Assembly (NCBI RefSeq): GCF_001982635.1
Contig: NZ_MKFI01000002.1
Span: forward strand, 919,313 to 983,312
Origin: Bradyrhizobium mercantei
Lineage (GTDB): Bacteria > Pseudomonadota > Alphaproteobacteria > Rhizobiales > Xanthobacteraceae
Reading direction: 5' to 3'
Length of the DNA stretch: 64,000 nucleotides
Positions 1 through 64,000 of this stretch are shown one piece after another. Below the pieces are notes generated by a model. The model saw only the letters and a list, made by a program, of their open reading frames with translations, ran no database searches and was not told the DNA's origin. Positions within the stretch are counted from its first letter, which is position 1; each line of letters starts with the position of its first letter. Both the position numbers and the translations under genes were made by a program.

Positions 1-11
1 GAGAGAAATCC

Positions 12-521
12 ATGAACGCTCCGCTCTATGATGCATCCGTGCCGGTGTTTCGCCAGATGCTCGACGCGCTCGCCTACCTCTTGCGCAAGGGTGAGACCCA
101 CGCCCGCGAACGCGGTCTCGATCCCGACGCCATGCTGGCGGCTCGGCTGGCGCCCGATATGCTGACGCTGGTCGGCCAGGTGCAACGGGCCAGCGATCAT
201 GCCAAGGGCGCGGCCGGGCGGCTCGCCGGCCTCGAGCCGCCGCCCTTTGCCGACGATGAGCGGAGCCTCGCCGAGGCCCACACCCGCATCTCGCGAACGC
301 TCGACTATATCGACACCGTTCCGGTTAAGGCATTCGACCGGGCCGCAGAACGCATCATCACTCTGCCGTTCGGTGTCCCGCAAATGCAGGCAGCACGTTA
401 TCTGTACGGCTTCGCGCTGCCGAGCCTGTTCTTCCACGTCACCACGGCCTACGCCATCCTGCGCCATCGCGGCGTGCCGCTCGGCAAGCGGGATTTCCTC
501 GGCAACTATCTCTCCGATTGA
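12..521 (+). CDS. DUF1993 family protein
   Basis: A 169-residue soluble protein that matches the DUF1993 family in length and pattern. It is largely helical, with an N-terminal block (VFRQMLDALAYLLRKGE), a central ARLAPDM segment and a C-terminal FHVTTAYAILRHRGVPLGKRDF segment read here in two parts. Family members resemble DinB-like four-helix bundles, and no enzymatic function is established. The ATG is preceded by GAGAG about 6 nt upstream. The 3' end overlaps the convergent MFS gene by 16 bp, so the two genes share coding DNA and no separate terminator can lie between them. The family call is from memory of the conserved pattern; function is unknown. Confidence 0.85.
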   Translation: MNAPLYDASVPVFRQMLDALAYLLRKGETHARERGLDPDAMLAARLAPDMLTLVGQVQRASDHAKGAAGRLAGLEPPPFADDERSLAEAHTRISRTLDYIDTVPVKAFDRAAERIITLPFGVPQMQAARYLYGFALPSLFFHVTTAYAILRHRGVPLGKRDFLGNYLSD

Positions 522-1684
522 AACAATACCTTGAGCAGAACGGCGGCGAGCAACGTCATCAGGGCAAGGCCGGTCGAGAGATAGAGCGCGCTCGCATCGC
601 CGAGCCGGTCGATCACGACCGCATAGACCAGAGGCGCCGCGGCCGGCAGGATGAAGCTCGGAACGATCAATCTGCCGACCAGCGTGCCATAGCTGCGATG
701 ATCGAACAGGATCAGCGGCAGCGTGCCCCTGGTGATCGTGAGAATGCCGTTGCAGGCGCCGTAGAGCAGCGCGAAGGCGATCCCCATCTCCTTCGACGCC
801 CCACTGAACAGGCCGGCGATGAACGACAGCGGCATGATCAGGCAGGCCGCAAAATTGAGTGCGAGCGGATCGAGCCGTGCGCCGAACAGGATTTCGCAAA
901 GACGCGCGGCGGATTGGCCGACGCCCCGCAGCGTCGCAATCCACACCGCCACAGTGACGGTGAGCCCGAGGCCCGAGAGCACCGCGATCATGTGCGCCGA
1001 CATGCCGGCATTCAGGAAGTTGGCGCCGGTCATGATCACGGCATAGAGCCCGCCCGCCGCCGCAAGCTGCCGGCGGCCGACGGCGCGCGGCTGCTTGGGC
1101 ACCACGGCCGACGAACTGAGTACGGCAGCAAACCGCTTGTTCGGGATCATCAGATGCAGCGGGATCGTCAGCAGCGCAAAGCCGGCATAGGCCAGCACCG
1201 CAACGCGCCAGCCGAAATGTTCCGACAGCGCATGGCCGAGCGGCCAGAACACGGTTGCCGCCAGGCCGCCGAGCAAGGTGATCCCGGACATCGCGCGGCG
1301 TGCCTCCGGTCCGCCGATGCGGGCCAGCGCCGCGAACGCAGCATCGTACAGCGTCAGCCGCATGCCGAGGCCGAGAACGAGCCACGACGCGAAATAGGTA
1401 CTGATCTGATAGGACGCCGCGAGACCGGCGCAGCCGAGCGCGTTGATCACGGCGCCGGCGACCATCACCTGCCGGCCACCACTTCGATCCACCCACCTGC
1501 CCGCGAGCGGCGACGCCACACCCATCACCAGGAGTGCAGCGGCAAACCCGCCATAGACGATGTCGCGGCTCCAGCCGAGATCCGCAACAATCTGCTCGCC
1601 AAAACCGCCGATCAGGTAGTAGGTCGCGCCCCACGAGATCAACTGAGCGAGCCCGAGGGCGACAACGACCCGGCGTGCGATCAC
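506..1684 (-). CDS. MFS transporter (12-TM type)
   Basis: A 392-residue major facilitator protein of the inner membrane. The N-terminus (ARRVVVALGLAQLISWGATYY) runs straight into TM1, and the loop 2-3 motif is seen as GRWVDRSGGRQVM. About 12 hydrophobic segments follow, with a short polar linker near the middle (IPNKRFAAV). The start is GTG at 1684, whose TGA-containing GTGA overlaps the stop of the upstream acetyltransferase by 4 nt. That implies translational coupling, and it rules out the much longer in-frame extension, which runs over the acetyltransferase gene. The substrate is unknown; many such genes are drug or metabolite exporters. It is co-transcribed with the GNAT gene and divergent from a LysR regulator that may control both. 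Confidence 0.85.
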   Translation of the reverse strand: MIARRVVVALGLAQLISWGATYYLIGGFGEQIVADLGWSRDIVYGGFAAALLVMGVASPLAGRWVDRSGGRQVMVAGAVINALGCAGLAASYQISTYFASWLVLGLGMRLTLYDAAFAALARIGGPEARRAMSGITLLGGLAATVFWPLGHALSEHFGWRVAVLAYAGFALLTIPLHLMIPNKRFAAVLSSSAVVPKQPRAVGRRQLAAAGGLYAVIMTGANFLNAGMSAHMIAVLSGLGLTVTVAVWIATLRGVGQSAARLCEILFGARLDPLALNFAACLIMPLSFIAGLFSGASKEMGIAFALLYGACNGILTITRGTLPLILFDHRSYGTLVGRLIVPSFILPAAAPLVYAVVIDRLGDASALYLSTGLALMTLLAAVLLKVLFQSER

Positions 1685-2466
1685 CGGGCTGTTTCCTTGT
1701 CCGAGGGAAGCGCAGAAGCGCCCAACCCCAGCGGCCGCTGCATCAGGACGGTATCGACCCACTGCCCGAGCTTGAAGCCGACCGATCGCAGCGTCCCGAC
1801 CATCTCGAACCCCATGCGACGGTGCAGCGCGATCGATCCGGCGTTGCCGCTGTTGCCGATCACGGCGATCATCTGCCGCCAGGGCCCCGCCTCCGACCGT
1901 TCGATCAGCGTCCGCAGCAGCGCCCCGCCGACGCGGCGGCCGCGCAGGGCTTCCGACACATAGACCGAGTCTTCGATGGTGTTGCGATAGGCAGGCCGCG
2001 GCCGGTACGCCGTCGCGTAGGAGTAGCCAGCCACGCGTCCATCGATATCGGCGACGAGATACGGCAGCCCCGCGGCCAGCACGGCGGCGCGGCGCCTGAG
2101 CATCTCGTCGAGCGTCGGCGGTTCTTCCTCGAAGGTCGCGAGCCCGTTGAGCACGTGGTGCGCGTAGATGCGCTGCACCTCCGCCATGTCGACCTCGGTG
2201 GCGTCGCGGATCACGGTGTGTTCGCTGTCTCTCATTTTTCCACTCTCGTCTCGCGGCATCATGCCTGCGCTTCGCCGGCGCGTCGATGCCGGCTGCGGAT
2301 ACCACGGGCTCATCTCGACGTCGCAGCGCGACAGCCCGACATCCGCCAGCAGGCGATCGTCGAGTTCGCGCAACGCCTGCCAGCGGCGGATGCGCGAATG
2401 CGGCGAGACCGCAAGATGGCGTCCCAGCTCGACGATGACGTTGCCAATGGATTTGAGGCCGGGCAA
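1681..2466 (-). CDS. GNAT acetyltransferase (phosphinothricin-type) with N-terminal DUF1127 segment
   Basis: The C-terminal part (about residues 83-250) is a GNAT N-acetyltransferase of the phosphinothricin/methionine-sulfoximine type: VIRDATEVDMAEVQRIYAHHV, TFEEEPPT, and the acetyl-CoA loop in LRGRRVGGALLRTLIER. Residues 26-52 (RRWQALRELDDRLLADVGLS) match DUF1127, a short domain usually found as a stand-alone small protein. Both parts are in one open frame with no stop between them. An internal ATG at 2235 (MRDSEHTVIRDAT), with a weak GAGTGGAAA upstream, would give a normal-length 184-residue acetyltransferase, so either a fusion or two nested starts is possible. The gene overlaps the downstream MFS start by 4 nt. 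The likely role is acetylation of an amino-acid-like toxin or metabolite (inference). Confidence 0.75.
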   Translation of the reverse strand: MPGLKSIGNVIVELGRHLAVSPHSRIRRWQALRELDDRLLADVGLSRCDVEMSPWYPQPASTRRRSAGMMPRDESGKMRDSEHTVIRDATEVDMAEVQRIYAHHVLNGLATFEEEPPTLDEMLRRRAAVLAAGLPYLVADIDGRVAGYSYATAYRPRPAYRNTIEDSVYVSEALRGRRVGGALLRTLIERSEAGPWRQMIAVIGNSGNAGSIALHRRMGFEMVGTLRSVGFKLGQWVDTVLMQRPLGLGASALPSDKETAR

Positions 2467-2542
2467 TGCCTGCTCCCGATCTGGCCGAAACCGTCGCTTG
2501 CCGGACTATGCGCCCTGGCCCTATATAAGGGAAGCTTTGACA

Positions 2543-2561
2543 TCTTATGCGCTGCATAAGA
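2543..2561. promoter_or_regulatory. LysR-type operator candidate (perfect palindrome)
   Basis: TCTTATGC-GCT-GCATAAGA: 8-bp perfect arms around a 3-bp centre. Inside it, TATGCGCTGCATA fits the T-N11-A rule for LysR-type boxes. It lies 23 bp upstream of the LysR start and in the divergent region to the GNAT-MFS pair, so autoregulation plus control of the pair is likely (inference). Confidence 0.65.
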
Positions 2562-2584
2562 GATACTTTGATGAAGACGCTTCG

Positions 2585-3487
2585 ATGAAGAGCCTCAACC
2601 TCGACTATCTCGAAAGCTTCGCCGCCGTGATCGATTGCGGCAGCTTCTCTGCCGCCGCCGAGCGGCTGCAGCTCACGCAGCCTGCGGTGAGCCTGCAGGT
2701 GCGCCAGCTCGAGCGGAGCCTGAATGCGACCCTGATCGAGCGGGTCGGACGTCGGGCCAGACCGACCGCCGCCGGTGTCGCGCTGCTCGCGCACGCGGGG
2801 CAGATCCACGCCGCCGTGACATCGGCGGTCGACGCCGTCGCGCAGCAGACCACGGGAACCGCGGGCCGCGTGCGGCTTGGCACCGGTGCGACCGCCTGCA
2901 TCTTCCTGCTGCCGCCGATCCTGAAGGAGCTGCGCGCCGCATTGCCTTCGCTCGAGATCACGGTCACGACCGGCAACACCGCGGAGATCGCGCGGGCCGT
3001 GGAGGACAACACGATCGACATCGCGCTGGTCACGCTGCCGGTCTCGGGGCGCAGTTTCGAGATCACGCCTGTGATGAACGACGAGTTCGTGCTGATCGCG
3101 CCGCGCGACATGAAACTGCCGGCGCGGATCACGCCGGAGGTGCTGGCGGCAAGGCCTGTCCTACTGTTCGAGCCCGGCGGCAACACCAGGCGCACCGCGG
3201 ACGAATGGCTCGCCCGCGGCGGCGTGTCGGTCAAGCCGTTGATGTCGCTCGGCAGCGTCGAGGCGATCAAGGAGATGGTGCGTGCCGGCCTCGGCTGCGC
3301 GATTCTGCCCGGCATGGCCGTCCCGGCCAAGACCAGGCAGCGCGACCTGATCGTCCGCTCGCTGTCGCCAAAACTCTACCGCCGGCTCGCGGTCGTGATC
3401 CGGCGCGACAAGCGCCTCGACCGCGGGCTGCGGCAGACGCTGTCGGCACTGAAGATGCTATCGGCTGCTAAAGACAAGAGCGGCTAG
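2585..3487 (+). CDS. LysR family transcriptional regulator
   Basis: A 300-residue LysR regulator. The N-terminal winged helix-turn-helix (LDYLESFAAVIDCGSFSAAA, then LTQPAVSLQVRQLERSL) is followed by a periplasmic-binding-like effector domain starting near residue 90 (GRVRLGTGATACIFLLPPIL). Translation from ATG 2585 (MKSLNLDYLESF) gives the normal family N-terminus; an ATG at 2571 is out of frame and closes after five codons. It is divergent from the GNAT-MFS pair with a perfect T-N11-A palindrome between them. The effector is unknown. It ends in a 25-nt perfect hairpin shared with the convergent DUF899 gene. Confidence 0.92.
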   Translation: MKSLNLDYLESFAAVIDCGSFSAAAERLQLTQPAVSLQVRQLERSLNATLIERVGRRARPTAAGVALLAHAGQIHAAVTSAVDAVAQQTTGTAGRVRLGTGATACIFLLPPILKELRAALPSLEITVTTGNTAEIARAVEDNTIDIALVTLPVSGRSFEITPVMNDEFVLIAPRDMKLPARITPEVLAARPVLLFEPGGNTRRTADEWLARGGVSVKPLMSLGSVEAIKEMVRAGLGCAILPGMAVPAKTRQRDLIVRSLSPKLYRRLAVVIRRDKRLDRGLRQTLSALKMLSAAKDKSG

Positions 3488-3510
3488 GGAGGACGCGGCG
3501 CGTCCTCCCT
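3486..3510. terminator. Bidirectional hairpin between convergent genes
   Basis: AGGGAGGACGC-GGC-GCGTCCTCCCT, an 11-bp perfect stem with a 3-nt loop that begins within the LysR TAG stop and ends 10 nt before the DUF899 stop. It has no U tract, so intrinsic termination is uncertain, but its position between converging genes suggests a transcript-end hairpin. Confidence 0.5.
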
Positions 3511-3520
3511 GCTCCACCCG

Positions 3521-4318
3521 TCAAGTGGCCTTGCGTTCCTCTTCCGCGATCTTGCGGAACGCGGCCTCGCCGGCATCGGTCACCGCCGCCCACTTCGCGT
3601 TCGGCGTGGCCTCGGCCTCGTAATTGTCGTGCCAATTCCACCATTTGTAGGTCGGGCCCTGCGGATAGCCTTTCGGCGAGTCCTCCCAGAGCTCCTGGCG
3701 GCCGAACGGCGTGATATCGAGATAGCTCCACACCGTACCCATTGATTCGTCGCCGCGGCTATTGACGAGATAGGTGCGGAAGATCCGTTCGCCGTCGCGG
3801 ATGAACACGTTGTGGCCGTGCCACTCGGCAACGCCGAAGTCGGCGTCAAAGCTGTCGGTGATCGTGTACCACGGCATGTCCCACTCCATCCGCGCCTTCA
3901 GCCGCGCAATGTCGGCCTGCGGCGCGCGCGAGGCGTAAGCGAGCGTGGTGTCGCGCTGGTTCAGATGCGAGAGATGGCTGACCTGGTCGGCGCCGAGCGA
4001 GCAGCCGCGGCAGCCGTGATCCGGCCACCCGAACACGCCGGGCTCGAAGAACGCGCGGTAGATGATCAACTGCCGGCGGCCCTCGAACAAATCGAGCAGG
4101 CTCGCCTTGCCGTTCGGCCCTTCGAAAACATATGTCTTCTCGACCGCCATCCAGGGCATCCGCCGCCGCTCGGCCGCGAGCGCGTCGCGTGCCCGCACAT
4201 GCGCCTTTTCCTTCACCAGCAGTTCCAGGCGCGCCGCCTCCCACGCCTCCCGCGTCACGACCGGCGGGGTCTGCATTGCCGCCAGCCCGCCGCGATCGTT
4301 TTCAGCTGATTTGGTCAT
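3521..4318 (-). CDS. DUF899 (thioredoxin-like) family protein
   Basis: A 265-residue member of DUF899. These proteins have a thioredoxin/AhpC-like fold and are common in soil proteobacteria; their function is not settled. Visible signatures are VVTREAWEAARLELLVKEKA at the N-terminus, GKASLLDLFEGRRQLIIYR, the Cys pair in DHGCRGCSLGADQ, and the tryptophan-rich C-terminal YKWWNWHDNY. The start at ATG 4318 (MTKSAEND) has GGAG 7 nt upstream, which is preferred over the earlier in-frame ATG at 4330. It is divergent from the MarR-GNAT regulator, which may control it. A thiol redox or antioxidant role is conceivable from the CxxC-like pair but unproven. Confidence 0.88.
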   Translation of the reverse strand: MTKSAENDRGGLAAMQTPPVVTREAWEAARLELLVKEKAHVRARDALAAERRRMPWMAVEKTYVFEGPNGKASLLDLFEGRRQLIIYRAFFEPGVFGWPDHGCRGCSLGADQVSHLSHLNQRDTTLAYASRAPQADIARLKARMEWDMPWYTITDSFDADFGVAEWHGHNVFIRDGERIFRTYLVNSRGDESMGTVWSYLDITPFGRQELWEDSPKGYPQGPTYKWWNWHDNYEAEATPNAKWAAVTDAGEAAFRKIAEEERKAT

Positions 4319-4514
4319 GATGATCTCCATCTTTCGAATTGGACGAACTCCGGCACCACTGCGCAGTTCCATTGCTGGCGGCCGTTCGTCATTGGCCATG
4401 CCGTAATCTGGCGCGGCGGCAGCGGATGGTGGGAGTGACAAGTGTGTCGGGATTTTCGCACTTCCGCCGGAGCGCTCGACTTTGTTGCAGATGGCGCGAC
4501 GCGGCCGCCGCCAA

Positions 4515-4543
4515 TTGACGTCGACAAGATTTCTGACTAAAGT
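4515..4543 (+). promoter_or_regulatory. Promoter of the MarR-GNAT gene (possibly leaderless)
   Basis: TTGACG (4515-4520) and TAAAGT (4538-4543) are separated by 17 bp. A transcript from this promoter would begin at about 4550-4551, that is, on or next to the start codon ATG 4551, and no Shine-Dalgarno sequence is visible. This suggests a leaderless mRNA (inference). Confidence 0.5.
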
Positions 4544-4547
4544 CAGA
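4532..4547. promoter_or_regulatory. MarR-type operator candidate
   Basis: TCTGACT-AA-AGTCAGA, a perfect 16-bp palindrome that covers the -10 region and ends 3 bp before the ATG of the MarR-GNAT gene. This is the classic position for steric autorepression by a dimeric MarR protein. Confidence 0.7.
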
Positions 4548-4550
4548 TAT

Positions 4551-5423
4551 ATGCTCGACCCTGTTTCCCGCGTCCGCCGCTTCAACCGTGCCGTCACCTC
4601 CGCCGTCGGCGCGCTCGACACCTCATTCCTCGGCCGCGGCCGCCCGCTCGGCGCAGCGCGCGTGCTGAACGCGATCGGGCATGGCCGCACTGACGTCGGC
4701 GAGATCAGGGATTATCTCGGGCTCGATTCCGGCCTGATGAGCCGGCTGCTCCGCAGCCTCGAGGACGAGGAACTGATCGAGACCACGGCGCATGAGAACG
4801 ACGCGCGCCGCCGCATCGCAAGGCTGACGGCGGCGGGCAAGCGCGAGTTCAACGCCTATGAGGCGATCTCCAACCGGCAGGCGAAGGATTTTCTTAGCCA
4901 CCACACGCAACGCGAGGCGCTGCTGGCGGCGATGGATCTGATCGCTTCGGCGCTCGGGCGCGACGGCACGGCGCTGGACGAAATGGACCCGCGCAGCGAC
5001 GAAGCGCGCTACTGCCTCGGCGAATATTACGCCGAGCTGGCGCGGCGGTTCAAACAGGGCTTTGACGTCAAGCTGTCGCGCGATCCTGATGCCAAGGACA
5101 TGGTGCGCCCGCGCGGCAGCTTCATCGTGGCAATGTCAGACGGCCTGCCGCTCGGCTGCGTCGGGCTGAAGGGGGCGAGCGGTGAATTCGCGGAGATCAA
5201 GCGGCTCTGGGTCGCACCGAGCGCACGCGGCCTCGGCCTCGGCCGGCGCCTGATGGACGCCGCGGAGCGCGCCGCGCGCGAGCTTGGAATTGAGGTGCTG
5301 CGGCTCGACACCAACAGCGCGCTGGCGGAAGCCGGTCAGCTCTACCGCCGGAGCGGCTGGACCGAGATCCCGCGCTTCAACGACGACCCCTACCCCGATC
5401 TGTTCTTCGAAAAGCGCCTCTGA
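4551..5423 (+). CDS. MarR winged-helix / GNAT acetyltransferase fusion
   Basis: A 290-residue two-domain protein. Residues about 1-145 are a MarR-type winged helix (VRRFNRAVTSAVGAL, DVGEIRDYLGLDSGLMSRLL, DARRRIARLTAAGKREF). Residues about 150-290 are a GNAT acetyltransferase (GCVGLKGASGEFAEIKRLWV, then the acetyl-CoA loop SARGLGLGRRLMDAAE, and AGQLYRRSGWTEI). Such helix-GNAT fusions are known in actinobacteria and rhizobia, where the acetyltransferase half may sense or modify a small molecule. The start ATG 4551 follows a palindrome and a -35/-10 pair so closely that the message is probably leaderless. It is divergent from DUF899 and 54 bp ahead of the deformylase-like gene, with which it may be co-transcribed. 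Confidence 0.85.
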   Translation: MLDPVSRVRRFNRAVTSAVGALDTSFLGRGRPLGAARVLNAIGHGRTDVGEIRDYLGLDSGLMSRLLRSLEDEELIETTAHENDARRRIARLTAAGKREFNAYEAISNRQAKDFLSHHTQREALLAAMDLIASALGRDGTALDEMDPRSDEARYCLGEYYAELARRFKQGFDVKLSRDPDAKDMVRPRGSFIVAMSDGLPLGCVGLKGASGEFAEIKRLWVAPSARGLGLGRRLMDAAERAARELGIEVLRLDTNSALAEAGQLYRRSGWTEIPRFNDDPYPDLFFEKRL

Positions 5424-5477
5424 GCGGTGTGCCGCGCGCGGGTTGTCCAACGTCCTACGCTGGCCTAAGACGCTCGT

Positions 5478-5975
5478 ATGACCATTCGTCCCATCGTCCG
5501 CTATCCCGATCCGCGGCTGGCACTGCCGGCCGAGCCGGTGACCGTGTTCGACGACGCGCTGCGCGAACTGGCGCAGGACCTGCTCGAGACCATGCGTGCG
5601 GCGCCGGGCATCGGCATCACCGCGCCGCATATCGGCGTGTCCTTGCGCGTCGTGGTGCTCGAGCTCGACACCAGCGAAGGACCGCGGACCTATGTCAATC
5701 CGGAGATCATCCGCACCTCGGACGAGATGATCCTGCACAAGGAAGGCAGCGTCTCGATGCCCGGCGTCACCGACGAGGTCGAGCGCCATGCGCGCGTCCG
5801 CATCCGCTATCAGGACACGGATGGCAACGCGCAGACCGAAGAGTCGGATGGTCTGCGCGCGGTGTGCCATCAGCACGAGATCGACCAGCTCGACGGCATG
5901 TTCTGGATCAGGCGGCTGTCGCGGCTGAAGCGGGAGCGCCTGATCAAGCGGTTCGAGAAGATCTCGCGCGGTTAG
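5478..5975 (+). CDS. Peptide deformylase-like protein, metal site degenerate
   Basis: A 165-residue protein with the peptide deformylase fold pattern, but the catalytic motifs are damaged. Motif 1 reads GIGITAPHIG (residues 44-53; the usual AAPQ is changed to TAPH). Motif 2 reads EGSVS (89-93; the metal ligand Cys is Ser91). Motif 3 reads QHEIDQLDG (132-140; the second metal ligand His is Gln137, while His133 and Glu134 are kept). Active deformylases need Cys plus two His to hold Fe/Zn, so this copy is probably not a normal deformylase. It may be inactive, use another chemistry, or bind N-terminal peptides. A housekeeping def gene must lie elsewhere. It follows the MarR-GNAT gene in the same direction, and palindromic repeat C1 begins 10 bp after the stop. 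Confidence 0.8.
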   Translation: MTIRPIVRYPDPRLALPAEPVTVFDDALRELAQDLLETMRAAPGIGITAPHIGVSLRVVVLELDTSEGPRTYVNPEIIRTSDEMILHKEGSVSMPGVTDEVERHARVRIRYQDTDGNAQTEESDGLRAVCHQHEIDQLDGMFWIRRLSRLKRERLIKRFEKISRG

Positions 5976-5985
5976 GCCGCAGACC

Positions 5986-6074
5986 GTAGCCCGCAGGAGC
6001 GAAGCGACATGCGGGACAGATCATGGTGAACCTGCAAAAGAGCCCCGGATATCGCTGCGCTCATCCGGGCTACG
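5986..6074. repeat. Palindromic repeat family C, copy 1
   Basis: Runs from GTAGCCCGC(A)GGAGCGAAGCG to CATCCGGGCTACG. The two ends are inverted and could fold into a long hairpin. Lies between the deformylase-like gene and the convergent serine hydrolase gene. Confidence 0.8.
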
Positions 6075-6107
6075 CGTCCTACGCGGCTGAATCAATCCGC
6101 CTCCGTC

Positions 6108-7370
6108 CTACGCTCCCGCCATCAAGTCCTTGGCCAGCGCCATATACGCCGGCAGCGTCACCGGGTCGTTGGCGGCGTTGCCGGCCATCGGGTGCGAGGC
6201 GTAGCGCGCGATCACCATCTCGGCCTTCGGATCGATGTAGATGCCCTGGCCATGCACGCCGCGCGCCATGAAGGCGCCGTGCGCATTGTGCGTCACCCAC
6301 CACTGGTTGCGATAGGACGCGCCGGGCAGCGTGCTGTAGCCGGCCGGCTTGAATTTTTCGGGATCGCCGCCGCGCGCGATGTCTTCGACCACCTGAGACG
6401 GCACGATCTGGCGGCCGTTGAAGCGCCCGTGATTGCGGATGGTCTCGCCGAAGCGGGCGAGATCGCGCAGCGTGGTCGACAGCCCGCCGCCGCCGCTCTC
6501 GGTGCCGATGCGGTCGACGTGGTAATGCGCGTCCTCCTCCGCGCCCATCGGCGCCCAGATCCGCTCGGAGAGCAGGTCCGACAGCGTCATGCCGCTGGCG
6601 CGGCGGCAGATGAAGGCCAGCACGTCGGAATTGACGGTCTTGTAGGCGAAGGCCTTGCCGTGCTCGCCCTGCTTCTGCTGCGCGCAGAGGAAATCGAAAA
6701 TGTTGGTCGCGCCTTCATAACCCGGCGGGATCGGCGCCATGCCGTTGGCGCGCCGCAGCCCCCAGACGTCGGAATTCCTGTCGGTATAGACCTCGGTGTA
6801 TTTCAGGCCCGTGGTCATATCCATCGCCTCATGCACGCGCGCGTCGCCGAACGCGCTAGCCTTCAGCTCCGGCACGTAGTCTGTGATCGGCGCCTGCGGA
6901 TCGATCTTGCCCTCGGCGATCAGAATGCCGGCGAGCGTGCCGGTGAACGACTTCGTCACCGACATCGCGATATGCGGCTTGTGCGGCCTCAAGGCACCGA
7001 AATAGCGCTCGTAGATCAACTTGCCCCGGTGCAGCACGGCGATACCGTCGGCGTAGCTGTCCTCGAGCATGCGCGCAAAGGTCTGCGGGCGTCCGTCCAT
7101 CGTGACCGACGCGGACGCACCGATATCGTGGTCCTCGCGCGGCAGCACCGACGCCGGCCCTGCCCCGCGCCAGACATTCACCGTCGGCACCAGCTGGCGA
7201 ATATTGCTCCACGCCCAGCGCAATTCCGGAAAGCTGCGGAACGAGCCGTCCTGGAATGTGATGGTCTTGTCCTGCGGCGGCGGAAAGCCCTGCATCCAGC
7301 CAAGCGTTTGCGGATCGCTCTCGGCGGCGGTGGCGGGCTGTTGTTGATTGGGGGCGGCTGCGACGGACAT
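6108..7370 (-). CDS. Serine hydrolase, beta-lactamase/6-aminohexanoate-dimer hydrolase type
   Basis: A 420-residue serine hydrolase of the class C beta-lactamase/DD-peptidase fold. The nucleophile motif is SVTK in HIAMSVTKSFTGTLAG (about residues 138-153), followed by a Tyr-containing motif YKTVNSD and a glycine-rich C-terminal HGQGIYIDPKAEMVI. The spacing and the preceding HKPHIAMSVTKS resemble NylB-type amide hydrolases more than true AmpC. No signal peptide is visible (N-terminus SVAAAPNQQQPATAAESDP), so a cytoplasmic location is likely. ATG 7370 is preceded by GGAG 9 nt upstream and is favoured over an in-frame TTG 15 nt earlier. A perfect 17-bp palindrome lies 22 bp upstream. The substrate cannot be told from sequence. 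Confidence 0.88.
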   Translation of the reverse strand: MSVAAAPNQQQPATAAESDPQTLGWMQGFPPPQDKTITFQDGSFRSFPELRWAWSNIRQLVPTVNVWRGAGPASVLPREDHDIGASASVTMDGRPQTFARMLEDSYADGIAVLHRGKLIYERYFGALRPHKPHIAMSVTKSFTGTLAGILIAEGKIDPQAPITDYVPELKASAFGDARVHEAMDMTTGLKYTEVYTDRNSDVWGLRRANGMAPIPPGYEGATNIFDFLCAQQKQGEHGKAFAYKTVNSDVLAFICRRASGMTLSDLLSERIWAPMGAEEDAHYHVDRIGTESGGGGLSTTLRDLARFGETIRNHGRFNGRQIVPSQVVEDIARGGDPEKFKPAGYSTLPGASYRNQWWVTHNAHGAFMARGVHGQGIYIDPKAEMVIARYASHPMAGNAANDPVTLPAYMALAKDLMAGA

Positions 7371-7391
7371 CAAGGCGGGCTCCAAAGCTGC

Positions 7392-7408
7392 GATACGAAT
7401 TTCGTATC
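7392..7408. promoter_or_regulatory. Operator candidate upstream of serine hydrolase
   Basis: GATACGAATTTCGTATC: 8-bp arms around a single T, a perfect palindrome 22 bp before the start codon of the serine hydrolase. The shape fits a TetR-like or similar dimeric repressor, but no such gene is adjacent. Confidence 0.55.
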
Positions 7409-7504
7409 ACGCGATGGCAAGGGAGACATCCCGCGTTTGCGCCGGGGTGATCGTCGCCCCGAGCGCATGGTGATCCGCGCAGCTCGTTATTTCCGGCACA
7501 CGGA

Positions 7505-7978
7505 TTACACAGCGGCCGCCCGCTCGATCGCGGCGATGTCGATCTTCTTCATCGTCATCATCGCCTCCATTGCGCGCTTGCCGACGGCGCGATCGGCTGC
7601 GTTGACGAGCGCGAGCAGCCGCCGCGGCGTGATCTGCCAGGCAAAGCCCCAGCGATCCCGGCACCAGCCGCACGGCAATTCCTGGCCGCCATTGCCAGTG
7701 ACCGCGTTCCAGTAGCGATCGGTCTCCTCCTGGCTGTCGGTCAGCACCATGAAACTCACCGCCTCGTTCGGCGTGTAGTTGGAACCACCATTCAGCCCGA
7801 CGAAGCGGCGGCCGAGCACGGTGAACTCGACGGTCAGTTCATCCCCCTGCCCGATGCCCGGTATCGGCGATTGATGGCCGACGTCGACATGGCTATCCGG
7901 AAAGGTCGCGGCATAAAACTCCGCCGCCTCACGCGCTTTGCCCTGATCGAACCACAGGCAGGTCACAAGATCCGTCAT
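7505..7978 (-). CDS. VOC family protein (PhnB-like)
   Basis: A 157-residue vicinal-oxygen-chelate/glyoxalase-fold protein of the PhnB / 3-demethylubiquinone-like group. The diagnostic blocks are [20 protein letters not shown] at the N-terminus, [32 protein letters not shown] and [17 protein letters not shown]. Members of this subgroup are annotated as methyltransferase-like, but their real reactions are mostly unknown. The start at ATG 7978 has a strong AAAGGAG 7 nt upstream. The gene ends 134 bp before the serine hydrolase, read in the same direction. Downstream of the start, towards 8437, is a gene-free stretch of repeats. Confidence 0.9.
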
Positions 7979-8093
7979 CGCAGTCTCCTTTGTTTGCCCG
8001 GAGGACGATTGGCCGGCGCAGGATCCGACAGCACCTGGGAGAGTAATTTGCAGGATGGCGATTGTCACAGCGCCGTCTCTCCACGCACGACTG

Positions 8094-8207
8094 TCGTCCC
8101 GGCGAAAGCCAGGACCCGGAACCACCGAATTTGATGATGAACGGGATTGGGGCCCCAGCGTCGCGGAACAATGCGCGGCTGCGGTAATGGGTCGCCAGGA
8201 CGACGAT
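8094..8207. repeat. Palindromic repeat family A, copy 1 (within gene-free 7979-8437)
   Basis: Begins TCGTCCCGGCGAAAGCC and ends GCCAGGACGACGA, with an internal GGCCCCAGCG; it matches the copy at 58626-58753 in layout. The 459-bp gap between the VOC gene and the next hydrolase holds this repeat, repeat B1 and a GTTGGCTC hairpin. I see no gene in it. Confidence 0.75.
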
Positions 8208-8245
8208 GGTGATTGTTCGCAATGCAAGATGTCAAACAACGCGGT

Positions 8246-8349
8246 GTCATCACCCGCGAAAGCCGGTCATCCAGTATTCCAGAGGCAACCGCTATTGAAC
8301 CGATGGGCCGCGGCGTACTGGATCGCCCGGTCACGCCGGGCGATCACGG
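8246..8349. repeat. Palindromic repeat family B, copy 1
   Basis: Shares GTCATCACCCGCGAAAG, ATCCAGTATTCCAGAG and CGCGGCGTACTGGAT with the copy at 40458-40563, in the same order. The ends are inverted (hairpin-forming). Confidence 0.8.
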
Positions 8350-8381
8350 CTGAGGATGGGGTACAGACTGTAGCCAAGATT

Positions 8382-8419
8382 GAGCCAACGGTGCGCGCTT
8401 TGCGCCGGCCCGTTGGCTC
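8382..8419. terminator. Hairpin with GTTGGCTC end (possible terminator, diverged nested module)
   Basis: GAGCCAACGG and CCGTTGGCTC form a perfect 10-bp inverted repeat around an 18-nt GC-rich loop, 19 bp beyond the stop of the leftward serine hydrolase. It may end that transcript. Its right end (CCCGTTGGCTC) matches the end of the nested hairpin module described at 14707, 20010 and 35915. Confidence 0.45.
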
Positions 8420-8437
8420 AGTCCAGGGCCAGGTTCG

Positions 8438-9628
8438 CTAGTCGAATGCCTCGTGTTCTGCCAGCGGTTCGGTCAGTTCGAACCCTGGATGAAGCTGCGA
8501 GATGATGTTGAGCGCGGTGCGGCCGGGCGCGATCCCGGCGGGGTGCACGCCCGACGCATTGAAATACTGGTTGCTCAACACCGCGACGCCGCACTGCAGT
8601 TCCGGCACGACGATCACGATCGCTTCGAACCCGCCCTTGCTCGTCGCGCCGTTCTTTGTGAACACGGTATGGCCCTGCGTGTCGGCGGTAAGTTGCCAGG
8701 CGAGGCCCATGGTGACCGTGTCCTTTTTGTTCCCGCAGACGGGGTATGTCCCCACCTTCTGTTGCGTGAGCGCGATCTGCTTCCCGATCTTCCCGTTCGG
8801 GGCCGCGATCTGCGCGGCAAGAAACTTGATCATGTCGTCGCCGGTGGTCTTCAGATCAAATGCCGAGTCGCCGGTCGGCGTATTGCCGTCGAAAACGATC
8901 GGATATGGCGGCTGAGAGCTCTTGCTCCAATGCCCGATGCATCCCTGCGCGATCTTCCATGATGGATTGACGACGGCTCCGGTCTGCTTCATGTCGAGCG
9001 GACCGGTGACGTATTCGGCCAGGATCTCGTTGTAGTTGTGGCCCTGGTCTTTGCCAAACATCTGCGTGACCGCAAAACCCAAAGTCACGAAGCCGATATT
9101 GGAGTACTGCCAGCAGCCGGACGGCGGCGTGTCATATTGATTCCACCACGCGATAAGTTCGCTGGAGGGCGGCTCGTCGGCAAACAATTGCTTGCTGTAG
9201 CCGGTCAAGCCGTCTCCAGGCTGCTCCGGCATGCCGGATGTATGGGTGGCGAATTGCTGGAGCGTGATGGCGTCCAGCACCGGCGTTCCCACCGGATTCG
9301 TGCTGAAATTGTTCAGATAAGGGCCGATGGGATTGTCGAGAAAAGGCCCGCCCGCCTCGACCGCCACCGCCAGCAATGTGCTGGTGAACACCTTGGTCAC
9401 CGATCCGATCTCGAACACCGTGTCGGTCGTGACGGCAAACGGCGCGGGCGACGAGCCGGCAACGCCTGACAGTCCCTTGGGATAGACGTAGCCCTTGGTG
9501 CCGAACGACTTTTGGTCGTAGACCGCGATGCAGCAGCCAGGCGCATTGCTGACATTGAGATAATCTGCGGCTGCCTGCTGAACGATCTGTGCCGGACTTG
9601 TCGCCGCTTCGATGATTTGGCCGCTCAT
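8438..9628 (-). CDS. Serine hydrolase, class C beta-lactamase fold
   Basis: A 396-residue class C beta-lactamase-like protein with all three active-site motifs: SxxK as SVTK in FEIGSVTKVFTSTLL, YxN as YSN in WQYSNIGFVTLG, and a K-x-G triad as KNG in VFTKNGATSKGG. No signal peptide is visible, unlike true AmpC enzymes, so antibiotic resistance is not implied; esterase, peptidase or lactonase roles are all possible. The start ATG 9628 (MSGQIIEAA) has GAGAGGG 5 nt upstream and is preferred over ATG 9655. It is not a close paralogue of the hydrolase at 6108-7370: motif 2 and the flanking residues differ. Confidence 0.88.
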   Translation of the reverse strand: MSGQIIEAATSPAQIVQQAAADYLNVSNAPGCCIAVYDQKSFGTKGYVYPKGLSGVAGSSPAPFAVTTDTVFEIGSVTKVFTSTLLAVAVEAGGPFLDNPIGPYLNNFSTNPVGTPVLDAITLQQFATHTSGMPEQPGDGLTGYSKQLFADEPPSSELIAWWNQYDTPPSGCWQYSNIGFVTLGFAVTQMFGKDQGHNYNEILAEYVTGPLDMKQTGAVVNPSWKIAQGCIGHWSKSSQPPYPIVFDGNTPTGDSAFDLKTTGDDMIKFLAAQIAAPNGKIGKQIALTQQKVGTYPVCGNKKDTVTMGLAWQLTADTQGHTVFTKNGATSKGGFEAIVIVVPELQCGVAVLSNQYFNASGVHPAGIAPGRTALNIISQLHPGFELTEPLAEHEAFD

Positions 9629-9764
9629 GTCGCCCTCTCGCCAGTGAAGATGCACGATTAACCTTTGGTTGCATCATATCGCAAAACTCCGTAACACGCG
9701 AATGAAATCACCGTTACTGTTTGTTTCAATTTCGGTTGATGGAAAAGTTCGTGCGCCGGCATGA

Positions 9765-9841
9765 GTAGCGCGACATGCGCAACGCCACCTTACGGGCGCT
9801 GATAGGAGATCCCGGATATCGCTGCGCTCAGCCGGGCTACG
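9765..9841. repeat. Palindromic repeat family C, copy 2 (degenerate)
   Basis: Keeps the right half CCCGGATATCGCTGCGCTCA and GCCGGGCTACG, while the left half is reduced to GTAGCGCGACATGCGC. Confidence 0.65.
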
Positions 9842-9859
9842 CCGGCGACCTGCCGCGCA

Positions 9860-10756
9860 TCAGTCGCGCGACACGGACAATCCCGCGAGAAGCGGCGCGT
9901 ACGCGGCGAGCCTGCGCGATACGAACTCAGTGAACAACCGCACGCGCTTGGTCTTGCGTGTCTCGCCCTGGGTGAGAAGCCAGAGCGTGCCGTGCATGTG
10001 CAGCTCGGTGCCGGGCACCTTCACCAATAGGGGGTCGGCATCTCCGACAAAGCACGGCAGTGTCGTCATCCCGAGCCCTTGCCGGACTGCAGCGAGCTGC
10101 GCCTCGCCGTCCGTGGTCCTGAACGGAACCCCGGTGGTGCGAACCTCACCCTCGCCGGCCCAGTCCGGGATGCCATGCATGCTGATGACGATCCACCTGA
10201 CAGGGTCAGGCGCGCCCGCACGCCACGCGGCCAGTCGATCGCGGGACATGTAGACGCCGCCGAACAGCTCCGGGCCCTTCAGGCCGTGAAGATTGAGCGG
10301 CAGGGTTTTGCGGTCGTAGACGACGCGGATCGCGACGTCGGCCTCTCGATTGGTCAGATTTGCCAGTTCGCCGGACGACAGGATTTCAATCTCGATGTCC
10401 GGATGCAGACGCGCGAAATCGGCGAAGTCCGGCATCAGCAGATGCGTCGCCAGCGTCGGGGCCAGCGTGACCCGCAGCAGCCCGCGCACGCCCTGGTCGC
10501 GCCCGAAGACGCGCGTCGCCAGCTGGTGCGACGACGCATCCATCTGGTCCGCGAACTCGAGGACCTCCTCGCCCGCAGCCGTCAGGCGGTAGCCCGAAGG
10601 CAGCTTTTCGAACATGTGCGCCCCGAGGCGTTCCTCGAGCTGTGCGATGCGCCGAAGCACGGTCGAGTGATTGACCCCGAGGCGCTCGGCGGCGGCCCGC
10701 ACCGAGCCTCCACGCGCGACGGCAAGAAAGTAGCGAACGTCATCCCAGTCGATCAT
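9860..10756 (-). CDS. LysR family transcriptional regulator
   Basis: A 298-residue LysR regulator. The helix-turn-helix is in WDDVRYFLAVARGGSVRAAA and LGVNHSTVLRRIAQLEERLG; the effector domain begins near residue 90 (GLLRVTLAPTLATHLLMPDF). The MIDWDD start and the NHSTVLRRI recognition helix put it in the large CrgA/DmlR-like group common in rhizobia. ATG 10756 is chosen because it gives the family-typical N-terminus; 26 extra in-frame codons upstream look non-coding. It is divergent from an SDR plus F420-reductase-like pair, which it probably controls. Confidence 0.92.
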   Translation of the reverse strand: MIDWDDVRYFLAVARGGSVRAAAERLGVNHSTVLRRIAQLEERLGAHMFEKLPSGYRLTAAGEEVLEFADQMDASSHQLATRVFGRDQGVRGLLRVTLAPTLATHLLMPDFADFARLHPDIEIEILSSGELANLTNREADVAIRVVYDRKTLPLNLHGLKGPELFGGVYMSRDRLAAWRAGAPDPVRWIVISMHGIPDWAGEGEVRTTGVPFRTTDGEAQLAAVRQGLGMTTLPCFVGDADPLLVKVPGTELHMHGTLWLLTQGETRKTKRVRLFTEFVSRRLAAYAPLLAGLSVSRD

Positions 10757-10996
10757 GGTGCAATCCGGCACCGCGTGGTGCGCCTTCCAAAGCCCGCCTC
10801 TAGCACATCGAACGGCAATAACGGCAGTCATCATAGCCTATGCCGACGAGCGCGGCTGCCGTTGGACGTCCAGCCGGATCGATTTCGCACCACCGGTGTG
10901 CGCGGTTCCCTACTCAACGCCTGACGCCGCCGGACCCATGTTGCGGGTCTCGGGGCCTCCCCGAACGACCAAAGGCGGAGCTTGAAAGGAGAAGTC

Positions 10997-11731
10997 ATGG
11001 GAAAGCTAGAGGGTAAGGTTGCAGTCATCACGGGTGGGTCGAGCGGCATGGCGCTGGCAAGCGCCAAGCGGTTCGTTGACGAAGGCGCCCATGTTTTCAT
11101 CACCGGCCGCAGGCAGGAGGCGCTCGACGCGGCCGTCAGGCTGATTGGCCGGAACGTGACCGGCGTGCGCGGCGACGCGGCCAATCTCGACGACCTCGAC
11201 CGCCTGTTCGATACGGTGAAGCGGGACAAGGGCAGGATCGACGTCCTGTACGCGAGCGCCGGCATCGGCGAATCCGTCCCGCTCGGCGAGATCACCGAGC
11301 AGCATTTCGATGCGGCCTTCGGCCTCAATACGCGCGGCACGCTGTTTACGGTTCAGAAGGCGCTGCCGCTGTTCAACGACGGCGGATCGATCTTCATGAC
11401 CGGGTCGGTTGCCTCGGTGAAGGGCTTTCCCGGTTACGGCGTGTATGCGGCGAGCAAGGCCGCGTTGCGCTCATTCGCACGCACCTGGCTCAACGAACTG
11501 AAGGGCAGGAATATCCGCGTGAACGTGCTGAGCCCGGGACCGATCGCCACACCGATGCAGGACCAGGTTCTCACCGCGGAAGCGAAGCGGATGTTCGAAT
11601 CCCTGATCCCGCGGGGAAAGATGGGTCGTCCTGAGGAAATCGCCGCGGCCGCGGTGTTTCTTGCGTCTGACGAGTCCAGCTTCGTGAATGGCGTCGAGCT
11701 GTCTGTCGACGGCGGCTTCTCGGCCATCTGA
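10997..11731 (+). CDS. SDR family oxidoreductase
   Basis: A 244-residue classical short-chain dehydrogenase/reductase. Cofactor motif TGGSSGMALA (residues about 13-22), ASAG in place of the usual NNAG, catalytic Ser in MTGSVASVKG, and YxxxK as YAASK. The arginine-containing FITGRRQEAL after beta-2 suggests NADP(H). The C-terminal FVNGVELSVDGGFS is typical. ATG 10997 has AAAGGAG 4 nt upstream. It leads a likely two-gene operon with the F420-reductase-like gene (39 bp gap) and is divergent from a LysR regulator. The substrate is unknown; this SDR subgroup often reduces quinones or xenobiotic carbonyls. Confidence 0.92.
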   Translation: MGKLEGKVAVITGGSSGMALASAKRFVDEGAHVFITGRRQEALDAAVRLIGRNVTGVRGDAANLDDLDRLFDTVKRDKGRIDVLYASAGIGESVPLGEITEQHFDAAFGLNTRGTLFTVQKALPLFNDGGSIFMTGSVASVKGFPGYGVYAASKAALRSFARTWLNELKGRNIRVNVLSPGPIATPMQDQVLTAEAKRMFESLIPRGKMGRPEEIAAAAVFLASDESSFVNGVELSVDGGFSAI

Positions 11732-11770
11732 CGGCAGCCAATCAAGACCAACATGGATCGGAGAAACATC

Positions 11771-12370
11771 ATGAGCTACGCGATTGTCGGATTCGGCAAG
11801 ATCGGCCAGGCCCTCGCCCACGCCTTCGCCCGCAACAACATCGACGTGACCGTCGCAAGCCGCCGGTCGCCCGAGGCCTTGGCGCCGCAGGCCCGGGCGA
11901 TTGGACCCAATGTCGTCGCCAAGTCGCTGCGGGAAGCACTCGCGGCCGACACAATCTTCCTGGCGGTCCCGTTCGAGGAGCATCGCGAGATCGCGAAGGC
12001 CCTGCCGAGCTGGCAAGGCAAGACGGTCATCGACACCATGAACACGTTAGCTCCGCCTGCGGAGCTCGACGGTCTCCCCTCCTCCGGCTTCGTCGCAAAG
12101 GCCTTCACCGGCGCCAGGCTCGTGAAGGGCTTCAATCACCTGATTGCGGCTAAGCTCGCTGCCGATCCGGTCGTCGAGGGCGGGCACCGGGTCGTCTTTC
12201 TGTCTGGTGACGACGAGGACGCGACCGCCCCCGTGGCGGCCCTGGCCAAACAACTCGGGTTCGCCCCCGTCAAGCTCGGAAAGCTCAACGAGGGAGGCGC
12301 GCTGGTGCAGGGACGCGGCGGCACCTGGGGCCGGCTCATCTTCCAGGATTTGTTCAAGAAGGAGCAGTGA
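11771..12370 (+). CDS. NADPH-dependent F420 reductase-like Rossmann protein
   Basis: A 199-residue protein with an N-terminal Rossmann motif (YAIVGFGKIGQALAHAFAR; GFGKIG is the dinucleotide loop) and an Arg-Arg after beta-2 (VASRRSP), consistent with NADPH. The block IFLAVPFEEHREIAKALP and the later GARLVKGFNHL match the NAD(P)-binding/F420-reductase-like family (NpdG-like) found in many bacteria that lack F420. GGAG 6 nt upstream supports ATG 11771. The second gene of the SDR operon, it may recycle or transfer reducing equivalents for the SDR step (inference). Confidence 0.85.
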   Translation: MSYAIVGFGKIGQALAHAFARNNIDVTVASRRSPEALAPQARAIGPNVVAKSLREALAADTIFLAVPFEEHREIAKALPSWQGKTVIDTMNTLAPPAELDGLPSSGFVAKAFTGARLVKGFNHLIAAKLAADPVVEGGHRVVFLSGDDEDATAPVAALAKQLGFAPVKLGKLNEGGALVQGRGGTWGRLIFQDLFKKEQ

Positions 12371-12405
12371 TCGATCCACGATCGCGTGATCGAGGCGAGA
12401 AGCGC

Positions 12406-12492
12406 GTAGCCCGCATGAGCACAGCCGCATGCGGGACACCGCGCGACGCGATGACAGAGGTGCCCCAGCGCTGCGCTTGATTGCGGGCCACG
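12406..12492. repeat. Palindromic repeat family C, copy 3 (degenerate)
   Basis: GTAGCCCGCATGAGCACAGC at the left and TGCGGGCCACG at the right; the centre has diverged. It occupies the start of the 239-bp gap before the small secreted protein gene. Confidence 0.65.
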
Positions 12493-12609
12493 CCTACTCA
12501 CGCGACGTTGAGCCGGCGTGAGCGAGGATTGCATTTAAGTCCGCCATTGCCGCGCACATCTATCCGGTGAGGCCAGACTCCTTGGCCCCATAAAAAACGG
12601 AGTAACTCA

Positions 12610-12846
12610 ATGACGAACGTCAAACTTCTGTCGGCTGCTTTGATCGCGGTTGCCATGATCGCGTCGCCGGCAATGGCGCGTGAAACCCGTGCCGTGTCCC
12701 GCCATGTCGCAGAGGCCAACGCCGCCGCGCCGGCCGAGCCCGTCTACGTCGACGGGCGCGCGTGCATTCCAGCGCCGCGCGTCGGTTCATTCGCCACCGC
12801 GCCCTGGACCGGCGGCAATGTCCCGTGCGAACCGGGTCCGTATTGA
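12610..12846 (+). CDS. Small secreted protein, unknown function
   Basis: 78 residues. A Sec signal peptide is clear: TNVK, then LLSAALIAVAMIASPAMA with probable cleavage after AMA (about residue 23). The mature part is about 55 residues with two Cys (RACIPAPR and NVPCEPGPY) that could form a disulfide, and it is Pro/Ala rich. GGAG 8 nt before the ATG supports expression. Similar tiny exported proteins are frequent in Bradyrhizobium, without known function. It stands alone between repeats C3 and G3. Confidence 0.75.
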   Translation: MTNVKLLSAALIAVAMIASPAMARETRAVSRHVAEANAAAPAEPVYVDGRACIPAPRVGSFATAPWTGGNVPCEPGPY

Positions 12847-12989
12847 TCGCGCTGCGCGCACTGATCAGAGATCGTGGGCGGGTTGGCGAAGCGAAGCCCG
12901 CCATCACGAGCGTGGCTTCAAAGGTGCGGTGGATTACGCTTCGCTAATCCACCCTACGAGTTGCTCAGTGAAGAGCCCCGCGCGTCCTC

Positions 12990-13091
12990 GCGCATGATCC
13001 GGAAAAGTGCGAAGCGGTTTTCCGAAAAGATCATGCTCAAGCAAAAAGCTAAAGCGTGATGACGACTCGACCCAATCTCATCGCGCTTTAG
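12990..13091. repeat. Repeat family G-like element, copy 3
   Basis: GCATGATCCGGAAAAGTGC with inverted GGTTTTCCGAAAAGATCATGC, followed by AAAGCGTGATGACGA and ATCTCATCGCGCTTTAG. The second half is a separate inverted pair (AAAGCG..CGCTTT). Resembles common rhizobial intergenic elements. Confidence 0.6.
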
Positions 13092-13107
13092 CCTTGTGGC
13101 CCGGGCG

Positions 13108-13785
13108 CTACGCCCTGCTCTGAACGTCGGCAATGAGCTCGATGATCTTTGGTCGTACGATGGCGATGTGATCGAGAATCTGGCGGGGCATCTGATCGAC
13201 ATAAGTCACGAACTTGTCCAGCATGTCGTGGGCGGCTGAAATACCGACCTCGCGAACGTGTGCGTCCACCTTTTGCTTGCCTTCCTTGAACTGACTGTAG
13301 AAGCCGCCGATCTGCTTGCACATCAGCTCGTCGATTGGATCGATCGACTGCTGCGGATGCAGGGGAAGACCGCCCATGGCCGCCTGCGTCGCCCGGTCCA
13401 TCGGGAGGTAGACGATATTCCAATCGTCATAAGGCAACAGGTGCATCACCTTGACCAGCCATTGCCCGAGTTCGCCGTTCCAGACCGGCCCGGAAAGCAC
13501 GAAGAACGGTCGGATCGCGTTGTGGCCATGGGCCCGCAGCATTTCCGTTTCGATCTCGGTCCGGCGCGCATCCTGCGTCGCCAGGGATTGCTTGATCCTG
13601 CGCTCGTCCTCGGCCTGGTCGGGAATGATATTCGCGGCGTCGTTCAGGCTGAATCCCAGCGCCTGCAGCATGGCGCCGTGGCGTCCCGCGAACACGTCTT
13701 CTCCGAACACGCGGCGCTTGCCGTCAGAATCGACTGGAGGCAGCGGGAATGCGGAATCGCCCGGTGTCTTGCGCCTGCCGAACAT
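13108..13785 (-). CDS. Hypothetical protein, 225 aa
   Basis: I do not recognise the family. The protein is soluble, mixed alpha/beta, with no signal peptide or membrane segment. Its N-terminus is basic (FGRRKTPGDSAF). A mid-region reads FFVLSGPVWNGELGQWLVKV, and its last 80 residues look helical (MCKQIGGFYSQFKEGKQKVD, then HDMLDKFVTYVDQMP). GGGGAG 6 nt before ATG 13785 and full codon bias support a real gene. It stands alone, with repeats on both sides; the 3' neighbour is repeat G3 and the 5' neighbour a 1-kb gene-free island. Confidence 0.75.
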   Translation of the reverse strand: MFGRRKTPGDSAFPLPPVDSDGKRRVFGEDVFAGRHGAMLQALGFSLNDAANIIPDQAEDERRIKQSLATQDARRTEIETEMLRAHGHNAIRPFFVLSGPVWNGELGQWLVKVMHLLPYDDWNIVYLPMDRATQAAMGGLPLHPQQSIDPIDELMCKQIGGFYSQFKEGKQKVDAHVREVGISAAHDMLDKFVTYVDQMPRQILDHIAIVRPKIIELIADVQSRA

Positions 13786-13890
13786 GCGGAACTCCCCGTT
13801 GTTTTGCGCGGGAAGTTAAGCGGCACCGATTAAGAAATTGAAGGTCGCGAAAGGTAAAATTTGCCTTACACAGGGCCAGGATACGGCCGC

Positions 13891-13973
13891 GTAGCCCGCA
13901 TGAGCGCAGCGATATGCGGGAGTTCACGACGCAAATCGAAGCCCTGGATATCGCTACGCTCGTCCGGGCTACG
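13891..13973. repeat. Palindromic repeat family C, copy 4
   Basis: Complete: GTAGCCCGCATGAGCGCAGC at the left, GATATCGCTACGCTCGTCCG and GGGCTACG at the right. Confidence 0.8.
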
Positions 13974-14109
13974 CCTGCTGCGGTCGCACATTGCAGCTCT
14001 CTGCGTTTCGGAGCGCTTCGTAGAACGGGTCAGCGCCAGCGTAACCCGCCATTGCGCCCCGCCGCGCCAGCAACAGCATTCACATTTCAAACAGCTTAAG
14101 CATTCGCGA

Positions 14110-14620
14110 TCTCGCGACATGATCTGTCCGAGCTTTGTGCGTCGTTCCGCCTCTCTGGAAACAGAGGGCGCAGGGAAAGCCGGGTGCCGATCGCACCCAT
14201 GGGCCCCGAGCAATAGGTAGAAAGCTCGGGGGGTAGGACCACAGGTGTAACCGGAAACAACCCGGCTTTCCCTGCGCGATGGGCTACGGCTTACTTCGTG
14301 CTCTCCCCGGCGAGACCAGGCTTTTTTGTCACCGCCTTCGCCACGCGCACCGCGCAATGTGAAGAGACACCTGCCATGAGGGCGTCAGGACCACACGACT
14401 TCGCCGTCCGCCTCACGCGCACTCGTCAGTCGCGCATTCAGCGTCCACCGCATCTCGACCCGCGTTCGTGACGATCGCGATCCGCCCCTCGTGTCGGGTG
14501 AGACGCGCATATTGAACAGCTGAGTTGGGTCAAACGCCAAGCGGAATATTTTCTTATTCGCGGATTGACAGGTTTTGCTGAGTTGCCCGTCGGGGTGATT
14601 TGTCGCAGGTGATGCGGAGA
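14110..14620. repeat. Long structured dispersed-type element (gene-free island 13786-14839)
   Basis: The 1,054-bp gap between two leftward genes contains no convincing gene. Its core is a structured segment: CGCAGGGAAAGCCGGGT (14169-14185) is the exact inverse of ACCCGGCTTTCCCTGCG (14260-14276), and a nested pair CCCCGAGC/GCTCGGGG sits at 14204-14211 and 14224-14231. The downstream part reads through phrases such as GGCGTCAGGACCACACGACT that I remember as recurring in Bradyrhizobium genomes (memory, not a search). The edges are approximate. It may be a dispersed element or encode a structured RNA. Confidence 0.5.
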
Positions 14621-14641
14621 GATTTGATTTGCGTCAGCCGC

Positions 14642-14756
14642 GTAGCCCGCATGAGCGCAGCGATATGCGGGAGACCACGACACGAATGAAAGTGCCCGGA
14701 TATCGCGGAGCCTGTCATCGGGCGCGCGTTCGCGCGACCCGTTGGCTCATCCGGGC
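14642..14756. repeat. Palindromic repeat family C, copy 5, interrupted by nested module
   Basis: The left half is normal (GTAGCCCGCATGAGCGCAGC). In the right half, where other copies read ATCGC-TACG-CTCATCCGGG, this copy has a 39-bp insert in place of TACG, and the final GGCTACG is lost. Confidence 0.75.
14707..14745 (+). repeat. Nested hairpin module, copy 1 (in repeat C5)
   Basis: Begins GGAGCCTGTCATC and ends ACCCGTTGG. The core folds as GGG-CGCGCG-TT-CGCGCG-A-CCC, with one unpaired A on the 3' side. It sits exactly between CGC and CTC of the host repeat. Confidence 0.7.
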
Positions 14757-14839
14757 ACCACTTGGGACACTTGCCGATCCGCCCTCGCACAGGACTCGCG
14801 AGAGCCGACGTGCACAGTCTCCGCTCAACCAGACGCCTT

Positions 14840-15496
14840 TCAACCAGACGCGTTGGCCGGCTCGGACATCGCGATCCGGTTCCTGACGCTGGGACGCTCC
14901 TGCATCCTCGCGTACCATGCCGAAAGAGCCTCGCACTCCGCCGGCACAGGCACCTTCAGGAGTCCGGCGAAGATCAGGCCGCCGATGAGGGTGATATCGG
15001 CCATCGTGAACGCCTCGCCGGCGACGAACGGCTGCCGCTGCAGAATGCCGTCAAAGTAGTGCATCCCCCTGAGAGCCTTGTCGCGCTGACGGAAGCCCCA
15101 TTCGGGGTTCTGATAGATCTCGACATGAGGCCCAAGACCCGGCGTGGCGTGGTGGAAATAGACGCTGATGGGGTCGAGCACCTCCAGTTCCGCGCGTTTG
15201 CTCATCATGTGGATCACGCCCTTTTCGCGTGGCGTCCTGCCGGTCAGCGTCGGCGCGCCATCGAGCGCGTCGAGATATTCGGTAATGGCCGTGCATTCGC
15301 CAATGTAGGTCCCGTCGTCGAGTTCGAGCACCGGCAGCGTGCCCGAGTAGTTCTTCGCGAGGAATTCCGGTTTCTTGTGCTCGCCCTTGTAGAGATCGAC
15401 CAGGACGAACTGCACCTGCGGCCGCAGGTTCTTCTCGGCCAGGGCGATGCGAACGCGGGCCGGATATGGACCGGTCGGCCAATCGTAGATCTTCAT
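14840..15496 (-). CDS. Glutathione S-transferase family protein
   Basis: A 218-residue cytosolic glutathione S-transferase. The N-terminal thioredoxin-like domain (MKIYDWPTGPYPARVRIALA) has the glutathione-binding cis-Pro/Asp-Ser equivalent region as GTLPVLELDDGTYIGECTAI, with Glu-Cys in place of Glu-Ser. The C-terminal helical domain carries the capping motif AGEAFTMADITLIGGLIFAG. A catalytic Ser/Tyr near the N-terminus (Pro-Tyr-Pro-Ala-Arg) is plausible. ATG 15496 has GGGAG 7 nt upstream and is preferred over ATG 15508, which overlaps that site. It is divergent from a TetR regulator with two identical operators between them, so induction by an electrophile that releases TetR is likely (inference). 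Confidence 0.9.
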   Translation of the reverse strand: MKIYDWPTGPYPARVRIALAEKNLRPQVQFVLVDLYKGEHKKPEFLAKNYSGTLPVLELDDGTYIGECTAITEYLDALDGAPTLTGRTPREKGVIHMMSKRAELEVLDPISVYFHHATPGLGPHVEIYQNPEWGFRQRDKALRGMHYFDGILQRQPFVAGEAFTMADITLIGGLIFAGLLKVPVPAECEALSAWYARMQERPSVRNRIAMSEPANASG

Positions 15497-15513
15497 CACA
15501 ACTCCCATTTTGT

Positions 15514-15531
15514 CTACCTGTCACTTGGTAG
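15514..15531. promoter_or_regulatory. TetR operator candidate O1
   Basis: CTACCTGTCACTTGGTAG, with CTACC/GGTAG inverted arms. It lies 18 bp upstream of the GST start and is identical over 18 bp to the site at 15569. Confidence 0.75.
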
Positions 15532-15568
15532 GTCCGATATGAGTACTTCACATCTGGCTGGTCAAGCC

Positions 15569-15586
15569 CTACCTGTCACTTGGTAG
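15569..15586. promoter_or_regulatory. TetR operator candidate O2
   Basis: The second exact copy of CTACCTGTCACTTGGTAG, 25 bp before the TetR start and 55 bp (about five helical turns) from O1. The two sites bracket the divergent promoter region. Confidence 0.75.
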
Positions 15587-15610
15587 ATAACGAAGCAGTG
15601 AGAGGACGAC

Positions 15611-16174
15611 GTGAGTTCAAGCGCTCGGGAGGCCATCTTGGCGGCAGCAAAGCGGACCGCGCAGGCGCGCGGCTATGGCGGCTTGAATTTCCGCGATCTC
15701 GCGGACGAGGTCGGGATCAAGGCAGCCAGCATCTATCACCATTTTCCGAGCAAGGCCGAACTCGGCGCCGCCGTCGCCCGGCGCTACTGGGAGGACACCG
15801 CCGCCCAGCTCGAGGCGATGCTGGCGGAAACGGCGGATCCTGTCCGCTGCCTGCGTCGATATCCCGAGGTGTTTCGCAAGGCGCTCGAGAACAACAATCG
15901 CATGTGCCTGTGCAGCTTCATGTCCGCGGAGGTCGACGACCTGCCGGACGCGGTGAAGCAGGAGGTCCAGACCTTTGCCGACGTCAACGTGGCGTGGCTG
16001 AGCAAGCTGCTGGTTGCGGCGCGCCTGGCCAGTGCAAGAAAGAGCGAACAGCGCGCCCGCGCCATCTTCGCCGCCGTCGCCGGCGCGCAGCTGATGGCCA
16101 GAAGCCGCTCCGATATTTCGCTCTACGACTCCCTGATCGACAGCTATCGCGCCGCCGGTCTGCTGCCGGCGTAG
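15611..16174 (+). CDS. TetR/AcrR family transcriptional regulator
   Basis: A 187-residue TetR regulator. The N-terminal helix-turn-helix is AREAILAAAKRTAQARGYGG, then FRDLADEVGIKAASIYHHFP. The ligand domain contains NNNRMCLCSFMSAEVDDLP. The Cys-Leu-Cys in the ligand domain resembles members that sense electrophiles, which would fit control of a GST (inference). Translation starts at GTG 15611 after GAGG, giving a family-normal N-terminus. Two identical 18-bp operators lie between it and the GST gene, implying autoregulation together with GST control. Confidence 0.92.
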   Translation: MSSSAREAILAAAKRTAQARGYGGLNFRDLADEVGIKAASIYHHFPSKAELGAAVARRYWEDTAAQLEAMLAETADPVRCLRRYPEVFRKALENNNRMCLCSFMSAEVDDLPDAVKQEVQTFADVNVAWLSKLLVAARLASARKSEQRARAIFAAVAGAQLMARSRSDISLYDSLIDSYRAAGLLPA

Positions 16175-16182
16175 CTAGCCGC

Positions 16183-16267
16183 GTAGCCCGCATGAGCGCA
16201 GCGATATGCGGGAGACCACAACGCGAGTGAAAGAGCCCCGGATATCGCTACGCTCATCCGGGCTACG
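16183..16267. repeat. Palindromic repeat family C, copy 6
   Basis: A complete, nearly consensus copy: GTAGCCCGCATGAGCGCAGC at the left and CATCCGGGCTACG at the right. It separates the TetR gene from the convergent HNH gene. Confidence 0.85.
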
Positions 16268-16287
16268 CCTGCCAATTGTCCACAAGC

Positions 16288-17190
16288 TCATTGCTTGAAG
16301 CAATGCTCTCGATGCCATCGAAGGAAATGCGGATGCGGACGGTCAGACGTGCGTTGCGGCGCAAGCGCAAGACCTGACTTGTTAATGATCGATCGTATGC
16401 CTTGCGGATCGTTGGTCTGCCGCGAGATCAATATTTCCAGATTGTCAGCCAAGCTGATCAAGCCGCGGTCAAACATCCAATGCGCCGTGCCTGAAAGCGC
16501 GATCCCGTTGCTGATGATGTCGGGTCCGCTAGCTTCCACTGGCCGAATGTGTGCGGCCGCAACCTCTGCCCGCCCTCTTCCATTAATGAGTTTTAGCCCT
16601 GTAATGGCGCACCGCTCATCATAGGCGCGCAGGACGACGCGTCGGAATATCCGATCGCGCAAGATCCTCGACATAGTGACTGTGGCGCGATCACGCTGTT
16701 GGTCGTACGTGAAAGGCACCTGCTCTTCTGCAAGAGTAGGCAGTGGCATTTCATCATCGAGCCGAGGCAGTAAGGGAGCCTTTTCCTCGAGGCCGATTCC
16801 AACGATTCTACTGAAATCTTCAGGAGAGATTGGCCGGACTGCCGACTGAGCGCGTCCCGAAATCCGTCCCTCGTCGTTGAGAACTCCTCGTTCTATCGGC
16901 TGCCCGGTTGGATCGTTAAAGGGAACCGGATTGGCAAAGTCGAGGTAACTTCCCGGCTCAATCAGCGCAAGATACATCCCAGGTGCGCTTGGGTCTGCGA
17001 TAACTTGATGAACCTTTGCAATCGCAAAGTAGCCACGCGTTTCCGCGACCTTGCGCGGTTCGTAGTAAATTATCCAATCACCGACGCACGCTTCTACGCG
17101 ACGCAAATACTGGCTGGGAAATTGATACTGTTCGGCTGGACTGTCCTCATAGATCGAGTCCAGCCGATGAATGAATACTCCCAGTCCCAT
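16288..17190 (-). CDS. HNH endonuclease with EVE/PUA-like N-terminal domain (candidate type IV restriction enzyme)
   Basis: 300 residues in two parts. Residues 1-95 (VGDWIIYYEPRK at 36-47, GYFAIAKVHQVIADP at 53-67, MYLALIEPGSYLDF) look like the EVE/PUA-type base-reading fold. Residues about 180-260 are a COG3440-like HNH nuclease: ERCAITG, then AAAHIRPVEA (His214), ISNGIALS (Asn228), and AHWMFDRGL (His237, Asp241). EVE plus HNH is the architecture of modification-dependent enzymes such as VcaM4I, so the protein may cut DNA with modified cytosine. No methylase is adjacent, as expected for type IV. The base composition looks more AT-rich than the flanking genes, and it sits between repeat C6 and guaA, suggesting acquisition by transfer. 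The EVE call is by eye; the HNH call is firm. Confidence 0.75.
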   Translation of the reverse strand: MGLGVFIHRLDSIYEDSPAEQYQFPSQYLRRVEACVGDWIIYYEPRKVAETRGYFAIAKVHQVIADPSAPGMYLALIEPGSYLDFANPVPFNDPTGQPIERGVLNDEGRISGRAQSAVRPISPEDFSRIVGIGLEEKAPLLPRLDDEMPLPTLAEEQVPFTYDQQRDRATVTMSRILRDRIFRRVVLRAYDERCAITGLKLINGRGRAEVAAAHIRPVEASGPDIISNGIALSGTAHWMFDRGLISLADNLEILISRQTNDPQGIRSIINKSGLALAPQRTSDRPHPHFLRWHREHCFKQ

Positions 17191-17263
17191 AGCTTGATCG
17201 GCAAAGCCTTCCCGTCTTGATCCTCGAGGCTAAATCTCCAAGAAAGATCGCCTCATGTTGTCT

Positions 17264-18877
17264 CTACTCCCACTCAATCGTCCCCGGCGGCTTAGACGTC
17301 ACGTCGTACACCACCCGGTTGACGCCCTTCACCTCGTTGATGATGCGCGTCGCGGTCTCGCCCAGGAATTTCATGTCGAACTGGTAGAAGTCGGCAGTCA
17401 TGCCGTCGGTCGAGGTGACGGCGCGCAGGCCGACGACGTATTCGTAGGTGCGACCGTCGCCCATCACGCCGACGGTCTTGACCGGCAGCAGCACCGCGAA
17501 GGCCTGCCAGATCGCATCATAGAGGCCGTGCTTGCGGATCTGGTCGATATAGACGGCATCCGCGTTGCGCAGGATGTCGAGCTTCTCCCTGGTGATGTCG
17601 CCGGGGCAGCGGATCGCAAGGCCGGGGCCCGGGAACGGGTGGCGGCCGACGAAGACTTCGGGCAGGCCGAGCTCGCGGCCGAGCACGCGCACCTCGTCCT
17701 TGAACAATTCGCGCAAGGGCTCGACCAGCTTCATGTTCATGCGCGCCGGGAGGCCGCCGACATTGTGGTGCGACTTGATGGTGACCGACGGGCCGCCGGT
17801 GAAGGAGACGCTCTCGATCACGTCGGGATAGAGCGTGCCCTGCGCCAGGAACGCGGCCGGTCCTTCGCCTTTTTTTGCGATCTTCTTGGCTTCCGCCTCG
17901 AACACGTCGATGAACAGGCGGCCGATGGTCTTGCGCTTCACCTCGGGATCGGTGACGCCTTCGAGCTCGCCGAGAAACTCTTTCGACGCGTCCACATGGA
18001 CCAGCGGGATATTGTAGTGGTTGCGGAACAGGTCGACGACGGTCTTGGCCTCGTCGAGCCGCAGCAGGCCGTGATCGACGAACACGCAAGTGAGCTGGTC
18101 ACCGATCGCCTCGTGGATCAGGACCGCGGCGACGGCGGAATCGACGCCGCCGGAGAGGCCGCAGATCACCTTGCCCTTGCCGACCTGGGCGCGGATCTTC
18201 TCGATCGCCTCCTCGCGGAAGGCGCGCATGGTCCAGTCGCCGGTCAGGCCTGCAACCTTGCGCACGAAATTGCGCAGCAGCTTCGCGCCGTCGGGCGTGT
18301 GCACCACCTCGGGGTGGAACATCAGGCCGTAATATTTGCGCTTCTCATCCTGGATGATCGCGAACGGCGCGTTCGGCGAGGTGCCGGCCACCGAGAAGCC
18401 GGGCGGCATCTTGGTGATGCGGTCGCCATGGCTCATCCACACCTGGTGCTTCTCGCCGTGGTTCCAGAGGCCGTCGAACAGCTGGCTGTCGGTCTTCACC
18501 TCGACATCGGCGCGGCCGAATTCGCGGTGGTGGCCGCCCTCGACCTCGCCGCCGAGCTGGGCCGCCAAGGTCATCTGGCCGTAGCAGATGCCGAGCACGG
18601 GAACGCCGGATTCGAAGATCAGCTGCGGGGCGCGCGGCGAGCCGGTCTCGTGCACCGATTCCGGACCGCCGGAGAGGATCACCGCCTTCGGCTTCATCTC
18701 CTTGAAGGCGGCCTCCGCCTTCTGGAACGGCACGATCTCGGAATAGACGCCCATCTCGCGGACGCGGCGGGCGATCAGTTGCGTGACCTGGCTGCCGAAA
18801 TCGACAATCAGAATCTTGTCATGCGCCGAGGCCACCGAGGGCGCCGACGATTCACGGTCTGTGTGCTGGGCTGTCAT
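17264..18877 (-). CDS. guaA: GMP synthase (glutamine-hydrolysing)
   Basis: The last step of GMP synthesis: XMP + ATP + glutamine to GMP. The 537-residue protein has the N-terminal class I glutamine amidotransferase ([20 protein letters not shown]; nucleophile Cys in [12 protein letters not shown]; His/Glu in MFHPEVVHT), then the ATP pyrophosphatase with P-loop [14 protein letters not shown]. The C-terminal dimerisation domain follows ([11 protein letters not shown] and the end KPPGTIEWE). The length is slightly above the E. coli enzyme (525) because of a Ser/Ala-rich N-terminal leader of about 20 residues. Its pathway partner guaB lies 10 kb away in the same orientation. It is divergent from the NTF2-like gene. 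Confidence 0.98.
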
Positions 18878-18963
18878 GGCAAGCAGATACGCGACAGCGC
18901 CCGCCCCCGCAACCGCGGCCAGCGTTGCGCCCACATTCTTCTTTGGGCATGGACAAATCGATA

Positions 18964-18984
18964 TAGGTCAGTATTATTGACCTA
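18964..18984. promoter_or_regulatory. HxlR-type operator candidate upstream of NTF2-like gene
   Basis: TAGGTCA-GTATTAT-TGACCTA: perfect 7-bp arms, 7-bp centre. The core GGTC-N9-GACC is the same as in the two sites by the HxlR gene at 20626 and 20663. It ends 31 bp before the ATG of the NTF2-like gene. Confidence 0.65.
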
Positions 18985-19015
18985 ATTTGGCCACAAGCAA
19001 ACAAGGAGGAAACCA

Positions 19016-19387
19016 ATGCCGGATTTTCACGACCCGTCCCGCCTCTTAGCCCTCGGCCGCGACTGGATCGCCGCCTGGAACGCGCGCGACCTCGAGCGGG
19101 TGCTGGCGATGTATGCTGACGACACCGAGATGACCTCGGACCGGATCCCGGCGTTCGGCTTCGGCGCGTCGGGCACGGTGCGCGGCAAGGCGCAGCTGCG
19201 CGCCTATTGGAGCGCGGCGCTGGCGAAATTGCCCGAGCTGCATTTCGAGCTGATCGACCTCTTTGTCTCGCCTGACAGCGTCGTCGTGTTCTACCAGAAC
19301 GAACGCGGCAAGAAGATCTGCGAGTATCTGCGGCTCGATGATCAGGGCAAGATCAAGCAGGGCTCGGCGAACCATCTGGTGCATTGA
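19016..19387 (+). CDS. NTF2-like (SnoaL-type) protein
   Basis: A 123-residue single-domain protein of the nuclear transport factor 2-like cone fold: LGRDWIAAWNARDLERVLAM, then ADDTEMTSDRI, GTVRGKAQLRAYWSAALAKL and the strand-rich C-terminal half. The fold serves small polyketide cyclases, isomerases and binding proteins; no specific reaction can be assigned. It has a near-perfect AAGGAGG 6 nt before the ATG. A GGTC-N9-GACC palindrome upstream matches the sites beside the HxlR regulator, suggesting that regulator controls it, perhaps together with the cupin gene 174 bp downstream. Confidence 0.88.
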   Translation: MPDFHDPSRLLALGRDWIAAWNARDLERVLAMYADDTEMTSDRIPAFGFGASGTVRGKAQLRAYWSAALAKLPELHFELIDLFVSPDSVVVFYQNERGKKICEYLRLDDQGKIKQGSANHLVH

Positions 19388-19410
19388 GGTTGCTGCGCAT
19401 GCAGTCATCC

Positions 19411-19525
19411 GTCACCCTGAGGAGCGCGTAGCGCGTCTCGAAGGGCGACGGCCCGGCTCTATCCCCATCCTTCGAGGCTCGCCGAGCGCTGCTTACGCAC
19501 CGCTCGACGCGCACCTCAGGATGAC
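19411..19525. repeat. Palindromic repeat family E, copy 1
   Basis: GTCACCCTGAGGAGCGCGTAGCG.. at the left, shown here as its first part CCTGAGGAGCGCG; the right end is CACCTCAGGATGAC. It is an inverted-end element with internal TCTCGAAGG/CCTTCGAGG, located between the NTF2-like and cupin genes. Confidence 0.8.
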
Positions 19526-19561
19526 GCCAGTATGTAGGATGCAGAGCGTAGGACCACGCAC

Positions 19562-19894
19562 ATGAAAATCCCCACCCTGCCCTTCACCGTCACCGACTGG
19601 AGCCGCGTCGAACCGTCAGTGCATCCCGGCGAAACCGGGCAAGCGCTGTGGCGCACGCTCAATATCGGCGAGCTGCGGGTGCGGATGGTCGAATATTCGC
19701 CTGATTATCTCGCCGACCACTGGTGCGATCGCGGCCATGTGCTCTACGTCGTCGCGGGCGAGCTCGACACCGAACTGCGCGACGGCCGCAAATTCACGCT
19801 GACATCAGGCATGAGCTACCAGGTCTCGGATTTCGGCGACGCCGCGCACCGCTCGTCGACGAAGACGGGGGCAACGCTGTTCATTGTGGATTGA
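19562..19894 (+). CDS. DHCW-motif cupin fold protein
   Basis: A 110-residue single cupin domain. The family signature is ADHWCDRGHVLYVVAGELDT (residues about 50-69), the DHWC..GH block that gives the family its name and holds candidate metal ligands (His, Cys, His). This is followed by LTSGMSYQVSDFGDAAHRSS, with a second His. Such proteins bind a metal and are of unknown chemistry. There is a TAGGA-like site about 10 nt upstream. It probably belongs with the NTF2-like gene and HxlR module, separated by repeat E1. Confidence 0.85.
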   Translation: MKIPTLPFTVTDWSRVEPSVHPGETGQALWRTLNIGELRVRMVEYSPDYLADHWCDRGHVLYVVAGELDTELRDGRKFTLTSGMSYQVSDFGDAAHRSSTKTGATLFIVD

Positions 19895-19916
19895 GCAGGC
19901 AGCTCTACTCTCTCCC

Positions 19917-19997
19917 GTCACCCCCGCGCAACGGCTTCGCCGTTGTCGCTGGAGGAGCGCGCAGCGCGTCTCGAAGGGCGACAGCCCGGCTCCATCC
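19917..19997. repeat. Repeat family E, truncated copy 2 (fused to D1)
   Basis: Contains GGAGGAGCGCGCAGCGCGTC and TCGAAGGGCGACAGCCCGGC, but the right half is missing; a family D element begins at 19998 instead. It is a composite junction of two repeat families, with no gene here. Confidence 0.65.
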
Positions 19998-20119
19998 CGT
20001 CATTGCGAGCCACCCGGTCGGCGCGAAGCGCCGCCGGATGACAGGCTCCGCGAAGCAATCCATCTGTCCGCATGCTCGGAGCGATGGATTGCTTCGTCGC
20101 TACGCTCCTCGCAATGACG
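19998..20119. repeat. Palindromic repeat family D, copy 1, interrupted by nested module
   Basis: CGTCATTGCGAG at the left and CTCGCAATGACG at the right. The left arm, normally GCGAG-CGAA-GCGAAGCAATC, carries a 40-bp insert in place of CGAA. Confidence 0.8.
20010..20049 (-). repeat. Nested hairpin module, copy 2 (in repeat D1, inverted)
   Basis: Read on the minus strand: GGAGCCTGTCATC, then CGG-CGGCGC-TTC-GCGCCG-A-CCG, then GGTGG. Flanks on that strand are CGC and CTC, as in copies 1 and 3. The stem sequence differs from copy 1 but pairs fully, and the unpaired A is kept. Confidence 0.7.
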
Positions 20120-20141
20120 TGACGTGGATAGCGCCCCGCAC

Positions 20142-20594
20142 TCACCGCCTCCGCCCCGCAACCTTCCTCACCTTCGTCTCCGCCCAGCCCAGCGGCTTGC
20201 CGCTCTTCGACGGCAGCACCAGTTGCCCGACCGCCTGCCCGGCCTGGTCCAGCAGCACCGAATGCGCCTCGCCGCGGGCGTAGAGATGCGCCTCGCCCCA
20301 TTGCCGCAAGGAAACCACGACCGGGAACAGGTCGCGTCCCCGCTTCGTGAGCGCATATTCCTGATAGGCGCTGCCGTCGGACGCTGCGACCTGCTCGAGC
20401 ACGCCGAGCTCGACCAGCGTGCGCAGCCGGGTCGTCAGCATGCCCTTGGCGATGCCGAGATTCTTCTGGAAGTCGCCGAACCGGCGCAGGCCGTCGAACG
20501 CGTCGCGCACGATCAACAGCGACCACCAGTCGCCGATCGCATCCAGCGCGCGCGCCACCGGGCAGTCCGCCCTGGCGAAACCGGTCCGCTTCAT
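20142..20594 (-). CDS. HxlR family transcriptional regulator
   Basis: A 150-residue winged-helix regulator of the HxlR (DUF24) family: DCPVARALDAIGDWWSLLIV with the conserved N-terminal Cys (about residue 11), then DGLRRFGDFQKNLGIAKGML and LTTRLRTLVELGVLEQ. The family Cys often senses reactive electrophiles or oxidants. The C-terminal extension (about residues 115-150) is longer than the minimal family. A GGAGGAGG-rich leader precedes ATG 20594. It is divergent from an MFS gene with two 7-7-7 palindromes between them; a third of the same type precedes the NTF2-like gene, so it likely controls both (inference). Confidence 0.92.
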   Translation of the reverse strand: MKRTGFARADCPVARALDAIGDWWSLLIVRDAFDGLRRFGDFQKNLGIAKGMLTTRLRTLVELGVLEQVAASDGSAYQEYALTKRGRDLFPVVVSLRQWGEAHLYARGEAHSVLLDQAGQAVGQLVLPSKSGKPLGWAETKVRKVAGRRR

Positions 20595-20625
20595 CGCAGC
20601 CCTCCTCCTCGATCACGATTCCGAA

Positions 20626-20646
20626 CTGGTCTTAAAATAGGACTAG
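20626..20646. promoter_or_regulatory. HxlR operator candidate O1 (imperfect)
   Basis: CTGGTCT-TAAAATA-GGACTAG, core GGTC-N9-GACT. It lies 32 bp upstream of the HxlR start; its centre is 37 bp from that of O2. Confidence 0.6.
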
Positions 20647-20662
20647 ACAGCGCCTGGCGCAA

Positions 20663-20683
20663 CTGGTCTCATTATAAGACCAG
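20663..20683. promoter_or_regulatory. HxlR operator candidate O2 (perfect)
   Basis: CTGGTCT-CATTATA-AGACCAG, perfect 7-bp arms with a 7-bp AT-rich centre, core GGTC-N9-GACC. It lies 23 bp upstream of the MFS start. Confidence 0.72.
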
Positions 20684-20706
20684 ATTGCAGACGCAGCGGA
20701 GGCGTG

Positions 20707-21969
20707 ATGACGAACCAGACCATGACGGCGGCCCGGCCGGCCAAGGGCGACGACAAGACGGACAACACGGTGGCGAGCGCGCTGTCGCCCGCCGTTGTGC
20801 TGCTGTTCGCCGTCGCCTGCGGGCTCAGCGTCGCCAACATCTATTTCGCGCAGCCGCTGCTCGACACCATGGCGCAGGATCTTGCCATCACACCCGCTGT
20901 GATCGGCGGCGTCGTGACGCTGACGCAGATCGGCTACGCCTTCGGCCTTGTGCTGATCGTGCCGCTCGGCGATCTCCTCGACCGCCGCAGGCTGATCGTC
21001 GGCCAGACCGTGTTGTCGGCGCTCGCGCTCACCATCGTCGGCACCGCGCCGAACGCCGCCGTGCTGCTCGCCGGCATGGTGCTGGTCGGGCTGCTCGCGG
21101 TCGTGATCCAGGTCCTGGTCGCCTATGCCGCGACGCTGGCCGCACCCGCCGATCGCGGCCGCACCATCGGCACCGTGACCAGCGGCGTGGTCTCGGGCAT
21201 TTTGCTGGCACGTTTTGCCGCCGGGGCGCTGGCCGATCTCGGCGGCTGGCGCGTGGTCTATCTCACCTCGGCCGCGCTGACGCTGGTGCTGGCGGCGCTG
21301 CTGGCGCGCGCGCTGCCGCGCCATGCGCCGCAGCCGATGGCCGGATCGTCCTACGCGAAGCTGCTGCGCTCGACGGTCGCGCTGTTTGTCGAGGAGCCGG
21401 TGCTGCGCGAGCGCGCGGTGTTCGCGCTCCTGATCTTCGCAAGCTTCAGCGTGTTCTGGAGCTCGGTGGTGCTGCCGCTGGCGGCGCCGCCGCTGTCGCT
21501 GTCGCACACCACCATCGGCATGCTCGGGATCGCCGGCCTTGCCGGTGCGCTGGCGGCGCGCAATTCCGGCCAGCTCGCCGATCGCGGCTGGGGCCAGCGC
21601 ACCACCGGATTGTCGCTGCTGTTGATGCTGGCCGGCTGGGTGCCGATCGCCTGCCTCAGCACATCGCTGTGGCTGGTGCTGGCGGGCGTCGTGATGATCG
21701 ACTTCGCGGTGCAGGCGATCCACGTCACCAACCAGAGCCTGATCGTTACCGCGCGCCCCGAGGCCGCGAGCCGGCTGGTCGGCGGCTACATGGTGTTCTA
21801 TTCGATCGGAACGGGATTTGGCGCGATCTCTTCGACGCTGGCCTATGCGACGGCCGGCTGGCTCGGTGTCTGCGTGCTGGGTGCTTCGATCAGCGCGGTC
21901 GCGCTGCTGTTCTGGGTGATCGTGGTGAGCAGGACGCCGGTGACGGTGGCGGTGTGCTCCGAAGCGTAG
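20707..21969 (+). CDS. MFS transporter, arabinose-efflux-like (DHA1)
   Basis: A 420-residue 12-TM major facilitator protein. TM1 contains ACGLSVANIYFAQPLLDTMA, typical of the YdhP/AraJ-like exporters with the N-Y-x-x-Q-P pattern. The loop 2-3 motif is GDLLDRRRLIVGQ, and the central linker is RHAPQPMAGSSYAKLL. GGAGG 4 nt before ATG 20707 marks the start, rather than the GTG one codon earlier. Divergent HxlR and two operators suggest that the exporter is induced by a toxic compound sensed by HxlR (inference). The 3' end is followed 11 bp later by repeat D2. Confidence 0.9.
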   Translation: MTNQTMTAARPAKGDDKTDNTVASALSPAVVLLFAVACGLSVANIYFAQPLLDTMAQDLAITPAVIGGVVTLTQIGYAFGLVLIVPLGDLLDRRRLIVGQTVLSALALTIVGTAPNAAVLLAGMVLVGLLAVVIQVLVAYAATLAAPADRGRTIGTVTSGVVSGILLARFAAGALADLGGWRVVYLTSAALTLVLAALLARALPRHAPQPMAGSSYAKLLRSTVALFVEEPVLRERAVFALLIFASFSVFWSSVVLPLAAPPLSLSHTTIGMLGIAGLAGALAARNSGQLADRGWGQRTTGLSLLLMLAGWVPIACLSTSLWLVLAGVVMIDFAVQAIHVTNQSLIVTARPEAASRLVGGYMVFYSIGTGFGAISSTLAYATAGWLGVCVLGASISAVALLFWVIVVSRTPVTVAVCSEA

Positions 21970-21980
21970 GGTACTCAACC

Positions 21981-22066
21981 CGTCATTGCGAGCGAAGCGA
22001 AGCAATCCATCGCACCGCATGTGCGGAGGCATGGATTGCTTCGTCGCTACGCTCCTCGCAATGACG
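21981..22066. repeat. Palindromic repeat family D, copy 2 (uninterrupted)
   Basis: CGTCATTGCGAGCGAAGCGA at the left and TCGTCGCTACGCTCCTCGC at the right. This copy shows the uninterrupted sites CGAA (left) and TACG (right). Lies between convergent MFS and rsmB-like genes. Confidence 0.85.
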
Positions 22067-22078
22067 GCGGAGAAAGCC

Positions 22079-23377
22079 TCACGTCTTCTTCAGCACCGAG
22101 ACGTAAAACCCGTCCGTTCCAGTCCGGCGCGGCGTCATCAGCAGGCCCTCCGCCGAGACCAGCGCGGCCTCGCCAAATGCCTCGGCCTTGTCCCACAGCA
22201 CCGATGCGGTCTGCTCCGGCGGCTGCACGGAAAACTCCGGATGCCGCGCGATGAACGCCTTGACCTGCTCGCCGTTCTCCTCCGGCAGCACCGAGCAGGT
22301 GATGTAGGCGATGCGGCCGCCGGCCTTCACCAGCGGCGCGGCGCGCTCCAGCACCTCGGCCTGGTCCTTCAGCCGCACCTCGAGCGCGCCGGGGCGCATC
22401 CGCCATTTGGCGTCGGGATTGCGGCGCCAAGTGCCGGTGCCGGTGCAGGGCGCATCGATCAGCACGAGGTCGGCGGACGCCTTGATGTCGGACAGCACCT
22501 CCTCCTCGCCGCGCGGCGTGCGCACGTCGCAATTGTGCACGCCGGCGCGCGACAGCCGCTCATGGATCGGCGCGAGCTGGCGCTTGTCGCTGTCGGTCGC
22601 AATCAGCCGGCCCTTGCCTTGCATCTGAGCTGCAATCGCCAGCGTCTTGCCGCCGGCGCCGGCGCAGAGGTCGATCACCTGCTCGCCGGGCTTGGCCGCC
22701 GAGAACAGCGCGGCGAGCTGCGAGCCCTCGTCCTGGACCTCGATGGCCCCCTTGATGAAATCCTCCTCGGCATGGATGCCGGGATTGCGCGCGTCGGCGC
22801 CGAGCTCGATGCGCAGGCCGAGCGGCGACCACGGCGTCTCCTTCGCGCCGAGATGCGACAGCCGCGGCAGCACCTTCTCGCGCTTGCCGCGCAGCGTGTT
22901 GACGCGCAGGTCGAGCGGCGCACGGCTCGCCATCGCGGTCGCTTCCGCGGCGCGGTCGTCGCCGAACACCTTTGCCAGATGCGGGTCGAGCCAGTCCGGA
23001 TAGTCGCCCGCGACGTGCGCCGGCGCATCCTTCAGCGTGCGCGAGGCCAATGCAGCCTCTTCAGTCGCGGTCAACGGATCCGGCGCGAAGCGGCCGCCGT
23101 CGCACAACGCCGAGATCGTCGGGATATCCATGCCGCGCTCGAGCTTGAGCATGCCGAGCACCCGCGCGCGGGCGCTGGAATCGTCCATCAGCCAGGCGGC
23201 GGAGGATTGCCGGCGCAGCACGTCCCAGATCAGGCCGGAGATCGCGGCGCGATCGCCGGAACCGGCATAGCGGTGCGCGGTGCCCCATTCCTTCAGCGCT
23301 TTCGCCGCGGGAATGCGCTGTGCGTCGATGGTGGCGATCAGCTCGATCGCGGCGGAAAGCCGGGCAGCGGGGGTCAT
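22079..23377 (-). CDS. RsmB/NOP2-type RNA (cytosine-5) methyltransferase
   Basis: A 432-residue SAM-dependent m5C RNA methyltransferase, probably acting on 16S rRNA. Motif I is VIDLCAGAGGKTLAIAA, motif IV is LIDAPCTGTGTWRRNPD (Cys in PC), and motif VI is YITCSVLPEENGEQV with the catalytic Cys in TCS. An N-terminal helical NusB-like region (residues about 1-130) and a C-terminal beta tail (GTDGFYVSVLKK) complete the family layout. It is followed by the MAPEG gene upstream in the same direction (22-bp gap). Orthologues sit near guaA/guaB in related genomes as I remember, so this is core backbone. Confidence 0.93.
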   Translation of the reverse strand: MTPAARLSAAIELIATIDAQRIPAAKALKEWGTAHRYAGSGDRAAISGLIWDVLRRQSSAAWLMDDSSARARVLGMLKLERGMDIPTISALCDGGRFAPDPLTATEEAALASRTLKDAPAHVAGDYPDWLDPHLAKVFGDDRAAEATAMASRAPLDLRVNTLRGKREKVLPRLSHLGAKETPWSPLGLRIELGADARNPGIHAEEDFIKGAIEVQDEGSQLAALFSAAKPGEQVIDLCAGAGGKTLAIAAQMQGKGRLIATDSDKRQLAPIHERLSRAGVHNCDVRTPRGEEEVLSDIKASADLVLIDAPCTGTGTWRRNPDAKWRMRPGALEVRLKDQAEVLERAAPLVKAGGRIAYITCSVLPEENGEQVKAFIARHPEFSVQPPEQTASVLWDKAEAFGEAALVSAEGLLMTPRRTGTDGFYVSVLKKT

Positions 23378-23399
23378 TGGTCTCTTTCGGTTGGGCGCA

Positions 23400-23822
23400 T
23401 CAGATCAGCAGCAGCAGTCTGAGCGCGAAATACAGCCACATCGCCGCCAGCACCAGCACGCCGGCGAACCAGGCGAGCGAGCGCGGCCGCACGTCGTTGG
23501 AGGTGACGAACACGCCGGCATGGGCAAACCGCGTGACCACGAACACCCAGGACATCAGCACGATGAACAGATCGGCACGGCGCAGCGGCAGTGCAATGGC
23601 GATCAGGACATAGAACAGCACCGGAAGCTCGAACTGGTTGGCAAAGCAGTTGCCGAACTTGGTGGCGCCGGCCGGCCAGTTCGGTTCGCGCAGCGCGATA
23701 TCGGCCATCTTGGTCTCGCCGCTCGTCAACGTCCTCGTACGTGCCGTCGCCATCGCGAACAAGAGCGCGAAGGTGAGCCCAATCTGGATGAAGACCGGCA
23801 ACAGAACCATTTGAACCGACAT
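23400..23822 (-). CDS. MAPEG family membrane protein
   Basis: A 140-residue four-TM protein of the MAPEG family (membrane-associated proteins in eicosanoid and glutathione metabolism). TM1 is VQMVLLPVFIQIGLTFALLF. The family loop appears as PNWPAGATKFGNCFANQFEL, followed by LPVLFYVLIAIAL and a FVVTRFAHAGVFV helix. Bacterial members may have glutathione transferase or peroxidase activity in the inner membrane. GGGAG 7 nt before ATG 23822 fixes the start. It is the first gene of a two-gene unit with the rsmB-like gene. Confidence 0.85.
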   Translation of the reverse strand: MSVQMVLLPVFIQIGLTFALLFAMATARTRTLTSGETKMADIALREPNWPAGATKFGNCFANQFELPVLFYVLIAIALPLRRADLFIVLMSWVFVVTRFAHAGVFVTSNDVRPRSLAWFAGVLVLAAMWLYFALRLLLLI

Positions 23823-23965
23823 CAAAAATCTCCCTCAGCCACGGGCGCGATTTTGTACAGGCGGACTGCCGCCCTCTTAGCCGCCGCGGCCGCCGAGCAC
23901 AATGAAGCGTACGCGGTAGCCTGTTGAACCATCATCCGAGCCCCGGTGACCAACTCCCAGGACCA

Positions 23966-24568
23966 ATGGCGGTTTCAGCCCTCACGGATGACGCGATGAG
24001 CCTCATCACCCCGATCCTCGACGGCGCTGCCCGGGCGGCCGAGGCGCTCGGCGATCTCCTCACCTCCTTGCTGACGGCGATCGACCCCGGCACCGGCGGG
24101 TTCGACGAAGGAGCCGATGGCGGGCTCGGCATGGTGATGGCGGGGCTCGCCGGCGTCGCCGCGGCGCTGCTGGTCGCGATCCTGCTCTCGGTCTATTTCC
24201 GCGGCTTCTATCGCTCGACGCACGACATTGTCACGCACTCCTTCGCCACCGCGCTGGTGCTCGGCCTGCTCGGCTTTGCCGTCTACGACATGCGGCAGGA
24301 CATGCGCGATTATTTCGGACTGAGCGCAGCGCCATCGGACACCGGAACAAACCTGCCCAGCACCGGCCTGCTCGGTAGCCGCAGGAGTCCGCCTGTCGTG
24401 CCGGCGCCCGCGATCAAGCCGCTCGCGATCAAGGGCTCATTCAAACAAGACATCAAACAACCCATCAAACAGGGCATCGAAGAAGACGACGAAAACGTCA
24501 TCGTTCCGACTCCGCGCCGACCTATGTTCCAGGCGAAAGGAGCGATGCAATGCCCCAGTTTCGCCTGA
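23966..24568 (+). CDS. Small membrane protein of unknown function
   Basis: About 200 residues, with two clear membrane segments: GLGMVMAGLAGVAAALLVAI (roughly residues 63-85) and a second around SFATALVLGLLGFAVYDM. A Pro/Ser-rich hydrophilic tail contains a lysine-glutamine run (FKQDIKQPIKQGIEED). I do not recognise a family. ATG 23966 is taken as the start; an upstream TTG would add 14 residues. Its end overlaps the metallophosphoesterase start by 19 nt, so the two are certainly co-transcribed and may act together at the membrane (inference). Confidence 0.65.
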   Translation: MAVSALTDDAMSLITPILDGAARAAEALGDLLTSLLTAIDPGTGGFDEGADGGLGMVMAGLAGVAAALLVAILLSVYFRGFYRSTHDIVTHSFATALVLGLLGFAVYDMRQDMRDYFGLSAAPSDTGTNLPSTGLLGSRRSPPVVPAPAIKPLAIKGSFKQDIKQPIKQGIEEDDENVIVPTPRRPMFQAKGAMQCPSFA

Positions 24569-25386
24569 CCCAAATCTCCGACACCCACCTCGCGCGCCGC
24601 TTCAAGCCGCTGATCGACAACTTCCATCGCGTCAGCGAGCACATCGACGCAACGCGTCCCGATCTCGTGCTCAACTCCGGCGACGTCTCGTTCGACGGGC
24701 CGACCAGCCGCGACGACATGGCCTTCGCCAAGCAGCTGCACAGTGCGCTGCCGGTCGATTGCCTCTATCTGCCGGGCAATCACGACATCGGCGACAATCC
24801 GACCGCGGTCGGGCCTGCGCCTTCACAGCTGCCGACCGAAGAAACGCGGCACGCCTTCACCTCGGTGCTCGGCGAGGACCGCTGGCATTTCGACGCCGCC
24901 GGCTGGTGCTTCATCGGGCTGAACTCGCTGATCATGAACACCGGCCTCGACAGCGAGGCCGAGCAGTTCGACTGGCTCGCCACAACGCTCGACAAGGCCG
25001 TCGGCAGACCGGTCGCGCTGTTCCTGCACAAGCCGCTCTATCTCGACCTGCCCTACGATGCCGAGCGCGTCGAGACCGCGATCCGCTTCGTGCCGCAGCC
25101 GGCGCGGCGGCGCCTGATCGAGATGTTCGGCAAGGTCGACTGGCGCCTGGTCGGCAGCGGCCATGTGCACCAGCGCCGCGACTACACGTTCGAGCATGTC
25201 AGGCAGATCTGGGCGCCCTCGGCCGGCTTCGTCATCTCGGACGCGCGGCAGGAGGTGATCGGCATCAAGGAAGTCGGTCTCGTCGAGTACCGCTTCCAGC
25301 CCGACAGTTTCGAGGTGCGCCACGTCAGGGCGAAGGGCCAGGTCGATGTCGACCTGGACATGCTGCTGGGCAAAGAGCCGGCTTGA
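24550..25386 (+). CDS. Metallophosphoesterase (CpdA/Icc-like)
   Basis: A 278-residue calcineurin-like phosphoesterase with the full dimetal signature: QISDTHL (Asp11, His13), LNSGDVSFDG, LPGNHDIGDN, the later single His in LFLHKPLY, and SGHVHQRRDY. The arrangement resembles CpdA/Icc 3',5'-cyclic-nucleotide phosphodiesterases and GpdQ-like diesterases; the substrate cannot be decided. It is cytoplasmic, with no signal peptide. It overlaps the preceding membrane-protein gene by 19 nt. A terminator-like double hairpin lies 320 bp downstream, beyond a convergent small gene. Confidence 0.9.
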   Translation: MPQFRLTQISDTHLARRFKPLIDNFHRVSEHIDATRPDLVLNSGDVSFDGPTSRDDMAFAKQLHSALPVDCLYLPGNHDIGDNPTAVGPAPSQLPTEETRHAFTSVLGEDRWHFDAAGWCFIGLNSLIMNTGLDSEAEQFDWLATTLDKAVGRPVALFLHKPLYLDLPYDAERVETAIRFVPQPARRRLIEMFGKVDWRLVGSGHVHQRRDYTFEHVRQIWAPSAGFVISDARQEVIGIKEVGLVEYRFQPDSFEVRHVRAKGQVDVDLDMLLGKEPA

Positions 25387-25392
25387 GCAGCG

Positions 25393-25650
25393 TCAGTTCC
25401 GCGCCGCGTCGTGCAGGTCCCGCTTGATGACGGTGAGCAGCGCTTGCAGCGAGTCCTTGTTCGGCTGCGGCGCTGCCGGCGCCGGCCGCACCCGCGGTAC
25501 GTGCGGCATGAAGCGCACCGGCTCGGCGGCCGGCTCCTCTTCGACGAATTTTCCGTGCAAGACGTCGTCGCGGCGGCCCATGACGAACATCGTCGCCCAA
25601 TAACCGACGGCGAGGACAATGACCCCGACAACAATAGCTTCAAAAACCAT
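25393..25650 (-). CDS. Small membrane-anchored hypothetical protein
   Basis: 85 residues: one N-terminal membrane helix (FEAIVVGVIVLAVGYWATMF) followed by a charged Pro-rich cytoplasmic tail (RPAPAAPQPNKDSLQALL). ATG 25650 has AGGTG 5 nt upstream; the frame stays open another 30 codons upstream over the terminator hairpins, which makes the longer form unlikely. It is convergent with the metallophosphoesterase, with a 6-bp gap. Family unknown. Confidence 0.65.
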   Translation of the reverse strand: MVFEAIVVGVIVLAVGYWATMFVMGRRDDVLHGKFVEEEPAAEPVRFMPHVPRVRPAPAAPQPNKDSLQALLTVIKRDLHDAARN

Positions 25651-25709
25651 GGCTACACCTGAAATATAGCCATATTGAATCAAGTACTTCCGGTCCTCGT
25701 CAAGCAAAT

Positions 25710-25752
25710 GGGGGCCAAAAGGCCCCCAAAACCCCGCCAATGTGGCGTTTTT
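25710..25752. terminator. Double hairpin terminator
   Basis: GGGGGCC-AAAA-GGCCCCC (25710-25727) followed by CGCCA-ATG-TGGCG-TTTTT (25735-25752). The second is a textbook intrinsic terminator on the plus strand. Read on the minus strand the first hairpin can end the leftward oxidoreductase transcript that stops at 25795. Confidence 0.7.
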
Positions 25753-25794
25753 GATACTTTGTTGCGCGGATTGGGAGCTGAAAGGCCCCCTACT

Positions 25795-26817
25795 TCAGGC
25801 CTTGTCCGGCCCGACCCGGACCAGCTGCTTGCCGAAATTGGCGCCCTTGAGCAGGCCCATGAACGCCTCCGGCGCGCTATCCAGACCCTCGGTCACGAAC
25901 TCCTTGTACTTGACCTTGCCCTCGCGCACCCACTGCGACATGTCGCGCAGGAACTCGCCGTGCATCGCGGCGAAGTCGCTGACGATGAAGCCGCGGAACG
26001 TCAGCCGCTTGGTCAGGATCGCGAACATGATCGACGAGGCCCATTTCGGCGCCCGAGCTTCGCGGTCGTTGTAGTGCGCGATCAGGCCGCACACCGGCAC
26101 GCGCGCGAACGCATTGAGCTGCGGATAGACCGCCTCAAACACGGGGCCGCCGACATTCTCGAAATAGACGTCGATCCCCTTCGGGCAGGCCTCCTTCAGC
26201 TTCGCCGCCAGATCCGGATCACGGTGATCGAGGCAGGCATCGAAGCCGAGCTCGCGCGTGACGTAATCGCACTTGTCCTTGCCACCGGCGATGCCGACCG
26301 CGCGCGCCCCCTTGATCTTCGCGATCTGGCCGACCGCCGAGCCGACCGCGCCGGAGGCGCCGGCAACCACCACCGTCTCGCCCGGCTGCGGCTTGCCGAT
26401 CTCGAGCAGGCCGGTATAGGCGGTCATGCCGGGCATGCCGAGCACGCCGACCGCGGTCGAGATCGGGGCGATCTTCGGATCGATCTTGGCGAGGCCCTTG
26501 CCGTCGGACAGCGCATGGGTCTGCCAGCCCGCGCGCGACAGCACGATATCGCCCTTGGCAAAGCCGGGATTGTTGGACGCGATCACCTCGCTCACGGTGC
26601 CGCCCTCCATCACGCCGTTGACCGGGACCGGTGCGGCATAGGACGGGCCGTCGTTCATGCGGCCGCGCATATAGGGATCGAGCGACAGCCAGATGGTGCG
26701 GAGCAAGACCTCGCCGGCACCCGGTGTCGGCGGCGCGTAGTCCTCGAGCCTGAAATTGGCCGGCGTGGGCTCGCCATGCGGGCGCGAAGCCAGAACGATG
26801 CGCTTTCCTTGGGACAT
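25795..26817 (-). CDS. NADP-dependent oxidoreductase, MDR family (curcumin/alkenal reductase-like)
   Basis: A 340-residue zinc-free medium-chain reductase of the leukotriene B4 12-hydroxydehydrogenase/CurA group. Signatures are LDPYMRGRMND (substrate domain), TAYTGLLEIGKPQPGETVVV, and the Rossmann motif VAGASGAVGSAVGQIAK. IAGGKDKCDYV is the NADPH 2'-phosphate site, and IDVYFENVGGPVFEAVYPQL follows. These enzymes reduce activated C=C bonds of enones and alkenals. AGAGGAA 6 nt before ATG 26817 fixes the start. It is divergent from a TetR/SDR pair, and the 301-bp gap between holds repeat I2 and no gene. Confidence 0.92.
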   Translation of the reverse strand: MSQGKRIVLASRPHGEPTPANFRLEDYAPPTPGAGEVLLRTIWLSLDPYMRGRMNDGPSYAAPVPVNGVMEGGTVSEVIASNNPGFAKGDIVLSRAGWQTHALSDGKGLAKIDPKIAPISTAVGVLGMPGMTAYTGLLEIGKPQPGETVVVAGASGAVGSAVGQIAKIKGARAVGIAGGKDKCDYVTRELGFDACLDHRDPDLAAKLKEACPKGIDVYFENVGGPVFEAVYPQLNAFARVPVCGLIAHYNDREARAPKWASSIMFAILTKRLTFRGFIVSDFAAMHGEFLRDMSQWVREGKVKYKEFVTEGLDSAPEAFMGLLKGANFGKQLVRVGPDKA

Positions 26818-26960
26818 GATTTTTCCTCTTGAGGTGATTGGTTCGTGGCGCACACGTAGTCACGCAATCAGCCTCCCCGCAAGGGAGATGGATCGCGCCG
26901 ACTTGTTTGAAACGTTGTTTGAAATGACGGCCGTCATGCCGAGCGAGGCGCTGGCGCCAC

Positions 26961-27025
26961 CGTCATTCCCCGATGCGCAATTGCGCATCGAGGGCGATGC
27001 CAAGCACGAGCCCGGGATCCATTCC
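26961..27025. repeat. Repeat family I, copy 2 (diverged)
   Basis: CGTCATTCCCCGATGCGC at the left, with the perfect palindrome GATGCGCAATTGCGCATC inside and CCCGGGATCCATTC at the right. It resembles the copy at 28638-28688 in having GTCATTCC and CCCGGGAT ends. It fills most of the 26818-27118 gap. Confidence 0.5.
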
Positions 27026-27118
27026 ATCCACCAATGATGGCACCCATCCCGCTTTCTTCACGCGCCCCTTTTGAAGCATGTTGACACTAAGTACGATTTT
27101 TGTCAGACTGTTTACATC

Positions 27119-27676
27119 GTGACAAACAAGCTCACCCAGGACGAAGCAGAGGCGCGCCGCCTGAAGATTCTCGTGGCGGCGCGCTGGTGCTTTCTCAACT
27201 TCGGCTTCTCGAAGACCTCGCTCGACGACATCGGAAAGCGCGCCGGGATTTCGCGCACGCTGCTCTATCGGACCTTCAAGGACAAAGAGAACATCTTCAC
27301 TGCGGTCTTCACCGATTGGCTCATCTCCCGCCATCCGGCTGCGAAGAAAGCTACCCTCGGCGCCGGCTCGCCGGGCGAGCGGCTGCTTGAAGTGTGCAGG
27401 CTCATGGTCATTGAACCCTGGGCTGACATGGTCGGAGCGCCGATGGCGGGTGAATTCTTCGACGTCTGCGAGCGCCTGGACCCGCAAATCGAGGCCCGGC
27501 ACCGCAGCGTGGCCACCGAATGCGTTGCGAGGATCCTCGGCGGCGACGAAGCAGCCGCAGAGGTTTTCGTGCTCGCGCTTGATGGACTTCTCAGCGACGA
27601 GCCCACCACGGTAGTGCTGGAGCAACGCGTGCAGCTTCTCGTGGCTCGCTTCGCGCCGCCCAACAGACGAAAGTAA
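27119..27676 (+). CDS. TetR family transcriptional regulator
   Basis: A 185-residue TetR regulator: DEAEARRLKILVAARWCFLN, then helix-turn-helix KTSLDDIGKRAGISRTLLYR and TFKDKENIFTAVF. The likely start is GTG 27119, because the 16 preceding in-frame codons from a TTG run over promoter-like sequence (TTGACA at 27081) with TGACA/TGTCA half-sites at 27082 and 27101. These half-sites may be its own operator (weak). Its TAA stop shares the A with the ATG of the next SDR gene (TAATG), so translation is coupled. It probably controls the SDR and perhaps the divergent reductase. Confidence 0.88.
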   Translation: MTNKLTQDEAEARRLKILVAARWCFLNFGFSKTSLDDIGKRAGISRTLLYRTFKDKENIFTAVFTDWLISRHPAAKKATLGAGSPGERLLEVCRLMVIEPWADMVGAPMAGEFFDVCERLDPQIEARHRSVATECVARILGGDEAAAEVFVLALDGLLSDEPTTVVLEQRVQLLVARFAPPNRRK

Positions 27677-28590
27677 TGAGTATGACTAAAGCATGGACGG
27701 TGAAGGACATTCCTTCACAAGTCGGAAAGCGCATCATCGTGACCGGCGCCAACAGCGGCATCGGCTGGCATGCGGCGCTGGAGTTGGCGCGTGCCGGAGC
27801 GGAAGTGACAATTGCCTCCCGGAACGAAATGAAGGCCGCCGACGCGGCTCGCCGGATCCTTGCCATCGCGGCGAACGCCAACGTCGACATCGGGAAACTG
27901 GATCTGTCGAATCCCAGGTCGGTGAATGCGTTCGCGGAGAGCCGGCTGTCGCTGTCCCGGCCGATCGACGTACTGATCAACAATGCAGGCGTGATGGCGC
28001 TCCCGGAGCGCCGGGAAAGCGTCGACGGACATGAGATGCAGTTCGCGACCAACGTCTTGGGTCCATACCGCCTGACGGCCTTGCTGCTACCCGCGCTGCT
28101 GCAATCGGCCGCGCCGCGCGTCGTTACCGTAGCGTCCGGGACCCACGCGATGGGAGGCCCGGTGCCCGTCGCAGACCTCGACTCCAGGCAAAGCTACAAA
28201 CCGATCAAGGCCTACGCGAAGACGAAACTCGCGAATATCCTGGTCGCAAGGGAGTTGCAGAGGCGCGCCGGAGACCGTTTGCTATCGGTCATCTGCCACC
28301 CCGGCGCGGCGAAGACGAACCTTTTTGCCGATACCAGCGCCCTCATGCTGCTCGCGGCGTTTGCCGTCTATCCGTTGGTTCAGAACGCCGGCATGGGAGC
28401 GGAGCCGACTCTCATGGCTGCAACCTCGACTGACGTGAAACCGGGCGGCTACTACGGACCCGGCGGCTTCATGAGACTGCGTGGTCATCCGACCGAAGAT
28501 AAGACGTCGTCGATCGCCGAGAATACCGAGGCCGGCCGCATCCTGGTCGACGAGCTCGAGCGGATATCGGCGATAGGTTTCCCACTCTAA
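27676..28590 (+). CDS. SDR family oxidoreductase (retinol-dehydrogenase-like)
   Basis: A 304-residue extended short-chain dehydrogenase of the WWOX/retinol dehydrogenase-like group: IIVTGANSGIGWHAALELA (TGANSGIG), INNAGVMALPERR (NNAG), VASGTHAMGGP with the catalytic Ser, and YAKTK as YxxxK. An Arg after beta-2 (IASRNEMKAA) fits NADP(H). The first codon overlaps the TetR stop (TAATG). The substrate is unknown; probably a carbonyl or alcohol detoxification step regulated by the upstream TetR. Confidence 0.9.
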   Translation: MSMTKAWTVKDIPSQVGKRIIVTGANSGIGWHAALELARAGAEVTIASRNEMKAADAARRILAIAANANVDIGKLDLSNPRSVNAFAESRLSLSRPIDVLINNAGVMALPERRESVDGHEMQFATNVLGPYRLTALLLPALLQSAAPRVVTVASGTHAMGGPVPVADLDSRQSYKPIKAYAKTKLANILVARELQRRAGDRLLSVICHPGAAKTNLFADTSALMLLAAFAVYPLVQNAGMGAEPTLMAATSTDVKPGGYYGPGGFMRLRGHPTEDKTSSIAENTEAGRILVDELERISAIGFPL

Positions 28591-28637
28591 CGTCGAAAGG
28601 CCACGGCCACGTGGCTCCCACATCAGAAGGACCGAAT

Positions 28638-28688
28638 CGTTATCCCGAGATTCCGGGTTCGCGTCTTCCGACGCGCCCCGGAATGACG
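28638..28688. repeat. Repeat family I, copy 1
   Basis: CGTTATCCCGAGATTCCGGG at the left and CCCCGGAATGACG at the right, with central GCGTCTTCCGACGC forming the hairpin tip. It lies between convergent SDR and guaB genes and may end both transcripts. Confidence 0.65.
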
Positions 28689-28699
28689 TCGTGTGAGGC

Positions 28700-30256
<1,557 letters not shown>

Positions 30257-30381
30257 CTAGCTGCGTCACCGTCGAATCGGTGCCCATCGGTGGGGTTGAC
30301 GCTGGTCGATAGCATGGCGGCATGACGAATCAAAGTGTTTGCCAGCCATGCACAGGCTTTTTACGGCCCCCGGCAGCCTAT

Positions 30382-30627
30382 TTAGCGATAACCCTGCGGC
30401 GGCCCGTACCGGCGGATCGCCTCGACCATCTCGCGGTGGCGCCGGTCCTCCCGCTTCATGTGGACGGCGATGACCGCATGGGCCGACGGCACCAGCAGCA
30501 AGACGTGGAAAAACAGCCCGAAAATCGCGCAAAACACGATCAGGACCAGATTGAAGATGGCCGAAAACAGCTGTCCGTTCAGGAGCAGCCCGATCGGCGG
30601 CAAGAGAGCGGCGAGGACGTAGATCAC
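30382..30627 (-). CDS. YqaE/Pmp3-like small membrane protein
   Basis: 81 residues with two membrane helices: IYVLAALLPPIGLLLNGQLF and SAIFNLVLIVFCAIFGLFFH. The LLPP motif and hairpin layout match the Pmp3/UPF0057 family, which affects membrane potential and salt tolerance in yeast and plants. A basic tail of about 25 residues (KREDRRHREMVEAIRRYG) extends beyond the usual family length of 50-60. It stands alone upstream of guaB, in the same orientation but 191 bp away. Confidence 0.75.
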   Translation of the reverse strand: MIYVLAALLPPIGLLLNGQLFSAIFNLVLIVFCAIFGLFFHVLLLVPSAHAVIAVHMKREDRRHREMVEAIRRYGPPQGYR

Positions 30628-30639
30628 GGCGAACCTTCC

Positions 30640-30738
30640 AGAGCGTTTTCGAGCGAAGTGGTTACCGGTTCGCGTGAAGAAAACGCGTCAAAACATGAAT
30701 CCAGAGCCCCGTTCCGACCCTGTCGGAACGGGCTCGAG
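30640..30738. repeat. Repeat family G, copy 1
   Basis: GAGCGTTTTCGAGCGAAGTG, then GAAAACGCGTCAAAAC, ending in the hairpin AGCCCCGTTCCGACC/TCGGAACGGGCT. It is the reverse-oriented partner of the copy at 50484-50584. Confidence 0.75.
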
Positions 30739-30863
30739 CACGGGCGGATGCATACCAGCGTCACGCTGGATTTAGGGCGTTTGGCCGGTTCCGCAATAGC
30801 GCCGCTCAGGGCAGGATGATATGGCCCCCTCGCCCGCCTTTTCAGCATAGCTGTCCTATTTTG

Positions 30864-32351
30864 ATGAACAAACAACGCCTGATCCCGCTCATCGTGGCCA
30901 CTGCCCTGTTCATGGAAAACATGGACTCCACGGTGATTGCGACCTCGCTGCCGGCGATCGCCGCTGATATCGGCACCAGCCCCCTCACGCTGAAGCTCGC
31001 GATCACGTCCTATTTGCTGTCGCTCGCGGTGTTCATCCCGGCGAGCGGCTGGACCGCGGACCGCTTCGGCGCCCGTATCGTGTTTGCCGGTGCGGTCGCC
31101 GTGTTCATGCTGGGCTCGATCGGCTGCGCGCTGTCGGGCTCGGTGACCGATTTCGTGTTCGCCCGCATCCTGCAAGGCCTCGGCGGGGCGATGATGACGC
31201 CTGTTGGGCGATTAGTGCTGTTACGCTCGGTCGACAAGAGCGCGCTGGTCAACGCGATGGCCTGGGTGACGGTGCCGGCACTGATCGGCCCGGTGATCGG
31301 GCCGCCGCTCGGCGGCTTCATCACCACCTATTTCTCCTGGCACTGGATCTTCCTGATCAACATTCCGATCGGGCTGCTCGGCATCTTCCTGGCGCTGAAA
31401 TACATCGACCCGATCAAGAGCGAAGACCCCGAGCGCTTCGACCTGATGGGCCTGGTGCTGGCCGGCATCGGGCTTGCCGGCATCGCCTTCGGGCTCTCGG
31501 TCGCCGGCCTCAATCTGTTGCCGTGGCCGATCGTCGCTGCGCTGGTCGGGGTCGGCACGATCTCGATGACGCTCTACGTCCTGCATGCGCGGCGCACCGG
31601 TTCGCCGGTGCTCGATTTCGGACTGTTGCGGCTGCCGACCATGCGGGCGTCGATCGTCGGCGGCTTCATGTTCCGCCTCGGCATCGGCGCGCTGCCGTTC
31701 CTGCTGCCGCTGTTGATGCAGGTCGGCTTCGGCCTGTCGCCGTTCCAGTCCGGTCTCGTCACCTTTGCCTCGGCGGTCGGCGCCATGGGCATGAAGACGC
31801 TGGCGGCCCGTATCATCAAGGCCTTCGGCTTCCGCAACATGATGACCGTCAATGCGGTGGTCAGTTCGGCCTTCCTCGCCGCCTGCGCCCTGTTCACGAT
31901 CTCGACGCCGCTGATGCTCATCTTCACCATCCTGGTGGTCGGCGGCTTCTTCCGCTCGCTGCAATTCACCGCGATCAACACCGTCGCCTACGCCGAGGTC
32001 GAGGCCCCGCAGATGAGCCGCGCCACCACCCTCGTCAGCGTCAACCAGCAGCTCGCGGTGTCGGCGGGCGTCGCCGTCGGCGCGTTCTCGGTCGAGACCG
32101 TGCTGGCGTTGCACCATCAGACCGAGCTCTCCGCCGACGTGTTCGGGCCGGCCTTCATCGTAGTCTCGCTGATCTCGGCGGCCTCCGCCTGGTTCTTCTG
32201 GCAGATGCCGGCCGAAGCCGGCAACGAGATCGCCGGCCGCAAGGCGATCGACATCTCGAGCCGCAAGGGCGCCGAGAAGCGCGCCGCGGCCGAAGCGGTC
32301 AAGGTCGCAACCGAAGACACCCAGAACGCGCGGGATCAGCGGCTGGGGTAG
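30864..32351 (+). CDS. MFS transporter, DHA2 family (14 TM, MdtD/EmrB-like)
   Basis: A 495-residue inner-membrane drug:H+ antiporter of the 14-TM DHA2 type. TM1 carries the DHA2 hallmark MENMDSTVIATSLPAIAADI (motif D1). The loop motif GWTADRFGARIVF (motif A) and motif C in ALIGPVIGPPLGGFI are also clear. A Lys/Ala-rich cytoplasmic C-terminal tail (GAEKRAAAEAVKVATED) follows the last helix. ATG 30864 begins directly before TM1. No dedicated regulator or EmrA-type adaptor lies next to it, so it probably works alone across the inner membrane. Confidence 0.92.
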   Translation: MNKQRLIPLIVATALFMENMDSTVIATSLPAIAADIGTSPLTLKLAITSYLLSLAVFIPASGWTADRFGARIVFAGAVAVFMLGSIGCALSGSVTDFVFARILQGLGGAMMTPVGRLVLLRSVDKSALVNAMAWVTVPALIGPVIGPPLGGFITTYFSWHWIFLINIPIGLLGIFLALKYIDPIKSEDPERFDLMGLVLAGIGLAGIAFGLSVAGLNLLPWPIVAALVGVGTISMTLYVLHARRTGSPVLDFGLLRLPTMRASIVGGFMFRLGIGALPFLLPLLMQVGFGLSPFQSGLVTFASAVGAMGMKTLAARIIKAFGFRNMMTVNAVVSSAFLAACALFTISTPLMLIFTILVVGGFFRSLQFTAINTVAYAEVEAPQMSRATTLVSVNQQLAVSAGVAVGAFSVETVLALHHQTELSADVFGPAFIVVSLISAASAWFFWQMPAEAGNEIAGRKAIDISSRKGAEKRAAAEAVKVATEDTQNARDQRLG

Positions 32352-32413
32352 TCGATCGAGCGAGCTGTTCGCGAGGCACGGTACAAGCGCGCCGTCAGGT
32401 CACGACCGGGCCG

Positions 32414-32617
32414 CTAAGGATGGCCGGTCATTCCCGTTGTCTGTCGTCGATCCGGACGTTCGATAAGTTCGTATGTGGGAACGTGGGTCGCTTCCAGCCA
32501 CGATTCCAGCGCAGCTCCGCAAACCGTGCAGATCGCGTCACCCGTGTGCGGCACCAAGAACTTCTCGTCAGTGCGTCTGTACTCGGCGCCGCAATTGCAT
32601 TGAACAATTGTCGCCAT
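32414..32617 (-). CDS. Small putative zinc-ribbon protein
   Basis: 67 residues with a CxC..CxxC arrangement: TIVQCNCGAEYRRTDEKFLV, then GDAICTVCGAALESWLEATH, four Cys that could hold one zinc. It ends in a basic tail. The start is set at ATG 32617 because the cysteine module begins there; longer in-frame starts upstream run over less gene-like sequence. It is convergent with the DHA2 gene. Function unknown. A similar-sized Cys-containing protein lies on the other side of the phasin gene at 33631-33828. Confidence 0.6.
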   Translation of the reverse strand: MATIVQCNCGAEYRRTDEKFLVPHTGDAICTVCGAALESWLEATHVPTYELIERPDRRQTTGMTGHP

Positions 32618-32986
32618 TGCCAGGATATGCGCCTGGGAATGTCGCTTTGCCAGCCCTTTATTCATCAAACGGCCCGAGTGCGCGAAACGCTGCTGCACCA
32701 AGGCCGCCAACCCAGTGGGGGGTTTTCTCCCGGTGGGGCTTGGGGGGCTCGGGCGCCGGGAGCAAGGATTCGACTCCGGCCGTCCCTTCCAGGTTCCTAT
32801 CGACCACGCTGAAACGTTCGCCTGAGCGCATCCCGATCCGGACGACGTCGCGTCCTGCAAAAAAATCCCCGCGAGAGTCAGAAAGCGAACGGAAGCGCCG
32901 CTGCCGATCCTGCACAGTGCGGCTCAAGCGGGCACGCAGTGACGCCGCATCAGCAGAAAACATGCACGAGGAAGCGCTCCGGAATC

Positions 32987-33016
32987 CCTTCCGTGGTGTC
33001 CGTACACCACGGAAGG
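32987..33016. promoter_or_regulatory. 13-bp perfect hairpin upstream of the phasin gene
   Basis: CCTTCCGTGGTGT-CCGT-ACACCACGGAAGG, followed by TCCGATTTTCG and 44 bp from its end to the phasin start. It could be an operator, or an RNA hairpin in the leader. The gap 32618-33060 (443 bp) otherwise shows no gene or clear feature to me. Confidence 0.6.
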
Positions 33017-33060
33017 TCCGATTTTCGTTGATTGAGTTTCGCTTGAAAGGATCAGAGCCA

Positions 33061-33516
33061 GTGAGTGACGCAAATACGAACGAAGTGAACGGCAATCCGA
33101 AAGTCGGCTTCGGCCTACCCCTGCTTGCCTTCCCCAAGGCCTTCCAGGGCATCGCCCAGCAAAACGCGACGCGCGCCAAGGAGCAGTTCGAGAAGGTCAA
33201 GGAGGCCGCGGCGGACATCTCCCTCCTGCTCAGGGAAGCCTATTCGATCAACGCCAACGGCACCGCGGATTATGCAGCCAAGCTACTCGAGATCACGAGC
33301 ACCAACGCCAGTTCGGCCCTCGCCTTCGTGACCGATCTTGCCGGCACCAAATCGCTGTCGGAAGCGATCCAGCTTTCGGCCGAGCATGGCCGCAGGAATT
33401 TCGAGGTCACCACCACGCAGAACAAGGAGCTTTGGGAGCTCACCAAGAAGGTCGCGACCGAGACCTCCGAGCCCCTCAAGAAGAGCCTTGCAAGGGCGTT
33501 GAAGACAGCTTCCTGA
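33061..33516 (+). CDS. Phasin family protein
   Basis: A 151-residue phasin (granule-surface protein of polyhydroxyalkanoate inclusions). The pattern is VGFGLPLLAFPKAFQGIAQQ, then NATRAKEQFEKVKEAAADIS, then a long amphipathic helical stretch (SALAFVTDLAGTKSLSEAIQ; LWELTKKVATETSEPLKKSL). There are no Cys or Trp clusters and no signal peptide, as expected for granule-associated proteins. The start is GTG 33061 with AAAGGA about 11 nt upstream. It shows that the organism stores PHA. A perfect 13-bp hairpin lies in its leader. Confidence 0.9.
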   Translation: MSDANTNEVNGNPKVGFGLPLLAFPKAFQGIAQQNATRAKEQFEKVKEAAADISLLLREAYSINANGTADYAAKLLEITSTNASSALAFVTDLAGTKSLSEAIQLSAEHGRRNFEVTTTQNKELWELTKKVATETSEPLKKSLARALKTAS

Positions 33517-33630
33517 GGAGCAAGCCCCCCGCTCCCGGAGCCCCGGCTGGAACGAGCGTCCCCCACAAGAAGAGACGCCGTCCAGCCGAGGGGTGCGGAT
33601 CCAGCATACCCGACATTGGAGGAGGACGCC

Positions 33631-33828
33631 GTGGGCGTGATCATGATCAGATGTCCGCGGACAGGCCGCGCGATCACAACCGACAAGAAAGCCGACCGCG
33701 AGACATTTCGCTGCAGCGCCGTGTTCTTTTCGCGCACCTACTGCACGATCTGCCGGGCCACCCACGAATGGTTTGCCAAGGACGCCTGGGTCGACGAACC
33801 CGGCGAGCGGATGCTCAAGGCGTCCTGA
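33631..33828 (+). CDS. Small Cys-containing hypothetical protein
   Basis: 65 residues: VGVIMIRCPRTGRAITTDKK, then RCSAVFFSRTYCTICRATHE, WFAKDAWVDEPGER. Cysteines at RCP, RCS and CTIC suggest a small zinc ribbon. GGAGGAGG just upstream supports GTG 33631 as the start (ATG 33643 is the alternative). It follows the phasin gene by 114 bp in the same direction and is convergent with the Crp/Fnr gene. Function unknown; similar short proteins are common in Bradyrhizobium by memory. Confidence 0.6.
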   Translation: MGVIMIRCPRTGRAITTDKKADRETFRCSAVFFSRTYCTICRATHEWFAKDAWVDEPGERMLKAS

Positions 33829-33853
33829 CGTCCGCGGTCGCCTGACAGGCTGA

Positions 33854-34693
33854 TCAATGGCTGCGTGATCGCGAGGCACCCGCCACATGCGGGCGTACCT
33901 GAACCTTGTCGCCGTTGGTCCATGGCTGAGCGTGCGGACGCTGCGGCCCTTGCGCTGCGGTGGCACCGCGACCGGACGGTTTCAATCCTTCGGCCGAAAC
34001 GATGCGATCGATCCTGTCCCGCATGATTCCGTAGCACTCGCAGGCCGCGGCTTCGAGGCCCTGTCTGTCGACCTCGATCGAGCTGCGCCGGTTGGACCGG
34101 ATCGCGCCCGAGGCGCGAAGCTTTTGCACGACGTGGGTTACGGTCGTTCGCCTGACGCCCAGCAATTCCGACAGCGTCTCCTGCGTCAGCGGGAGCGTGT
34201 CCTGGCCGATCTGGTCGTGAATCTGCAGCAGCCAGCGAGCCAGACGGGCTTCCACCGAGTGCAGCGCATTGCACGCCGCCATATGCTGGAACTGCACCAG
34301 CAACGACCGCATATGGAGCTGCACCGCATCTGCGAGCGCGTGGCTCCGCACGAGCGCAGCCTGAAACCGCGCCGGCGAGATCTGCCAAGCCGTGCCGGCG
34401 ACCCGAACCACCGCCGTCATCGGCGAATGCATCGTCCGCAGTGCCGACAGGATGCCGGCCGCTCCCTCATTGCCGATCACCGTGGTCGCGACGGCCTGTC
34501 CGTTCGGCATGTCCATGACGAACGCAATCAACGCTGTGCACGGGAAATAGATCTGTCCGACGGGATCGCCCGACCGCACCAGCACGAGGTCGCGTTCGAG
34601 CGATGTCTTGCGGAGATGAGGCACAAGCAGATCGAAATCTGCGTGCGGCAGCGCAGCCAGAAGACGATTGCCTATGCGCGTCCTGTACTCCAT
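33854..34693 (-). CDS. Crp/Fnr family transcriptional regulator
   Basis: A 279-residue Crp/Fnr-type regulator. The N-terminal cyclic-nucleotide-binding-like beta barrel is RNRLLAALPHADFDLL-like (sequence IGNRLLAALPHADFDLLVPH), then LVRSGDPVGQIYFPCTALIA. The dimerisation helix is followed by the HTH LTQETLSELLGVRRTTVTHV. No N-terminal Fe-S cysteine cluster is present, so it is not an FNR oxygen sensor. The 40-residue C-terminal tail is disordered. ATG 34693 is preferred. It is divergent, at 350 bp, from the COG4705 membrane protein, which is a candidate target. I see no gene or clear operator in that gap. Confidence 0.88.
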   Translation of the reverse strand: MEYRTRIGNRLLAALPHADFDLLVPHLRKTSLERDLVLVRSGDPVGQIYFPCTALIAFVMDMPNGQAVATTVIGNEGAAGILSALRTMHSPMTAVVRVAGTAWQISPARFQAALVRSHALADAVQLHMRSLLVQFQHMAACNALHSVEARLARWLLQIHDQIGQDTLPLTQETLSELLGVRRTTVTHVVQKLRASGAIRSNRRSSIEVDRQGLEAAACECYGIMRDRIDRIVSAEGLKPSGRGATAAQGPQRPHAQPWTNGDKVQVRPHVAGASRSRSH

Positions 34694-35043
34694 CGCGGGA
34701 CATCTCCCAGACGGAGGCGCGGCTCGTTGCACGGATCCCGCGGTAGCGTCAGGCTGAGATACGCAACGAACAGACCGCGCCGGGAAAATAGAATACGCCG
34801 CGCGGGAGGGAGTTCCAATAGATTCAGCTCGGTGCGCGCCCGCTTCTTCCGAGGCACCCCCCGCGTATCGCCGTACCGGGGTAACGCTACAGCCTTGCCC
34901 GCCAGGGCTATCGGCTGCGTCGGGCTGGCCGCGGCGAGGGCCGGCCTGCGCAGACGCAACGCAAGTTTTGTTGAATTGCTGCGCCGGAACGATGCCTCGT
35001 TTGCGCGGTAGGAGCGGATCGTCAGTCCACTGAGATTCTCCGC

Positions 35044-35814
35044 ATGAACTCCATCGAATACACCAGAAGCAAGGTTCCCGAAGTCACGCTGGTGTTCTGG
35101 ATCATCAAGATCGCCGCGACCACGCTCGGCGAGACCGGCGGCGACACCGTCACGATGACGTTGAACTGGGGTTACCTGGCCGGGACCATGCTGTTCCTGT
35201 TCGTGCTGGTGGCGCTCGTCGCGGCGCAGATCGCGGCGAAAGCGTTTCACCCGGTGCTGTATTGGGCGACGATCGTCGCATCGACGACATTCGGCACGAC
35301 CATGGCCGATTTCGCCGATCGGTCGCTCGGCATCGGCTATGCCGGCGGATCGAGCCTGCTACTCCTTCTGCTGCTGCTCACGCTCGGCCTCTGGTACTGG
35401 TCCCTCGGCTCGATCTCCGTCAACACCGTGAGCAGCCCCAGGGTCGAGGCGTTCTACTGGACCGCGATCACCTTCTCGCAGACGCTCGGCACCGCGCTCG
35501 GTGACTGGATCGCCGATTCCGGTCTCGGCTACGAGGGTGGCGCGCTGGTGTTCGGCGCCGCGCTGGCGGCGATCGCCGCGGCGTACTATTGGACCTCGAT
35601 GTCGCGCGTGACGCTGTTCTGGCTGGCCTTCATCCTGTCGCGGCCGCTGGGCGCGACCGTCGGCGACTTCCTCGACAAGCCGGTCAGCGACGGTGGTCTC
35701 GCGCTGAGCCGCCCGATCGCGTCGGCGGTTCTCGCGATCTTCATCATCCTCTGCGTGCTGGTCCTGCCGCAGCGCGCCGGATCGCACCCGAGAGCGTCGG
35801 AGACAGCGGCGTAG
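35044..35814 (+). CDS. COG4705-type membrane protein with fourfold internal repeat
   Basis: A 256-residue integral membrane protein with about 8 helices. Four repeats of a two-helix unit are visible: KIAATTLGETGGD; IVASTTFGTTMADFADRSLG; ITFSQTLGTALGDWIADSGL; FILSRPLGATVGDFLDKPVS. Each has a small-residue helix followed by G-x-x-x-(G/A)-D, so four acidic residues could line one site. The second and third units also share GIGYAGG/GLGYEGG loops. This matches the uncharacterised membrane-anchored family COG4705 as I remember it. Transport or ion binding is a guess from the acidic motif. It is divergent from the Crp/Fnr regulator. Confidence 0.75.
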   Translation: MNSIEYTRSKVPEVTLVFWIIKIAATTLGETGGDTVTMTLNWGYLAGTMLFLFVLVALVAAQIAAKAFHPVLYWATIVASTTFGTTMADFADRSLGIGYAGGSSLLLLLLLLTLGLWYWSLGSISVNTVSSPRVEAFYWTAITFSQTLGTALGDWIADSGLGYEGGALVFGAALAAIAAAYYWTSMSRVTLFWLAFILSRPLGATVGDFLDKPVSDGGLALSRPIASAVLAIFIILCVLVLPQRAGSHPRASETAA

Positions 35815-35847
35815 GAGTTCGCGAGGGCCTTTGCACGGCTCCCTCCC

Positions 35848-35969
35848 CGTCATTGCGAGCGGAGCGAAGCAATCCATCCAGCCGCATATGCGGAGCGATG
35901 GATTGCTTCGTCGCTGAGTTTATCATCGGGCCGGCCCCTGGCCGGACCCGTTGGCTCCTCGCAATGACG
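35848..35969. repeat. Palindromic repeat family D, copy 3, interrupted by nested module
   Basis: CGTCATTGCGAGCGGAGCGA at the left, CTCCTCGCAATGACGG at the right. The right arm carries a 40-bp insert in place of TACG. The repeat overlaps the 3' end of rlmE. Confidence 0.85.
35915..35954 (+). repeat. Nested hairpin module, copy 3 (in repeat D3, inside rlmE 3' end)
   Basis: TGAGTTTATCATC, then GGG-CCGGCC-CCT-GGCCGG-A-CCC, then GTTGG, exactly between CGC and CTC of the host repeat. On the minus strand it encodes the last residues and the TGA stop of rlmE. Confidence 0.72.
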
Positions 35970-36648
35970 GCTGCTGCCCGCGGAACCCGGTCGCCAGCAC
36001 GTAACGCTCGGAGGAGTCCTGCCGGCTCGCGGACGGCTTGACGTGGCGGACGGTGGCGAAATCGCGCTTCAGCTGTCCGACCAGCTCGGCGTCCGCGCCG
36101 CTCTGGAACACTTTTGCCAGGAACGTGCCGCCGGGATTGAGCACCTCGCCGGCAAAATGCGCGGCGGTCTCGACGAGGCCGATGATGCGCAGCTGATCGG
36201 TCTTGCGATGGCCCGTGGTGTTGGCCGCCATGTCGGACATCACGATGTCGGCGCGGCTCCCCATCATCGCGATCAGCTTCTCCGGCGCGTCATGGTCGAG
36301 GAAGTCGAGCTGCGCGAAGGTGACGCCGGGGATCTCGCCCATCTCCAGCAGATCGATTGCGACCACCTTGCCCTTGCCGTCGGCGGCGCCGGTGCGTTTC
36401 GCGGCGATCTGGCTCCAGCCGCCGGGCGCAGCGCCGAGGTCGACCACCGTCATGCCGGGCTTGAGCAGGCGATATTTGTCGTCGATCTCGAGCAGCTTGA
36501 AGGCCGCGCGAGAGCGATAGCCCATCGCCTTGGCCTTGGCCACATAGGGATCGTTGAGCTGGCGCTCGAGCCAGAGTTTTGACGACAGCTTTCGCTTGCC
36601 GCCGCTCTTGACCGTGACGTGCAGCCGCCCGGTGGTGTCTTTCGCCAT
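35923..36648 (-). CDS. rlmE: 23S rRNA (uridine-2'-O-)-methyltransferase RlmE, tail altered by repeat
   Basis: A 241-residue FtsJ/RlmE enzyme that 2'-O-methylates U2552 of 23S rRNA (E. coli numbering). SAM motif [18 protein letters not shown] and the K-D-K-E tetrad are visible: Lys in [14 protein letters not shown], Asp in [13 protein letters not shown], Lys in GGTFLAKVF, Glu in [10 protein letters not shown]. The family normally ends near TGF(R/K)G. Here the last 17 residues ([17 protein letters not shown]) come from repeat D3 and its nested hairpin module, which also supplies the TGA stop. The N-terminus has about 20 extra basic residues. It is downstream of ppx (166 bp, with repeat F1 between). 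Confidence 0.95.
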
Positions 36649-36663
36649 ACTACTTCTCTACTC

Positions 36664-36803
36664 CCTCGCCCCGCTCTTGCGGGGAGAGGGTTGGGGTGAG
36701 GGGCTGTTTCCGCAATTGAGGTGAGAGATGGGCTCGTGGAGAGTCCCCCTCACCCGGATTGCATTGACATGCAATCCGGCCTCTCCCCGCAAGCGGGGCG
36801 AGG
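36664..36803. repeat. Palindromic repeat family F, copy 1
   Basis: CCTCGCCCCGCTCTTGCGGG at the left and CCGCAAGCGGGGCGAGG at the right, with inner GGTGAGGGG/CCCCTCACC pairs and the AT-rich hairpin ATTGCATTGACATGCAAT. It sits between rlmE and ppx inside the operon. Confidence 0.8.
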
Positions 36804-36814
36804 CAAGAGAAGCT

Positions 36815-37858
36815 CTAGCACGCCCGCAGCGCGCCGTCCTCGCGCATCATCTCGACCAGCATGCCTTCGCGCAGGCCGCGGTCGGCCACCCGCAGCCGCG
36901 GCATCGGGAACGCGTTGCGGATCGCGTCGAGAATCGCGCAGCCGGCAAGCACCAGGTCGGCGCGCTCGACGCTGATGCAGTTGTTGCTGACGCGCGCCTC
37001 ATAGCTCATGCCGAGCAGCTTCTGGATCGTCGCGGTGACGTCGCAATCTTTCATCCAGATGCCGTCGATGCGGCGGCGGTCGTAGCGCGACAGATTGAGG
37101 AAGACGCCGGCGAGCGTGGTCACGGTGCCCGAGGTGCCGAGCATGTGCATGTCGCGCAAATCCCGGCCGTGCTCGGCCGCGAACGGCGCGACATGGCGCG
37201 CGACCTCGTCGATCATCTGCGCATACATATCCCTGGTGACGTTCCGGCCGCCGAAATGTTCGGCCAGCGTCACGACACCGAGCGGGATCGACATCCACGC
37301 CTTGATGCGCGGCGGCGTATCGGGCGCATCGGGATCGCGCTCGATCCGCACCAGCTCGGTCGAACCGCCACCAATGTCGAACAGGATGGCGCCCCGCCCC
37401 TTCGGGTCGAGCAGCGGCGAGCAGCCGATCACGGCGAGCGTCGCCTCGGTCTCGCGGTCGATCACCTCGAGCTCGATGCCGGTCTCGGCCGCGACGCGCG
37501 CGCGAAAGCTTTCCGCGTTACCGGCGGCGCGGCAGGCCTCGGTGGCGATCAGCCGCAGCCGGCGGGCCTTGCGATAGCGGATCTTGTCGCTGCAAATGGC
37601 CAGCGCCGCAATCGCGCGCTCGATCGCCGCCTCGCTGATCGAGCCGGTGGCGGCGATGCCCTCGCCGAGCCGGATGATCCGCGAGAAGGAATCGACCACG
37701 CGGAAACCGTCGCCTGTCGGACAGGCGATCAGGAGCCGGCAATTGTTGGTGCCAAGATCGAGCGCGGCGTAGACGCCACTTTCCGAGGCTGCCGCAACCA
37801 ACCCTGACGGGGCTTCGCCGGCCGCAAGGCCGTCGCAAAGCCGCACATCGTCATTCAT
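36815..37858 (-). CDS. ppx: Exopolyphosphatase/pppGpp phosphohydrolase (Ppx/GppA) family
   Basis: 347 residues of the ASKHA-fold Ppx/GppA family, which hydrolyses polyphosphate and/or pppGpp. Phosphate-1 motif AALDLGTNNCRLLIA (the consensus Ser is Asn), catalytic Glu region LIATEACRAAGNAE, phosphate-2 motif ILFDIGGGSTELVRIE, adenosine motif LGTSGTVTTLAG. It lacks the long C-terminal HD-type extension of E. coli Ppx (513 aa), so it is the short form. ATG 37858 is chosen over an in-frame TTG. It is the first gene of the ppx-rlmE unit and divergent from the CoxL-like gene across 199 bp. Confidence 0.92.
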   Translation of the reverse strand: MNDDVRLCDGLAAGEAPSGLVAAASESGVYAALDLGTNNCRLLIACPTGDGFRVVDSFSRIIRLGEGIAATGSISEAAIERAIAALAICSDKIRYRKARRLRLIATEACRAAGNAESFRARVAAETGIELEVIDRETEATLAVIGCSPLLDPKGRGAILFDIGGGSTELVRIERDPDAPDTPPRIKAWMSIPLGVVTLAEHFGGRNVTRDMYAQMIDEVARHVAPFAAEHGRDLRDMHMLGTSGTVTTLAGVFLNLSRYDRRRIDGIWMKDCDVTATIQKLLGMSYEARVSNNCISVERADLVLAGCAILDAIRNAFPMPRLRVADRGLREGMLVEMMREDGALRAC

Positions 37859-38057
37859 CAAAACTGTCTTTCCGCAGGACCCAAATGGGCTGCCGAATAA
37901 TTGTCGTTCACGGAAACTTTAGCAGCGTCAAAGCGCTACGCAAACTCCGTTCACATTGGGTCCATGCCCAATCGGGCGTTGTCGTTAAGGGGGGTGTGCG
38001 TTATCTCCTCAGCGCCCCCAAACTCCAGCAAATCCGGGCATTTCAGGTCATTTTCCG

Positions 38058-40430
38058 ATGCAAGATCACACGCCGCCGGCCTCCCTCGAAAACGCTATCG
38101 CACTGCAAAAATACGGTGTCGGACAGCCTGTTCGACGAAAGGAGGACGACACCCTGGTGCGCGGCAAGGGCAAATACACCGACGATTTCTCCCTGCCCGG
38201 CCAGGCCATCTGCTGGATGGTCCGCTCCTCCCATGCCCATGGAATCATCAAGAGGATCGATACCGCAGCCGCCCGGGCGATGCCGGGCGTGCTCGGGGTG
38301 TGGACCGGCGCCGACCTTGCCGCCGCCGGCTACAACCCCTTCACCTGCGGCCTGCCGCTGAAAAACCGCGACGGCTCGCCGCTGCTGCAGACCAACCGCC
38401 CGGCGCTCGTCACCGACAAGGTGCGCTTCGTCGGCGATCCCGTAGCCTTCGTGGTGGCGGAGACCGCGGCCCAGGCCCGCGATGCGGCCGAGGCCGTCGA
38501 GGTCGATATCGAGCCGCTGCCTGCGGTGACGGATGCGGCCGAAGCCGCCAAGCCCGGCGCGCCGCAGCTCTATGACACCATCCCCAACAACGTCGCGCTC
38601 GACTACCACTATGGCGACACCGCCAAGATCGACGCTGCTTTCGCTGCCGCCGCGCACGTCACAAAACTCGACATCGTCAACACCCGCGTCGCCGTGGTCT
38701 CGATGGAGCCGCGCGTCGCGCTCGCGCATTACGACAAGAAGACCGAACGCTTCACGCTGCAGGTGCCGACCCAGGGCGTTTCCGGCAACAAGGCGATCCT
38801 GGCGCGCCTGCTCAACGTGCCTGCCGACAAGGTCCGCATCCTGACCGGGAATGTCGGCGGCTCGTTCGGGATGAAGAACCTCAATTATCCCGAATACACC
38901 TGCATCGCGCATGCGGCGCGCCAACTCGGCCGACCCGTGAAGTGGCTGGACGAGCGCTCGACCAGCTTCCTGTCCGACAGCCAGGGCCGCGCGCAGCTGA
39001 TCCACGCCGAGCTCGCACTCGATGCCGACGGCAAATTCCTCGCCGTGCGGCTGTCCGGCTACGGCAATCTCGGCGCCTACATCACCGGCGTCGCGCCGGG
39101 GCCGCTGTCGCTCAACACCGGCAAGAACCTCGCCAGCGTCTATCGCACGCCGCTGCTCGGCGTCGACATCAAGACGGTTCTGACCAACACCACGCTGATG
39201 GGCGCCTATCGCGGCGCCGGCCGGCCCGAGGCCAATTACTACATGGAACGGCTGATCGACGCCGCCGCCGACGAGATGGGCATCAACCGCTTCACCTTGC
39301 GCAAGCGCAACTTCATCAAGCCGTCGCAGCTGCCGTTCCCGGCCGCCTCCGGCGTCACCTATGACAGCGGTGACTTCGCCGGCGTGTTCCAGAAGGCGCT
39401 GGAGATCTCCGACTACGACAATTTCGCCAAGCGCAAGAAGGAGAGCAAGAAGAGCGGCAAGCTGCGCGGCATCGCCGTCGGCTCCTATCTCGAAGTCACC
39501 GCGCCGCCGTCCGGCGAGCTCGGCAAGATCAGCTTCGAGCCGGACGGTTCGGTGAAGCTCACCACCGGCACGCTGGATTACGGCCAGGGCCACGCCACGC
39601 CGTTCGCGCAGGTGCTGTCCGACCAGCTCGGCGTCCCCTTCGAGAAGATCACGCTCGAACAGGGCGACAGCGATCTGGTCCGGTTCGGCAACGGCACCGG
39701 CGGCTCGCGCTCGATCACCGCGACGGGACAGGCGATCGTCGAGGCCTCCGCGCTCGTGGTCGAGAAGGGCAAGAAGGCCGCCGCGCACATGCTGGAGGCC
39801 TCCGAGGCCGACATCGAGTTCGGCCAGGGCCGCTTCACCATCGCCGGCACCGACCGCTCGATCGGCATCATGGAGCTCGCCGAGCGGATGCGCGACAGCA
39901 AGATGCCGGAGGGCACGCCGGAGACACTCGACGTCGATCACGCCACCAAGGAGACGGCGTCGACCTTCCCGAATGGCTGCCACGTCGCCGAGGTCGAGAT
40001 CGATCCCGACACCGGCGTGACGCGGATCGTGCGCTATTCGGCGGTCAATGATTTCGGGGTCGTGGTCAATCCGATGATCGTCGCCGGCCAGCTGCATGGC
40101 GGCGTCGCGCAGGGCATCGGCCAAGCGCTGATGGAGGAAGTCAGCTACGACGCCTCCGGCCAGCCGATCACCGGCTCATTCATGGACTACGCGCTGCCGC
40201 GCGCCGGCGACGTGCCGTCGATGCAGGTCGGCGATCATCCCTCGCCGGCGAAATCCAACCCGCTCGGCACCAAGGGCTGCGGCGAAGCCGGCTGTGCCGG
40301 CAGCCTCGTCTGCATCGTCAACGCCGTGGTGGATGCGCTGTCGGAATACGGCATCAAGCACATCAACATGCCGCTGACGCCGGAACGCGTCTGGCGCGCG
40401 ATCCATGACGCCAAGGCGAAGGCGGCGTAA
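38058..40430 (+). CDS. Xanthine dehydrogenase/CoxL-family molybdopterin-binding subunit (form II-like)
   Basis: A 790-residue large subunit of the molybdenum hydroxylase family. N-terminal [20 protein letters not shown], then [13 protein letters not shown], Moco-binding [10 protein letters not shown], the active-site loop [33 protein letters not shown], and the C-terminal catalytic-Glu region [15 protein letters not shown]. The AYRGAGR loop marks form II (CoxL-like), not a true aerobic CO dehydrogenase (AYRCSFR). Such enzymes normally need FAD (CoxM) and 2Fe-2S (CoxS) partners; neither is adjacent here, so partners must be elsewhere. It is divergent from ppx. The substrate (aldehyde, purine or aromatic) is unknown. 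Confidence 0.93.
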
Positions 40431-40457
40431 GGGCGCTCCGTCACAACGCGTACAACT

Positions 40458-40563
40458 GTCATCACCCGCGAAAGCGAAAGCGGGTGATCCAGTATTCCAG
40501 AGACGTCAGCGATAGAACCGAGAAGCCGCGGCGTACTGGATACCCCGCATGCGCGGGGTATGA
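40458..40563. repeat. Palindromic repeat family B, copy 2
   Basis: TGTCATCACCCGCGAAAGCG at the left, ATCCAGTATTCCAGAG, CGCGGCGTACTGGAT, and CGCGGGGTATGACA at the right. It lies between the convergent CoxL-like and dehydratase genes. Confidence 0.85.
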
Positions 40564-40595
40564 CACCGGTCAAGGTGATGCGTCGCGCCCCTTCC

Positions 40596-41399
40596 TTACG
40601 CCGCCGCCTGCTCGCGCGGTTGGGTGATCGCGATGTGCCAGCAATGCGCCAGCGGCCTGCCGTTGCCGAGCACCAGCGCGTCGAGCTCGACGAAGCGGTG
40701 GCCCTTCTTGTCGTAATTGCCGATGACCTTGGCGCGCGCCGTCAGTTCGTCGCCGATCTTGCCCGCCGACAACAGTTGCATCCGTGTGCCGACATGGATC
40801 CAGGGCCCGAGGATCGCATTGTCGACCAGCACCTTGTTCATCACCCGCGGCAGCAGGCCGGGATGGCCGAGACCTTCGCGCAGATAGATTGGGTCGGTCT
40901 CGCGGATATCGGCAAGATAGTCCTTGGCGGCATCGCCGGACCAGTCGCGCGGGATGACGCCGAGCCACTTGCCCTCTTCATAGGACGAGGCGCTGACCGG
41001 CTTGCGCTCGGCAACCGCAGCAACCTGCTCGTAATCGTCGAGCACGAATGTCGGCGCTGAGGCCGGCAGCGATGCGGTGCCGGTGGCACAGAGCTCGCCA
41101 CGGCTGGAGAGCTCGATCGTCAGCCCATTGCCGGTCTCCCGGCCGGTCAATTCGGCGATCTCGCCGTCATAGACCGGCTTGACGAAACGCGCCTCGATCA
41201 GCCCGCGTTCGAGGAAATCGCGGCCCCACTTCTCGACCGGCAAATGCATCATGTAGGCCATCACATCGACGCCGGGCACCAGCCCGCCGGAAAAGCCGAA
41301 CTTCCGCGCCACCGTGTCGTCGTGGATCTTGTTCTCTGACAGTTTCGAGGTGTTGTACGCTGAGACGCGATAGGTCAGCGAGGGCGTCGTCGAATCCAT
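40596..41399 (-). CDS. MaoC-like (hotdog-fold) dehydratase
   Basis: 267 residues, long enough for two hotdog folds. The hydratase-type motif is NKIHDDTVARKFGFSGGLVP (residues about 24-43), with the Asp/His pair expected for (R)-specific enoyl-CoA hydratases. The second half (PRVMNKVLVDNAILGPWIHV, then AKVIGNYDKKGHRFVELDAL) looks like a second hotdog without the catalytic motif. The likely role is hydration or dehydration of CoA or ACP esters. AAGGGG 7 nt upstream supports ATG 41399. It stands alone, convergent with the CoxL-like gene and divergent from UPF0178. Confidence 0.8.
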   Translation of the reverse strand: MDSTTPSLTYRVSAYNTSKLSENKIHDDTVARKFGFSGGLVPGVDVMAYMMHLPVEKWGRDFLERGLIEARFVKPVYDGEIAELTGRETGNGLTIELSSRGELCATGTASLPASAPTFVLDDYEQVAAVAERKPVSASSYEEGKWLGVIPRDWSGDAAKDYLADIRETDPIYLREGLGHPGLLPRVMNKVLVDNAILGPWIHVGTRMQLLSAGKIGDELTARAKVIGNYDKKGHRFVELDALVLGNGRPLAHCWHIAITQPREQAAA

Positions 41400-41533
41400 G
41401 GGGTTTCCCCTTATTTCGGTTGTTTTTCTCAGGCAATCGTAGTCGAACCGGGCAGCGTGACAAGCCTCTCGTTTTGCTCGCAATTTTCCGCACCATGGAG
41501 TACACGCAGGCCGTGCCTGCGAACCCGGAATCG

Positions 41534-42034
41534 ATGACTGAAACCCCTGCCCTCACCCGCATCTATGTCGACGCCGACGCCTGTCCGGTGAAGGACGAGA
41601 TCTATCGCGTCGCGATCCGGCTCGGCGTGCCCGTCAGCGTGGTCGCGGGCAATTTCATCCGCGTGCCGCAGGATCCCCTGATCGAGCGCATCGCCGCAGG
41701 TTCCGGCATGGATGCGGCCGACGACTGGATCGCGGAACGCGCGCATGAAGGCGACGTCGTGATAACAGCGGACATTCCGCTGGCGAGCCGCTGCGTCAAG
41801 GCCGGCGCCGACGTGATCGCGCCAAATGGCAAACCGTTCACGGAACAGTCGATCGGCATGACGCTAGCCGTGCGCAACCTGATGACCGATCTGCGCTCGT
41901 CGGGCGAGATCACCGGCGGACCGAAATCATACTCGCCGCGCGACCGCTCGACCTTCCTGTCGACACTTGACCAGACCATCCGCCGCATCCAGCGCCGCCG
42001 CGCCGAGCAGGCGCAGGCGAGCCAGCACGGTTAG
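41534..42034 (+). CDS. UPF0178 (YaiI/YqxD, DUF188) family protein
   Basis: A 166-residue protein with the UPF0178 pattern: RIYVDADACPVKDEIYRVAI at the N-terminus (acidic cluster DADACP), GSGMDAADDWIAERAHEGDV, VVITADIPLASRCVKAG, and the conserved FTEQSIGMTLAVRNLMTDLR. The fold resembles PIN/5'-3' nuclease-like domains with several Asp, so nuclease activity is suspected but not shown. The start is taken at ATG 41534, which gives the family N-terminus; ATG 41495 would add 13 residues. The gap of only 4 bp to the ABC-F gene implies one transcript. Confidence 0.9.
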   Translation: MTETPALTRIYVDADACPVKDEIYRVAIRLGVPVSVVAGNFIRVPQDPLIERIAAGSGMDAADDWIAERAHEGDVVITADIPLASRCVKAGADVIAPNGKPFTEQSIGMTLAVRNLMTDLRSSGEITGGPKSYSPRDRSTFLSTLDQTIRRIQRRRAEQAQASQHG

Positions 42035-42038
42035 CGCG

Positions 42039-43856
42039 ATGGCTCCGCCTCCTCTCATCCAGCTCAAGGACATCAGCCTGACCTTCGGCGGCACGCCGCT
42101 GCTGTCAGGCGTCGAGCTGTCGGTCTCGGCGGGCGAGCGCGTCTGCCTGATCGGCCGCAACGGCTCCGGCAAATCGACGCTGCTGCGGATCGCGGCCGGC
42201 CTGGTCGAGCCTGATGCCGGCAGCCGCTTCGTGCAGCCCGGCGCGACCATCCGCTATCTGCCGCAGGAGCCTGACTTCGGCGAGCACAAGACGACGCTGG
42301 CCTATGTCGAGGCAGGCCTCGGCCCTGGCGATGACCACTATCAGGCCCGCTATCTGCTCGAACAGCTTGGGCTGACCGGCGAGGAAGATCCCGCGCATGT
42401 CTCCGGCGGCGAGGCGCGGCGCGCGGCGCTGGCCCGCGTGCTGGCGCCCTCGCCCGACATCCTGCTGTTGGACGAGCCGACCAACCATCTCGACCTGCCG
42501 ACCATTGAATGGCTCGAGGGCGAACTGGAGAGCCGCCGCTGTGCGCTGGTCCTGATCAGCCACGACCGCCGCTTCCTCACCAACCTGTCGCGCACCACCG
42601 CATGGCTCGACCGCGGCCAGATCAGGCAGATCGAGCGCGGCTTCGGCGCGTTCGAGGCGTGGCGCGACGAGGTGCTGGCGGAAGAAGAACGCGAGCAGCA
42701 CAAGCTCGATCGCAAGATCGTCAACGAGGAGCACTGGCTGCGCTACGGCGTCTCCGGCCGCCGCAAGCGCAACGTCAAGCGGCTCGGCAATCTGCATGCG
42801 CTGCGCGACCAGCGCCGCAACTATCGTGGCGCCACCGGCAATGCGACGCTCGCCGCCGCCGAGGCCGACAAATCCGGCCGCCTGGTGATCGAGGCGAAGG
42901 GCATCGTGAAGGCCTATGGCGAGCGCAAGATCGTCGACGGCTTTTCGAGCAGGATCCAGCGCGGCGACCGCGTCGGCATCGTCGGTCCCAACGGTGCCGG
43001 CAAGACCACGCTGGTGCATCTTCTGATCGGCAACGATCCGCCCGACTCCGGTTCGGTGCGGCTGGGCGCCAATATCGAGATGGCGACGCTCGACCAGCAT
43101 CGCGAGAGCCTCGATCCGAAGCTGACGCTGGCCGAAGCCTTGACCGGCGGCCGCGGCGATCACGTCATGGTCGGCGACAAGTCGAAGCACGTGATCGGCT
43201 ACATGAAGGACTTCCTGTTCGCCCAGGAGCAGCGCGGCACGCCGCTGGAGGCGTTGTCCGGCGGCGAGCGCGGCCGGCTGATGCTGGCCCGCGCGCTCGC
43301 AAAACCGTCGAACCTGCTGATCCTGGACGAGCCGACCAACGACCTCGACCTCGAAACCCTCGACGTGCTCGAGGACATGCTCGGCGACTACGAGGGCACT
43401 GTGATCCTGATCAGCCACGACCGCGACTTCCTCGACCGCGTCGTGACGTCGGTGATCGTGCCCGAAGGCCAGGGACGCTGGATCGAATATGCCGGCGGCT
43501 ACTCCGACATGCTGGCGCAGCGCGGCACTGATGTGAAGCGCGAGACGGTGAAGGCGGAAGCCCCGACTGAAGAGAAGAAGGAAGCCAGGACCGCAGCGCC
43601 CGAGGCGGCGCCGCGGCGCCGGCTGAGCTTCAACGAGAAGCACGCGCTGGAAACGCTGCCGAAGACGATCGACAAATTGCACACCGAGATCGCCAAGCAG
43701 CAGAAGCTGCTCGACGATCCCGACCTCTATGCGAAGGATCGCAAGAAGTTTGACGCCGCCTCGGCCGCGATCGCCAAGGCGCAGGACGAGCTCGCCGCCG
43801 CTGAGGACCGCTGGCTCGAACTCGAAGTGCTGCGTGAAGAGATCGAACAGGCATAA
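42039..43856 (+). CDS. ABC-F family ATPase (Uup-like)
   Basis: 605 residues with two ABC domains and no membrane domain. First ABC: Walker A LIGRNGSGKSTLLRI, signature VSGGEARRAALARVL, Walker B ILLLDEPTNHLDL. Second ABC: GIVGPNGAGKTTLVHLL, LSGGERGRLMLARAL, LLILDEPTNDLDL. The interdomain linker (about residues 220-290) contains the basic helix GRRKRNVKRLGNLHALRDQR. A C-terminal coiled coil (about 525-605) follows, as in Uup, which binds DNA and ribosomes and helps resolve translation or recombination intermediates. It is downstream of UPF0178 in the same operon. Confidence 0.95.
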   Translation: MAPPPLIQLKDISLTFGGTPLLSGVELSVSAGERVCLIGRNGSGKSTLLRIAAGLVEPDAGSRFVQPGATIRYLPQEPDFGEHKTTLAYVEAGLGPGDDHYQARYLLEQLGLTGEEDPAHVSGGEARRAALARVLAPSPDILLLDEPTNHLDLPTIEWLEGELESRRCALVLISHDRRFLTNLSRTTAWLDRGQIRQIERGFGAFEAWRDEVLAEEEREQHKLDRKIVNEEHWLRYGVSGRRKRNVKRLGNLHALRDQRRNYRGATGNATLAAAEADKSGRLVIEAKGIVKAYGERKIVDGFSSRIQRGDRVGIVGPNGAGKTTLVHLLIGNDPPDSGSVRLGANIEMATLDQHRESLDPKLTLAEALTGGRGDHVMVGDKSKHVIGYMKDFLFAQEQRGTPLEALSGGERGRLMLARALAKPSNLLILDEPTNDLDLETLDVLEDMLGDYEGTVILISHDRDFLDRVVTSVIVPEGQGRWIEYAGGYSDMLAQRGTDVKRETVKAEAPTEEKKEARTAAPEAAPRRRLSFNEKHALETLPKTIDKLHTEIAKQQKLLDDPDLYAKDRKKFDAASAAIAKAQDELAAAEDRWLELEVLREEIEQA

Positions 43857-43870
43857 CACCGATGTTCTTC

Positions 43871-43954
43871 CGTCATTGCGAGCGAAGCGAAGCAATCCAT
43901 TTCGCCGCTTGCGGAGAGATGGATTGCTTCGTCGCTGCGCTCCTCGCAATGACG
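43871..43954. repeat. Palindromic repeat family D, copy 4 (uninterrupted)
   Basis: CGTCATTGCGAGCGAAGCGA at the left and GCTGCGCTCCTCGCAATGACG at the right read in parts. The position of the nested module in other copies is here the tetranucleotide TGCG. It lies between the ABC-F and PLP-enzyme genes. Confidence 0.85.
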
Positions 43955-43980
43955 AAAACGTCAAACCCGGAGTTGACCCG

Positions 43981-45060
43981 ATGAGCACGCCCCTCGCCGC
44001 CAAGATCGCCAAGGAATACGGCACCCCCTGCGCCGTGATCGACATGGACCGGGTCGAGCGCAACATCGCGCGGATCCAGAAGGCCTGCGACGAGGCCGGT
44101 GTCGCCAACCGCCCGCACATCAAGACGCACAAGAACCCGATGCTGGCGCAGTTGCAGATCAAGGCCGGCGCGAAGGGCATCACCTGCCAGAAGCTCGGCG
44201 AGGCCGAGATCATGGCGGATAGCGGCATCGACGACATCCTGATCAGCTACAACCTGCTCGGCGACGAGAAGATGGCGCGGCTCGGCGCGCTGCAGGACAA
44301 GGCCAACGTCACCGTCGCTGCGGACAATTCCGTCGTGGTCGGCGACCTGCCGAAGGCGGCCGCCGCTTCGGGGCGTCCGCTCTCGGTCGTGGTCGAATGC
44401 GACACCGGGCGCAAGCGCGCCGGCGTCGAGACCCCGGCCGAAGCGATCGCGCTGGCGCGCGAGATCGCGGCCTCAAAGGGCCTGAGCTTCGCGGGCTTCA
44501 TGCTGTACCCGACCGAGACCGGCTGGGCGGACGCCCAGAAATTCTACGACGAGGCGCTCGCCGGCGTGCGCGCCCACGGTCTCGATGCGGCCATCGTCTC
44601 CACCGGCGGCACGCCGAACCTGGTCAATCTCGGCAGACTGAAGGGCGGCACCGAGCACCGCTTCGGCACCTACATCTACAACGACCGAATGCAGGTCGCG
44701 GCCGGCGTCGCGACCTGGGACGATTGCGCGCTGCATATCTATTCCACCGTCGTCAGCCGCGCCGGCCCCGAGCGCGGCATCCTCGATGCCGGCTCCAAGA
44801 CACTGACCTCCGACACCGGTGGCCTCGAAGGCCACGGCCTGATCCTCGAACATCCCGAGGCCAAGATCGCGCGATTCGCCGAGGAGCACGGCTTCCTCGA
44901 TCTCTCCCGCAGCAACACGCGGCCGAACGTCGGCGATGTCGTGCGGATCGTGCCCAATCACGTCTGCGTCGTCGTCAACATGATGGACGAGGTCGTGATG
45001 GTGCGCGGCGACGAGATCATCGGCGCGCTGCCGGTGACGGCCCGCGGGAAGTTGCGCTAA
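43981..45060 (+). CDS. D-serine dehydratase-like / D-threonine aldolase family PLP enzyme
   Basis: A 359-residue fold-type III PLP enzyme (alanine racemase-like barrel plus beta domain). The PLP lysine is in NRPHIKTHKNPMLAQLQIKA, read in parts (RPHIKTHK, Lys48). Other family blocks are ISYNLLGDEKMARLG, VVVECDTGRKRAGVE, STGGTPNL and DAGSKTLTSDTGGLEGHG. The C-terminal metal site reads PNHVCVVVN (His327, Cys329). A His-x-Cys pair is typical of zinc-dependent eukaryotic-type D-serine dehydratase, whereas D-threonine aldolases carry His-x-Asp; this favours dehydratase-like chemistry (knowledge plus inference). Monocistronic as far as can be seen. Confidence 0.85.
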   Translation: MSTPLAAKIAKEYGTPCAVIDMDRVERNIARIQKACDEAGVANRPHIKTHKNPMLAQLQIKAGAKGITCQKLGEAEIMADSGIDDILISYNLLGDEKMARLGALQDKANVTVAADNSVVVGDLPKAAAASGRPLSVVVECDTGRKRAGVETPAEAIALAREIAASKGLSFAGFMLYPTETGWADAQKFYDEALAGVRAHGLDAAIVSTGGTPNLVNLGRLKGGTEHRFGTYIYNDRMQVAAGVATWDDCALHIYSTVVSRAGPERGILDAGSKTLTSDTGGLEGHGLILEHPEAKIARFAEEHGFLDLSRSNTRPNVGDVVRIVPNHVCVVVNMMDEVVMVRGDEIIGALPVTARGKLR

Positions 45061-45061
45061 G

Positions 45062-45250
45062 TGAGCGCCCGCGCATCCTTCGAGGCTCGCCCAGCGGCGC
45101 AATTGCGCCGCAAGGCTCGCACCTCCAGCGACAAAGGCAAAGCCTTTGCGCGGGGATGACGCTCTCTCTGCAGCTTGGTACCGCTCTCAAGAATCCGTCA
45201 CCCTGAGGTGCCGGAGCGCAGCGGAGGCCTCGAAGGGCGGCGGCGGGCTA
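45062..45250. repeat. Composite repeat family E, copy 3 (left flank of LysR-MFS cassette)
   Basis: TGAGCGCCCGCGCATCCTTC, then CGAGGCTCGC, GATGACGCTCTCT, GTCACCCTGAGGTGCCG, and AGGCCTCGAAGGGCGGCGG ending GGGCTAC. The same blocks in the same order and orientation occur at 47512-47644. This copy has extra inner sequence (about 55 bp). Confidence 0.8.
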
Positions 45251-45275
45251 CAAGTCGCGCGGCGTAGACACCTTG

Positions 45276-46178
45276 CTACCCGCTGATCAACGCCTGCAGC
45301 TCACGGTCCAGCGCCGACCGAAACACCTCGATCGGCCGCGCCAGGCGGCCGGCGGGCGGACGGTGCACGATCCAGGCGCGGACTGCCGGATTGAAGTCCG
45401 CGATCTTCACGGTCTTGAGCCTGTTGCGGATCGGGCTCCGCTTCAGCGCCACCGGCGTGACGAGGCCGATGCCGAGCCCGCGCGCCACCAGCGACAGCCG
45501 TAGCTCGCTGTCGAGCGCCTCGACCGCGATGTTGAACGGCAGATGCGCCGCATCGAAATGCCGTTTCAAGGTCTGGCGGAAGCCGCAGCCATCCTGGTTG
45601 ATCACCCAGCCGATCTGCGACAGCCATTCGAGGTCGACTGACTTCGGCGTCTTCATCTCGCGCGCGACGACGAACACCACCGGCTGCGCGCCGAGATCGG
45701 AGGCCTCGAGATCGTCCGGCGGCGCGGTGCCGTCGGGCAAACAGATCGCCGCCGCATCGAGCTCGTTGCGGCTGACCCGCTCCATGTGGTTGGGCGACCA
45801 GCCCGAGACGACGCGCACCGCAAGCGCCGGAAATTCGCCGCGCACGGCGTCGAGCGGCCCGGTGAGCCCCGCCTCGGACAAAAACGGCGTCAGCCCGAGC
45901 CTGAACTCGCCGCGCACCACCCCGTCATCGGCGACGCCTGACTTGAGGTCGTCGAGCATGCGCAGCAGGCGGCGGCCCTGTTCATAGGCCTCTATTCCGG
46001 CAGCGGTCGGCTTCAGCGGCTTCGACAGCCGGTCCAGCAGCTGCGCGCCGAGCATCTCCTCGAGATTCTGGATCCGCCGCGTCACGCCGGGCTGGGTCAG
46101 GTTCAGCCGCGCCGAGGCCGCGACGATCGATCCGGTCTCCACCACGGCGACGAACGCCACGAGGTCATGGGTGTTCAT
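45276..46178 (-). CDS. LysR family transcriptional regulator
   Basis: A 300-residue LysR regulator: THDLVAFVAVVETGSIVAAS, then RLNLTQPGVTRRIQNLEEML as the recognition region, and an effector domain from about residue 88 (VRGEFRLGLTPFLSEAGLTG). It is divergent from an MFS gene with a 93-bp gap. That gap contains AT-rich sequence with two GCATATT repeats and a CCCCT-AA-AGGGG palindrome at 46234-46245 that may be regulatory. The gene pair is bracketed by composite repeats E3 and E4 in direct orientation, so it may be a movable or deletable cassette. Confidence 0.92.
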   Translation of the reverse strand: MNTHDLVAFVAVVETGSIVAASARLNLTQPGVTRRIQNLEEMLGAQLLDRLSKPLKPTAAGIEAYEQGRRLLRMLDDLKSGVADDGVVRGEFRLGLTPFLSEAGLTGPLDAVRGEFPALAVRVVSGWSPNHMERVSRNELDAAAICLPDGTAPPDDLEASDLGAQPVVFVVAREMKTPKSVDLEWLSQIGWVINQDGCGFRQTLKRHFDAAHLPFNIAVEALDSELRLSLVARGLGIGLVTPVALKRSPIRNRLKTVKIADFNPAVRAWIVHRPPAGRLARPIEVFRSALDRELQALISG

Positions 46179-46271
46179 AACAATCTCGCATATTCTTCAT
46201 CATCTTATTTGAATTGTAGCATATTAGGCCGATCCCCTAAAGGGGGCCTCGCCACTCCCTCGCGAGGTCCC

Positions 46272-47489
46272 ATGACCATCTCCGAAGCCACAAAACTCTC
46301 CCCTGACCGTACCGTCTCGGTGCGGCCGCTGATCTGGATCGGCGCCATCACCACCGGCACCGTCGTCACCAATTTGTTTGCCCCACAGATCCTGGTCGGC
46401 CTGATGGGCCGCTCACTCGGCATGACCGAGTTGCAGGCCGGCCTGATCTCGACACTCACCCTGCTCGGCTACGCGCTCGGGCTGCTGTTGCTGGTGCCGC
46501 TGGTCGATCTCGTCGAGAACAAGCGGCTGATCCTGCGCACACTCGCCTGCGCCATCATCGCCGCGATCGGCACCGCGATGGCGCCGACGCCGCTGATCTT
46601 GCTGGCAGCCACCTTCATCCTCGGCGCATCCTGCGCCGCGATCCAGATGGTGGTGCCGCTGGTGGCGTCGATGGTGCCGCCGGAACGCCGCGGACAGGCG
46701 ATCGGCGACGTGATGAGCGGTCTGATGATCGGCATCCTGCTGTCGCGGCCGGCGGCGAGCCTGATCGCGGACAGCTGGAACTGGCGCGGCTACTACGTCA
46801 CCTCGGCCGTGCTGATGACGGTGCTCGCTTGCGCCTTGGCGCGCACTCTGCCGAGTTTGCAGCCTGCGGCGATGGTCAGCTACGGCGCGCTGCTGGGCTC
46901 GTTTCCAAGATTGCTGCGCGAGGAACCGGTGCTGCGCGTGCGCGCCTGGACCTCGGCGCTGGTGATGGCCTCCTTCACTTCATTCTGGGCCGCCGTCGCG
47001 CTGCGCCTGCCGGAGGCGCCGTTCCATCTCGACGCCGGGGGGGTTGCGCTGTTCGCGCTGATCGGTGTGGCCGGAGCTGCTGCGACCTCGATCGCCGGCC
47101 GCTGGGGCGACAAGGGTTTTGCGCGGCCGCTCCTCATCGGCTCGCATCTGCTGATCATCATCGCGGCAGCGCTGTGCGTGTGGGCCGCCGTGCTGGAGTC
47201 CCGGATCACGGCGCTCTTGCTCATGAGCGCGGGCGCGATCCTGCTCGATCTCGGCATCACGACGGACCAGACGCTCGGACGACGCGCGGTCAATCTGCTA
47301 CGCCCCGAGGCACGCGGCCGGATCAACGGCCTGTTCGTGGCGCTGTTCTTCATCGGCGGCGCGGTCGGTGCGGCAGCGGCGTCCGCGGCGTGGAGTTATG
47401 GCGGTTGGACTGCGGTCTGCGCGGTGGCGGCGGCGTTCGGGGTGCTCGGCTTGATCACCGACCTCGCGACGAAGACGGGGTCGGAATGA
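46272..47489 (+). CDS. MFS transporter
   Basis: A 405-residue 12-TM exporter-type MFS protein. TM1 has TTGTVVTNLFAPQILVGLMG, the loop motif is VDLVENKRLILRTLA (motif A weak), and the second half begins near EEPVLRVRAWTSALVMASFT. Overall it resembles the transporter at 20707-21969 (both have EEPVLR before TM7), so they belong to the same DHA1 subgroup. ATG 46272 has GAGG 6 nt upstream. It is divergent from, and probably controlled by, the LysR gene. The substrate is unknown. Confidence 0.9.
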   Translation: MTISEATKLSPDRTVSVRPLIWIGAITTGTVVTNLFAPQILVGLMGRSLGMTELQAGLISTLTLLGYALGLLLLVPLVDLVENKRLILRTLACAIIAAIGTAMAPTPLILLAATFILGASCAAIQMVVPLVASMVPPERRGQAIGDVMSGLMIGILLSRPAASLIADSWNWRGYYVTSAVLMTVLACALARTLPSLQPAAMVSYGALLGSFPRLLREEPVLRVRAWTSALVMASFTSFWAAVALRLPEAPFHLDAGGVALFALIGVAGAAATSIAGRWGDKGFARPLLIGSHLLIIIAAALCVWAAVLESRITALLLMSAGAILLDLGITTDQTLGRRAVNLLRPEARGRINGLFVALFFIGGAVGAAAASAAWSYGGWTAVCAVAAAFGVLGLITDLATKTGSE

Positions 47490-47511
47490 ATTGTCCGATT
47501 GGGATGGACTG

Positions 47512-47644
47512 AGCGCCCGCGCATCCTTCGAGGCTCGCTTCGCGAGCACCTCAGGATGACGCTCTCTACGATAAAGTCAGCCTCGAAGCCGTCACCCTGA
47601 GGTGCCGTAGCGCAGCGGAGGCCTCGAAGGGCGGCGGCGGGCTA
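47512..47644. repeat. Composite repeat family E, copy 4 (right flank of LysR-MFS cassette)
   Basis: The same block order as 45062-45250: TGAGCGCCCGCGCATCCTTC, GATGACGCTCTCT, GTCACCCTGAGGTGCCG, AGGCCTCGAAGGGCGGCGG, GGGCTAC. Its last bases supply the TAG stop of the leftward flavoprotein gene. Confidence 0.8.
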
Positions 47645-48874
47645 CGCGATGCCGACATAATGTAATGCCCCCTTCCCGGCCGCAGCACCGGTCGCGAACG
47701 ACGCCTGCAACAGATAGCCGCCGGTCGGCGCCTCCCAATCGAGCATCTCGCCGGCAGCGAAGACACCGGGCAGCCGGTGCAGCATGAAATGCGCATCGAG
47801 CTCATCGAACCTGATGCCGCCGGCACTCGATATCGCGCGCGCGATCGGCGCCACGCCGGTGACCTCGACCGGCACCGCATTGGTCAGGGCGGCCAGTTCG
47901 GCCGGCGGCAGCGCGGCCAGCGACCGGCCGGAGGCGATGGCCGCCTCCTGCAACAGCCCGATGCCGACCGGCGAGAGCTGCGCGGCTTTGCGCAGGAAAT
48001 TGGAAAACGACTGCTTGCCCTTTGGCGCCGACAGGCGCGCGACCAGTTCGTCGCGCGCAACATCGGGCCGCAGCGCCACACTGAGCACAGCGGTTCCCTC
48101 GGCCAGCACCGCATCGCGCAATTCCGCCGATAGTGCGTAGATCGCGCCGCCCTCGATGCCGGTGCGGGTGACGATGGCTTCGCCGCGCACGGTATGCGGA
48201 CCGATCGTGAGCGCGACGCCCTTCAGCGGGTCCCCCTCGAACCGATCGCGGAAGATCGCGGACCAGGCGACAGTGAAGCCGGAATTGGCCGGCTTCATCG
48301 GCTCGACTGCAATGCCCTTCGCGGCGAGGATCTCCGCCCAGGCACCGTCCGAGCCGAGCCGCGGCCAGCTCGCGCCGCCAAGTGCGAGCACGGTCGCATC
48401 AGCATCGACCACGCGTGGGCCGTCGGGCGTCTCGAACAGCAGTGCGCCCTGCGCATCCCATCCGATCCAACGATGCCGAAATGCGAATGCAACCCCCGCG
48501 GCATCGAGCCGCCGCAACCATGCACGCAGCAAGGGCGAGGCCTTGAACGCCTTTGGGAATACGCGGCCGCTGGTGCCGACGAACGTCGGCTGACCCAACG
48601 CCGTACACCAGGCGCGCAAGGCGTCCGGCGGAAACGCCTCGACTGCGGCCTTCAGGCACGGCATCGCCTCGCGATAGCGCGTGAGGAAATCCGGCAGCGG
48701 CTCGCTATGGGTGAGATTGAGCCCGCCGCGGCCAGCCATCAGGAACTTGCGGCCGGCCGACGGCATCGCGTCGTAGACGGTGACGGCAGCGCCACCTTGC
48801 GCGAGCACCTCCGCCGCCATCAGGCCGGCGGGGCCGGCTCCGATGACGGCGGTGTGTTGCAAAGGCGAAGACAT
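47642..48874 (-). CDS. FAD-dependent oxidoreductase, HI0933/YhiN-like (TIGR03862 type)
   Basis: A 410-residue flavoprotein. The N-terminal FAD Rossmann motif is AVIGAGPAGLMAAEVLAQGG, followed by VYDAMPSAGRKFLMAGRGGL and NLTHSE, the hallmark of the HI0933 family. The C-terminal FAD closure is VFAAGEMLDWEAPTGGYLLQ and ASFATGAAAG. Members have been linked to flavin-dependent reductions (BaiN-like), but this subgroup's reaction is unknown. ATG 48874 gives the family start; longer in-frame sequence upstream runs into repeat H1. The TAG stop lies within repeat E4. Confidence 0.9.
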   Translation of the reverse strand: MSSPLQHTAVIGAGPAGLMAAEVLAQGGAAVTVYDAMPSAGRKFLMAGRGGLNLTHSEPLPDFLTRYREAMPCLKAAVEAFPPDALRAWCTALGQPTFVGTSGRVFPKAFKASPLLRAWLRRLDAAGVAFAFRHRWIGWDAQGALLFETPDGPRVVDADATVLALGGASWPRLGSDGAWAEILAAKGIAVEPMKPANSGFTVAWSAIFRDRFEGDPLKGVALTIGPHTVRGEAIVTRTGIEGGAIYALSAELRDAVLAEGTAVLSVALRPDVARDELVARLSAPKGKQSFSNFLRKAAQLSPVGIGLLQEAAIASGRSLAALPPAELAALTNAVPVEVTGVAPIARAISSAGGIRFDELDAHFMLHRLPGVFAAGEMLDWEAPTGGYLLQASFATGAAAGKGALHYVGIA

Positions 48875-48910
48875 GGCTGGAGTGTATTCCGCGTTCGCCA
48901 CAATAACAGT

Positions 48911-49000
48911 CGTCATGCCCGGGCTTGACCCGGGCATCCACGTGTCACCACCACGACGCGCTGCAAGACGTGGATGGCCGGGTCAAGCCCGGCCATGACG
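48911..49000. repeat. Palindromic repeat family H, copy 1
   Basis: CGTCATGCCCGGGCTTGACC at the left and GGTCAAGCCCGGCCATGACG at the right, an almost perfect inverted pair with inner ATCCACGT/ACGTGGAT. A partial copy (GGATGGCCGGGTCAAG) lies at 50149-50164. Confidence 0.8.
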
Positions 49001-49021
49001 GCGGATAGATCCGCGAAGCGA

Positions 49022-49939
49022 TTACAGCTTGATCCCGGCCCGCGCGGCGGCCTGGGCGACATACTTCTGCGTCTGCTCGAACGCGCCCTGCAGTGCCTTC
49101 GCGGTCGACATGTCGCTGATCGCATTGAAGTGCGCGGCGACGCCGTCCGGCGTCCATTCGGACTGCGGCAGGTTGACGCCTTCGGTCTCCAGCACGCGGA
49201 TCACCGCGAACGAGCCGGCGCCGGCGCCCATGATGGTGCGGGTCGGCGCGTCCTCCGAGAGCAGGAATTCGACCGCCGGCGTGATCGCCTCCGGCTTCAT
49301 CAGCTGCAGCGCCTGCGGCGGCAGCAGTTCCTCGGTCATGCGGGTCGCCGCCGTCGGCGAGATGGTGTTGACCTTGATGTTGTTCTTGCGGCCCTCTTCG
49401 GCGAGCACGTTCATCAGGCCGACCATGCCGGCCTTGGCCGCGCCGTAGTTGGCCTGGCCGAAATTGCCGAACAGGCCGGAGGACGAGGTCGTCAGCACGA
49501 TGCGGCCGTAATTGCGCTCGCGCATGCCGGCCCACACCGCCTTGCAGCAGTAGAAGGTGCCGGTCAGATGCACGTCGAGCACCTTGGCCCAATCCGCGAC
49601 CTCCATCTTGGCGAACGACTTGTCGCGGAGGATGCCGGCATTGGCACAGAGCAGATCGACGCTGCCCCACTCCTTGGTAGCGCGCTCGACCATCGCGGTG
49701 ACCTGCTCGAAGTTCGAGACGTCGGCGCCGTCGGCCATCGCGGTGCCGCCCGCCTTGCGGATCTCCTCGACCACGGTCTCGGCCGGCGACAGCGAGCCGC
49801 CGGTGCCGTCGCGCGCGCCGCCGAAATCGTTGACCACGACCTTGGCGCCGCGGCTGGCGAGCCCCAGCGCATGCGCCCGCCCGAGACCATTGCCCGCGCC
49901 GGTGACGATAGCGACGCGTCCGTCAAACCTGATTGCCAT
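49022..49939 (-). CDS. SDR family oxidoreductase, HSD17B4/(3R)-hydroxyacyl-CoA dehydrogenase-like
   Basis: A 305-residue short-chain dehydrogenase of the multifunctional-enzyme-2 type. Cofactor motif VAIVTGAGNGLGRAHALGLA, then GAKVVVNDFGGARDGTGG (Asp after beta-2, so NAD+ is likely), NAGILRDKSF (NAG), catalytic Ser in TTSSSGLFGNFG and YGAAK. The C-terminal extension of about 50 residues (ISDMSTAKALQGAFEQTQKY) is seen in bacterial homologues of the peroxisomal D-hydroxyacyl-CoA dehydrogenase. Placed after the acyl-CoA operon in the same direction, it probably oxidises a 3-hydroxyacyl-CoA (inference). Repeat F2 separates it from the operon. Confidence 0.9.
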   Translation of the reverse strand: MAIRFDGRVAIVTGAGNGLGRAHALGLASRGAKVVVNDFGGARDGTGGSLSPAETVVEEIRKAGGTAMADGADVSNFEQVTAMVERATKEWGSVDLLCANAGILRDKSFAKMEVADWAKVLDVHLTGTFYCCKAVWAGMRERNYGRIVLTTSSSGLFGNFGQANYGAAKAGMVGLMNVLAEEGRKNNIKVNTISPTAATRMTEELLPPQALQLMKPEAITPAVEFLLSEDAPTRTIMGAGAGSFAVIRVLETEGVNLPQSEWTPDGVAAHFNAISDMSTAKALQGAFEQTQKYVAQAAARAGIKL

Positions 49940-49963
49940 GCTTGTCGTTCCTGCTCTTACTTC

Positions 49964-50112
49964 CCTTCTCCCCTTGTGGGAGAAGGTGGCGCGCGTAGCG
50001 CGCCGGATGAGGGGTCTGTCCCCGCGAGCTCAAGCGAGAGTCTTTACGTGGAGACAGACCCCTCACCCGGCTTCGCGTTCCGCGAAGCCACCCTCTCCCA
50101 CAGGGGGAGAGG
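49964..50112. repeat. Palindromic repeat family F, copy 2
   Basis: CCTTCTCCCCTTGTGGGAGA at the left and CCCACAGGGGGAGAGGG at the right, with inner GGATGAGGGGTCTGTC/GACAGACCCCTCACC. It has the same plan as the copy at 36664-36803. Confidence 0.8.
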
Positions 50113-50195
50113 GTGCGAACGCTCGCGATTGGCAGCTTTTGAGCAGCGATGGATGGCCGGGTCAAGTGCGGCTCTGACCGCCTACCGGGGGCCGC

Positions 50196-50342
50196 TTAGA
50201 CCGACGGGGTCATCGACCCGCAGGGTTTCAGGCTTTTGAGCAGGTGCCCGCTCCAGCACTCGTGATGCTCCTGAGCGTAGCTGATCGAGCCGATCACAAT
50301 CAATGCGATGACGACAAGTCCGGCGACGATGTTCTGCACCAT
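50196..50342 (-). CDS. Small membrane protein, 48 aa (predicted)
   Basis: A 48-codon reading frame. One membrane helix, VQNIVAGLVVIALIVIGSIS, is followed by YAQEHHECWSGHLLKSLKPC and a short tail, with two Cys on the outer side. GGGAG 8 nt before ATG 50342 supports translation. There is no database memory for it. It lies between repeats F2 and G2, in the same direction as the catabolic operon. The hydrophobic N-terminus might instead be an uncleaved signal. Confidence 0.55.
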   Translation of the reverse strand: MVQNIVAGLVVIALIVIGSISYAQEHHECWSGHLLKSLKPCGSMTPSV

Positions 50343-50483
50343 GGCTGCCACTCCCGGGACCGCACCGCCTTAAGGTGGCATGATGGACACCGGGGATCAA
50401 AGCCGTCAATGCGCTACTTGGTCTAGGCGGAGGTTCGTTCCACCCTTCCCGCGTACGGGAAAGGTGGAGCTACTCAACCATCT

Positions 50484-50584
50484 CCTGGAGCCCCGTTCCG
50501 ATTGAATCGGAACGGGGCTCTGGATTCTTGTCCGGACGCGTTTTCTTCGCGCGAACCGGTGTCCACTTCGCTGCAAAACGCTCT
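50484..50584. repeat. Repeat family G, copy 2
   Basis: The hairpin GGAGCCCCGTTCCGATT/AATCGGAACGGGGCTC, then GGACGCGTTTTCTTC and CAAAACGCTCT. It is inverted relative to copy 1 at 30640. Its last bases form the TAG stop of the MaoC gene. Confidence 0.8.
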
Positions 50585-51062
50585 AGCTGAAATAGATCAG
50601 GCCGAGCCAGTCGGCGACCAGCGCGGGCTTCTCCTCGCCCTCGATCTCGACCGTGACGTTGGTGCGCGACAGCAGTTCCTTCGGCTTGCGCAGCGTGGCT
50701 TCCGCCAGCACGAAGCGGCCGCGCACGCGTTTCCCCGAGCGCACCGGCGAGATGAAGCGCAGCTTGTCGAAGCCGTAATTGACGCCCATCGCAGTGCCCT
50801 CGAGCACCGGCATCACCTCGTAGGACATGATGCTGAGCAGCGACATGGTGAGGAAGCCATGGGCGATCGTGGTGCCGAAGGCGGTCTCTTTGTTCGCGCG
50901 CTCGGGATCGACGTGGATGAACTGGTGATCCTCGATCACGTCGGCATAGGTGTCGATGCGGCCCTGATCGAGCAGGTGCCACGAGGACACGCCGATCTCC
51001 TTGCCAACCATGCCCTGGTAGGTTTCCAGCGACACCGGCGGCTTCTTCCAGACTTCGTTCAT
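50583..51062 (-). CDS. MaoC family dehydratase (NodN-like)
   Basis: A 159-residue single hotdog-fold hydratase. The motif FIHVDPERANKETAFGTTIA followed by HGFLTMSLL is the (R)-hydratase signature with catalytic Asp and His; this group includes the rhizobial NodN-like proteins. The likely reaction is reversible hydration of an enoyl-CoA to (R)-3-hydroxyacyl-CoA. It follows the acyl-CoA synthetase by 11 bp in the leftward operon, and could feed the (R)-specific SDR at 49022 or, speculatively, supply the missing hydratase step of the valine pathway. Its TAG stop is within repeat G2. Confidence 0.9.
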   Translation of the reverse strand: MNEVWKKPPVSLETYQGMVGKEIGVSSWHLLDQGRIDTYADVIEDHQFIHVDPERANKETAFGTTIAHGFLTMSLLSIMSYEVMPVLEGTAMGVNYGFDKLRFISPVRSGKRVRGRFVLAEATLRKPKELLSRTNVTVEIEGEEKPALVADWLGLIYFS

Positions 51063-51073
51063 TGGCTAACCTC

Positions 51074-52798
51074 CTAACCGGAGGTCCGCACCTTCTGCAG
51101 CTCCGGAAATTCTTCCTCGCGGAACTCGGCTCCGCGCAACGCATCCGTGCGATTATCGTCATGTTCGAGCCGGCGCAACTGCACCCGGCGGATTTTTCCG
51201 GAGATCGTCTTCGGCAATTCGGTCACGAGCTCGATCTTGCGGATGCGCTTGAATGGCGCCAGCCTTGTGTGCAGGTGCTGGAAGATCGACAGCGCCGTCT
51301 CCGGCGTGCGCTCGACGCCCGATACCAGCAGCACATAGGCCTTGGGGATCGCCAGCCGGATCGGGTCCGGGCTCGGCACCACGGCGGCTTCCGCCACCGC
51401 GTCGTGCTCCAGCAGCACGCTCTCCAGCTCGAACGGCGAGATACGGTAGTCGGAGGATTTGAACACATCGTCGGTGCGGCCGACGAAGGTGAGATAGCCC
51501 TCGTCATCGGTGAACACGACGTCGCCGCTGCGATAGATCTCGCCGTCGGTGCCGATCAGCCTGCCGTCGTCGCCCTGATAGCCCTGCATCAGGCCCGCCG
51601 GCCTGTCAGCACCGAGCAGCAGGGTCACCTCGCCTTCCTTCGCGGCATGGCCGTCATTGTCGGTGACTTGCACGCGATAGCCCGGCAGCGGCCGGCCCAT
51701 CGAGCCGACCTTCACCTTCTGGCCCGGCGAATTGCCGGCCAGCGCCGTGGTCTCGGTCTGGCCGTAACCGTCGCGAATGGTGAGACCCCAGGCCGATTTG
51801 ACCTGGTCGATGATCTCAGGGTTGAGCGGCTCGCCGGCGCCGCAGACCTCGCGCAGCGAGACCTTGAAGCTCGCGAGATCTTCCTGAATGAACATCCGCC
51901 ACACCGTCGGCGGCGCGCACAGCGTAGTGACGCCGCAGCGGCCGATGATCGAGAGCAGTCCCTTCGCCTCGAAGCGCGGCTGGTTGGCGATGAAGATCGT
52001 CGCGCCGGCATTCCACGGCGCGAAGAAGCAGCTCCAGGCATGCTTGGCCCAGCCGGGCGAGGAGATGTTGAGATGGACGTCGCCGGGCTGCAGGCCGATC
52101 CAGTACATGGTCGAGAGATGGCCGACCGGATAGCTGCGCTGGCTGTGCCGCACCAGCTTCGGCTTTGCCGTGGTGCCCGAGGTGAAATAGAGCAGCATCG
52201 GATCGTCGGCCTTGGTCGGGCCGTCGGGCGTGAAGTTATCTGACGCCCTCGCTGCGTCCTCGAACGGCAGCCAGCCGTCCTGCGGCTGCGTCGCGCCGAC
52301 CACGATGCGGACCAGCTTGTCGCTGCCGAGGCCCGCGAATTTCGCGACCTGATCCTGGGTGGCGACCACCGCCCTCGCCTTGCCGCGATCGAGCCGGTCG
52401 CGCAATTCATCCGCGGTCAACAGCGTCGTCGCGGGGATCACGACCACGCCGAGCTTCATCGCCGCCAGCATGGTCTCCCACAGCGGCACGACATTGCCGA
52501 GCAGCAGCAACAGATGATCGCCGCGCTGCAGCCCCTGCGCGCGCAGGAAATTGGCGACTTGATTCGAGCGGCGCGACAGCTCGGCGAATGAAAGCTTGGT
52601 CTCGTTGCCGCTGGCGGCATCGACGATCCACAGTGCCGCCCGGTCGCGGCTCTCAGGCGCGCGCGCCAGTTCGGCGTCGAACCAGTCCAGCGCCCAGTTG
52701 AACGGCACCGGATCCGGCCAGCGGAATCCCTTCACCGCGGCATCGTAGTCGGTGCGGTGCTTGAGCAGAAAGGCGCGTGCGTTCTGAAATGTGGTCAT
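51074..52798 (-). CDS. Acyl-CoA synthetase (AMP-forming)
   Basis: A 574-residue member of the adenylate-forming superfamily, which activates a carboxylic acid to an acyl-CoA via acyl-AMP. A3 motif LLYFTSGTTAKPKLVRHS, A5 motif GYGQTETTALAGN, A7 YRSGDVVFTDDEGYLTFVGR (TxD region), A8 DDVFKSSDYRISPFELE, and A10 PKTISGKIRRVQL with the catalytic Lys. The N-terminal WPDPVPFNWALDWFD and the overall length fit the medium-chain/benzoate-type ACSM-like subgroup. In the operon, 130 bp (holding repeat E5) after mmsB and 11 bp before maoC, it may activate isobutyrate or another short branched acid (inference). Confidence 0.92.
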   Translation of the reverse strand: MTTFQNARAFLLKHRTDYDAAVKGFRWPDPVPFNWALDWFDAELARAPESRDRAALWIVDAASGNETKLSFAELSRRSNQVANFLRAQGLQRGDHLLLLLGNVVPLWETMLAAMKLGVVVIPATTLLTADELRDRLDRGKARAVVATQDQVAKFAGLGSDKLVRIVVGATQPQDGWLPFEDAARASDNFTPDGPTKADDPMLLYFTSGTTAKPKLVRHSQRSYPVGHLSTMYWIGLQPGDVHLNISSPGWAKHAWSCFFAPWNAGATIFIANQPRFEAKGLLSIIGRCGVTTLCAPPTVWRMFIQEDLASFKVSLREVCGAGEPLNPEIIDQVKSAWGLTIRDGYGQTETTALAGNSPGQKVKVGSMGRPLPGYRVQVTDNDGHAAKEGEVTLLLGADRPAGLMQGYQGDDGRLIGTDGEIYRSGDVVFTDDEGYLTFVGRTDDVFKSSDYRISPFELESVLLEHDAVAEAAVVPSPDPIRLAIPKAYVLLVSGVERTPETALSIFQHLHTRLAPFKRIRKIELVTELPKTISGKIRRVQLRRLEHDDNRTDALRGAEFREEEFPELQKVRTSG

Positions 52799-52820
52799 CC
52801 GGCTTCACCACGTTTTCTAG

Positions 52821-52919
52821 CGTCATCCTGAGGAGCCGCGCGAAGCGTGGCGTCTCGAAGGATGGGCCACAGGCACCGCATCCTTCGAGGCTCGCTGGCG
52901 CTCGCACCTCAGGATGACG
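52821..52919. repeat. Palindromic repeat family E, copy 5
   Basis: CGTCATCCTGAGGAGCCGCG at the left and GCACCTCAGGATGACGG at the right, with inner TCTCGAAGGATG/CATCCTTCGAGG. It is inserted within the valine-catabolic operon, between mmsB and the acyl-CoA synthetase. Confidence 0.85.
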
Positions 52920-52928
52920 GAACCAAAC

Positions 52929-53816
52929 CTACTTCCCAGCGAGGCTGCGAACGTGCTGGATAATTCCTGAAAAGTCGACCCCGCCATGGCCCGACGCGTC
53001 GAAGGTCTTATAGAGCTCCTGCGCATGCTTGCCGAGCGGCGTCACCGCGCCGGCGGCATTGGCGGCGTCCTGTGCCAGCGTCAGGTCCTTGACCATCAGG
53101 TTGGAAGCGAAACCCGGTCTGTAGTCGTTGTTGGCCGGCGAGGTCGGCACCGGGCCGGGAACCGGACAATAGGTGGTGAGCGACCAGCACTGCCCCGACG
53201 AGGTCGAGGCGACGTCGAACAGCGCCTGGTGCGACAGGCCGAGCTTTTCGGCGAGCACGAAGGCCTCGCCGACCGCGATCATGGAAATGCCGAGGATCAT
53301 GTTGTTGCAGATCTTGGCCGCCTGGCCTGCGCCACCGGCGCCGCAATGCACGATCTTCTTGCCCATGTTGGCCAGCATCGGCTGGGCCGCCGCGAACGCC
53401 TTCGCCTCGCCGCCGCACATGAAGGTCAGCGTCGCGCCCTTGGCGCCGCCGGTGCCGCCGGAGACCGGCGCATCGACCGAGGCCATGCCGTGCTTGGCCG
53501 CCAGCGCATGCGCCTGCTTGGCGCTTTCGACGTCGATGGTCGAGCAGTCGATGATCAGCGCGCCCTTGGCCATCGCGGGCAGCACCTCGTTCCAGACGCC
53601 GAGCACGTGCTTGCCGGCCGGCAGCATGGTGATGACGACATCGGCACCCTTCACCGCAGCGACGCTGCTCTCGGCGATCGCGGCACCGTCGCTTTTCGCC
53701 TGATCGCGGGACGCGGCGACCAGATCGAACGCGGTCACCTTGTGGCCGGCCTTGACCAGATTGGCCGCCATCGGCCCGCCCATATTGCCGAGCCCGATGA
53801 ATGCGACGTTTGCCAT
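52929..53816 (-). CDS. mmsB: 3-hydroxyisobutyrate dehydrogenase
   Basis: Oxidises 3-hydroxyisobutyrate to methylmalonate semialdehyde with NAD+ in valine breakdown. 295 residues: N-terminal Rossmann FIGLGNMGGPMAANLVKAGH, substrate motif DAPVSGGTGGAKGATL, catalytic Lys in GQAAKICNNMILGISM, and the C-terminal DYRPGFASNLMVKDLTLA. The motif TSSGQCWSLTTYCPVPG is diagnostic of true HIBADH within the beta-hydroxyacid dehydrogenase family. It lies 25 bp downstream of the hydrolase that makes its substrate. Confidence 0.96.
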   Translation of the reverse strand: MANVAFIGLGNMGGPMAANLVKAGHKVTAFDLVAASRDQAKSDGAAIAESSVAAVKGADVVITMLPAGKHVLGVWNEVLPAMAKGALIIDCSTIDVESAKQAHALAAKHGMASVDAPVSGGTGGAKGATLTFMCGGEAKAFAAAQPMLANMGKKIVHCGAGGAGQAAKICNNMILGISMIAVGEAFVLAEKLGLSHQALFDVASTSSGQCWSLTTYCPVPGPVPTSPANNDYRPGFASNLMVKDLTLAQDAANAAGAVTPLGKHAQELYKTFDASGHGGVDFSGIIQHVRSLAGK

Positions 53817-53841
53817 GGGAAGTCCTCCGCTTGCGACGTTT

Positions 53842-54924
53842 CTATTTGCTGTCTGGGAATTTCAGTTCGTCGGCGCCGATCTCGGCGAAATAGGGCGCGA
53901 CCATCTCCGGCGTCACGTCCTCGATCCGGCTGGGCTGCCATTTCGGATTGCGATCCTTGTCGATCACGGCGGCGCGCACGCCCTCCCGGAAGTCGTCGCT
54001 GGCGAACACCTCGAGCGCGGCGCGATATTCGCGCACCAGGCACTCTTCCAGTGTCTCGGTCGCCCGCGCCAGCCGCAGCAGCTTCAGCGTCACCACCATG
54101 CCGCGCGGCGACTTCTCGCCGAGTGTCTTCAAAGTGGCCTGCGCCAACTCGGAGCCGTCGGCCACGAGCGCCGCGGCGATGTCGTCCATCCGTCCGCGCG
54201 CGAACCAGCCGTCGATCCTGGCCTGCATCGCGGCGACCGGGCCGGACTTTTCGCCGGTGGCAAAGCCCGCGATCAGCCGGTCGATCTCGGCCGAGCTCGT
54301 GCGAGGGGCAACCTCGGTCAGCGCCTCGCGCAGCGCAGGCAGCTTCGCGCTCGGCACCACGGCGTCGGCGAACTTGGCGTAGATCGCGTCGGGGCCGTTC
54401 ATGGTCGTACCGGTCAGCCCGAAATAGGTGCCGATCTCGCCCGGCGACCGCGATAGCAGATAGGTGCCGCCGACATCGGGGAAGAAGCCGAGCCCGACCT
54501 CGGGCATCGCCAGTTTCGTCCGCTCCGTCACCACGCGGTGGCGCCCGTGGGCCGACAGCCCGACGCCGCCGCCCATCACGATGCCGTCCATGAAGGCGAC
54601 ATAGGGTTTCGGGAAATGCTTGATCCGCGCGTTGAGGATGTATTCGTCGCGCCACAGGATCTTGCCGAGATCACCCTTGACCTTCGAGCTTTCCCAGAGC
54701 GCGCGGATATCGCCGCCGGCGCATAGGCCGCGCTCGCCGGCGCCTTCCAGCACGATGACGGCGACGTCGGGATCGGCTTCGAACAGGTCGAGCGCCTTGT
54801 CGATGTCGTGGAACATCTCCAACGTCACCGCATTGATCGCCTTCGGCCGGTTGAGCCGGATGATGCCGGCAGAACCCTCCTTGCGCGCGATCAGATCGCC
54901 TTCTGCCGCAGCCACATCATTCAT
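53842..54924 (-). CDS. 3-hydroxyisobutyryl-CoA hydrolase (crotonase family)
   Basis: 360 residues of the crotonase fold, longer than enoyl-CoA hydratases and typical of HIBCH. N-terminal GIIRLNRPKAINAVTLEMFH, oxyanion-hole region GERGLCAGGDIRALWES, the second oxyanion Gly in GIVMGGGVGLSAHGRHRVVT, and Glu/Asp in AMPEVGLGFFPDVGGTYLLS. The C-terminal domain ends QPSRIEDVTPEMVAPYF, as in HIBCH. It releases free 3-hydroxyisobutyrate for mmsB. The start codon overlaps the acyl-CoA dehydrogenase stop by 4 nt (ATGA), so the two are translationally coupled. Confidence 0.93.
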   Translation of the reverse strand: MNDVAAAEGDLIARKEGSAGIIRLNRPKAINAVTLEMFHDIDKALDLFEADPDVAVIVLEGAGERGLCAGGDIRALWESSKVKGDLGKILWRDEYILNARIKHFPKPYVAFMDGIVMGGGVGLSAHGRHRVVTERTKLAMPEVGLGFFPDVGGTYLLSRSPGEIGTYFGLTGTTMNGPDAIYAKFADAVVPSAKLPALREALTEVAPRTSSAEIDRLIAGFATGEKSGPVAAMQARIDGWFARGRMDDIAAALVADGSELAQATLKTLGEKSPRGMVVTLKLLRLARATETLEECLVREYRAALEVFASDDFREGVRAAVIDKDRNPKWQPSRIEDVTPEMVAPYFAEIGADELKFPDSK

Positions 54925-56069
54925 CGCGCGCCCTCGATCAACTTGCGCGACACGATCAGCCGCATGATTTCATTGGTGCCTTCGAGGATCTGGTGCACGC
55001 GCAGATCGCGCACGATCTTCTCGACGCCATATTCGCTGAGATAGCCGTAGCCGCCGTGCAGTTGCAGCGCCTGGTTGGCAACCTCGAAGCCGACATCGGT
55101 GCCGAACCGCTTGGCCATCGCACAGAGCATGGAAGCGTCGGGGTCCTTGCGGTCGAGCGCAGCCGCCGCGCGCCAGAGGAAGGTGCGTGCGGCTTCCAGC
55201 TCGGTCGCCATGTCGGCGATCTTGAATTGCAGCGCCTGGAATTCGTCGAGGCGTTTGCCGAAGGCCTTGCGGTCCTTCATGTAGGCCAGCGCCTTGTCGA
55301 GCGCGGCCTGGGCGCCGCCGAGCGAGCATGCCGCAATGTTGAGACGGCCGCCGTCGAGGCCGGCCATCGCGATCTTGAAGCCGATGCCCTCCTCGCCGAG
55401 CCGGTTCTCGACCGGCACGCGCGCGTTCTCGAACATCACGGCGCGGGTCGGCTGCGCGTTCCAGCCCATCTTGCGCTCGTTGTTGCCGAACGACACGCCC
55501 GGCGTCTTGCCGTCGATGACGATCGTCGAGACGCCGCCGGGACCATCGCCGCCGGTGCGCACCATCGCGACCAGAAGATCGGTGCTACCGGCGCCGGAGA
55601 TGAACTGCTTCTGGCCGTTGAGCACGTAATGATCGCCGTCGCGCACCGCGCGGGTGCGGAGCGCAGCGGCGTCGGAGCCGGCGCCCGGCTCGGTCAGGCA
55701 ATAGCTCGCGATCAGCTCCATGGTGCAGAGCTTCGGCAGCCATTGGTGGCGCTGGGTGTCGTTGCCATAGGCATCGATCATCCAGGACGCCATGTTGTGG
55801 ATCGAGATGAAGGCCGACGTGGTCGGGCAGCCCGTCGCCAGCGCCTCGAAGATCAGTGCGGCGTCGAACCGCGTCATCGCCGAGCCGCCGACGTCGTCCT
55901 TGATGTAGATGCCGCCGATGCCGAGGCCTGCGGCCTCGCGCATCACGTCCACCGGAAAGTGTTTCTTCTCGTCCCATTCGAGCGCGTGCGGCGCGATCTT
56001 TTCCGCCGCAAACGCCCGTGCCATGTCGCGAACCGCGATCTGGTCCTCGATGAGAGCGAACTGCATCAT
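54921..56069 (-). CDS. Acyl-CoA dehydrogenase, isobutyryl-CoA dehydrogenase-like
   Basis: A 382-residue FAD-dependent acyl-CoA dehydrogenase. Signature blocks are LTEPGAGSDAAALRTRAVRD and QKQFISGAGSTDLLVAMVR. They continue with DRKAFGKRLDEFQALQFKIA, LQLHGGYGYLSEYGVEKIVR and ILEGTNEIMRLIVSRKL; the Glu in EGTNEI is the expected catalytic base. SFGNNERKMGWNAQPTRAVM resembles ACAD8 (isobutyryl-CoA). Context (mmsA, HIBCH, mmsB) supports conversion of isobutyryl-CoA to methacrylyl-CoA. It lies 19 bp from mmsA and overlaps the next gene by 4 nt. Confidence 0.92.
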   Translation of the reverse strand: MMQFALIEDQIAVRDMARAFAAEKIAPHALEWDEKKHFPVDVMREAAGLGIGGIYIKDDVGGSAMTRFDAALIFEALATGCPTTSAFISIHNMASWMIDAYGNDTQRHQWLPKLCTMELIASYCLTEPGAGSDAAALRTRAVRDGDHYVLNGQKQFISGAGSTDLLVAMVRTGGDGPGGVSTIVIDGKTPGVSFGNNERKMGWNAQPTRAVMFENARVPVENRLGEEGIGFKIAMAGLDGGRLNIAACSLGGAQAALDKALAYMKDRKAFGKRLDEFQALQFKIADMATELEAARTFLWRAAAALDRKDPDASMLCAMAKRFGTDVGFEVANQALQLHGGYGYLSEYGVEKIVRDLRVHQILEGTNEIMRLIVSRKLIEGAR

Positions 56070-56088
56070 TGCCTCGCCCTGAACGGAC

Positions 56089-57585
56089 TTACTTCATCGT
56101 CGGGATCGAGAACTCCGCGCCGTCCTTGACGCCGGACGGCCAACGCGAGGTCACCGTCTTGGTCTTGGTGTAGAAGCGAACCGCGTCCGGACCGTGCTGG
56201 TTGAGATCGCCGAAGCCCGACTTCTTCCAGCCGCCGAAGGTGTAGTAAGCAATCGGCACCGGGATCGGCACGTTGACGCCAACCATGCCGACATTGACCT
56301 TGGCCGCGAAGTCGCGCGCGGCGTCGCCGTCGCGGGTGAAGATCGCAACGCCGTTGCCGTAATCATGGTCGGACGGCAGCGCCAGCGCCTCGTGATAGTC
56401 CTTGGCGCGCACCACCGAGAGCACCGGGCCGAAGATCTCTTCCTTGTAGATCCGCATGTCCTTGGTGACGTTGTCGAACAGCGAACCGCCGAGATAGAAA
56501 CCGTTCTCGTAGCCCTGCATCTTGAAGCCGCGGCCGTCGACGGCGAGCGTCGCGCCTTCCTTGACGCCGATGTCGATGTAGCTCTTGACCTTCTCGACCG
56601 CCTCGCGGGTCACCAGCGGACCGTAATCGGCCGACGGATCGACCGAGGTGCCGATCTTGAGCGACTCGACGCGCGGGATCAGCTTGTCCATCAGACGGTC
56701 GGCGGTGGTCTTGCCGACGGGAACCGCGACCGACACCGCCATGCAGCGCTCGCCGGCCGAGCCGTAGCCGGCGCCGATCAGCGCATCGACCGCCTGGTCC
56801 ATATCGGCGTCCGGCATGATGATGGCGTGGTTCTTGGCGCCGCCGAAGCACTGGCAGCGCTTGCCGGTCTGCGCGGCGCGCTCATAGATATACTGGGCAA
56901 TGGGCGTCGAGCCGACGAAGCCGATCGCCTTGACGTCGGGATCGTCGAGGATGGCGTCGACCGCCTCCTTGTCGCCGTTGACGACGTTGAGGATGCCGGC
57001 CGGCAGGCCTGCCTCGATCATCAGCTCGGCGAGCTTCATCGGCACACCGGGATCGCGCTCCGAGGGCTTGAGGATGAAAGCATTGCCGCAGGCGATCGCG
57101 GGCGCGAACTTCCACATCGGGATCATCGCCGGGAAATTGAACGGGGTGATGCCGGCAACGACGCCGAGCGGCTGGCGCATCGAATAGATGTCGATGCCGG
57201 GGCCGGCGCCCTCGGTGTACTCGCCCTTCATAAGATGCGGGATGCCGCAGGCGAACTCGGCGACTTCGAGGCCGCGCTGGATGTCGCCCTTGGCGTCGGG
57301 AACCGTCTTGCCGTGCTCACGCGCCAGAAGCTCGGCGAGCTTGTCGTAGTCGCGCTGCACCAGCTCGACGAACTTCATCATGACGCGGGCGCGGCGCTGC
57401 GGGTTGGTGGCGGCCCATTCCGGCTGCGCGGCCCTGGCGTTCTCGACCGCGGCGCGGACTTCGGCCTTCGAGGCCAGCGCCACCTTGGCCTGGACGTCGC
57501 CGGTCATCGGTTCGAAAACGTCTGCGGTACGGCCCGAGGTGCCCTTGACCTCCTTGCCACCGATGAAATGTCCGATCGAGCGCAT
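56089..57585 (-). CDS. mmsA: Methylmalonate-semialdehyde dehydrogenase (CoA-acylating)
   Basis: Converts methylmalonate semialdehyde + CoA + NAD+ to propionyl-CoA, the last step of this operon's pathway. The 498-residue ALDH-superfamily protein starts IGHFIGGKEVKGTSGRTADV. It has GVVAGITPFNFPAMIPMWKF, KPSERDPGVPMKLAEL, and the MMSDH-specific catalytic Cys region YGSAGERCMAVSVAVPVG. FGGAKNHAIIMPDAD replaces the usual general-base Glu region (MMSDHs lack that Glu), consistent with CoA-acylating chemistry. It is the first gene of the leftward operon and divergent from a LysR regulator across 120 bp. Confidence 0.97.
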   Translation of the reverse strand: MRSIGHFIGGKEVKGTSGRTADVFEPMTGDVQAKVALASKAEVRAAVENARAAQPEWAATNPQRRARVMMKFVELVQRDYDKLAELLAREHGKTVPDAKGDIQRGLEVAEFACGIPHLMKGEYTEGAGPGIDIYSMRQPLGVVAGITPFNFPAMIPMWKFAPAIACGNAFILKPSERDPGVPMKLAELMIEAGLPAGILNVVNGDKEAVDAILDDPDVKAIGFVGSTPIAQYIYERAAQTGKRCQCFGGAKNHAIIMPDADMDQAVDALIGAGYGSAGERCMAVSVAVPVGKTTADRLMDKLIPRVESLKIGTSVDPSADYGPLVTREAVEKVKSYIDIGVKEGATLAVDGRGFKMQGYENGFYLGGSLFDNVTKDMRIYKEEIFGPVLSVVRAKDYHEALALPSDHDYGNGVAIFTRDGDAARDFAAKVNVGMVGVNVPIPVPIAYYTFGGWKKSGFGDLNQHGPDAVRFYTKTKTVTSRWPSGVKDGAEFSIPTMK

Positions 57586-57660
57586 GGATAAACCTCCCTG
57601 AAGGACCTGAATCGCCAGCCGGCCGGCGGGATCACTTTACAAACCCTATTGACCCTGCAT

Positions 57661-57684
57661 TTTATAGGATTCAAGTCCGATAAA
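57661..57684. promoter_or_regulatory. LysR operator candidate for the valine operon
   Basis: TTTATAGGA-TTCAAG-TCCGATAAA: 9-bp arms with one mismatch around a 6-bp centre, in the divergent region between mmsA and the LysR gene, 76 bp upstream of the mmsA start. Confidence 0.55.
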
Positions 57685-57705
57685 TTGCACCATAGATGTG
57701 CGGAA

Positions 57706-58620
57706 ATGCTGGATCAAGGCGGCGGCACAATCGACTGGGACGACTTCCGCTTCGTGCTTGCCATCGTGCGCGGCGGGTCGGTTTCGGCTGCCGCCAAGCA
57801 GCTCGGCGTCGATCATGCCACAGTGATCCGCCGTGTCGACCGGCTGGAGCGCCACCTCTCCGCAAAACTGTTTGATCGGCGCAAGACCGGCTATCTGCTG
57901 ACCGAGGCCGGCCAGCGCGTCGCCGATAGCGCGGAGGCGATGGAATCCACCATCGTGGCCAACCAGGAGGCGGTCGGCGGGTCGCGCGCGCATCTCACCG
58001 GCACGGTGCGGATCGGCGCGCCCGACGGCTTCGGCAGTCACTTTCTGGCCTCGCGGCTGGTCAAGTTCACCGAGCGGTATCCCGATCTCGATCTGCAGCT
58101 CGTCGCCACCGCGCGGCTGTTCTCGCTCTCCAAGCGCGAGGCCGACATCGCGATCAGCCTGACCATGCCGAAGGAAGGCCGCATCGTCGGCCGCAAACTG
58201 CTGGACTACACGCTCGGGCTTTATGCCGCACCCGCCTATCTCGCGCAGGCGCCTGCCATCGCGGCGCGGGCCGACCTGCCGCGGCATCGCTTCGTCGGCT
58301 ACATCGAGGAGCTGCTGTTCACGCCGGAGCTGGACTATCTGCCGCAGGTCTCGCCGAAGATCTCGGCCAAATTCCGCAGCGCCAACCTGATCGCGCAGCT
58401 CAACGCCACCATCGCCGGCTTCGGCATCGCCGTGCTGCCGCACTTCATGGCGAGCGCCCACCCCGAGTTGCAGCCGGTGCTGCGCGACGAGGTGCGGATC
58501 TCGCGCACCTTCTGGCTTTTGATGCACGCCGACAGCAAGGACCTCGCCCGCATCCGCGCGGTGGCGGATTACATCTACGAGACGGTCGAAGCCGAGCGCG
58601 CGCTGTTTGGCGGGCCCTAA
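57706..58620 (+). CDS. LysR family transcriptional regulator (probable valine-operon regulator)
   Basis: A 304-residue LysR regulator: WDDFRFVLAIVRGGSVSAAA and LGVDHATVIRRVDRLERHLS form the DNA-binding part; the effector domain follows (TGTVRIGAPDGFGSHFLASR). ATG 57706 is preferred; an in-frame TTG 19 codons earlier would place the N-terminus over the operator palindrome. Its divergent position next to mmsA and the palindrome between them make it the likely regulator of the valine/isobutyryl-CoA operon. It belongs to the same DmlR/CrgA-like subgroup as the LysR at 9860-10756 (both have xDWDD..F/Y and NH/DH-STV-type recognition helices). Confidence 0.92.
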   Translation: MLDQGGGTIDWDDFRFVLAIVRGGSVSAAAKQLGVDHATVIRRVDRLERHLSAKLFDRRKTGYLLTEAGQRVADSAEAMESTIVANQEAVGGSRAHLTGTVRIGAPDGFGSHFLASRLVKFTERYPDLDLQLVATARLFSLSKREADIAISLTMPKEGRIVGRKLLDYTLGLYAAPAYLAQAPAIAARADLPRHRFVGYIEELLFTPELDYLPQVSPKISAKFRSANLIAQLNATIAGFGIAVLPHFMASAHPELQPVLRDEVRISRTFWLLMHADSKDLARIRAVADYIYETVEAERALFGGP

Positions 58621-58625
58621 TCTTT

Positions 58626-58753
58626 CCATCGTCCCGGCGAACGCCGGGACCCATAACCACAGGGCTGTGTTGTTGAAGGGATCGTGGCCCCAGCGAGGTT
58701 AAGCAACCGACACTAGGGGTAATGGGTCCCGGCCTGCGCCGGGACGACGATGG
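58626..58753. repeat. Palindromic repeat family A, copy 2
   Basis: CCATCGTCCCGGCGAACGCC at the left, GGGTCCCGGCCTGC and CGCCGGGACGACGATGG at the right: almost perfect inverted ends. It lies between the convergent LysR and TetR genes. Confidence 0.85.
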
Positions 58754-58768
58754 GGAAGGACCCTGCCC

Positions 58769-59377
58769 TTAATTCACCTTCTTCTTCGCCGGCGCCTTCG
58801 CCGTCGCGCGGCCCAGCGCCGCCTCGCGGCCTGCGGCCAGGATCTCGTCGGACATTTCGCCATTGCCGGCGATCCGCGACATCACGATGGTGCCCATCAT
58901 GGTCGCCAGCGTCGCCATCGCCTGCTTGCGCGCGGTCTTGCGCGGCACGTCCTGGATCTGGTCGGTGATCATGTCGATCATCTGGTCGAGCTTGAGCGCG
59001 AAGGCCTTGCGGGTCTTCAGGCTTTCGCGGGCGATCTCGGCGCCGAGCGCCGGCACCGCGCAGCCCTGACCGGGATCGTCGCGATGGGTCGCCGACAGGT
59101 AGCCGTCGACGATGGTCGAGAGCCGCTTCTCCGGCGCCACCTCGGCCGTCACCTTGCGCCAGCGCTCGTTGGCGCGGTCCATGGCGTAGTTGAAGGCCTC
59201 GATCACCAGCGCCTCGCGCGAGTCGAAATGGGCGTAGAAGCCGCCATGGGTCAGGCCGGCATCCTTCATCAGGTCGGCGACGCCGATGCCATGGGCGCCC
59301 TTCTCGCGCAGCCGCGTCGCGGCCCTCTTCACGATCCGCGCGTGGGTCTCCTGCTTGTGTTCTTTCGAATAGCGCAT
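58769..59377 (-). CDS. TetR family transcriptional regulator
   Basis: A 202-residue TetR regulator: KEHKQETHARIVKRAATRLR, HTH GIGVADLMKDAGLTHGGFYA and HFDSREALVIEAF. The ligand domain contains DDPGQGCAVPALGAEIARES with a conserved Cys, the pattern seen in AcrR-type regulators sensing electrophiles. The C-terminal tail is Lys-rich. A TTATATGAT motif (minus strand, 59401-59409) lies 23 bp upstream and recurs upstream of the thioesterase gene, suggesting one operator family. It is the second gene of a leftward PaaI-TetR pair (60-bp gap). Confidence 0.9.
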   Translation of the reverse strand: MRYSKEHKQETHARIVKRAATRLREKGAHGIGVADLMKDAGLTHGGFYAHFDSREALVIEAFNYAMDRANERWRKVTAEVAPEKRLSTIVDGYLSATHRDDPGQGCAVPALGAEIARESLKTRKAFALKLDQMIDMITDQIQDVPRKTARKQAMATLATMMGTIVMSRIAGNGEMSDEILAAGREAALGRATAKAPAKKKVN

Positions 59378-59400
59378 GCCGATCTCATGGAATGTTTCTA

Positions 59401-59409
59401 ATCATATAA
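59401..59409 (-). promoter_or_regulatory. TTATATGAT motif upstream of TetR
   Basis: TTATATGAT on the minus strand, 23 bp before the TetR start. The same 9-mer occurs at 60001-60009 before the thioesterase gene. It is a possible half-operator of this TetR. Confidence 0.4.
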
Positions 59410-59437
59410 TAGCAGATTTGCGCCCGGGATGCTGCAG

Positions 59438-59989
59438 TTATTTCGCCTTGTTCACCCCTTGGGGTTCCCCGCCGAGCATCGAAAATGTCGCGGTCGCGTG
59501 CACCGCAAGATTGCCCCGTCCGTCGCGGACGAAGCCCTCGGTGTAGCTGGTCTGGCGGCCGCGCTTGATCACCCGGCCCTCGGCCGAGATGGTTCCTGAG
59601 CGCGCCGACAGCGGGCGCAGATAGGTCAGCTTGAGGTCAAGGGTGACGGAGGCCTGCCCCGCCGGCAGTTCGGTCGAGATCGCGCAGCCCATCGCAGTAT
59701 CGAGCAGCGCCGCGGCGGTCGCGCCGTGCAGCAGGCCGATCGTGTTCTCCAGGCTCTCATGCGGCTCGAGTTCCATCACGATCCGCCCCTCGTCGACCAC
59801 GGCCATGCGGAAGCCGATCAGCCTGGCCATCGGCGGCGGCGGCAGCCTCCCGTCGCGGATCGCGCGCATCGCCTCGATGCCGGTCATCCCCATCGCCGCC
59901 ATCGCCACCGGCCCGGGCGCCTGCCATTCCACCACGCGCGTGCGCGTCAGCTCGGGCGAATGTAGATCTGATGTCTCGGCGGCGGTCAT
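59438..59989 (-). CDS. PaaI-type hotdog thioesterase
   Basis: A 183-residue hotdog-fold acyl-CoA thioesterase of the PaaI/YdiI group. The domain spans about residues 45-175: MARLIGFRMAVVDEGRIVME, LEPHESLENTIGLLHGATAA (the H-G-G/A-x-x helix with the nucleophile-activating region), ALLDTAMGCAISTEL, and VTLDLKLTYLRPLSARSGTI. The N-terminal 40 residues are extra. GGAG 5 nt before ATG 59989 supports this start over ATG 60013. It is divergent from the enoyl-CoA hydratase gene and shares a TTATATGAT motif with the downstream TetR. Confidence 0.9.
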   Translation of the reverse strand: MTAAETSDLHSPELTRTRVVEWQAPGPVAMAAMGMTGIEAMRAIRDGRLPPPPMARLIGFRMAVVDEGRIVMELEPHESLENTIGLLHGATAAALLDTAMGCAISTELPAGQASVTLDLKLTYLRPLSARSGTISAEGRVIKRGRQTSYTEGFVRDGRGNLAVHATATFSMLGGEPQGVNKAK

Positions 59990-60000
59990 GACGGCTCCAT

Positions 60001-60017
60001 TTATATGATGCATATAA
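60001..60017. promoter_or_regulatory. AT-rich palindrome between thioesterase and enoyl-CoA hydratase genes
   Basis: TTATATG-ATG-CATATAA, perfect 7-bp arms around ATG (60001-60017), 12 bp upstream of the thioesterase start. It contains the 9-mer TTATATGAT shared with the TetR upstream region. Confidence 0.55.
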
Positions 60018-60122
60018 TTCTATATATCCGCCTCCGCCGGCGCAACCGTTGCGCCCATGCTTGACAGGGACCGGGTTTGTCCGGGACATGGCGCGATCAA
60101 TTCCTGCGCCGGGACGTTCTCC

Positions 60123-60893
60123 ATGGACATGCTCAATCCCCACTGCGGCATCGACCGCGACTCCAGAGGCGTCGTCCGCCTCACGATCTGCAACGCCGGC
60201 AAGCTGAACATCGTCAGCTCGGCCGTCACCAACGGCGTGCGCGAGGGCTTTGAGCATCTGGCCGCCGACCGCACCATCCGCGCGGTGATCCTGGCCGGCG
60301 AAAGCGAACGCAGCATGATCGGCGGCGCCGACATCAAGGAGATGGCGACGCTCGACCCGAAATCAGCCGAAGCCTTCATCAGCCGCCTGCGCGATCTCTG
60401 CGAGGCCGTGCGCAAATTCCCCGCTCCCGTGATTGCCCGCCTGCCCGGCTGGTGCCTCGGCGGCGGCCTCGAGGTCGCAGCCGCCTGCGACGTCCGCGTC
60501 GCCGCGCATGATGCGATGTTCGGCATGCCGGAGGTTCGCGTCGGCATCCCTTCGGTGATTCATGCGGCGCTGCTGCCCCGCCTGATCGGCTGGGGCCGCG
60601 CCCGCTGGCTGATGATGACCGCGGAGAACATCGACGCCCCGACCGCCCTCGCCTGGGGCCTGGTCGACACCGTGGCAAAGCCCGGCGGCCTCGACGACGC
60701 CGTCGAGCACACCGTGAAGGCGCTGCTGGAATGCGGCCCCGAAGCGCTGCGCATCCAGAAGGATTTGCTGCGGCAATGGGAGGAGCTGCCGCTGACCGAG
60801 TCGGTCAACCTCAGCGTCGGCGTGTTCGGAAAATCGTTCCAGACCGGCGAGCCGCAGCGGCTGCTGCAGGGGTTTCTGGATCGGAAGCGGTAG
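60123..60893 (+). CDS. Enoyl-CoA hydratase/isomerase family protein
   Basis: A 256-residue crotonase-family protein. RGVVRLTICNAGKLNIVSSA at the N-terminus, oxyanion-hole ERSMIGGADIKEMATL, second Gly in RLPGWCLGGGLEVAAACDVR. FGMPEVRVGIPSVIHAALLP carries Glu at the position of the first catalytic Glu (PEVRVGIP), while the second hydratase Glu region (usually GxLGxxP..GG) reads IPSVIHAALLPRLIG, so plain hydratase activity is uncertain. ATG 60123 gives the family N-terminus; ATG 60057 would add 22 residues. It could supply the hydratase missing from the valine operon 3 kb away, but it is in a different transcription unit. Confidence 0.85.
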   Translation: MDMLNPHCGIDRDSRGVVRLTICNAGKLNIVSSAVTNGVREGFEHLAADRTIRAVILAGESERSMIGGADIKEMATLDPKSAEAFISRLRDLCEAVRKFPAPVIARLPGWCLGGGLEVAAACDVRVAAHDAMFGMPEVRVGIPSVIHAALLPRLIGWGRARWLMMTAENIDAPTALAWGLVDTVAKPGGLDDAVEHTVKALLECGPEALRIQKDLLRQWEELPLTESVNLSVGVFGKSFQTGEPQRLLQGFLDRKR

Positions 60894-60907
60894 ACGCCTG
60901 AGATCTT

Positions 60908-60977
60908 GTAGCCCGCATGAGCGAAGCGATATGCGGGATCGGCGGTCCCGGATGTCGCTTCGCTCATCCGGGCTACG
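60908..60977. repeat. Palindromic repeat family C, copy 7
   Basis: GTAGCCCGCATGAGCGAAGC at the left and CATCCGGGCTACG at the right, with a short centre. The remaining 186 bp to the next gene show no clear feature. Confidence 0.85.
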
Positions 60978-61163
60978 AGATCCCTCCAGGCTACGCATTT
61001 GACGGACTGTTGACCGCAGGGCCCAACCAACTAGTCTAACCTCCATCGCCAGCGAGCGGTTCCGATCGAGAACGTCGATCGAAGCCCGCTGCCTGCGATA
61101 GAACCAACAATCCATTTCGGGAAGTACGCACGGGGTCACCACTCACAGGCTGCAGGAGGACAT

Positions 61164-63443
61164 ATGGTCCAAAAGCGCGACGTTCCCGGTATCCGCCCCT
61201 ATGATGCTCCGGCCGGCGGCTGGGGCGCCCTCAAGGCCACCGCTGAGGCGGTTCGCACCCAGATGGATCTGGTCGAGGCGCCGATCACGCTGCTGCGGAC
61301 CAACAAGCCCGACGGCTTCGACTGCCCAGGCTGCGCCTGGCCCGACAAGGAGCACACCTCCACCTTCCAGTTCTGCGAGAACGGCGCCAAGGCCGTGACC
61401 TGGGAGGCGACCAGCAAGCGCGTCACGGGCGAATTCTTCGCCGCCCACACCGTCACCGAATTGCTCGGCTGGACCGATTTCCATCTCGAGAACGAGGGCC
61501 GCCTGACCGAGCCCCTCGCCTATGATTCCGCGAGCGACACCTACCGGCCGATCACCTGGGATGACGCCTTCGCGCGGATCGGCGCGACGTTGCGTGCGCT
61601 ACCGGATCCCAACATGGCCGAGTTCTACACCTCCGGCCGCGCCTCCAACGAGGCCGCCTTCCTGTTCCAGATCTTCGCGCGCGAATACGGCAGCAACAAT
61701 TTCCCCGACTGCTCGAACATGTGCCACGAGGCCACCAGCGTCGGGCTGCCGCAGTCGATCGGCATCGGCAAGGGCACGGTGTCGCTGGACGATTTCGATC
61801 ACTGCGAGCTGATCATCGCGATGGGCCACAACCCCGGCACCAATCATCCGCGCATGATGGGCACGCTGTGGGAGGTGTCGCGCCGCGGCGTGCCGATCAT
61901 CGTGTTCAATCCCTTGCGCGAGCGCGCGCTGGAGCGCTTTGCCGATCCGCAGGATCCGATCGAGATGGCGACGCTGGGTTCGACCCGGATCGCCTCGACC
62001 TATTATCAGCCCAAGGTCGGCGCCGACGCCGCAGTGCTGAAGGGCGTCATGAAGGCGCTGATCGAGAAGGACGACGCGAGCCACGACGTGCTCGATCACG
62101 CCTTCATCGCCGAACACACCAACGGCTTTGATGCGTTCGCGGCCGATCTGCGCGCGACGCCGTGGGAACAGATCGAGGCGGTGTCCGGCTTCAGCCGCGC
62201 CCAGCTCGGCGAGGTCGCAACAGCCTACGCGAAATCCAACGCCACTATCGTCACTTACGGCATGGGCATCACCCAGCACATGCGCGGCACCGACAACGTC
62301 CAGCAGATCGCAAACCTGCTGCTGTTGAAGGGCAATTACGGCAAGCCCGGCGCCGGCATCTGCCCGCTGCGCGGTCACTCCAACGTGCAGGGCAACCGCA
62401 CCGTCGGCATCACCGAGAAGCCCAACATCCCGATGTTCGAGGGCATCGAGCGCACCTTCGGCTTCAAGCCGCCGCGCCATCACGGCCACGACGCGGTCGC
62501 CGCGATGGAGGCGATCGACGACGGAAGGTCCAAGGTGCTGGTCTGCCTCGGCGGCAATTTTGCCATCGCCCTGCCCGACCCCGAACGCTGCGCGGCCGCG
62601 ATGCGCAAGCTCGAGCTTGCCGTCCATCTCGGCACCAAGCTCAACCGCTCGCATCTCTTGATCGGCAAGCAGTCGATCATCCTGCCGGTGCTGGGGCGCA
62701 CCGAGCGCGACATCCAGGCTTCCGGCCCGCAGGTCATCACCGTCGAGGATTCGATGTCGATGGTGCATGCCTCGCGCGGCAAGCTCAATCCGGCCTCCGA
62801 ATTTCTGCTGTCGGAATCGGCGATCATTGCCGGCGTGGCGATGGCGACGCTGCCTTCGAGCAAGGTGCCGTGGGCCGAGCTGGTCGCCGATTACGACCGC
62901 ATCCGCGACGCCATCGAGGGCGTCTTCCCGGAGTTCAAGGATTACAACGCGCGGATCCGGATTCCCGGCGGCTTCCGCCTGCCGCTGCCGCCGACCGAGC
63001 GCAAATGGACCACCGCATCCGGCAAGGCCGAATTCCTGATCTTCGACGGCCTCGAAGAAGACCCGGTGCTGTCGGACAAGTCCGTCCTCAAGCTCACCAC
63101 CATCCGCAGCCACGACCAGTACAACACCACGATCTACGGCTTGAACGACCGCTATCGCGGCGTGTTCGGCCGGCGCGACGTGCTGTTCGCCAACGAGGCG
63201 GACTTGACCGCACGCGGCCTCGCCCATGGCGATCTCGTCGAGATCGAGACCGCGCTGCCCTCCGGCGAGCCGCGCCGTCTGACCCTCACCGCAATCGTCT
63301 ACGACATCGCCCGCGGCTCGGTCGCTGCCTATTATCCCGAAGCCAACGGCCTGGTGCCGCTCGACTACCAGGACAAGGAAAGCGGCACGCCGTCGTACAA
63401 ATCGGTGCCGGTGCACATTCGCCGCGCTGCGCAGGCGGCGTGA
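61164..63443 (+). CDS. FdhF/YdeP family molybdopterin oxidoreductase
   Basis: A 759-residue member of the DMSO reductase superfamily in the YdeP-like branch. N-terminal GIRPYDAPAGGWGALKATAE, then a short Cys pair FDCPGCAWPDKEH (residues about 52-64) instead of the four-Cys 4Fe-4S motif. Cofactor blocks include YTSGRASNEAAFLFQIFARE and NNFPDCSNMCHEATSVGLPQ. They continue with AMGHNPGTNHPRMMGTLWEV, GAGICPLRGHSNVQGNRTVG, and the C-terminal molydopterin-guanine region (RSHDQYNTTIYGLNDRYRGV). YdeP-type proteins are linked to acid resistance in E. coli, with unknown chemistry. GGAGG 5 nt before the ATG. Cytoplasmic (no Tat signal), and no FdhD or partner subunit is adjacent. Confidence 0.93.
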   Translation: MVQKRDVPGIRPYDAPAGGWGALKATAEAVRTQMDLVEAPITLLRTNKPDGFDCPGCAWPDKEHTSTFQFCENGAKAVTWEATSKRVTGEFFAAHTVTELLGWTDFHLENEGRLTEPLAYDSASDTYRPITWDDAFARIGATLRALPDPNMAEFYTSGRASNEAAFLFQIFAREYGSNNFPDCSNMCHEATSVGLPQSIGIGKGTVSLDDFDHCELIIAMGHNPGTNHPRMMGTLWEVSRRGVPIIVFNPLRERALERFADPQDPIEMATLGSTRIASTYYQPKVGADAAVLKGVMKALIEKDDASHDVLDHAFIAEHTNGFDAFAADLRATPWEQIEAVSGFSRAQLGEVATAYAKSNATIVTYGMGITQHMRGTDNVQQIANLLLLKGNYGKPGAGICPLRGHSNVQGNRTVGITEKPNIPMFEGIERTFGFKPPRHHGHDAVAAMEAIDDGRSKVLVCLGGNFAIALPDPERCAAAMRKLELAVHLGTKLNRSHLLIGKQSIILPVLGRTERDIQASGPQVITVEDSMSMVHASRGKLNPASEFLLSESAIIAGVAMATLPSSKVPWAELVADYDRIRDAIEGVFPEFKDYNARIRIPGGFRLPLPPTERKWTTASGKAEFLIFDGLEEDPVLSDKSVLKLTTIRSHDQYNTTIYGLNDRYRGVFGRRDVLFANEADLTARGLAHGDLVEIETALPSGEPRRLTLTAIVYDIARGSVAAYYPEANGLVPLDYQDKESGTPSYKSVPVHIRRAAQAA

Positions 63444-63459
63444 TTTGGCTTTCGGTTCG

Positions 63460-63530
63460 TAGCCCGCATGAGCACAGCGATATGCGGGATATGCCTATCC
63501 CAGGATATCGCTTCGCTCATCCCGGCTACG
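63460..63530. repeat. Palindromic repeat family C, copy 8
   Basis: GTAGCCCGCATGAGCACAGC at the left and CATCCCGGCTACG at the right. First of two tandemly arranged copies between the convergent YdeP-like and MFS genes. Confidence 0.85.
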
Positions 63531-63571
63531 CGCTTCATCCGGGCCCGCAAGTCGCCGTAACGACAGAGCTT

Positions 63572-63641
63572 GTAGCCCGCATGAGCGCAGCGACATGCGG
63601 GACCGTTCACCCCGGATATCGCTTCGCTCATCCGGGCTACG
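63572..63641. repeat. Palindromic repeat family C, copy 9
   Basis: GTAGCCCGCATGAGCGCAGC at the left and CATCCGGGCTACG at the right, in the same orientation as copy 8 and 41 bp after it. Confidence 0.85.
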
Positions 63642-63647
63642 CGGACA

Positions 63648-64000
63648 TCACCTTGCATTGGCCGGCGCATGCACCGGCCAGAGATCGGCGCGCCAGTGCA
63701 GCGCGATCGCGAGCATGGCGATGAAGCCGGCGGCGGCGAGCAGTGTGCCGGTCGCGGTGTAGCCGATCAGGTCGATCAGGCTGCCGGCGGCGAGCAGGCC
63801 GAGCGGCAGGCCGTAGATCACCATCATGCGGACGCCCATCACGCGGCCGCGCAGATGCGCGCTGGCATTGCGCATCAGCATCACCGCGGCCGAGATCATC
63901 GACATGCTCTGCGCGATGCCGGCCAGCACCAGGCAGGCCATCGCCACCGGCATGGTCCGGAGTTCGACGAACACCAAAAGCATCGCGTACCAGGCGAGCG
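63648..64000 (-). CDS. MFS transporter, C-terminal part (cut by window edge)
   Basis: The frame is open to the right edge, so the start lies outside. The visible C-terminal 117 residues contain three to four membrane helices: AMACLVLAGIAQSMSMISAA, VMGVRMMVIYGLPLGLLAAG, and GTLLAAAGFIAMLAIALHWR. The motif HLRGRVMGVRMMVIYGLPLG is the usual R-G-R-x-x-G segment before TM11 in MFS exporters (enterobactin/EntS-like type). The substrate is unknown. It ends 6 bp from repeat C9, which may stop its transcript. Confidence 0.75.
   Translation of the reverse strand, partial: LAWYAMLLVFVELRTMPVAMACLVLAGIAQSMSMISAAVMLMRNASAHLRGRVMGVRMMVIYGLPLGLLAAGSLIDLIGYTATGTLLAAAGFIAMLAIALHWRADLWPVHAPANAR

Follow-up and report, generated by a model that had tools for sequence, protein, structure and literature searches.

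A lone gene behind guaA in Bradyrhizobium, predicted to encode an EVE-HNH modification-dependent restriction endonuclease

The gene and its surroundings

The region analysed here, hereafter the window, is a stretch of 64,000 nucleotides (G000:C12:919313-983312) from an 8.84-Mb genome. It raises the question of what a single nuclease-like gene does directly behind the GMP synthase gene guaA, which base its product might recognize and how it came to lie there. The open reading frame, taken from the ORF analysis of the window, has an ATG start and encodes 300 amino acids followed by a stop codon; it begins 73 bases behind the guaA stop codon, on the same strand (Table 1). The first-pass annotation had proposed it as a candidate mobile, solitary defence gene whose product would join an EVE-like reader to an HNH nuclease, the layout of enzymes that cut 5-methylcytosine DNA.

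Table 1. Features of the gene and its neighbourhood, in window coordinates
Feature	Position	Strand	Basis
CDS of the EVE-HNH protein	16288..17190	-	ORF and family matches
N-terminal EVE (PUA-superfamily) domain, predicted, residues ~1-135	16786..17190	-	AlphaFold2 model, Foldseek, VIA-align; Pfam EVE below cut-off
Linker, residues ~136-174, lowest conservation	16669..16785	-	Regional conservation; low model confidence (pLDDT under 50 from 137 on)
C-terminal HNH nuclease domain, residues ~175-300	16291..16668	-	Pfam HNH_2, model of residues 151-300, VIA matches
Active-site stretch H214, N228, H237, D241	16468..16551	-	Family alignments, alignment to VcaM4I
guaA (GMP synthase), upstream neighbour	17264..18934	-	Pfam GMP_synt_C, GATase
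guaA 3' end	17264..17279	-	GAGTGGGA at 17268-17275, island attachment core reported for guaA
Dispersed palindromic repeat, between HNH gene and tetR gene	~16179..16270	.	Motif search of the window
TetR-family regulator; bounds the variable interval on the far side in some relatives	15611..16174	+	Pfam, comparison of relatives
Glutathione S-transferase (GST) family gene beside tetR	14840..15508	-	Pfam, comparison of relatives

The gene differs in composition from its flanks, as had been noted. Its GC content is 54.7% in a window of 65.2%, its GC3 is 55.8% against 78-91% in five neighbours, and when a 903-base frame was slid along the 64 kb, only one of 1262 positions had a GC content as low. 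The absence of a partner methylase was likewise confirmed. None was detected among eight neighbours scanned with Pfam (two of the eight gave no Pfam match at all), and a search of the whole genome for C5-cytosine methylases (PF00145) found none up to an E value of 10, so that the gene is solitary in the manner of the VcaM4I group. Promoter and terminator scans and an Rfam search gave no result.

A palindromic element ends 17 bases from the stop codon of the gene, which agrees with the adjacency described in the first-pass annotation. Its motif had 7 plus-strand and 7 minus-strand matches in the window (up to 2 substitutions), two of them at this place and 12 elsewhere, with GAGCGYAGCGAYATSCGGG-like arms. 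Because the repeat is dispersed across the window, it was rejected as part of a mobile unit, and the suggested tie between the repeat and mobility of the gene did not hold.

Two halves of the predicted protein

In the C-terminal half, Pfam HNH_2 matched residues 194-247 with 34.1 bits (cut-off 21), PADLOC HNH models matched with E values of 1.1e-18 and 1.2e-8, and a 35-row family profile compared with solved structures found TagI (E 4.2e-8) and VcaM4I (E 1.1e-7), both via the HNH part. A model of residues 151-300 (mean pLDDT 82.6) was closest by VIA to TagI (Z 13.3, rmsd 2.7, 111 aligned) and VcaM4I (Z 12.1, rmsd 5.2, 119 aligned), the next structure reaching 6.3, and its Foldseek ranks 1-3 were two VcaM4I chains and TagI. 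In the 35-row family alignment H214 and N228 were invariant and H237 nearly so; over 39 HNH rows H214, N228 and D241 were invariant and H237 again nearly invariant. Aligned through close relatives of VcaM4I, H214/N228/H237/D241 correspond to H224/N241/D250/D254 of that enzyme, whose active-site residues have been assigned roles (PMC7897488, available text). The HNH residues H214, N228 and H237 named at the outset are thus present and conserved, and the domain has intact active-site residues, as in the VcaM4I group. One otherwise intact relative (L069:4739-5635) carries Arg at position 237, where the last HNH histidine would stand.

The N-terminal half was less accessible to sequence comparison. 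Pfam EVE reached 13.3 bits against a cut-off of 23, the EVE profile was detected at E up to 1 in 8 of 35 family members, and no EVE match above cut-off was obtained with Pfam, NCBIfam, the scan of family members or phmmer against solved structures. The best phmmer match of the N-terminal 140 residues, Rho at E 0.089, was taken as chance. The full-length AlphaFold2 model, in contrast, was good for residues 1-135 and poor for 137-235 (pLDDT under 50). Foldseek with the whole model placed VcaM4I at rank 1 (E 1.9e-6; TM 0.30 and rmsd 19.6 over the whole chain). The next matches were MJECL36, the N-terminal domain of an McrB and further structures of the EVE and YTH kinds. VIA-align, from which the poorly modelled stretch is excluded, gave Z 12.5 to PH1033 (rmsd 2.6, 124 aligned), 11.5 to MJECL36 (rmsd 2.8, 122 aligned), 10.8 to 2eve (rmsd 2.9, 120 aligned), 9.8 to THYN1 with methylated DNA (rmsd 3.0, 120 aligned) and 9.7 to VcaM4I (rmsd 13.5, 181 aligned). 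The poor full-length superposition on VcaM4I (rmsd 13.5-19.6, TM 0.30) can be ascribed to residues 137-235 with their pLDDT under 50.

In the predicted structure, residues 1-135 therefore form an EVE fold. An N-terminal fold unrelated to EVE, PUA or SRA would have spoken against the first-pass annotation, and the matches to PH1033, 2eve and VcaM4I show the contrary; the reader it placed in the first 95 residues has the expected fold in the model, although its span is about 135 residues. Joined to an HNH_2 domain above cut-off, this predicted fold also agrees with the EVE-HNH architecture that had been suggested. A profile alignment between the EVE halves of the window family and of a VcaM4I-type set (three sequences only) had a probability of 0.4%, and, judged by sequence, the N-terminus belongs to an EVE subfamily that is distinct from that of VcaM4I and far from it. 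Since the EVE halves could not be aligned by profile, neither the pocket residues of VcaM4I nor its 5mC/5hmC specificity were transferred to the window protein; pocket residues guessed from an unguided MAFFT alignment were dropped once the profile alignment had failed. In the VcaM4I group a linker helix inhibits the HNH domain; the model of the window protein has a helix at residues 175-191, predicted with pLDDT under 50.

Distribution and the guaA-linked site

Matches at E up to 0.001 were present in 21 of 60 genomes, the window's own included, the weakest covering the HNH half only. A tblastn search (E up to 1e-3) found 568 stretches in genome contigs that encode a relative; the best 80 of these, with at least 70% identity, were kept, and they belonged to Alphaproteobacteria wherever titles or tree labels give a taxon. 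Matching plasmid records numbered 140, of which 44 matched over at least 80% of the query, while three viral contigs and five phage records matched, the phage records only partially. Three sequences on IMG/VR contigs, putative phages (L105, L106, L107), had 62-67% identity over the best segment. Compared with the 30 closest relatives among the best 80 of 568, dN/dS was 0.04-0.12, a rough figure because dS exceeded 1 in 29 of the 30 comparisons. The gene is, on this approximate measure, under strong purifying selection, and with its many relatives the open frame is more than a chance one.

The genus set comprised 242 genomes, of which 50 had a close intact gene (at least 66% identity), 24 only a relative of 40-47% identity and four fragments only. 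The places of both guaA and the gene could be read in 37 of the 50 close genomes (that of G009 from a separate search). The gene was located at most 1.1 kb downstream of guaA in 27 of them, 24 on the guaA strand, and 4 to 17 kb downstream in seven, while in three it was elsewhere or on another contig. Of the four fragment-only genomes, one has its fragments no more than 250 bases from guaA, one at a distance of 10.9 kb and two at other places. None of the 40-47% relatives was found within 20 kb downstream of guaA on the same contig (15 of the 24 with a guaA place, some separated on draft contigs). Named relatives with the gene behind guaA were mostly Bradyrhizobium (among the best 80 of 568); the gene was also next to guaA in three Pseudolabrys MAGs and in L032 and L086.

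Relatives without the gene carry other genes at the same guaA place. When the guaA stretches of ten relatives were compared with the window, the interval between guaA and the GST/TetR pair, for which a presence/absence check had been proposed, turned out to be variable: two had the gene with tetR-GST not adjoining (L151, L152), three had tetR-GST behind a different filler (L150, L155, L158), one had part of tetR-GST (L157), and four had neither (L149, L153, L154, L156). In L029 and L054 the gene is followed by tetR-GST, as in the window. Fourteen open frames behind guaA were extracted from relatives and ten of them scanned with Pfam, which identified LysR, AMP-binding, a periplasmic binding protein, a DUF pair, an integrase, HNH_2, CHAT, nSTAND1 and a trypsin-plus-nuclease protein, one frame having no match. 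Later scans added glyoxalase-like, cytochrome c, kinase, beta-lactamase-fold hydrolase and nitroreductase genes beside PD-(D/E)xK and PIN genes. Of ten proteins behind guaA, four had a PADLOC match (E up to 0.001), including one weak match. For the CHAT, nSTAND1 and trypsin-plus-nonspecific-nuclease proteins (L118, L119, L126), PADLOC matched CHAT only, without a match for the other two. Another HNH_2 protein behind guaA (L114:86-1360) matched PADLOC UzuA over residues 2-159. The gene sits where foreign genes have often been inserted; a hotspot purely for defence was rejected because many non-defence genes lie behind guaA in relatives.

Islands are known to attach at the 3' end of guaA, with GAGTGGGA as the core (PMC7775301, available text, citing Song et al. 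2012). In the window guaA ends in GATTGAGTGGGAGTAG, the sole copy there at up to 2 mismatches; at 3 mismatches four copies were observed against 4.4 expected by chance. An island integrated at guaA would have its cargo right behind guaA and a duplicate of the guaA 3' end beyond the cargo; in the window the EVE-HNH gene lies directly behind guaA, but no second guaA tail was found. Sixty-seven guaA loci were compared (30 with only 1.5 kb downstream, some places included twice, and L108 being the window), and in five of them a portion of the guaA tail was present twice. In L052 (5721-7104) the EVE-HNH gene is the only one between guaA and a duplicate of 140 bases of the guaA 3' end (89% identical), with the core of the copy altered by one base and no integrase between guaA and the copy. 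In L153 (5700-7000) a lone gene with DUF6602, PD-(D/E)xK and NucC matches is enclosed between guaA and a 185-base tail copy. An 84-base tail copy was found at +3.5 kb in L157, a copy of 19 bases only in L044, and a 51-base internal piece at +1.8 kb in L054. The order in L054 (5928-9154) is guaA, EVE-HNH, a PIN gene, the 51-base piece, tetR and GST, which suggests that tetR-GST is the original neighbour of guaA. In L031 (5900-6900) an unrelated first unit follows guaA; the core ATCGAGTGGGAGTAG comes next, at a distance of about 1.0 kb from guaA, and the EVE-HNH gene starts about 80 bases behind this core. The arrangement looks like stacked units.

Core matches were counted in the 36 loci whose downstream part spans 2.5 kb or more (35 of them distinct, L028 and L152 being the same place; 31 of the 67 were left out). 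A match to the locus's own last 20 guaA bases at up to 4 mismatches was present in six of the 36 on the same strand and in none on the opposite strand, and the 8-base core gave 9 on the same strand against 0 on the opposite one, all of which are small numbers. No integrase was found inside the small guaA-tail units. From the arrangements in L052, L153, L031 and L054, example loci that were picked after looking, it is conceivable, though short of probable, that the guaA 3' end of Bradyrhizobium is a stacking site for small integrase-less cargo units, the EVE-HNH gene being a long-lived one. Each unit would, in the same tentative reading, combine a guaA-tail attachment core with a single gene or a small number of genes, in many cases just a nuclease gene.

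As to the age of the gene, a tree of 84 proteins mostly follows taxonomy. An exception stands beside the window, where L025 (Aestuariivirga, another family) pairs with the window protein with support 100/94. Distances of guaA and of the HNH protein were correlated. The Spearman coefficient in a Mantel test was 0.73 for 26 rows, a value that none of 2000 permutations reached, and 0.40 (p 0.0145) for the 21 rows that remain without L032, L062, L065, L080 and L086. GC content was below that of the flanks in all 30 relatives tested, and, being common to them all, low GC is no sign of recent arrival. Fresh transfer as the main account was therefore rejected, on the largely taxonomic tree, the correlated distances and the shared low GC. 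The gene is not rare; within the genus it is of long standing and found mostly at a single site. The term mobile, as used in the first-pass annotation, is supported in part: the guaA site, the duplicated guaA tails of relatives, the occurrence on plasmids and the close copy in L025 favour transfer, but the term does not fit the age of the gene within the genus and its mostly constant place, nor is the palindromic repeat related to it.

Target base, alternative explanations and known systems

A broad 5mC cutter should be rare in genomes that make 5mC, so depletion of C5-cytosine methylases (PF00145, E up to 1e-20) was used as a test of the target, with the four fragment-only genomes excluded from the gene-positive sets. 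Such methylases were present in 81 of the 242 genomes. They occurred in 18/50 genomes with the close gene and in 63/192 without it (p 0.74), and in 21/74 with any intact relative against 60/168 (p 0.30), neither comparison being corrected for phylogeny. In the 40-47% subfamily (24 of the 242 genomes, e.g. L013-L017) a C5 methylase was present in only 3/24, against 78/218 of the others (p 0.023, one of three tests and uncorrected). Depletion with the close gene was not found among these 242 Bradyrhizobium-group genomes, and methylase depletion as proof of a 5mC target was rejected for the close family. Its absence speaks against a broad 5mC target, although it is weak evidence because methylases differ in sequence context. 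The 5-methylcytosine specificity originally proposed is thus unproven, the EVE half being unalignable in sequence to VcaM4I-type EVE domains and C5 methylases being as common with the gene as without it.

Taken together, the EVE-fold model and the conserved HNH residues, the lack of a partner methylase, the purifying selection and the patchy, mostly guaA-linked presence make it probable that the window protein is a solitary EVE-HNH modification-dependent (type IV) restriction endonuclease, with predicted catalysis. This lone gene for a two-part protein most likely encodes an ordinary phage-defence enzyme of a known class. By analogy with VcaM4I, its EVE domain would flip a modified base into a pocket, the likeliest base being a cytosine modified at C5, for example 5hmC, or 5mC within a restricted context. 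Base flipping would release the autoinhibition of the HNH domain, which, probably as a dimer, would then cut nearby DNA of a phage or an incoming plasmid.

A variant of this explanation, with which its probability overlaps, is that the EVE-HNH endonuclease responds to another mark, namely phage hypermodification, phosphorothioate or context-specific adenine methylation. It would be favoured by the undepleted C5 methylases, by the divergence of the EVE half from that of VcaM4I, by the m6A-reading YTH domains that make up much of the N-terminal structure list, and by an NCBIfam model for restriction of phosphorothioate DNA (NF045808) that matches the HNH half with 95.5 bits. That model has a cut-off of 180 bits and matches residues 173-299 only, with no match in the reader part, and the differing contexts of methylases weaken the first of these points; another mark is accordingly regarded as rather unlikely. 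The possibility that the protein is an SRA-HNH enzyme of the TagI type draws on TagI being the top VIA match of the HNH half, ahead of VcaM4I. It is very improbable; the N-terminal model matches EVE, ASCH and YTH structures, with no SRA among the 50 matches listed.

EVE domains are also active in RNA biology, so the protein could instead be an RNA-directed or DNA-repair nuclease that cuts modified RNA or damaged DNA, and the related EVE structures do include proteins without ties to restriction. The HNH half is nevertheless nearest to the restriction enzymes TagI and VcaM4I, and the gene, unlike a repair gene, has a patchy distribution, occurs on plasmids of rhizobia and is frequently found at an insertion site, which leaves little room for this reading. 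Eight plasmid neighbourhoods of close relatives had no common partner by product name, and the neighbours were mostly non-defence genes. One of the eight is a defence region with an AbiE pair, an abortive-infection gene and a type I restriction system; toxin-antitoxin genes were near the gene in two and a BrnA antitoxin in another one. One of the eight plasmid relatives has an adjoining DNA methyltransferase gene and, further off, a caspase-family gene.

As a putative solitary EVE-HNH restriction endonuclease dependent on modification, a widespread rhizobial 'HNH endonuclease' gains a testable role, with a reader domain that sequence searches of this rhizobial family had missed. If active, the enzyme would hinder both phages whose DNA is modified and the transfer of DNA into Bradyrhizobium, possibly with a new base specificity. 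The guaA-linked setting is a place to look for further lone defence genes.

The EVE-HNH class of restriction enzymes is already known from VcaM4I and others (PMC7897488) and from EVE-HNH fusions (PMC7641849), as far as the available parts of both papers go, and a literature search of partial coverage found no paper devoted to the rhizobial subfamily. The census by Bell et al. 2020 (PMC7641849, available part) counts EVE-HNH among the core architectures of putative type IV enzymes; its main text does not contain 'rhizobi', and window-type proteins may be in its supplementary lists. Phosphorothioate-dependent enzymes are related through the HNH half, with ScoMcrA among its structure matches, although the protein falls short of the family model as described above. 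TagI has the closest HNH half by VIA Z, but its reader domain is an SRA (PMC7897488, available text), whereas that of the window protein models as EVE. VcaM4I is the best Foldseek match of the whole protein model and has the same domain order in 309 amino acids, against 300 here. The HNH halves of the two align; the EVE halves are unalignable in sequence, so that no residues of the window protein are assigned with confidence to the base pocket of VcaM4I (P24, W82, Y130 and the wedge Q128). The window protein further differs in having His where VcaM4I has Asp at the last position of the HNH moniker, and in an insert around GRGRAEV that is absent from VcaM4I.
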